This document shows positions 1-24,055 of a DNA stretch of 24,055 nucleotides, piece after piece. The stretch comes from a virus, in IMG/VR virus record IMGVR_UViG_3300048041_000062, positions 1 through 24,055 of that record; one strand, 5' to 3'. Within the stretch, counting starts at the first letter, position 1; each line of letters opens with the position of its first letter. The translations under genes were made by a program, and so were the position numbers. A model generated the notes under the pieces. It searched no databases. It was not told the origin of the DNA and worked only from the letters and a program-made list of their open reading frames with translations.

Positions 1-3000
1 TCAATTAATTTAGATTCACTAAGAGTCTTTAAGCTTACCCAATAATCTCTATCGGATTTGCTTTCAAAAAACTTTGCTTGACTCTTACCTAATGCAGACT
101 TCCATGCAACTCCCCAAGGAGCAACGGTCTTAGCAGCCGAAATTGTGTTTATCTTATCAGCAGCTTGTTCTGCTAAAATCAATCCAATTGCACCAGCTTT
201 GACTTCGTTCTTAATCATCTCAGCTAGCTTAGTAATAGTTGATTTAACATCACCCATCTGCTTAACAAGCAATTCACCTTCTAATCCGTAACCTAGATTC
301 AATGGATCGTCGGCTTTACCTTCATTAACCATGCTCTTATAGACCTTTTTATGTGTTCCAAACACGGTCTCAAGTTTAGCTAGGGCCGATTTGTTATTTT
401 CTAATTGCATTGCTGCATTTACATAACTCTCATCCTTCTTGCCAAACTTCTTCCATGCAGTGGCATAAAGTCTTTCCTGCCACTTCTTACCGTACTTCTC
501 TTTAAAAGATGATTTACTATCCTTAATAAAAGATTGTGCCTTCTTACCTGGAGGTGCTGACTCATCTACCTTTTTCTTAGTAGTTTCTTTTTTCTTCTTA
601 TCAGCATTTTTCTTAGCAAAATATTCAGCTTTATTAAAAGGTTCTTTATCCTTCTTAGTTTTTGCCTTTTCTTCTTCCTTAAGCTTGATATTATCAGTAT
701 CCTTCTTTACCGGTCTCTTCATGTTGCGAACATCAAACTCTGACATCTTATTATTTCGATCTTCGGCTGACTTACGAGGAGTACAAACTGCTTTTAACTT
801 CTTTTCAGTTAAAGTACCTTCTCGTACATAACCAACAAAGCTGTGGCCGAAGTCACCTTTGTTTACTGCGCTAGTAAGTTTACTATGAATTTTTTCACCT
901 TTTCCTGAATCAGAATCAGATACACCATACATTGATTCTAGCTTTTCACGTAATGACAATGACAAATTGTTGTAAGATATTTTATCATTTAAAAAAGCTT
1001 TAATTTCCTGTAATTGTGATGTAGCAAATTTTCCCTTAGCAGAACCACCTTCCTTCTTTTTAACTGGCGGTGTTTCTGCCTTCTGAGTCTGCTTAGGCTT
1101 AAATGTTGAATCTTCAGATTCATTTACCTTTGATCCTTGACTAACTCCGTATTTGTTCATTAATGCCGCTAGTTCAGGGTTACTACTTACATCACGACTA
1201 TCTGGTCCAGGGCTCTGTGCTCGTATCTTGGCGTAGTCATTTTCCTTACTACTGGTTGGCATCTGATCGGGAGTTTCGTCTACTTCTTCATTGCCTTTTG
1301 GTCCTTGACTAACTCCGTATTTGTTCATTAGTGCCGCTAGTTCAGGGTTATCACCTAAATTTCTACTATTAGATCCTGGACTTTGAGCTCTTATATTAGC
1401 ATAATCATTTTCTTTATCTGGATTTGTTACGAAATCTGATTCCTTAACAGCACCCCATTTATTCTTTTGTTTAGCGCGGATAGCAAAGTTAATTTCTTTA
1501 ACTTTGGTTTGCTCAGCAGCGGTACGCTCTTCTTTGTCCATTAGCTTTGCTTTTTTAGCCTTTAGCTCAGCAACAGTGTAACCGTTCCACATACCCTTCT
1601 TCTTTTCAGGGGTATTCATTTTTGCTTTCCAGGCTTCACCTAATTCGTCTTTTCTAACTCTACCAAGTGGATTCTGTGGTTCTGGTGCAATAGCTGGACC
1701 ACCAGTTCCCATATTGTCTCCGCCTGTTAAGTCATCTGGACTTGGAGGTGCTGAACCGGCATCACCACCCAAATCTCCACCTGCACCTGGTATCTCACCA
1801 CCTTGTAGTTGAGTGATAGCATTGTCACTAGTCGTCTTAGCTTCAGTTACCGCAGTTAATAAAGCTTCAAGTGATTGTTTCATCATTGAACTATATGAAT
1901 CAGCCGCTTCTGGACCAAATTGATCTCTAATGCTGTCAACCAATGGTATAAGGTCGTCGACACTCATCTTTGAAATCTTTTCAGCCATACTTAACAAATC
2001 ATCACTTAAGCTTTTAGCAGCTAGTAATGCTTGTGCTTGTGCCAAGTCTTGGTCTTCTGTTACCATCATCTTCATAAGCATCTGGCCTATTGAATCTGTT
2101 TCTCTTAATCTGTTTCTAGTTTGTCCTTTAATCATAGCAGTTTTCTCATTTATGGGTCCTTCCATATCTGATATATGATCAGATGCATGTTTCTCAAATT
2201 GGATATAGTCTAAATAATGCTTAGCATTACTTATATCGTTACTGGCACTAGTTAGCTTCATTGCTACCCAGCCTTCTAATTTATCACCAGGTTTTAAAAT
2301 ATTGAATAACTTTGTACTATATTCAACTATTTGTAATAGGTTTTCTCGGGCAAGTTCACCTGTTGTTGAACTATCCATTTCACCTAACCCTGTATCTTCT
2401 GGTGCCACGTCTGCTACATCCAATGATGTCTCTTCTGGTGACATTTGCTCTGGTTCAAATTTAGTATAATAATCCATATATTGGAATACCTGTTCTAAAT
2501 AATCAGCAGCTTTAACTAAACTAGATGATATCCAAGATTGGACATTGTCGTCTGGTCTAATTAATTTCATCATTTCCATTGCATATTTTGTATTACGATA
2601 CAATTCTGCTCTCGCCATACTTGCTTGATAATCTTTTTCTAGGTCCAATGATTCTTTCACTGGCTTCTTTTTTACATAATCCATAATTGCTTTCTTTACG
2701 ACAGATTTTGATTTATCTTTGCAAATCTTCTTTCCGTCAACATAAGCAACATATTGAGCGCCTTCTCGGCTAAGCTTCATTCCGTCGTCATCTAGATCGT
2801 CCATATCTTTAGCAGTGATATAAGCTGTCTTACCATTTATTTCAGCTTTTAATGCTGCATGACCTTGGTACTTGGTTGCATCCCACTGTATTGCTTCATT
2901 TACTTTCTTAGATTCCGAAGTAATACCATATCGATTGAATAAACTAGTATTTTCAGGCTTCTTTGCTGGGAGTTTCATACTTTTTGCAGCAACTTTAGTC

Positions 3001-4100
3001 ACTTTACCACCTTTGTTCATAAAATCAACAACTGGGCCTGCCGCATTTGCGGTTAACTCTGATTTAAACTTTTCTCCAGGCTGCCTATATGGTGTAAGTG
3101 ATAAACCTCGACCTTGATCTGTGTCTAATTTTTTACGTGACACACCTCTATCTGCAACTTTTGGTCCTCGCACGCCCTCAAATTGGTCGGGTTTAACTCC
3201 AGAAAACTTAGTCGGTGAGAACTTAGTAACATTGTCAGTGTTAGGTTTTGCTGACGGATTTATTGGCTTTGAATTACCAGTAAATTTAGCAACGTTATTT
3301 GGTTTAACAACTGGCGCAAGGTCATTACTGTTAGAAGGGATACCTCTAGGAGTAAGATCAACACCAAATTCTGCCGCAAGTGCCATCAAGGCAGAATTAT
3401 CTCTTATATCAGTAGGACCCGGATCTACTGCGAGTCCATATTGTTTTAGAAGTTCTTTTTTTTGAGCCTTAAGCTTTGCTCGTACATTAGGAGGGTAATT
3501 ACTAAAACTCGAATCCTGGACGTCAAGACCGTGTTTACTCAATAATGCATCATTCTGTACCTTAGCAAAAGATGATACATTACTATCATCTTCACTTACT
3601 GGTGGTTGTCCTTGAGCTTGTCCTTGATTTGGATCATCTGCACCAACTACTTGATAACCCTGTGCTTGTAATCCTGCTAGCTGAGCTGCAGGAATTACCT
3701 TAGTGTCATTTCCTTTTCGTACTGTTAAAGTACCAGGAGTTTGTGGGGAACTAGTTGCCGTAGTTGCTGGCTTTATTGGCTGACTTGGTGGTGTACTTGG
3801 AACCGCATTTTCTTTTACTTTGGTCTTTCTAGTACGCTTTGGTGCTATCTCAGTTAGGAATAGATGAACAGCCTCCATAATAAGCATGTTCTTAGTATAT
3901 TCTGGATTTGTATTGTACGTGTTGAATTGACTTTCACTTACGATGCTGTTCTTGACTACTTCACTACTCTGTCTTAATGCAAGTAGGTCTTCATCTGAAC
4001 GCTCGTTAAGTTTTAACTCTACACCGTAGACGTCCTTTAGTGTAGCCAGAATTTGCTTTAATTTATATTCATTGCTGTTTTCAAACGTATTGATAAACAT
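1..4100 (-). CDS. Giant repeat-containing probable virion protein, C-terminus cut by window edge
   Basis: One frame stays open on the minus strand from an ATG at 4100 to the left edge (1366 complete codons plus two bases), so the stop lies outside the window. The N-terminus reads MFINTFENSNEYKLKQ. Residues about 100-330 are rich in Gln, Pro, Ser and Asn. Two related helical segments lie at about residues 495-548 and 582-637. Two near-identical 42-residue copies lie at residues 897-938 and 953-994. The last 300 residues are rich in Lys and Glu. A short motif ending in YG plus V, L or I recurs about eight times. An AAAGG ribosome site precedes the ATG, and late-promoter-like boxes lie at 4122-4146. 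Size, low complexity and promoter type suggest a late structural or head-internal protein, but I do not recognise a named family. The function is inferred; the reading frame is seen directly. Confidence 0.8.
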   Translation of the reverse strand, partial: MFINTFENSNEYKLKQILATLKDVYGVELKLNERSDEDLLALRQSSEVVKNSIVSESQFNTYNTNPEYTKNMLIMEAVHLFLTEIAPKRTRKTKVKENAVPSTPPSQPIKPATTATSSPQTPGTLTVRKGNDTKVIPAAQLAGLQAQGYQVVGADDPNQGQAQGQPPVSEDDSNVSSFAKVQNDALLSKHGLDVQDSSFSNYPPNVRAKLKAQKKELLKQYGLAVDPGPTDIRDNSALMALAAEFGVDLTPRGIPSNSNDLAPVVKPNNVAKFTGNSKPINPSAKPNTDNVTKFSPTKFSGVKPDQFEGVRGPKVADRGVSRKKLDTDQGRGLSLTPYRQPGEKFKSELTANAAGPVVDFMNKGGKVTKVAAKSMKLPAKKPENTSLFNRYGITSESKKVNEAIQWDATKYQGHAALKAEINGKTAYITAKDMDDLDDDGMKLSREGAQYVAYVDGKKICKDKSKSVVKKAIMDYVKKKPVKESLDLEKDYQASMARAELYRNTKYAMEMMKLIRPDDNVQSWISSSLVKAADYLEQVFQYMDYYTKFEPEQMSPEETSLDVADVAPEDTGLGEMDSSTTGELARENLLQIVEYSTKLFNILKPGDKLEGWVAMKLTSASNDISNAKHYLDYIQFEKHASDHISDMEGPINEKTAMIKGQTRNRLRETDSIGQMLMKMMVTEDQDLAQAQALLAAKSLSDDLLSMAEKISKMSVDDLIPLVDSIRDQFGPEAADSYSSMMKQSLEALLTAVTEAKTTSDNAITQLQGGEIPGAGGDLGGDAGSAPPSPDDLTGGDNMGTGGPAIAPEPQNPLGRVRKDELGEAWKAKMNTPEKKKGMWNGYTVAELKAKKAKLMDKEERTAAEQTKVKEINFAIRAKQKNKWGAVKESDFVTNPDKENDYANIRAQSPGSNSRNLGDNPELAALMNKYGVSQGPKGNEEVDETPDQMPTSSKENDYAKIRAQSPGPDSRDVSSNPELAALMNKYGVSQGSKVNESEDSTFKPKQTQKAETPPVKKKEGGSAKGKFATSQLQEIKAFLNDKISYNNLSLSLREKLESMYGVSDSDSGKGEKIHSKLTSAVNKGDFGHSFVGYVREGTLTEKKLKAVCTPRKSAEDRNNKMSEFDVRNMKRPVKKDTDNIKLKEEEKAKTKKDKEPFNKAEYFAKKNADKKKKETTKKKVDESAPPGKKAQSFIKDSKSSFKEKYGKKWQERLYATAWKKFGKKDESYVNAAMQLENNKSALAKLETVFGTHKKVYKSMVNEGKADDPLNLGYGLEGELLVKQMGDVKSTITKLAEMIKNEVKAGAIGLILAEQAADKINTISAAKTVAPWGVAWKSALGKSQAKFFESKSDRDYWVSLKTLSESKLI
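1119..1412 (-). repeat. Two tandem coding repeats with 168-nt period
   Basis: Copy one (1287-1412) and copy two (1119-1244) each encode about 42 residues beginning ENDYA and containing NPELAALMNKYGVSQG. The period is 168 nt (56 residues). The core at 1303-1350 matches 1135-1182 with one mismatch in 48 bases, whereas the flanks have diverged. This points to fairly recent duplication or selection on the core peptide. A more degenerate relative in the same protein reads DPGPTDIRDNSALMALAAEF, near 3362-3423. Confidence 0.9.
2190..2618 (-). repeat. Duplicated helical domain inside the giant protein
   Basis: Two segments of about 50 residues align by eye. The first starts MARAELYRNTKYAMEMM (about 2618-2453). 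The second starts ARENLLQIVEYSTKLFN (about 2355-2190). Shared positions include R-x-x-L, a Tyr followed by I-x-P-x-D, a Trp, and a closing YxDY-like pattern. Both look alpha-helical. My impression that such segments recur in marine T4-like virion proteins comes from memory and is not shown here. Confidence 0.6.
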
Positions 4101-4121
4101 ATTAACCTTTCCCGAATCGGG

Positions 4122-4146
4122 TATTTATTGCTAATATTTATTTATC
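4122..4146 (-). promoter_or_regulatory. Late-promoter-like boxes upstream of the giant gene
   Basis: On the minus strand, AATAAATA (4129-4122), AATAAATA (4142-4135) and GATAAATA (4146-4139) each differ at one base from the T4 late consensus TATAAATA. A small inverted repeat, CCCG-AAT-CGGG (4111-4121), lies between the boxes and the start codon at 4100. Confidence 0.45.
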
Positions 4147-4167
4147 AGACTGGCATAAAGGAAAGGT

Positions 4168-4485
4168 TTATAAGCTAAAACTAGATCCACATCCACAAGA
4201 ACTAACTGCTTCAGGGATTTCTATACTGAAAAAATTACCTGTTATACTTTGCTTGTAATCTACAACGCTCTTATCTAACATTTCGTAACTGTATTCGTCT
4301 AAAACTATGAATGTATCATTTTGTAATTTCATTACAACATCATCAGATTCAGGTTTGCTCATAGAGAATCGTTTTTCGAATCCATTACATCCTCCAGCAA
4401 CTATTTCGATTCTGGGAAACATATTTTGGTCACTAGTCATAGATTTGAATTTATTGGCCGCAGAGTCTGTAATTTGTATAGTCAT
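4168..4485 (-). CDS. IscA/HesB-type iron-sulfur cluster carrier
   Basis: The 105-residue protein has the length and cysteine pattern of A-type Fe-S carriers. Cys33 lies in GGCNGFEKRF, and Cys97 and Cys99 lie in SCGCGSSFSL at the C-terminus. In this family the three cysteines bind a cluster or iron for transfer to apo-proteins in the cytoplasm. The start overlaps the stop of the upstream gene as TAATG (4487-4483), so translation is probably coupled. It ends 68 nt before the giant virion gene. Such carriers are known auxiliary genes in marine phages; which protein this one would supply is unknown. The family call is strong, the role in infection is inference. Confidence 0.9.
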   Translation of the reverse strand: MTIQITDSAANKFKSMTSDQNMFPRIEIVAGGCNGFEKRFSMSKPESDDVVMKLQNDTFIVLDEYSYEMLDKSVVDYKQSITGNFFSIEIPEAVSSCGCGSSFSL

Positions 4486-5153
4486 TAAAGTCGTTTACTT
4501 TCGATGATTAGTTTCTTAATTTCTTGTTTAGTTGCACCTAAATTTCTAATACTAGATTGATATCTGCTTTCAAATATTCCACTTTTATTAGCATCGCCCT
4601 TTTTCATAAATGTAACCGCTCGTTGTTTATATTGAATTGTAGAGATTTTCTGCGACGTATATTTGTCATCCATTTCAAATAGTTTTCTTACTATAGTTGA
4701 GTTAACATATTTTCCGTTGTTCAATTGCTTAACAACTGTTAGAGCAACTTCATATAAAGTAATGTCATCTGCTATAACATCGCCACTTTGACTATGATAT
4801 ATCCCATAGAATTGTTTTCCTGCAATTCGATTTTCATCTTCTTTAATCATAATTTCATAGCTACCAACTGTTACTCTGTTAGCTATACGTTTTGTATGAA
4901 TGGCTTCATTTAATTGAGGATCAAATTCACTCTCAGTTAATACTTGCGATGTTACGTTATTAAGCCTACTTAAGACTTTAGCCATTGCACTAATCGCCTG
5001 ACTTGAAGGTTGACCAGGGGATCCCAGATCAGCCAATGGATCATTTGCCTCGGCTATTTCTTTTTTAGTTTGAGCTAATGCTTTAGGTTTGCCATTAATT
5101 GCGTCTAAAATTCGCTGCATGGCATCTTTACTTTCATTTGAAACTATGGTCAT
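4485..5153 (-). CDS. Conserved-looking phage protein of unknown function
   Basis: A 222-residue protein, starting MTIVSNESKD. I chose the ATG at 5153 because the stop of a small upstream frame overlaps it as ATGA (5153-5150). A GTG at 5168 would add five residues. The first 80 residues are polar and Ser/Gln/Ala-rich, followed by a compact part with GSYEIMIKEDENRIAGKQFY and SGDVIADDITLYEVALTVV, and a basic C-terminus ending IIESKRL. There is no signal peptide or membrane segment. It lies in a coupled cluster with the Fe-S carrier. I do not recognise a function. Confidence 0.75.
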   Translation of the reverse strand: MTIVSNESKDAMQRILDAINGKPKALAQTKKEIAEANDPLADLGSPGQPSSQAISAMAKVLSRLNNVTSQVLTESEFDPQLNEAIHTKRIANRVTVGSYEIMIKEDENRIAGKQFYGIYHSQSGDVIADDITLYEVALTVVKQLNNGKYVNSTIVRKLFEMDDKYTSQKISTIQYKQRAVTFMKKGDANKSGIFESRYQSSIRNLGATKQEIKKLIIESKRL

Positions 5154-5265
5154 GATTTTTCTACCCACCAGATGTTTGAGCTTATATTTAACGTTTGATT
5201 AAGCTTGCTAGCTAATTTTTCTGCCTCAATTCGTATTTCTGGAAATCTAGCGTCATCAATATCAT
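5150..5265 (-). pseudogene. Small 38-40 residue gene with displaced start (possible one-base deletion)
   Basis: A frame reading DIDDARFPEIRIEAEKLASK and ending NIWWVEKS with TGA at 5152-5150 looks coding. Its stop overlaps the next ATG in the ATGA arrangement usual in this genome. It has no in-frame ATG, GTG or TTG. An ATG at 5265-5263 sits 7 nt behind an AGGA ribosome site but is in another frame; one extra base after it would restore the frame. The only other in-frame option is an ATT at 5260. It is either a frameshifted small gene, a sequencing error or a non-standard start. Confidence 0.4.
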
Positions 5266-5297
5266 ATCAATTTCCTGTTATTTTATATTAATCGACA

Positions 5298-5510
5298 TTA
5301 CACTTCATTATAAATGAAATATATCTTATTTTCAATCAATACTCTATCAACAAAACCTTTATGCACTAGGTTTCTGGCGATCTCTTTTTCTCTAATATTA
5401 AGTTTAGATTTAGGAAATGGATCGCGATGATCACGTATTATCTGTAATACAACTTGTTCATCGTTACTAATCGGAACTCGCAATCCACTTGTTATTTCTA
5501 AAAATCGCAT
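5298..5510 (-). CDS. Small protein, possibly winged-helix-like
   Basis: A 70-residue protein, MRFLEITSGLRVPISNDEQ, with an amphipathic helix-turn-helix-like middle (KSKLNIREKEIARNLVHKGF) and a beta-like end (DRVLIENKIYFIYNEV). The pattern of two or three helices followed by a hairpin is reminiscent of small winged-helix domains, which is only a visual inference. The start overlaps the previous stop as TAATG at 5512-5508, so it is translationally coupled to the gene upstream. The function is unknown. Confidence 0.65.
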   Translation of the reverse strand: MRFLEITSGLRVPISNDEQVVLQIIRDHRDPFPKSKLNIREKEIARNLVHKGFVDRVLIENKIYFIYNEV

Positions 5511-6286
5511 TATTGTCCTTGTATTGGTGCAGCTGGTGCTGCCTGAGGTATTGCATTCGCCGCTGGATTTGCCTGACCCAATGTTTGTGCAGTCTTAATT
5601 AAATCTGCTCCTAATGCTCCCAATGGTTGCAATTCATTCATTTTGGCTAGCGCCCCAGCAGTTTGGAATTTATTGTTATTGATATCAGTAGCTATTTGAC
5701 TTAGCACACTTCCAATTACATACAACTTCGCTGAGTCCGGATTATTCTTATATTGTGGCATGTTTTGTGCTGCAGTTACCAGTTGTGCTAGCATACCTTC
5801 TGCATCAGTTTCGGTTAATACTTCATCTTCAGTAATATGCTCAACTGATCCAGAATGTTCTAATCCGGCTAACTGCATAATACGATTCAATGGAGTAACG
5901 CTCTTTAATCCGCCCATTACCATTTCTTCTAACTTAGTTACTTTAGTCTGATGCACCATTCTGAGATGATTATCAAGCATAATACCTATAGTCTTCTTTG
6001 GTCCTTGTGGAATTTTTATAGATACTTCTTTACCTTCGTATAGCGCAACATCTCCTTCTTCAAATTCTGGTTGGTCATTTGCTGATACTAATTCACTTTT
6101 AGCAAAGTGGTGTTTAGCATTTCGACTCCAACGATCAATGTTAGTTTCGTACAAGCCCTCTGCACCGGCTAAGTCTACCTGTGCATATTTCTTAAGAGGT
6201 CTCATTGTTCCATCCTCCATCACAACATCATTACCCACTTTAGGTTCTGAATTCGAAATTTGTAAATAATCTTTTAGGGATTTCAT
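5510..6286 (-). CDS. Phage protein of unknown function, Ala/Pro/Gln-rich C-terminus
   Basis: A 258-residue protein from MKSLKDYLQISNSEP. A possible earlier ATG at 6304 overlaps the stop of the upstream small gene; I prefer 6286, four bases after that TAG, but no strong ribosome site separates the two. The central part includes EGDVALYEGKEVSIKIPQGP and PLNRIMQLAGLEHSGS. The last 30 residues are a flexible Ala/Pro/Gln tail (AIPQAAPAAPIQGQ). There is no membrane segment. It is coupled by TAATG to the 70-residue gene. A structural or assembly role is possible but not shown. Confidence 0.7.
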   Translation of the reverse strand: MKSLKDYLQISNSEPKVGNDVVMEDGTMRPLKKYAQVDLAGAEGLYETNIDRWSRNAKHHFAKSELVSANDQPEFEEGDVALYEGKEVSIKIPQGPKKTIGIMLDNHLRMVHQTKVTKLEEMVMGGLKSVTPLNRIMQLAGLEHSGSVEHITEDEVLTETDAEGMLAQLVTAAQNMPQYKNNPDSAKLYVIGSVLSQIATDINNNKFQTAGALAKMNELQPLGALGADLIKTAQTLGQANPAANAIPQAAPAAPIQGQ

Positions 6287-6290
6287 GATT

Positions 6291-6461
6291 CTATGATCTT
6301 TCATTGCTGATAGGAAACAATTGTTTCTCAGGTTCTTTAATCTCTGCTGGGGTTACTTTACGGCGGACCATCTTTAGTTTGCCATTTGTTCGTACAAATT
6401 GAATTTTATATTGTACTGATTCGTCAAATACGTCGTCAAGCTTTGAGGTGTTGGTTTTCAT
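6291..6461 (-). CDS. Small basic protein, 56 residues
   Basis: An open frame from ATG at 6461 to TAG at 6293-6291 encodes a protein starting MKTNTSKLDDVFDESVQYK, with a basic middle (RTNGKLKMVRRKVTPAE) and ending FPISNERS. The stop lies four bases before the next start at 6286, consistent with the close packing of this cluster. It is the first gene of the minus-strand cluster 6461-4168 and faces away from the methyltransferase gene. The function is unknown. Confidence 0.6.
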   Translation of the reverse strand: MKTNTSKLDDVFDESVQYKIQFVRTNGKLKMVRRKVTPAEIKEPEKQLFPISNERS

Positions 6462-6552
6462 AACTTAATATTTAGCTAATCACAAAAGAAAACATGTATG
6501 TTTAGTTAATTCATTGATCAAATTAAATATAGAGTCTATGGAGGATAGCATA

Positions 6553-7104
6553 ATGGATCATTTTTATACTGATATTAAGGGTTGGTTTGATTACCAAGAA
6601 ATATACAATTTAATGGTAAGCGAAGCTATTAATACTGCACATTTTGTAGAAGTCGGAGTATATCATGGTAGAAGTGCCGCTTTTATGGCAGTAGAAATAG
6701 CCAATAGTGGTAAAAAAATCAGTTTTGATTGTATAGATTCGTGGGATGGCCGTAATGAAGGAGGTCATGGATATAATAGTAATCACATGGTTGATTTTAT
6801 TATCAGAATGAAACTAGCAGATGGATATTTTACTCCAATATCTGGGGTAACACCAGAAATAGCAAAATCATATGCTAATGAGAGTTTAGATTTTGTATGG
6901 ATTGATGCACTCCATGAATATGAATATGTTAAGGCTGATATAATCGCTTGGTTACCTAAAATTAAAAAAGGAGGGTACTTAGGTGGGCATGATTATGTTG
7001 AAGGTCATGCAAACGGTGTTGAAAAAGCCGTAAAAGAAATGCTGCCAACTTATAAAATTTATAATGGGGAACTCGTCGGAAGTTGGTTACACCATAAAAT
7101 TTAA
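6553..7104 (+). CDS. Class I SAM-dependent methyltransferase
   Basis: A 183-residue protein. The chosen ATG at 6553 follows a GGAGG ribosome site (6540-6544) by 8 nt; the ATG at 6514 would add 13 residues and lies upstream of that site. SAM motif I is FVEVGVYHGRSAAFMA, and a later SLDFVWIDALHEYEYV plus GGYLGGHDY fits the small Methyltransf_24-like fold. The substrate could be a sugar, a protein or a small molecule and cannot be read from the sequence. It is a single-gene plus-strand unit ending at the terminator at 7129-7155. Confidence 0.85.
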   Translation: MDHFYTDIKGWFDYQEIYNLMVSEAINTAHFVEVGVYHGRSAAFMAVEIANSGKKISFDCIDSWDGRNEGGHGYNSNHMVDFIIRMKLADGYFTPISGVTPEIAKSYANESLDFVWIDALHEYEYVKADIIAWLPKIKKGGYLGGHDYVEGHANGVEKAVKEMLPTYKIYNGELVGSWLHHKI

Positions 7105-7128
7105 ACTATTTCAAAAATTATTCAAATG

Positions 7129-7155
7129 AAAAAGGGTGTCGAAAGACACCCTTTT
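7129..7155. terminator. Bidirectional intrinsic terminator
   Basis: The stem GGGTGTC (7134-7140) pairs with GACACCC (7145-7151) around a GAAA tetraloop. AAAAA lies on the left and TTTT on the right, so both strands have a U-tract. It lies between the convergent methyltransferase gene and the virion-like gene 7183-7977. Confidence 0.92.
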
Positions 7156-7182
7156 GTATTATTAAGTAACAATACCTAACTA

Positions 7183-7977
7183 TTAAGCTAGGTTTGATCC
7201 ACCGTCGAAGAACAACTGGTTTGCCATTACGTTTACGTTTCCAGTGCTTCCTGAAGCATCCCAAATTCCAACCCATGGAGCAACAGTGTTTGCTGTAGCA
7301 AAGTAACTATTAGTTGCAAATGTAGTTGTATTTGACGACGCATTGATAACCTGTGTATCCTGATTATCAAACGCAATTCTTCCATCTACTCCGCCGTACA
7401 ATAGGTTATTACTTAGAATGTTGTAACCATTTTCGTTAGTGTTGTTAGCTGGAGTTCCGCTGTAGTTACCAGTTACGTTACCTGCAGTCCATAACAAACT
7501 CTTTTCAGTTGCCATGTTAACAATGTATATAGTTGGACTTACTGAATATGCCTGACCAAATACACTAGTAGGTGTAGGACTAATAGCATTCTGATAACCC
7601 ATCTGACTGAATATAACGCTAGTGTTACCAACTACAGTTGCACCGTTGATGCTAGTTGGGAAAGTCTTGACGCTAATTGCAACTGGATTTGCGCGAGTAG
7701 CAAATACTTCAATTAGGTTGTCTAAGTTTACCTGCTGATAGAAAGCATCTAGATATGTATCTAGTGTACTATAAGTAGTTGAACCACCAAAAGCGTTAGT
7801 TACACTTACTGGTGTCCATACGCCTAATGTCTCGTAAGTCTGGTATGTATTCAAGTCTTCTACTGGTGTAGTTACGTTGGTCTGACCAACTGGAACTGTA
7901 GTAGCAAAACTGAAGAAGTTCATATTACCGGTAAGGAATTCACCAGCAAATACGCCTCCATTTACTCTATCTGTCAT
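7183..7977 (-). CDS. Probable virion structural protein
   Basis: A 264-residue protein rich in Asn, Thr, Ser, Gly and Val with almost no Lys, typical of phage beta-rich capsid decoration, tail or fibre proteins. It starts MTDRVNGGVFAGEFLTGNM and ends NQLFFDGGSNLA. A strong AAAGGAG ribosome site lies 6 nt upstream of the ATG. A perfect TATAAATA late box lies at 8024-8017, and a strong terminator follows, so this is a single-gene late unit, probably highly expressed. I recognise no specific family; the structural role is inferred from composition and regulation. Confidence 0.75.
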   Translation of the reverse strand: MTDRVNGGVFAGEFLTGNMNFFSFATTVPVGQTNVTTPVEDLNTYQTYETLGVWTPVSVTNAFGGSTTYSTLDTYLDAFYQQVNLDNLIEVFATRANPVAISVKTFPTSINGATVVGNTSVIFSQMGYQNAISPTPTSVFGQAYSVSPTIYIVNMATEKSLLWTAGNVTGNYSGTPANNTNENGYNILSNNLLYGGVDGRIAFDNQDTQVINASSNTTTFATNSYFATANTVAPWVGIWDASGSTGNVNVMANQLFFDGGSNLA

Positions 7978-8016
7978 ATTAATTCTCCTTTATATGCAAA
8001 ATTGTTATTGCGTAAT

Positions 8017-8024
8017 TATTTATA
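8017..8024 (-). promoter_or_regulatory. T4-type late promoter
   Basis: The minus strand reads TATAAATA, identical to the T4 late consensus recognised by the gp55 sigma factor. It lies 40 nt upstream of the ATG at 7977, which leaves room for a short leader with the AAAGGAG ribosome site. Confidence 0.8.
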
Positions 8025-8036
8025 TAAACGGTGCGT

Positions 8037-9140
8037 TTAAGACGTATTCTTAGGTTGTTTCTTACGCTTTTTTAATTTTACAGAAGATTGATATGGTACG
8101 TAACCAAAAAGATTAGGGGTTCTAGAAATTGTTGCACCCATTGGATTAGCGACACTAGCTATACTACCAGATGCTGTTGATCCACTTGATGCTGTTTCTA
8201 GTATCTTACGTAGTTTTCTGATAGACTCTTCTAAAGATTTACCGTTATTACGAGAATTCCATTCAGTATCTAATTCTTTAGCTAAACCCGGACCAGCTGG
8301 TGTGCCTGTTGCAGTATTAATCCAATTACGTTTGTCGCCATCAACTTTACGTTGATAATTTTCAATTTTTCTTCCTGGTATCTTAATCGGTATTGTATCA
8401 GCATTGGACGTAGGTGTCGCCTTATCAGGTTGAGTTGGGTGTGGCACTGATTGGGCTTGTTTTTTTGATGTTGATTGGGCCTGTTGAAGTGTTACCTTAG
8501 ATTTTGTATTATTTTGTGCAGTAGATGCGCCAATTGATTGTCGTAGAATAGTTAAGGCGGCTTGTTCATCACCTTGCTGTATTAATGATATAGCATTTTC
8601 AACAGCTTCTTTTGATAATCCAAACGTTGCTGCAGGTTCTGTTTGAGTTTTAGCTTGACCAATTTTTTCTTCATCATCCACTTTTTCTTCATCTTCCCAA
8701 TGTCGTTCTAATTGTCTTAATGCACCCGACGCTATTATCATTTCTGCGATTTTTTGTCCTGCATTGCGGGCACCGTTAGTAAGATTTGTTACCTTAAGTT
8801 CTTTATTAACATCTTGTATTTGTTCTAATGACAATGTTTTTATTTTCGCATCAGCCATTAGATCACGTAATACTTCGTTAACTACACTTACTACATCATT
8901 GTTCTTTAGTTTCATTTTTAATGTCAGGTACCTATATATAACATACATAGTCACCGTTGGCCAGTCTACTCTTTGCAATCCCATGAAATTCATAAAGGCA
9001 TTTTCGTGCTCATTCGTAAATTTTTTGATTTGCGCCGCGCCAACTCTTTTATTTTTAGCTTTCTGATCAAACCAACTTGATATATTGAGGATAGGAATTG
9101 CTTCATTAAGCTGAACCTGAGTAAAGTCTAAGGCTCTCAT
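8037..9140 (-). CDS. Probable late phage protein, unknown function
   Basis: A 367-residue protein. Residues 1-150 are helical (MRALDFTQVQLNEAIPILN, then DVVSVVNEVLRDLMADAK and QKIAEMIIASGALRQLERHW). Residues 150-270 are a Gln/Ala/Ser/Thr/Pro-rich linker. The C-terminal part has KSLEESIRKLRKILETASSG, then SGSIASVANPMGATISR, and ends in a basic tail (KLKKRKKQPKNTS). The start overlaps the end of the upstream gene by 4 nt (ATGA at 9140-9137). The low-complexity linker and basic tail suggest a virion-associated or head-core protein, as an inference. No enzyme motif is seen. Confidence 0.7.
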   Translation of the reverse strand: MRALDFTQVQLNEAIPILNISSWFDQKAKNKRVGAAQIKKFTNEHENAFMNFMGLQRVDWPTVTMYVIYRYLTLKMKLKNNDVVSVVNEVLRDLMADAKIKTLSLEQIQDVNKELKVTNLTNGARNAGQKIAEMIIASGALRQLERHWEDEEKVDDEEKIGQAKTQTEPAATFGLSKEAVENAISLIQQGDEQAALTILRQSIGASTAQNNTKSKVTLQQAQSTSKKQAQSVPHPTQPDKATPTSNADTIPIKIPGRKIENYQRKVDGDKRNWINTATGTPAGPGLAKELDTEWNSRNNGKSLEESIRKLRKILETASSGSTASGSIASVANPMGATISRTPNLFGYVPYQSSVKLKKRKKQPKNTS

Positions 9141-9382
9141 TTTTTGTTCCTCAGTTCACGGATCTTTCTACTAAATTTTTTCTCGTCTTCAGCTACTATA
9201 CTTCGATATAAACGCTTTATCAAATCAGCAGCATCCTCGTCGGAATAACTTTCTTTAATTAAATGCACTAGATTCACAGCACTAGCAATAATATGGGATG
9301 CACGATTCTCGATAACAGTATGCTTATTTTTAGCTGGTATTACTTTATCTAATTCGTCAATGAAATTTTTAATATCGGCCAC
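9137..9382 (-). CDS. Small helical protein with likely GTG start
   Basis: A frame is open from an ATG at 9427, but I chose the GTG at 9382 (VADIKNFIDELDKVIPAK). AAAAGG (9395-9390) lies 7 nt before it, and a minus-strand late-type box TATAAATT (9439-9432) would start transcription near 9426, at or after the ATG. The resulting 81 residues are helical with charged repeats (YSDEDAADLIKRLYRSI) and a basic end (FSRKIRELRNKK). It is translationally coupled to the 367-residue gene by ATGA. The function is unknown. Confidence 0.6.
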   Translation of the reverse strand: MADIKNFIDELDKVIPAKNKHTVIENRASHIIASAVNLVHLIKESYSDEDAADLIKRLYRSIVAEDEKKFSRKIRELRNKK

Positions 9383-9434
9383 GAGCCAACCTTTTGTTAT
9401 AACTGTATGAATATTTAGCCAAAACACAATAATT

Positions 9435-9442
9435 TATAAATA
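9435..9442 (+). promoter_or_regulatory. T4-type late promoter, usable in both directions
   Basis: The plus strand reads TATAAATA, 26 nt before the ATG at 9469, with GAGGAT as ribosome site in between. The opposite strand of the same stretch reads TATAAATT (9439-9432), one base from consensus, and faces the gene at 9382. The box pair therefore could serve both divergent genes. Confidence 0.75.
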
Positions 9443-9468
9443 CTTAAGCAATATAGAGGATCAATATC

Positions 9469-9921
9469 ATGCAACAGAAATTTTTAGTAGAAGAATTGAG
9501 AAAAATATCAAACAGTCTAAAGAAAATCAATGAAGCTGATATGCCTTCTACTCCAAACGATGATGAAGAAGAAGAATCATATGGTGCTGACCCAGATGCA
9601 GACGCCAATGACAGCGGCAATGATACTGATGTAGCATCAGACGCACAAGCAGATGCTAGTATTGATGATATGATGACTCATGAGAAAGAACCAGAAAAAC
9701 TTGAAGGTTCTGTAGCTGTTAAAAACCTTGCAGGATTGCTAGGTATTGACAATACAAGCTTATTTGTTAATGCATTCAATGCATTAAAAGCAGGTAAAAT
9801 ACCAAGCAACCAACCACAAGTTAGAGAATTAGCTATTGCATTTTATAAGTTATTAGCTGCTGATGCTAGCACAACTAGCAAAGTGCTAAGCCAATTACGT
9901 AGAATACATAAAGCTAGTTAA
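9469..9921 (+). CDS. Acidic phage protein of unknown function
   Basis: A 150-residue protein: a basic amphipathic N-terminal helix (MQQKFLVEELRKISNSLKKI), a very acidic Asp/Glu/Ala segment at residues 24-78 (DDEEEESYGADPDADANDSG), then a helical C-terminal domain (VAVKNLAGLLGIDNTSLFV to SQLRRIHKAS). A perfect late promoter and a GAGG ribosome site precede it. It ends convergently two bases from the helicase gene. The layout of a charged linker plus a small helical domain suggests a virion assembly or scaffold-like protein, but nothing specific is recognised. Confidence 0.75.
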   Translation: MQQKFLVEELRKISNSLKKINEADMPSTPNDDEEEESYGADPDADANDSGNDTDVASDAQADASIDDMMTHEKEPEKLEGSVAVKNLAGLLGIDNTSLFVNAFNALKAGKIPSNQPQVRELAIAFYKLLAADASTTSKVLSQLRRIHKAS

Positions 9922-9922
9922 G

Positions 9923-11341
9923 TTATCTACGTATTAAATTACGTAGACTGTCTAATTTCGCAGCACTGGTTGTTACATTAGAAGCTCCGGCTGGTACGGG
10001 TGATTTCTTAACTATATTATTATTCTTTCTTCGTAATTCATCAAATACTTCTGCTCCATTGGCTACTCCATTAGCGGCTGCTTGAGCCTCCTCATCTAAA
10101 TCAAATATCTTTAAGGTATTGGGATCAAATCCCAAATACACTTTACTCCCAACACCACTACTTGATCTGGTCTTAAGAAATTGTATTTGATATTGTCCGC
10201 GCTCTTTCATAGCAGAACTTGCAAATATACTCATAACATTATCTGCTGTTTGAATTTTACTGAGTCCACCAGCAATCATACTTTGATCATGTTCTTGTTC
10301 TGCAACCGCACTTCGATTTAACTGACTTGCTGTAATACCTACTGTATTATGTTCTACTACTAAACCTCTAAGTTCTTCAGTTACATATTTGTCTTTAATA
10401 TACAAATCACTCGGATTGATCAATTTGTTAGTTGGATACAATAAATCAAGATAATCAACTACTAATGCATCTGGTCTCTTCTGTGTTACAATTTCATAAT
10501 TTTTAATATATGCCTTGATATCATTACAATTACTACCCTGTGGCATCTGCTTGATATGAAGTAGGCCAGAATTAAATCCTGCCTGTTTAACTTTAATTTC
10601 TACGGCGTCTAAGTTTCTGAATATCTCTTTAGTACCGTATTCGGTCAGCATACTATCCATACGCATACTGGTTAATTCTTCACTTAATTCAAGTGTTATA
10701 TAAATTACATTTAGATTTTGTTTAATTAGATATAAACTCTGATTCTGTAAGAACAGACTCTTACCTGCACCAGATCCACCACACCATATACTAAGTTCTC
10801 CCCTATTAATTCCGCCATATAACTTGTCGTCAATTGTCTTCCAACCGGTTGATACTTGTCCATTTCTGTTTCTAACTCGCATTAATCTCTCCCTAGGATC
10901 ACTAAAATAATCAGTACCTAAATCACTTTGCAAGCTAATCAGAATTGCTTCTCTGACTAATCGTTCAACTTCTCCATAATTACCTTTCTCTATTAAATCA
11001 ACGCTATCTGTAATAGCTAATGCTATTGCTTTATTTTTACAAAATCCTTCTATCTCATCTAGAAAACTATCTTGATGTTGTATCGTAATATTATCGATTA
11101 TCATAAAACCAAGGTTATGCTGAGCATTGAGATGCTCAACCTTAGGCAGAGTATGATACTTATTAGCATACTCAAGTATAAACCTCATTGGAGCACGCAA
11201 TTTACTATCAAAATACTTTGGATTTATTATATTCTGGCAGCGTGTAAAAATCTCTTCACTACTCAACATAATATCTATTAAGAGTTTTTGCTTATCTGCC
11301 GAATAGTCTATGTTGTCTTGTGCGTCTTCTTTACGTGCCAT
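9923..11341 (-). CDS. 41: Replicative DNA helicase, T4 gp41/DnaB-like
   Basis: A 472-residue protein with the two-domain DnaB layout. The N-terminal helical domain covers residues 1-150. The RecA-like ATPase domain has TGWKTIDDKLYGGINRGEL, Walker A GGSGAGKS (188-195), the motif YITLELSEE (214-222) and Walker B DALVVDYLDL (291-300). A later VGITASQLNR carries the Gln of the DnaB core. The protein forms a hexamer that unwinds duplex DNA at the phage fork and works with the primase encoded just upstream. The last 60 residues are Ala/Asn-rich and end LDSLRNLIRR, a possible partner-binding tail. GGAAG lies upstream of the ATG. Confidence 0.95.
   Translation of the reverse strand: MARKEDAQDNIDYSADKQKLLIDIMLSSEEIFTRCQNIINPKYFDSKLRAPMRFILEYANKYHTLPKVEHLNAQHNLGFMIIDNITIQHQDSFLDEIEGFCKNKAIALAITDSVDLIEKGNYGEVERLVREAILISLQSDLGTDYFSDPRERLMRVRNRNGQVSTGWKTIDDKLYGGINRGELSIWCGGSGAGKSLFLQNQSLYLIKQNLNVIYITLELSEELTSMRMDSMLTEYGTKEIFRNLDAVEIKVKQAGFNSGLLHIKQMPQGSNCNDIKAYIKNYEIVTQKRPDALVVDYLDLLYPTNKLINPSDLYIKDKYVTEELRGLVVEHNTVGITASQLNRSAVAEQEHDQSMIAGGLSKIQTADNVMSIFASSAMKERGQYQIQFLKTRSSSGVGSKVYLGFDPNTLKIFDLDEEAQAAANGVANGAEVFDELRRKNNNIVKKSPVPAGASNVTTSAAKLDSLRNLIRR
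9926..9947. terminator. Perfect 8-bp hairpin at convergent gene ends
   Basis: TCTACGTA (9926-9933) and TACGTAGA (9940-9947) flank a 6-nt loop. The hairpin overlaps the last codons of the helicase gene and follows the stop of the acidic protein gene. It lacks a clear U-tract, so it may be a 3' stability hairpin rather than a full terminator. Confidence 0.45.
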
Positions 11342-11399
11342 ATTTTATTAACTTCCGTAGCTTGCATTCTATATTACATTTTACATATGTTATTTGCAT
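11331..11399 (-). CDS. Possible 22-residue ORF between primase and helicase
   Basis: MQITYVKCNIECKLRKLIKY starts at an ATG overlapping the primase stop (TAATG, 11401-11397) and ends inside the helicase start (TAA 11333-11331). It could be a coupling leader that carries ribosomes to the helicase start, or chance. No homology can be judged at this length. Confidence 0.2.
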   Translation of the reverse strand: MQITYVKCNIECKLRKLIKYGT

Positions 11400-12421
11400 T
11401 ATTTTTTGAACATCTTCCTTTTAATTCCAATTTGCAATTTACTCGTCGTTCTTGCAGCAATAGCACTTCGTAACGAAAAAAGTTTACCATATTTTCGTGA
11501 TGCATCAGCTGCATCTTTAACATCATCTTCCCATTCAGGAAAACTAACACACCAATCATTATCTAATGCAGCATCAATTAATCCTTGATTTTTACGTTGT
11601 CTGTCAGGTAATACTATCTTAGTCTTGTATGTGCTATTTAACCAGGCTATTTGTGCCTTGTTTAGTTCACTTCCTAATGTACCAATACATGATAGTGCTA
11701 TAGCATCAAATGGACCTTCAACTAATAATATAAACTCTCTAGTTGTATTATTAAGTATATCACAATTGAACAAATATCCTGGTTGCAATTCACTGTTAAA
11801 ATATCTAGGATTACCCTTAGGTGGAATACCTGCATATCTTGCTGTCCATCCAACTACTTTACCTGCTTGATAGAATGGGATAATTACCCTATTATTCATA
11901 CTGTATTTTGTTTTGGGGCTCCAATAATAATCCCATCCATTTGCAACTACATTACCTCTAGACATCATGTAACCGAATACATTCATAAATGATTCAGGTA
12001 TATCTTCTTCCTCAACCACACTTTCAAACGGCACGGCACCATCTGGTAAAGATATTTCATGAAATTCATTTGCAAACTTAATAGGTATATTGTCAATAAC
12101 TACGTCTATACCATTTATTTTGTTGGTTAATAACTCTAATTTGACTTTGCTTATATCTTCACGTGATATACCCATCCAAAACATTAATGATTCGAAACTT
12201 TCACTAAGCGACGTAGTATCAAATTTAGCTTTAAATCCGCAATTATAACAATTGTATATTATCACACCTGTATTTTGTATTAAGAAATTTCCACGAGATC
12301 GCGTATCGTGCCTATGACCTCTATGATGGCAACAAATTGAATTAAAATTTATCCATCCTAGTACACTTGTTTTGCGTCGCATTGGCAAATGTGCTGTAAT
12401 TAAATCATAAATTAAAGACAT
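11399..12421 (-). CDS. 61: DNA primase, T4 gp61-like
   Basis: A 340-residue protein. The N-terminal zinc-binding part has CCHHRGHRHDTR (Cys30/31, His32-36) and a second pair Cys58/Cys61 in YNCYNCGF, the layout of phage primases, although the first half is Cys-His rather than the usual Cys-x-x-Cys. The Toprim part has LLVEGPFDAIALSCIG with the catalytic-type Glu, and later IVLPDRQRKNQGLIDAAL, where family members usually have a DxD pair; here the third position is Gln. It makes RNA primers for the lagging strand with the helicase encoded immediately downstream. The adjacency of the two genes supports the call. The weakened acidic pair may be tolerated or a sequence error. Confidence 0.9.
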   Translation of the reverse strand: MSLIYDLITAHLPMRRKTSVLGWINFNSICCHHRGHRHDTRSRGNFLIQNTGVIIYNCYNCGFKAKFDTTSLSESFESLMFWMGISREDISKVKLELLTNKINGIDVVIDNIPIKFANEFHEISLPDGAVPFESVVEEEDIPESFMNVFGYMMSRGNVVANGWDYYWSPKTKYSMNNRVIIPFYQAGKVVGWTARYAGIPPKGNPRYFNSELQPGYLFNCDILNNTTREFILLVEGPFDAIALSCIGTLGSELNKAQIAWLNSTYKTKIVLPDRQRKNQGLIDAALDNDWCVSFPEWEDDVKDAADASRKYGKLFSLRSAIAARTTSKLQIGIKRKMFKK

Positions 12422-12495
12422 AACTTATTATAGTGCAAATTAATTTTTATACAATACCATTGACCATTTAAATAATTTATACTAAAATATATTTA

Positions 12496-13695
12496 ATGTT
12501 TTTATCATACAAATTTCGATTATATCCAACAGAAGAGCAAGAGGAAATTTTAATTTCTTGGTCTCATATCAATCGATATATTTGGAATTATTTTCTTGAA
12601 CAAAATATAGAAAAATACAATAAAGAGAAGAAATTTATATTCTTTTTTGAAATGAGTAAATTATTACCTAAATTAAAACAGTCACAACAATTTTTACAAG
12701 AAGTACCAGCATGCACTTTGCAACATACTTGCAAACAATTAGATATTACAATTAAAAGATCATATAAATTAAAATTGGGTTTTCCTAAATTTAAACCAAA
12801 AAAACAAAATAAATTATTATCTTTTTATATACCACAGACTAATAACCAAATTAAATGGACTAAAACAAATGTAATTATTCCAAAATTAGGTAAAATTAAG
12901 TGGAAGAAATCACGTAAACTAAAAGGAAAATTGAAATCAATTACTATAAAATATGAAGGTAATAATTGGTATTGTTCTGTATTAGTTGAATCAAATAAAG
13001 AAATAAAACCAATATTAGATCAAAATAATACAATTGGTATTGATTTAGGAATTAAAAATTTCATTATTACATCAAATAATGAAATTTTTAATTTACACCC
13101 TAAGTTATTCGAAAAAGAACAAAAAATAGATAGTGAGCAAAAGAAATTATCAAAAAAGAAAAAAGGAAGTAAAAACAGATTAAAACAAATTAAAAAATTA
13201 AGAGCAGCTTATACAAAAATAAGATTTGCAAGAATTGATAATGCACATAAGATAAGTACTTCGATAGCCAAGAAATACTCTGGTGTTGCAATAGAAGATT
13301 TGAATATAAAAAGCATGATGAAAAATCACAATTTATCTAAGAAAATATCTCGAGCAAGTTGGTATCAAATAATTCGATTATTAGACTATAAAACTAACGT
13401 AGTCAATGTAAATCGATTTTATCCCAGTAGTAAAATTTGTTCTCATTGTGGAAATATACAGAAAATACCTTTAAATATTCGAACATATGATTGTATTAAT
13501 TGTGGAATGTCAATTGATCGTGATCTAAATGCAGCAATTAATATAAAAAATATTACCTTTGTCAAGAAGGGAAATTACGCCTGTGGAGATGCCTCTAATG
13601 GGGATATAAATCAAATTATATCTAGTTATGTATCGTTGAATCAGGAAAAATTCGAGACAGATATTATTACTAATATCTTTGGCCTTGAATACTAA
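12496..13695 (+). CDS. tnpB: TnpB (IS200/IS605-type) RNA-guided nuclease, no TnpA
   Basis: A 399-residue protein of usual TnpB length. The N-terminal MFLSYKFRLYPTEEQEEILI is the family signature. RuvC-I is TIGIDLGIKNF (Asp183), RuvC-II is VAIEDLNIKSM (Glu267), and RuvC-III is SIDRDLNAAINI (Asp341/343). The four-cysteine zinc knuckle is C315-x2-C318 and C333-x2-C336. All catalytic and zinc positions are present, so an active enzyme is plausible. In this family the protein uses an RNA transcribed from its own 3' end to cut DNA next to a short motif. No transposase gene accompanies it. It faces away from the primase and runs into the structural-like gene at 13702. The gene is very A- and Lys-rich and has no clear ribosome site. 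Confidence 0.95.
   Translation: MFLSYKFRLYPTEEQEEILISWSHINRYIWNYFLEQNIEKYNKEKKFIFFFEMSKLLPKLKQSQQFLQEVPACTLQHTCKQLDITIKRSYKLKLGFPKFKPKKQNKLLSFYIPQTNNQIKWTKTNVIIPKLGKIKWKKSRKLKGKLKSITIKYEGNNWYCSVLVESNKEIKPILDQNNTIGIDLGIKNFIITSNNEIFNLHPKLFEKEQKIDSEQKKLSKKKKGSKNRLKQIKKLRAAYTKIRFARIDNAHKISTSIAKKYSGVAIEDLNIKSMMKNHNLSKKISRASWYQIIRLLDYKTNVVNVNRFYPSSKICSHCGNIQKIPLNIRTYDCINCGMSIDRDLNAAINIKNITFVKKGNYACGDASNGDINQIISSYVSLNQEKFETDIITNIFGLEY
13659..13678 (+). other. Hairpin at tnpB 3' end, candidate part of a guide-RNA scaffold
   Basis: AGATATTA (13659-13666) and TAATATCT (13671-13678) form a perfect 8-bp stem with a TTAC loop, within the last codons of tnpB. TnpB guide (omega) RNAs overlap the 3' end of the gene and carry hairpins near the element's right end, so this is where one would be expected. 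The element end and guide cannot be fixed from one copy. Confidence 0.4.
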
Positions 13696-13706
13696 TTAAA
13701 ATTAGT
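13691..13706. repeat. Inverted repeat across the convergent tnpB/structural gene ends
   Basis: ACTAATT (13691-13697) and AATTAGT (13700-13706) surround two bases and overlap both stop codons. It may be a 3' hairpin for either gene or part of the TnpB element boundary. It has no run of T long enough to call it a terminator. Confidence 0.45.
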
Positions 13707-14481
13707 TCTTGAACAATACCCTAAGAAATCTACCAGTATTGGAGATATCTGGTCTAAATATAAACCTTATCCAATACGCATTTATAGTAAGATTAAATGG
13801 TGCAGGACCACACCAATTATTAGTTCGATTAAATTCATAAAACTCAGTTGTAGGAGTCAATGGTATTCTGAACCATTGAGTTGGCAATGGTGCATCAACT
13901 GTTAAGCTTCCTTCTACCCAAAACTTACCAGTCCAATTTTCTTGATAAACAGCAATGCTATGCATTCCATTTGCTCTTCCAATTTGAGCATCTCCTGGGT
14001 ATGCGCCAGTTACCCAAATTGTATAATCGTATAAATCAACTGGGGTTGGAGTAAATTGATTTTCATATATCTCTATAGCAGGCTGTAGACTACTTACAAC
14101 CCCTTCCATTAATTCAAAACTACCAAATGTATTTTTGTCAACATCAGTATATAGATACTCGCCATTTTGTTCATCATCAAACATCTGTATTACATATCTA
14201 TAATATCCCGGAGACCAAGTATGAATATCATCATTATGTAATGTAAGTCTGGCTTTACCTTGCTGTTCATCAGTTATAGTACAATACTTCTTAAGTAGAA
14301 CTTCTGGTGAATTCATTAGTTTAACCGTAGGTCCAATACTCACACGGTCAGCTCGTTGTATCTGCGCCTGTAAAGTATTATTGAATAGCTTTATAGGTCG
14401 TCTGTCATTGTTTCTAATAATAAAATCAATGTTATTAGAAACACCTTTATATATTTTTGTGTTGTATTGAACGTTAGGCAT
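13702..14481 (-). CDS. Probable tail/baseplate structural protein
   Basis: A 259-residue protein from MPNVQYNTKIYKGVSNNIDF. I prefer the ATG at 14481 because AGGA (14490-14487) precedes it, whereas the ATG at 14559 coincides with the predicted late transcription start and would add 26 residues. The N-terminal part (KIYKGVSNNIDFIIRNNDRR, then LFNNTLQAQIQ) resembles the small beta-sandwich domain seen in phage baseplate and receptor-binding proteins. The rest is rich in aromatic residues and Asn (WSPGYYRYVIQMFDDEQNGE, GKFWVEGSLTVDAPLP), as in carbohydrate-binding tail parts. It ends against tnpB. The structural role is inferred. Confidence 0.7.
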   Translation of the reverse strand: MPNVQYNTKIYKGVSNNIDFIIRNNDRRPIKLFNNTLQAQIQRADRVSIGPTVKLMNSPEVLLKKYCTITDEQQGKARLTLHNDDIHTWSPGYYRYVIQMFDDEQNGEYLYTDVDKNTFGSFELMEGVVSSLQPAIEIYENQFTPTPVDLYDYTIWVTGAYPGDAQIGRANGMHSIAVYQENWTGKFWVEGSLTVDAPLPTQWFRIPLTPTTEFYEFNRTNNWCGPAPFNLTINAYWIRFIFRPDISNTGRFLRVLFKN

Positions 14482-14564
14482 GTTGATCCTATCAATCGTT
14501 GGGTCATATTTCACTAGACTGATGTATTCATGAAACTTGTAGAGAAAAATTATACTCATTTACT

Positions 14565-14572
14565 TATTTATT
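14565..14572 (-). promoter_or_regulatory. Late-promoter-like box
   Basis: The minus strand reads AATAAATA, one base from TATAAATA. Transcription would begin near 14559, giving a leader of about 78 nt to the ATG at 14481. Confidence 0.45.
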
Positions 14573-14621
14573 ATGTAATTTCTGGTTATCCTAAATACTT
14601 AAAAAGTATGTAAAATACAGT

Positions 14622-14704
14622 GATAAATAAATTTTGTCTGCTGCATTGTTAGCAAGTATGGCATATGATGGAATATGCCATCAGTAATTTGCAAGATTTG
14701 AAAT
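14622..14704 (+). promoter_or_regulatory. Late-promoter-like box with hairpin leader
   Basis: GATAAATA (14622-14629) is one base from the late consensus. The leader contains TGGCATAT (14659-14666) pairing with ATATGCCA (14673-14680) around a GATGGA loop. The loop GATGG (14667-14671) could instead pair with CCATC (14678-14682), so two exclusive hairpins are possible. The ribosome site before the ATG at 14705 is weak. Confidence 0.4.
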
Positions 14705-15085
14705 ATGATTGATAAACCTTCGTATAAATTAGTTCAAGAAAAATTTCCATTCCTCACAATAATAAGTCATCTGGGTACTGAACACTTAGGCATAATACAA
14801 CATGCCGACAATTTATTTGTGAGCATTTATATCATGGATATAAGCTTTACAGCCGAAATGAAGAGAAATTTTTTAGAATGTGGTGAAACATGGTGGTGGG
14901 AAAGTAACCGCACCATACCAATTAACATGTTTCTAAGAGATAGATTTAGGCCCTATCGAAACCATTTAAAAACATTCGCCAGAAAAGACACTACAATAAT
15001 ACAAGGTCCTATTGTCAATTTAAAAGACCTGATTAACAAGAGACTAAAAAGAAGAACGATACAGCTTATTAGAAATCTATCATAA
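14705..15085 (+). CDS. Phage protein of unknown function
   Basis: A 126-residue protein, MIDKPSYKLVQEKFPFLTII. The first half reads as a beta-rich fold (LGIIQHADNLFVSIYIMDIS), followed by TWWWESNRTIPINMFLRDRF and a strongly basic C-terminus (NKRLKRRTIQLIRNLS). There is no membrane segment or signal peptide. It is the only gene of its plus-strand unit and ends 10 nt from the convergent gene at 15096. I do not recognise it; the basic tail could bind nucleic acid. Confidence 0.65.
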   Translation: MIDKPSYKLVQEKFPFLTIISHLGTEHLGIIQHADNLFVSIYIMDISFTAEMKRNFLECGETWWWESNRTIPINMFLRDRFRPYRNHLKTFARKDTTIIQGPIVNLKDLINKRLKRRTIQLIRNLS

Positions 15086-15095
15086 CGTTATAAAA

Positions 15096-15320
15096 TTAGT
15101 TGTCTATAATATTAACTTCTGTAATTCTGAATCTACTATGATCCCAAGGATCAAGCTCAACACATTTTTTTTCATAATCGGTCCCAGATTTCATCTCAGC
15201 ATTCTGCTTGGCGATAATTTGATCAACATAAATTTCCGCTTCCTCATTAGTCCAAAACGCAAACTCAGGTTCACCAAGACCTTCAACCCAATTGTCTGGG
15301 CAGACAACAAAAATTTTCAT
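15096..15320 (-). CDS. Small acidic protein of unknown function
   Basis: A 74-residue protein, MKIFVVCPDNWVEGLGEPEF, with an acidic middle (WTNEEAEIYVDQIIAKQNAE) and a beta-like end. It looks like a small alpha-beta domain in which a strand is followed by a helix over the Glu-rich part. Its ATG overlaps the previous stop (ATGA at 15320-15317), so it is the last gene of a three-gene coupled unit. The function is unknown. Confidence 0.65.
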   Translation of the reverse strand: MKIFVVCPDNWVEGLGEPEFAFWTNEEAEIYVDQIIAKQNAEMKSGTDYEKKCVELDPWDHSRFRITEVNIIDN

Positions 15321-15649
15321 TCTTCTCCTATAGCCAATTCAATTGCTTTATCATACACAGCCAATACATCATCTAGTGTTCTACCCGGAGCATCATTCCA
15401 ATGAGTTAGCTCCGGTTCATTGCCTAATTTGACAGCTTTCCACAGGTATTGAAGGCCATTACATTCAAGGAAACGGATATTCAATAACCCATTAGCCTTA
15501 TAACAAGCTCCGACCATACACCAACCGAATGCATCTTTGTTTGCAAACGATACTGGTGTATTGTCAGCAGCTCTTGCATAAGCGCCTTTAGTCCAACCTT
15601 TCACAAGTAGTTCTCGGGCAATCTGCAACGCTTCTACATGATTGTTCAT
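15317..15649 (-). CDS. DUF6197-like protein
   Basis: A 110-residue protein with the pattern I associate with DUF6197: an N-terminal ARELLVKGWTKGAYARAADN, a central FGWCMVGACYKANG, and a C-terminal LTHWNDAPGRTLDDVLAVYD followed by KAIELAIGEE. The family occurs in phages and bacteria and has no established function. Both ends overlap neighbours by ATGA (start 15649, stop 15317), so translation is coupled through the unit 16131-15096. The family assignment is from memory of the motif pattern. Confidence 0.7.
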   Translation of the reverse strand: MNNHVEALQIARELLVKGWTKGAYARAADNTPVSFANKDAFGWCMVGACYKANGLLNIRFLECNGLQYLWKAVKLGNEPELTHWNDAPGRTLDDVLAVYDKAIELAIGEE

Positions 15650-16131
15650 TGTGGATCCGGAGTATCGAGGGTTTCAATTTCAACTTGAACTTGCATACTA
15701 CCATCAGCATTGACGGTAAGCTTTGAAAGCTTCTTTTTCTGCTTTTTCTTTTCAACAGCAGCGACTTCCTTCTCGTCACTCCATTTTTCAAACAAGCTAT
15801 GAGTGAATGCAAACGTAGTCGCATCCATCTTATCAGCTATCTTCATGTATGCTGTGACTTCTTCTGACTTCATATCGATATTTGCAGCAAATGAAGCCTC
15901 TCCATCAAACCCTTCTACAGTAGGCCAAATTTCTGCAAGATTTTCTGGTTTCAATTTCGGACTACGAAACAAATAACCATCCTTCAATGGCTTCTTTGCA
16001 AGCTTCTGCTTCGGATCAAAATTGATCAATTTACCAACATCATATGACTTTGTTTTGTCTTTACTAACTAGTTTGACGTTGGTACCAAACATAGTAGTTT
16101 CAGTCGAAAGTTTCAATTGTCTAATAGGCAT
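15646..16131 (-). CDS. Phage protein of unknown function, first of a coupled unit
   Basis: A 161-residue protein, MPIRQLKLSTETTMFGTNVK. AGGAG lies 7 nt before the ATG, a clear ribosome site. The body is mixed alpha-beta with KSEEVTAYMKIADKMDATTF, followed by a Lys run (VEKKKQKKKLSKL) and a beta-like end (VNADGSMQVQVEIETLD). There are no cysteines or membrane segments. The stop overlaps the next start as ATGA at 15649-15646. The function is unknown. Confidence 0.65.
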   Translation of the reverse strand: MPIRQLKLSTETTMFGTNVKLVSKDKTKSYDVGKLINFDPKQKLAKKPLKDGYLFRSPKLKPENLAEIWPTVEGFDGEASFAANIDMKSEEVTAYMKIADKMDATTFAFTHSLFEKWSDEKEVAAVEKKKQKKKLSKLTVNADGSMQVQVEIETLDTPDPQ

Positions 16132-16151
16132 TTACTGCTCCTGAAATTCTT

Positions 16152-16169
16152 ATGCTATAACTTTAGCAT
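16152..16169. repeat. Inverted repeat upstream of the gene at 16131
   Basis: ATGCTA (16152-16157) and TAGCAT (16164-16169) flank six bases. It lies 20 nt upstream of the start codon at 16131, in the expected promoter region, so it may be an operator or form a leader hairpin. The evidence is weak. Confidence 0.3.
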
Positions 16170-16184
16170 TTCTGTACGGATAAA

Positions 16185-16853
16185 TCAACCGATAAATTTC
16201 GATATTTTCTCCATCAATTCATCAAGAGTTTGATGACTTTTATAACCTTTAATATTATTTTGTTTAGCTGTTAATACTTGTAAATTGGCAGGATGATTTA
16301 ATACTTCAAATGGAAGTTTAATTTTCCATGCATCCCATACACTAAAAATATGATCTACATGATAAGTTTGTTTTCCTAATTCAATGTTGTTTTATCTAGC
16401 CCATTGTTGTGCATTAGAATGGGCTTTTCTAGCATAGTGCCGATATTCTATAATTTGGTCTACTGTTATTTTTCCAAATTTTTTCTTAAGAGTTTCTTTA
16501 ATTTTCTTATAATTTTCATCATTATGTAATCTACTTATTAATGAAATTTTAGTTTGCTCTTTTCGTTCATCTGCATTTTCCCATTGTTTCTTTATTCTAT
16601 TAGAATGTATCTCTATATATTTAGGACAATGTTGAGCTATAGGTAAACATGTATATTTTCCATGTGTATTAATTACTGTTGCTAATTGACCACAACCATG
16701 ATCACATAATTTTCCTTCTGGAATTTCGTCATGCGTTTTATTATGATAATAATACATAGATGGATTATTTGACATATAATCACAATACAAACATTTTCGT
16801 GGATATGTTATTCCACTCGGTATTTTGTTCTTACTTCCTTTTGGTTTGCTCAT
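16185..16853 (-). pseudogene. HNH homing endonuclease split by an in-frame TAA
   Basis: The first part, 153 residues from ATG at 16853, starts MSKPKGSKNKIPSGITYPRK. It has a zinc-finger-like C-x2-C segment (RKCLYCDYMS) and a second Cys/His cluster (CDHGCGQL), then a basic helical part. After TAA at 16394-16392 the same frame continues for 68 residues with the missing catalytic part: TYHVDHIFSVWDAWK, then LNHPANLQVLTAKQNN, closing with TGA at 16187-16185. HVDHI and the later Asn residues match the HNH core of phage homing enzymes. One base change would restore a 222-residue enzyme. Without the second half the protein has no nuclease site. It sits alone between the polymerase-like gene and an unrelated unit. 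Confidence 0.8.
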
Positions 16854-16880
16854 TAAATATCTCTTTAAAGAGATATTATA

Positions 16881-17501
16881 TTACTTTAAATTATCACTTG
16901 CAATATTTTTCTCTATTAGAAGATTCGCGTGGATGTATACGAGCATTGCGTAGCTCAGCGAATGACTTTTCTTAAAACCATAGGCTTGATCGTCGCCATG
17001 AATCCAAATATCTTTTTCAATGCTATCAAATCCTTGGCGAATACAGCGATCTTGTAAATGCTTTTTACCTGGTCGTATTAATGCAAGTATCATTGCTATA
17101 TCATTGATGCTTTTTGGTTTAAGTATGGCTGTCAATTCACCATAGTTTCCAAGATGGAATAGATTTGAAACAAACTTAGGGTCTTCAAATACCTTCCAAT
17201 CTAATTGCCGTTCCATCAATTCAAGTAAATGTTGTTCGTTATCTACCATTGTATATATACTAACATTTAGAAAATCTAGTTTATACATACCACGTTCTTC
17301 GGCTACTTCATAATCTAAACTACAATATCCTGTAACGGGATCAATGGGTACTGCATGAAAATACACACCAGTATTATGCTTTACAATTTTTCCATCTTTT
17401 ATAATGCTAGCAGGAATATGAGGCAATCCTTCTAATGCGTTATTCCTATCGGCAAAATCCAAATCTATGTCTCCTCGATTATCCACGATCAATTTTTCCA
17501 T
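16881..17501 (-). CDS. Miniature DnaE/PolC-like (C-family) polymerase-core protein
   Basis: A 206-residue protein whose segments follow the order of the bacterial replicative polymerase core. RGDIDLDFADRN (9-20) corresponds to the DxDxDF metal site. IVKHNTGVYFHAV corresponds to the GKHAGGVV region. RGMYKLDFLNV (70-80) corresponds to LVKFDFLGL, with Asp76 at the third catalytic Asp. Then come LKPKSINDIAMILALIRPG (127-145) and AYGFKKSHSLSYAMLVY (173-189), close to GYGFNKSHSAAYALVSY. About 90 residues appear to be lost between the first and third Asp, and again between RPG and YGF. The PHP, OB and clamp-binding parts are absent. Activity is uncertain because the lost parts include nucleotide-binding segments. 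Its operon also carries a gp62-like gene. The homology is inferred from motifs. Confidence 0.7.
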   Translation of the reverse strand: MEKLIVDNRGDIDLDFADRNNALEGLPHIPASIIKDGKIVKHNTGVYFHAVPIDPVTGYCSLDYEVAEERGMYKLDFLNVSIYTMVDNEQHLLELMERQLDWKVFEDPKFVSNLFHLGNYGELTAILKPKSINDIAMILALIRPGKKHLQDRCIRQGFDSIEKDIWIHGDDQAYGFKKSHSLSYAMLVYIHANLLIEKNIASDNLK

Positions 17502-17817
17502 CTATTCGTCTATTGGCACTCGATAGTTGTCGTGTCAGGTTATTAACCGTATTACTTAACATAGAGCTACGTCTTTCAAGCTTATCTATCTTGTCTGCTA
17601 AAATTGCTATAACTCGTTGCGTTTCTACTATATATAACGGACTTACAAGTTCAACATTTTTACCATTTATACTCATTGTGGTTACTAAACCTTTAGTAAC
17701 CGTGTTGATATTAATAAGAGATGGCTTAAGTACTTCGATTTCATCAGCAACCAAATAATCATCTTCTACGTCATTACCATATATGTCCGATGCGTCTTCG
17801 TTTAATGTCTTTGTCAT
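17479..17817 (-). CDS. Small coiled-coil protein in the replication-like operon
   Basis: A 112-residue protein, MTKTLNEDASDIYGNDVEDD. I chose the ATG at 17817 because it overlaps the previous stop as ATGA (17817-17814); an upstream start would add 11 residues and overlap further. The N-terminal 40 residues are acidic, the middle is beta-like (VTTMSINGKNVELVSPLYIV), and residues 65-105 form a likely coiled coil (ADKIDKLERRSSMLSNTVNN). Its 3' end overlaps the polymerase-like gene by 23 nt, so the two are probably co-translated and may interact. The function is unknown. Confidence 0.7.
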   Translation of the reverse strand: MTKTLNEDASDIYGNDVEDDYLVADEIEVLKPSLININTVTKGLVTTMSINGKNVELVSPLYIVETQRVIAILADKIDKLERRSSMLSNTVNNLTRQLSSANRRIDGKIDRG

Positions 17818-18548
17818 AATCCTGCCTGTCTCAAGGTAACACGTATCCAATCGGCACTTTCTTTGTTCTGATTAAATCGAATTTTCCATTGTGGTATTTT
17901 TGCATATTTTTGTATCATACTTATCTGTTCTGGTCCACATCTATCTATTAATATTTCGGCACTGTCTGCATTATATAAAACCCAAGGACTTATGCGTCCT
18001 GCTTGAATCCATGCTACAGCTTGCATTGGACTAACTTTTCTAAAAAAGTCATACCACGGTTCTCCACTTTGTTGACTCCATTTTTGCATCAACTCTATAT
18101 TCCTAGCTAGTGCAGATTCTGGTGCTTCGCTTTTAAGTAGTTCAGTAATATAGTTCTCATAAACAATATCATGGGTCCAATTATTCAATCGAAGATTATT
18201 TTTGATAACATAATCGATAAATTTATTTGGTTCTAAAACGTTTAAATTAATTAAATGATTACCAAATTTCATGAATGATGTATAATATCTACTATCCATA
18301 AATTCTCTAAAGCTTTGTTTCTTAGTTCCATTCTTAACAAAATTACTATTAAGCTCATAGAATCTAGCCCATGCCATGAAAGCTAATCTAGATATTGGTT
18401 CTTCTTTGTTAAACCATCTACGTTTCTTTTCACAATTATGGCTTATGAAATTAAGCTCGGTATGAAATCCACGTTTGCAAAATTCACAAACATGTAACAC
18501 TTTCGATACCGTTGGATTAACTGATTTTTTAACTGATTTTTTTGGCAT
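17814..18548 (-). CDS. Zinc-finger phage protein of unknown function
   Basis: A 244-residue protein from MPKKSVKKSVNPTVSKVLHV. A C2HC-type zinc finger lies near residues 20-40: CEFCKRGFH, then a His and Cys in ISHNCEKKRR. The rest is helical and aromatic-rich with WARFYELNSNFVK, WSQQSGEPWYDFFRKVSPMQ and WIQAGRISPWVLYNADSAE. The start lies inside the end of the gp62-like gene (20-nt overlap), and its stop overlaps the next ATG. The position in the operon suggests a DNA-binding role at the replication fork, but no named family is recognised. Confidence 0.7.
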   Translation of the reverse strand: MPKKSVKKSVNPTVSKVLHVCEFCKRGFHTELNFISHNCEKKRRWFNKEEPISRLAFMAWARFYELNSNFVKNGTKKQSFREFMDSRYYTSFMKFGNHLINLNVLEPNKFIDYVIKNNLRLNNWTHDIVYENYITELLKSEAPESALARNIELMQKWSQQSGEPWYDFFRKVSPMQAVAWIQAGRISPWVLYNADSAEILIDRCGPEQISMIQKYAKIPQWKIRFNQNKESADWIRVTLRQAGL

Positions 18549-19023
18549 CTTCAACTAACAGTTTAATTTCACGATCATTTTTACCAGCATCTTGTGCTAA
18601 AATTTTAATACTTTTTGCATCATGCTGCATACGCATAATGTTTAACTCATCTACATTCATATCAGGATTTAATTCCATTAAGAATGCATCTATTTCTTTA
18701 GTCTTACTTGAATTACCTTTCGCAGTTATCCAAGGATGATATTGTTTACTTCCAAGACTAGTTATACACAACAATAAATGTAATAATTCTGGATGCTTAG
18801 ATAATGACCAAAATCCTATATTAACAATGTAGTTAACTAATAATATATTAGTGGCTATATTAGGGCTCTGTTCACCAAGACTACTCATTGCCCTCATTAA
18901 TACAAGAGGTACGTAACCCTTCTTCTCTTCATCTGTTAGACCATTATAAAAAGTTTTGTCACCCTTATCTAAAGCAGGCAATACCCTTTTAAACATGTCT
19001 AATTTATATTCTTTAATTGCCAT
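18529..19023 (-). CDS. 62: Probable small clamp-loader subunit, T4 gp62-like
   Basis: A 164-residue protein with a clear GGAG ribosome site 8 nt before the ATG. LTDEEKKGYVPLVLMRAMSS followed by a helical segment (VNYIVNIGFWSLSKHPELLH) resembles marine T4-like gp62 proteins, where a conserved F/Y-x-P-hydrophobic-R pattern opens the domain. The C-terminus is helical and Asp/Lys-rich (DREIKLLVEDAKKIS). In T4, gp62 with the gp44 ATPase loads the gp45 sliding clamp; genes for 44 and 45 are not in this window. It is the first gene of the minus-strand operon 19023-16881. The call rests on pattern recall, so moderate confidence. Confidence 0.5.
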   Translation of the reverse strand: MAIKEYKLDMFKRVLPALDKGDKTFYNGLTDEEKKGYVPLVLMRAMSSLGEQSPNIATNILLVNYIVNIGFWSLSKHPELLHLLLCITSLGSKQYHPWITAKGNSSKTKEIDAFLMELNPDMNVDELNIMRMQHDAKSIKILAQDAGKNDREIKLLVEDAKKIS

Positions 19024-19107
19024 ACAACATTCTCCACTATTATATTATATTACAAAGTCAACTTTTTTACAAGTTCTAGCCATATTATAACTTATATAGA
19101 TTGGATG

Positions 19108-19200
19108 GATAAATATTGTTATGAAGTTTAGGTGCCGCAATTATGCGGACTTATGGGGTACCCACCTCGTAGCCCTAGAACGGCATAAAGGAGAAAACAA
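19108..19200 (+). promoter_or_regulatory. Late-promoter-like box and structured 5' leader
   Basis: GATAAATA (19108-19115) differs at one base from the late consensus. The leader of about 80 nt has a hairpin CCGCA (19135-19139) with TGCGG (19144-19148) around ATTA, and an outer pairing AGGTG (19130-19134) with CACCT (19163-19167). TGCCG (19133-19137) can instead pair with CGGCA (19181-19185), directly before the ribosome site AAAGGAG (19187-19193), which is 7 nt from the ATG. These pairings exclude each other in part, so the leader may control translation. Confidence 0.5.
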
Positions 19201-20304
19201 ATGGGACGACCGATTAATAATAATTATATAGGAAACGTAAATACTGCCGGCTATGTTATTACAGGTCAGGCATGGGTTGCAGGTGATAGTCAGCCGCGAC
19301 CATCTTACATTGTCAAGCAACGAGGCTCAACAAGTTATGTTATGGCCCCAATCGCTGGTAACGGTGTAACAGCAGGAGGCCAGGTTTATTTGGTCGATGG
19401 ACCAATATTGCAGGCTGGTCAAGGTAATATTAGTGTTACTCCATTCGGTGCCATTGGCAGTGGTGCCGTAGGAAATGCAAACGTAGGCGTAACTGGTGCA
19501 ACTGTAACAAACTCTGGTGCATTTAGTACTACAACTAGTTACAAGCCAGGTGAGATACTACATCTAGCTGGTGGTACTTACACTGGCAATGCTCAGGCAA
19601 ATGTTGTCGTTGATGCTGTTACTATACGCACCTTTGGAGTACAAGCAGGTGGTACAAATTATACATTAGGAGATTATTTCTTATTCTCAGGATCAGGTTA
19701 CAATCAATCAGCAAATTTGGTTGTAACAGCAGTATCTGGTGCCGTTGTTACTAACGTAACAATAATATCGTCAGGCCAATACACTGGTACCACATTACCA
19801 CCAAATGCGGTAACACCAACTTCACAAACAGTAACTAATACTAATGCATCAGGTGCAACGTTCAATTTTGGATGGGGCATTAGTATAATAAGTCCTGTAA
19901 ACGAAGGTGATTATAGCGCAGCACCATCTAGTCCAGCGGCAGTTACAGGAAGTGCAAACGGTACCGGTGCAACAATAACTCCAACGTATTCAGTGAGTTC
20001 ACTATATGTGAAAGCAACTGGATCAGGATACAACGGATCACCAATAGTTGAATTTAGTTCTGGCGCAGCAGCGGCTGTATCTGTAGTAAATGCTGCTGGT
20101 TACGTAACTGGTCTTACATTGCTTGATGCAGGTGCTAACTACGTTGGTAATCCAAACGTGTTTATAGTAGATACAGGAACTACCTTTAATCTGGCTAAAC
20201 TTACAGATTCATTAGCATATACATTTAATGGTAATAGTTATAAATGGGTATTAACAGGTGTTCCACTACAAGGACCAACTTTTGCTACTATCCAGAGCCA
20301 GTAA
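19201..20304 (+). CDS. Repetitive beta-rich virion protein
   Basis: A 367-residue protein, MGRPINNNYIGNVNTAGYVI, almost free of Lys, Asp and Glu and rich in Gly, Thr, Val, Ala and Asn. From about residue 110 it shows degenerate repeats in which a hydrophobic strand pair is closed by Gly-Tyr turns: GGTNYTLGDYFLFSGSGYN, then SGQYTGTTLPPNAV, GSGYNGSPIVEFSSGAAA and DAGANYVGNPNVFIVD. Such repeats build beta-solenoid or stacked-strand fibres and decoration proteins. It has a structured leader, a strong ribosome site and its own terminator at 20331-20383, so it is a single-gene late unit. The exact virion part is unknown. Confidence 0.75.
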   Translation: MGRPINNNYIGNVNTAGYVITGQAWVAGDSQPRPSYIVKQRGSTSYVMAPIAGNGVTAGGQVYLVDGPILQAGQGNISVTPFGAIGSGAVGNANVGVTGATVTNSGAFSTTTSYKPGEILHLAGGTYTGNAQANVVVDAVTIRTFGVQAGGTNYTLGDYFLFSGSGYNQSANLVVTAVSGAVVTNVTIISSGQYTGTTLPPNAVTPTSQTVTNTNASGATFNFGWGISIISPVNEGDYSAAPSSPAAVTGSANGTGATITPTYSVSSLYVKATGSGYNGSPIVEFSSGAAAAVSVVNAAGYVTGLTLLDAGANYVGNPNVFIVDTGTTFNLAKLTDSLAYTFNGNSYKWVLTGVPLQGPTFATIQSQ

Positions 20305-20330
20305 TATAAAGCTAGCTTGAGTGAAATCAA

Positions 20331-20383
20331 GCAGACTCGAGCAACCCCTCAGAAAGCTGAAGTGATCTGAGGGGTCTGCTTTT
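20331..20383 (+). terminator. Strong intrinsic terminator
   Basis: ACCCCTCAG (20344-20352) pairs with CTGAGGGGT (20367-20375). An outer GCAGA (20331-20335) can extend the stem with TCTGC (20375-20379). TTTT (20380-20383) follows. It ends the unit of the gene at 19201. Confidence 0.88.
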
Positions 20384-20404
20384 CTAAATACTACTAAATA
20401 AAAG

Positions 20405-20878
20405 ATGCGATTAGGTGATTTTACTGATATTAAAACTATTGATGGTCAAGTCGCCACCGTTGAAATGGCGCCATATCACATTAAATATATCAAACATCCA
20501 TCGGAGGTTGTTCAATTGGCCGCAGTAAACAAAAACGGTCTTACATTACATTATATAAAAAATCCAACCGATGCAGTTAGATTAGCAGCTATAAAACAGA
20601 CTTCGTCAGCTATTGTATATATTACAGATCCAACAGAAGAAGAACAAATTGCTGCATTACAGAAAGATGGATCATTATTATTCTATATTAAACATCCGTC
20701 ACCAAATGCGATACAAACGTGCAAATATTCAATAATGAGAAGTGTATTAGAAGCTGTTAAAGAAGGGTTTATAACATCAATGGATGATCCTACTATTAAA
20801 AAGTTAAAGAATACAGGATGGCCAGAGCTTGCTATTATAAAGAAAAGTTTAGATTCAGATTCATTTATTCAACATTAA
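20405..20878 (+). CDS. DUF4116-like repeat protein
   Basis: A 157-residue protein with four tandem repeats of about 22-23 residues of the type YIKxPTxxxQLAAVxxxGxxI: HIKYIKHPSEVVQLAAV, HYIKNPTDAVRLAAI, VYITDPTEEEQIAAL and FYIKHPSPNAIQTC. The pattern resembles DUF4116 helical repeats, which are thought to mediate protein contacts. The C-terminal third is a different helical part ending SLDSDSFIQH. The ribosome site is weak. Its stop overlaps the stop of the opposite-strand gene in TTAA (20875-20878). Its function in phages is unknown. Confidence 0.75.
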   Translation: MRLGDFTDIKTIDGQVATVEMAPYHIKYIKHPSEVVQLAAVNKNGLTLHYIKNPTDAVRLAAIKQTSSAIVYITDPTEEEQIAALQKDGSLLFYIKHPSPNAIQTCKYSIMRSVLEAVKEGFITSMDDPTIKKLKNTGWPELAIIKKSLDSDSFIQH

Positions 20879-21375
20879 AAAATCTGTCTAATATCAAGAC
20901 ACTCTGGAATTTTTCCAATGTCTTTAATGAATAAGGCGCACAATGGCGCCGTAGTATCTTGTAATGGAACGGCTAGTAAATGTCCGTTCTTTAACTTAGG
21001 GAAATACCATTTAACATCTGCCCAAATGTTTAATATTTCAAATTTTAAGTATCTGGGCATATAACCACTTATGGGATTGATTGCAAATACGTCAAAGTCT
21101 TTATCATTTAAGTAAATTAATGGCATAACTTCTAATTCACCAAGATTAATATCTCCAATTACAACGCTCCAATCCAATGGCATTTGTATATTGAATGGTC
21201 CTATCTTAATATCAACACACGGACTGTTAAAACTTTCTAAGAACACTAACGGCATAAAATAATAGTCTATGTTTGCTTGATCACTATAGTCAAGAACACA
21301 ATACCGAATGTCATTGGTATGGTCAGGTATTTTATTCAAGTCGTATGTTTTATTTTCATTGGTGAGTATTTTAAT
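20875..21375 (-). CDS. Phage protein of unknown function, probably ATT-initiated
   Basis: A 166-residue protein if read from ATT at 21375 (M/IKILTNENKTYDLNKIPDHT); a TTG at 21339 would give 154 residues. I prefer the ATT because AGGA (21386-21383) lies exactly 7 nt before it, a TAG closes the frame just upstream, and no ribosome site precedes the TTG. No ATG or GTG starts the frame in this part. The protein is beta-rich with aromatic and acidic residues (CVLDYSDQANIDYYFMPLVF, DWSVVIGDINLGELEVMPLI). There are no enzyme motifs or membrane segments. It lies downstream of the uvsW/endonuclease pair. The function is not recognised. Confidence 0.65.
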   Translation of the reverse strand: MKILTNENKTYDLNKIPDHTNDIRYCVLDYSDQANIDYYFMPLVFLESFNSPCVDIKIGPFNIQMPLDWSVVIGDINLGELEVMPLIYLNDKDFDVFAINPISGYMPRYLKFEILNIWADVKWYFPKLKNGHLLAVPLQDTTAPLCALFIKDIGKIPECLDIRQIF

Positions 21376-21458
21376 TTTATTTTCCTAATTAATACAATTT
21401 ACTATAAATGTATTATTATTTAATAATAAAATGAACCAACTGATGAAATAAATCACTG

Positions 21459-22178
21459 TTATGTGTAAGATATTTTGTCTAATTTACTATATAATCTAAT
21501 ATGTCGAGGTGTTTTATCAGGTAAATTACAATTAGGACATATCAGTCTAATATGAGGACTTCCTTGTTTTGGTTTAGATTGTTTTAATCTTGTTTCTAAA
21601 CTGTGTTTCTTTCCTAACATACCTGATGGTTTACCTAGTTTACTATTCGTTATTTGTTGTTTTATTAATTGAGCGCGCTCTTCACCAAATCGATCAGTAA
21701 ATGTCTTTCCTTTCAGTCTGATGCTTCGGGCAATTTTCATTTCTTCAGTAACTACTTGTGATCCTTTCTTTCCTTTATTCCACGGTATTCTACCTTTTCT
21801 GGTAATACTCATTTTATTTCGTGAATCAATGGTATGTTTCTGACCAGTTCTGGCTTCTATTATTGCTTTACGTGCTGATTCATATTGATGCGAAGTTAAT
21901 AATCTTCTTTGATTTCTATTACATTGAACAAATTTTCCTAATGCATGTTTCATTTTTATTTTATGAAAATTACTAATAACAAATTTTATTAGTAACTTAT
22001 GACAAATAAAATGTTCTCTTGCTGTTAATACAGCAATATTGTTTATAGAGTTATCACCATTCATACATTTTGGTATGATATGATGTTTCTCAACATATAT
22101 ATTTTTGTTAAGTTGTCTATTTTGTGCGTGATATATTATATTGAAATACCAAAGTTTGTATTTATTTTCTATAAACAT
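21459..22178 (-). CDS. HNH homing endonuclease with NUMOD3 motifs
   Basis: A 239-residue protein. Residues about 30-65 hold the HNH core: VEKHHIIPKCMNGDNSINNI, then AVLTAREHFICHKLL. Downstream lie NUMOD3-like DNA-binding repeats, RTGQKHTIDSRNKMSITRKG with PWNKGKKGS, and a second set, LGKPSGMLGKKHSLETRLKQ. A Cys-x2-Cys pair ends the protein (ICPNCNLPD). This layout is that of phage free-standing or intron-type homing enzymes, which nick or cut a target and spread by repair. It starts 3 nt after the UvsW stop. Residues 80-240 are very basic. It appears intact. Confidence 0.88.
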   Translation of the reverse strand: MFIENKYKLWYFNIIYHAQNRQLNKNIYVEKHHIIPKCMNGDNSINNIAVLTAREHFICHKLLIKFVISNFHKIKMKHALGKFVQCNRNQRRLLTSHQYESARKAIIEARTGQKHTIDSRNKMSITRKGRIPWNKGKKGSQVVTEEMKIARSIRLKGKTFTDRFGEERAQLIKQQITNSKLGKPSGMLGKKHSLETRLKQSKPKQGSPHIRLICPNCNLPDKTPRHIRLYSKLDKISYT

Positions 22179-22180
22179 GA

Positions 22181-24055
22181 TTAATAAGTAATTTTATTAA
22201 GTGTCCAGGGGTATTCCGCCGTGTCATAAAATTTTTTTCGTTTAAGCATATGTTTATTAGAAAACTTACATTTACTAGAAATATCAAACACTGATATTGC
22301 GTCTTTGTCATCTGCCTTACGTAATCCTCTACCAATACTTTGTATCACTCTTACGAAGCTTTTCCCGGGTTCAACTAGCACAAGATTGAAAATTCTATTA
22401 ATACTAATACCAGTTGATGTGGTGCCATACGTAGCAACCATTATAGCATTATTATCTAAGTTAATATCTTTATAATGTTCTTTACGATCAGTTGCTTTCA
22501 TTTTGCCACTAATGAAAACACATTCTGGTATCAATTCTTGTAAAATTTTGCCAGTCTCAATACGATCAATTAGAATTAATGTATTGCCAGTTAATGCTAT
22601 ATCTTTGATCATCTTAGCTAACCAAGCTAATCGTATTGGATTAGTAACTAGATATTTTAATTCTTCTGGATAAGTTCTATACACTACTGTCTCAGTTGTT
22701 TGTATCATATTAACATGACATTGTGCCAAATGACCAGCATCTTGTAATTCTTTAGCTGTTAGATTTCCAATAACAGGTCCTATAGCACTATACAAACTTA
22801 CCTGATTATATTCTTCTTCAGGTATAGTCCCTGTTAATCCCCACCTAATTGGAATACCTGCAAACGTAGTCGTTAACAACGTATGAATTACATTGGTGTT
22901 CTTAACTAGATGAACTTCATCACAAATAACTGCTACGATGTTATCCATAAACACTTCAAATTGATTTTCGTCTAGTGCATCTTTATTCTTTTTATCTAAT
23001 ATATTTAGACTCTGCCAAGTGCATATTGTATGCGTCTTGTTATATTCTTTTCTATCTCCGTATAATACACCTACATCTAATCCTATGTTGCGATAGTCTT
23101 CTTCTGTTTGTTGGACTAAATTTTTGTTCGGGACGATAATTATTGTTCTACCATATTTTTGTGCTATCATACTTAATGATGCGGTAACAATAGTATTATG
23201 AGTAACTACAAATTCATCTGTCACATATAAATGATCTGGATGATCAATCATAATGCATCTAACTGGTTCTGTTGATACCTTTTTAATATCAATTATATTT
23301 AATAATGCTTTTCTTGCCAAACCAAATAACTTATTATTAGCTACTCGTTTAATTCTTTTTTCTATTAATTGTAATTTTCTAGGAAGAGTTACTAAAATAG
23401 ATGGAGTTGGATGATAAACAGATACATTATAGCAATCTTTGCAAGGAGTTACAACTCCTTTATATTTATATGTTCTATTTTTTCCATGCGTATGTCTGGC
23501 TATACCACCAACACTTCGTATTAAATATGCAAAATCTTCAGCAAGTTGTTTACTTGTAGTAGTAAAACTAATGCAACCTCTTTGATTAACATATCCATCA
23601 GTATCTAATAAACCTTGTATCATTTCAATACGCTGGTGATATCCAGCATTAAGATACATCTGAGGTACAAATTTGGTATGACTATATGTACCTTTTAATC
23701 CTAAGTCATTGATTATTGCTTTATATTTATGATAAGTAGGATAAGGTAAACCTTTTACTAATTTACCATTTTGATTTTTTGGATGAAGTTTCATCCAATT
23801 CGATCTTGCAACCGCATGTATTTTAGGTGTTTTAAACTTAAATGAATAATCATAATTATTATTATGATGTAAAATATAAGCATTATCTAATAATGATGAT
23901 ATCTTATCTAAAATAAATTGGTCAGCTGAGCTGATACCAAAATTCTCTCTAAATGATCCATCACCTAATAATGCACCTAACAAATATGGATTCATAGGTA
24001 GATCAATATTAGTATTATCAAATTTCATAGATGCTAATGGGATAGATATAGCTCG
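22181..24055 (-). CDS. uvsW: UvsW-type DNA helicase interrupted by an intein, N-terminus outside window
   Basis: The frame is open to the right edge; the ATG at 24028 is an internal Met of the intein, since codons upstream of it are also open. The host protein resumes at Thr (codon 23194-23192) after the intein's closing HN. It then shows TIVTASLSMIAQKYGRTIII (after the Walker A Lys), the DEVH box (VICDEVHLV), LTGT, LILIDRIETGKIL, and motif VI QSIGRGLRK. These are superfamily 2 helicase motifs in UvsW order. UvsW unwinds R-loops and branch-migrates recombination intermediates during T4 replication. The residues before the insertion (first part of Walker A and N-terminal domain) lie outside the window. 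It is followed directly by an HNH endonuclease gene. Confidence 0.9.
   Translation of the reverse strand, partial: RAISIPLASMKFDNTNIDLPMNPYLLGALLGDGSFRENFGISSADQFILDKISSLLDNAYILHHNNNYDYSFKFKTPKIHAVARSNWMKLHPKNQNGKLVKGLPYPTYHKYKAIINDLGLKGTYSHTKFVPQMYLNAGYHQRIEMIQGLLDTDGYVNQRGCISFTTTSKQLAEDFAYLIRSVGGIARHTHGKNRTYKYKGVVTPCKDCYNVSVYHPTPSILVTLPRKLQLIEKRIKRVANNKLFGLARKALLNIIDIKKVSTEPVRCIMIDHPDHLYVTDEFVVTHNTIVTASLSMIAQKYGRTIIIVPNKNLVQQTEEDYRNIGLDVGVLYGDRKEYNKTHTICTWQSLNILDKKNKDALDENQFEVFMDNIVAVICDEVHLVKNTNVIHTLLTTTFAGIPIRWGLTGTIPEEEYNQVSLYSAIGPVIGNLTAKELQDAGHLAQCHVNMIQTTETVVYRTYPEELKYLVTNPIRLAWLAKMIKDIALTGNTLILIDRIETGKILQELIPECVFISGKMKATDRKEHYKDINLDNNAIMVATYGTTSTGISINRIFNLVLVEPGKSFVRVIQSIGRGLRKADDKDAISVFDISSKCKFSNKHMLKRKKFYDTAEYPWTLNKITY
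23195..24055 (-). mobile_element. Intein with LAGLIDADG-type endonuclease in the UvsW Walker A motif
   Basis: Visible intein parts in order: DOD endonuclease motif one NPYLLGALLGDGSF, a linker, motif two IEMIQGLLDTDGYV, and the C-terminal splicing block HLYVTDEFVVTHN, whose final His-Asn is followed by Thr. The two Asp of the LAGLIDADG motifs are present. Thr fits the +1 splicing residue and the last Walker A position, so the insertion point is between Lys and Thr of GKT. The N-terminal splicing block (first Cys or Ser) is outside the window. Splicing should restore active UvsW. Confidence 0.88.

What the first reader, a model, noticed from the sequence alone, without database searches (positions are those of the whole stretch)
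12496..13706. Intact lone TnpB nuclease in a phage, with hairpin at its 3' end
All RuvC residues and the zinc knuckle are present, and there is no TnpA. It sits between primase and a structural-like gene. An 8-bp hairpin lies at 13659-13678 where a guide-RNA scaffold would be expected. It may act as a homing element or as a weapon against competing phages or plasmids.
Basis: partly seen in the sequence, partly recalled or inferred. Interest (0 to 1): 0.68.

Follow-up and report, generated by a model that had tools for sequence, protein, structure and literature searches.

The report
Stranded TnpB nuclease in phage gene tail
A jumbo phage carries an intact RNA-guided cutter (TnpB) from a jumping gene; it landed in the last codons of a virion gene, has lost its jumping ends, and the virion gene has a working substitute tail, so it may now act only as a homing-type cutter against phages without the insert.

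Summary
ORF 12496-13695 is a full-length TnpB (Pfam above cut-off; aligns end to end with ISDra2 TnpB; D183/E267/D343 and four zinc cysteines present), with no TnpA in the 24-kb record. It is an insertion: in about 60 related phages the structural gene and primase lie close together (mostly 8-75 bp), and none of ~95 related loci has a TnpB. New here: the insertion broke the 3' end of the structural gene. The displaced original tail (VLYKN*) survives as a 'ghost' beside the primase (12440-12458), and the gene now ends in a substitute tail (VLFKN*, 13702-13720). The ghost holds TTTAT, the motif flanking related elements, directly before ACAATACC, where the guide would start. The left transposon hairpin is gone. 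So this is an immobilised IS605-derived TnpB, plausibly still a self-sparing RNA-guided nuclease, but expression and cutting are unshown and decay is a serious rival. Lone TnpBs are common in phages. Four other viral loci show displaced gene pieces on the guide side with an intact diverged copy opposite, hinting at RNA-guided intronless homing.

The parts
12496..13695 (+). tnpB, 399 aa, all RuvC and zinc residues present
12440..12458 (-). Ghost of the original 3' end of the structural gene (reads VLYKN-stop), 18 bp from the primase start codon
   Evidence: tail PSSM from 34 distinct relatives scores 19.1 bits here, second only to the real tail (21.2); next best 13.3, random 24-kb maximum 10.6 on average and 17.0 at most
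12446..12450 (+). TTTAT, candidate target-adjacent motif left over from the insertion site
   Evidence: same register as TTTAT/TTTAA left of related phage TnpB elements; direct reading
12451..12458 (+). ACAATACC, left copy of an 8-bp direct repeat (within a 22-bp imperfect repeat 12437-12458 / 13699-13720)
12459..12495 (+). Remnant left end: promoter-like TTGACC-17-TAAAAT (12460-12488), no left-end hairpin
   Evidence: sister L224 has a hairpin here. Promoter-like matches in the region are no more numerous than shuffles give
13580..13583 (+). 5' strand of omega-RNA core stem (CCTG)
   Evidence: covaries with 13642-13645 in relatives
13642..13645 (+). 3' strand of omega-RNA core stem (CAGG)
13650..13690 (+).
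13691..13706 (+). Weak terminal hairpin B (ACTAAT-TAAA-ATTAGT) where relatives have an 8-10 bp stem
13706..13712 (+). TTCTTGA where relatives have AGTTCAC; the region also encodes the substitute gene tail on the other strand
   Evidence: direct reading
13713..13732 (+). Predicted guide segment ACAATACCCTAAGAAATCTA, lying in the structural gene
   Evidence: inferred from stem-to-guide distance in relatives and from the ghost TAM register
13702..14559 (-). Virion structural protein gene, intact, with substitute tail VLFKN-stop (13702-13720)
   Evidence: phrog_14467
11399..12421 (-). DNA primase gene, next to the structural gene in relatives
   Evidence: phrog_47

Best explanation
An IS200/IS605-type tnpB element entered the last codons of the virion structural gene of a jumbo phage, at or near TTTAT. 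It then lost its left transposon hairpin (its TnpA-bearing relatives suggest an ancestor with TnpA) and its right end changed, so it can no longer jump by the usual route. The structural gene kept working because it acquired a substitute 3' tail; the old tail is stranded beside the primase. The nuclease ORF and most of the omega-RNA remain. If expressed, TnpB would carry a guide from the 3' end of the structural gene: the phage's own copy is spared because the insert separates it from TTTAT, while an uninserted allele in a co-infecting relative would be cut and could be repaired from the inserted copy (homing-like spread or exclusion). Shown: protein, insertion, ghost tail, loss of the left hairpin. 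Inferred: exact ends, TAM, guide, expression, cutting, homing.
For: Protein family and catalytic residues. Empty sites in about 60 relatives and no TnpB in ~95 loci; no TnpB in 14 related records, including 155-519 kb contigs and three complete phage genomes. Ghost tail 12440-12458 at 18 bp from the primase; many relatives' gaps are 19-22 bp. Sister TnpB L224 has left-end hairpin, strong terminal hairpin and AGTTCAC; eleven L113-type copies define the right end as AGTTCAC|guide with TTTAT/TTTAA on the left. The next closest TnpBs (L034/L035 groups) lie beside TnpA. Core-stem covariation CCTG/CAGG, CTTG/CAAG, CACG/CGTG, CAGG/CCTG, CCTC/GAGG.
Against: The terminal hairpin is weak and AGTTCAC is changed, which may abolish guide function. 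No sampled relative has a close guide match (best 14/20 with TTTAT). How the 8-bp repeat and the second tail arose is not explained. No RNA or activity data. The nearest empty-site relative is only ~60% identical in these proteins, so the ends are not exact to the base. The sister copy L224 is broken by two frameshifts, so decay happens in this clade.
Confidence: 0.5

Rival explanations
1. Decaying relic: an ordinary IS605-type tnpB insertion that has lost both ends and has no function; the ORF is intact only because the event is recent.
For: Left hairpin missing, right hairpin weak, conserved AGTTCAC changed; sister L224 frameshifted twice; phage CC_R7 carries 10 TnpB matches, several truncated; no TnpB elsewhere in the group.
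Against: 399 codons open in a ~24% GC stretch, all catalytic and zinc residues kept, core stem and accessory hairpin kept.
Confidence: 0.38
2. RNA-guided weapon against plasmids or unrelated phages, or a domesticated immune or counter-defence function.
For: Intact nuclease in a jumbo phage.
Against: The predicted guide comes from the phage's own structural gene, so only relatives of this phage would match; no second guide source was noticed. Nothing links it to a defence locus.
Confidence: 0.05
3. RNA-guided transcription regulator of the TldR type (nuclease-dead TnpB).
For: TldR proteins are phage-encoded TnpB derivatives (PMC13418256).
Against: All three RuvC acidic residues are present.
Confidence: 0.02
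4. A rival history with the same final anatomy: the TnpB came with a neighbouring piece of another phage's structural gene by recombination, and the two tails are natural alleles of two phages, not the repair of a broken gene.
For: Other phages in the group have tails spelled TTAGTTCTT like the right copy (L147, L153); in L201 the intact copy differs from the displaced one by 40% in protein.
Against: No donor sequence found.
Confidence: 0.3

Closest known systems
ISDra2 TnpB and IS200/IS605 elements (PMC8612924, 8bf8)
   Same: Protein family, catalytic residues, 3'-overlapping guide RNA, guide taken from right flank, T-rich motif on the left
   Different: No TnpA, no left-end hairpin, weak right-end hairpin, altered right terminus, host gene tail replaced
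tnpB-only IS605-type elements in phages (e.g. L224, Geobacillus virus E3, SPO1-like Bacillus phages)
   Same: Lone tnpB in a phage
   Different: Sister L224 keeps both end hairpins and appears simply to interrupt an ORF; the window lost the ends and the gene was restored
Free-standing homing endonucleases of T4 (SegF, SegG; intronless homing, PMC2988022)
   Same: Lone nuclease between conserved phage genes; would spread by cutting an allele lacking it
   Different: Here the nuclease is RNA-guided and the predicted cut site is next to the insertion; homing is not demonstrated
TnpB-driven gene drive of IS elements in plasmids (PMC11870625)
   Same: TnpB cuts the uninserted site and favours the inserted copy
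   Different: Plasmids and a TnpA-bearing IS607 element there; lone and immobilised in a phage here

Membership tests
TnpB (IS200/IS605 OrfB) | OrfB_IS605 + TNB (RuvC/zinc) domains over full length | tested here: met
TnpB (IS200/IS605 OrfB) | Catalytic D-E-D and four zinc cysteines | tested here: met
TnpB (IS200/IS605 OrfB) | omega-RNA at 3' end: core stem plus terminal hairpin ending AGTTCAC | tested here: inconclusive
   core stem and accessory hairpin met; terminal hairpin weak, AGTTCAC altered; no Rfam match
TnpB (IS200/IS605 OrfB) | RNA-guided DNA cleavage | not testable with these tools
   needs biochemistry
Mobile IS605-type element | TnpA (Y1) in cis | tested here: not met
Mobile IS605-type element | Left-end and right-end hairpins for TnpA | tested here: not met
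   no left hairpin; right hairpin only 6 A/T-rich pairs
Homing element | Empty site in related genomes | tested here: met
Homing element | Cuts the empty allele and is copied into it | not testable with these tools
   best guide match in sampled relatives only 14/20
TldR (nuclease-dead regulator) | Loss of RuvC acidic residues | tested here: not met

The most novel reading that the evidence does not exclude
Some lone phage TnpBs are natural RNA-guided intronless homing cassettes: the nuclease sits with an intact, diverged copy of the gene it targets on one side and the displaced original piece, serving as guide, on the other, so that it spares its own gene and cuts rivals' alleles. The window is a mirrored case in a virion gene; L113, L201, L202 and L050 are the other candidates.
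Probability: 0.25. Interest if true: 0.8.

Novelty: new variant of a known kind. Interest (0 to 1): 0.5.

Why it matters
TnpB is usually seen as a guardian of its transposon. A TnpB that cannot jump, sits in a conserved virion gene, and leaves that gene working would be a step from transposon nuclease to free-standing RNA-guided homing nuclease, and a simple test bed for how such nucleases drive competition between co-infecting phages. If it is only a relic, it still shows cleanly how a phage keeps a virion gene after an insertion.

Tried and rejected
Close relatives of this TnpB by single-protein search in viral and bacterial collections: none in viral contigs, two distant partial hits in bacteria. 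Rfam match for the 3' end: none. Simple DNA-repeat significance for the two tails alone was only moderate (4 of 300 shuffle pairs as good; z 2.1), so a tail profile from relatives was used instead. Generic flanking-repeat search in other TnpB loci gave many low-complexity or unrelated repeats and a noisy control; only hits starting at the element end were kept. In the matched control, shifted positions gave 5 hits in about 487 tests versus 4 in 92 at the true position (one of them, L057, a low-complexity repeat), so enrichment is suggestive, not strong. TAM-anchored guide matching in the left flank found L113, and L201 with TTTGT rather than TTTAW, amid chance-level scores. TldR and weapon readings rejected or down-weighted as stated. 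Structure prediction was not run because sequence alignment to solved TnpBs was sufficient.

Full report
The window is a 24,055-bp viral record. Its primase, DnaB-type helicase and virion protein match jumbo phages of the Atu_ph07, Phosso and PA5oct type. The ORF at 12496-13695 is TnpB by three Pfam models above cut-off, by phmmer to solved ISDra2 TnpB structures, and by conservation of the RuvC acids and zinc cysteines. No TnpA was found in the record.

It is an insertion. In relatives at roughly 30-62% protein identity the structural gene is followed by the primase, mostly within a few tens of bases, and none of about 95 loci carries TnpB there or nearby; the records of 14 relatives have none at all. 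Phosso has a different 1.65-kb ORF in the same gap. In the window the gap is 1,280 bp, holding tnpB on the opposite strand.

The insertion is not simply intergenic. Reading the flanks against 16 empty sites showed a second copy of the gene's 3' end next to the primase: 12440-12458 reads VLYKN-stop on the minus strand, the usual end in relatives, 18 bp from the primase start codon. A profile of the last 21 bases built from 34 distinct relatives scores 21.2 bits at the real tail (13702-13722) and 19.1 bits at the ghost (12440-12460); the next best place in the whole window scores 13.3, and random 24-kb sequences peak at 10.6 on average, 17.0 at most. The two tails share 8 exact bases, ACAATACC. 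So the insertion split the gene near its end, and the gene now uses a different tail, VLFKN-stop.

Element ends were inferred from relatives. Eleven copies of an L113-type TnpB at different sites share sequence up to AGTTCAC and diverge right after it, with TTTAT or TTTAA at the left junction of many copies. Across viral TnpBs, 56 AGTTCA sites near the tnpB stop have a perfect stem of at least 7 bp before them in 41% of cases, against 2.8% in shuffles. The sister of the window TnpB is L224 (about 65% identical over the C-terminal half; the pair has 99% SH-aLRT support), which has a left-end hairpin, hairpin A, a strong terminal hairpin and AGTTCAC, but a tnpB broken by two frameshifts. The next nearest TnpBs lie beside TnpA. 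Measured by the 7-nt spacing from stem to guide in relatives, the guide would start at 13713 (ACAATACCCTAAG), which is also exactly what follows TTTAT in the ghost tail. The two registers agree, but this remains an inference.

Is the architecture general? In 103 viral TnpB loci scanned by translated comparison, L050, L113 and L201 have, starting at the element's right end, a piece of a gene whose intact but diverged copy lies on the other side of tnpB; L202 shows it by eye. L113: MNNEYTPDKWLVVKIEGEEFPLT versus MKQYTPDKWLVIKIEGGDFPLT, with TTTAT before the diverged copy. L201: the first ~48 codons of a putative RNA ligase gene (named from its sequence, not tested) at 60% identity. L050: CxNDKSLTLKLYK with mostly silent changes. 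The shifted control gave 5 hits in about 487 against 4 in 92 (one low-complexity), so this is a lead, not proof. It would fit RNA-guided intronless homing, by analogy with T4 SegF/SegG (PMC2988022), with the diverged copy resistant to the guide.

Function. The self-sparing geometry follows from sequence if the inferred guide is right; expression, guide production and cutting are not shown. No sampled relative has a good target (best 14 of 20). Decay is nearly as likely as function. The library searched holds papers on IS605 TnpB, plasmid gene drive by TnpB (PMC11870625) and TnpB in megaphages (PMC12607003), and I found none describing this gene-tail arrangement, but the library is incomplete.

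Noticed in passing
window 13050-13093: A perfect 19-bp inverted repeat with a 6-nt loop inside the tnpB RuvC-I coding region; as RNA it folds far better than shuffles (z -6.7, 0/200). Purpose unknown; some T4 homing genes carry terminators inside their coding regions (PMC2988022), but this stem is almost all A/T.
   Followed up: partly
window 19134-19203: Rfam freshwater-2 cis-regulatory RNA (55.7 bits, above gathering score) directly before the start of the ORF 19201-20304.
   Followed up: no
window 21459-24028: A LAGLIDADG (intein-like) block at the start of a ResIII-type helicase ORF, directly followed by an HNH/NUMOD3 endonuclease gene: two more homing-type elements in the same 24 kb.
   Followed up: no
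L006, L008, L009, L180, L183, L184, L192, L193 (dnaB gene): In related phages the DnaB helicase match breaks at residue 344; in L006, L008 and L009 an insert of about 1.7 kb follows before the match resumes, probably an intein or intron.
   Followed up: no
L023 2341-3990: Sinorhizobium phage Phosso carries a different 1,650-bp ORF in the same structural gene/primase gap, so the site takes inserts repeatedly.
   Followed up: no
L113, L201, L202, L050: TnpB loci with a displaced gene fragment on the guide side and an intact diverged copy of the gene on the other side.
   Followed up: partly
L033 / phage PQ092953 (Campylobacter phage CC_R7): Ten TnpB matches in one phage genome, several truncated or with stops, suggesting repeated insertion and decay.
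   Followed up: no
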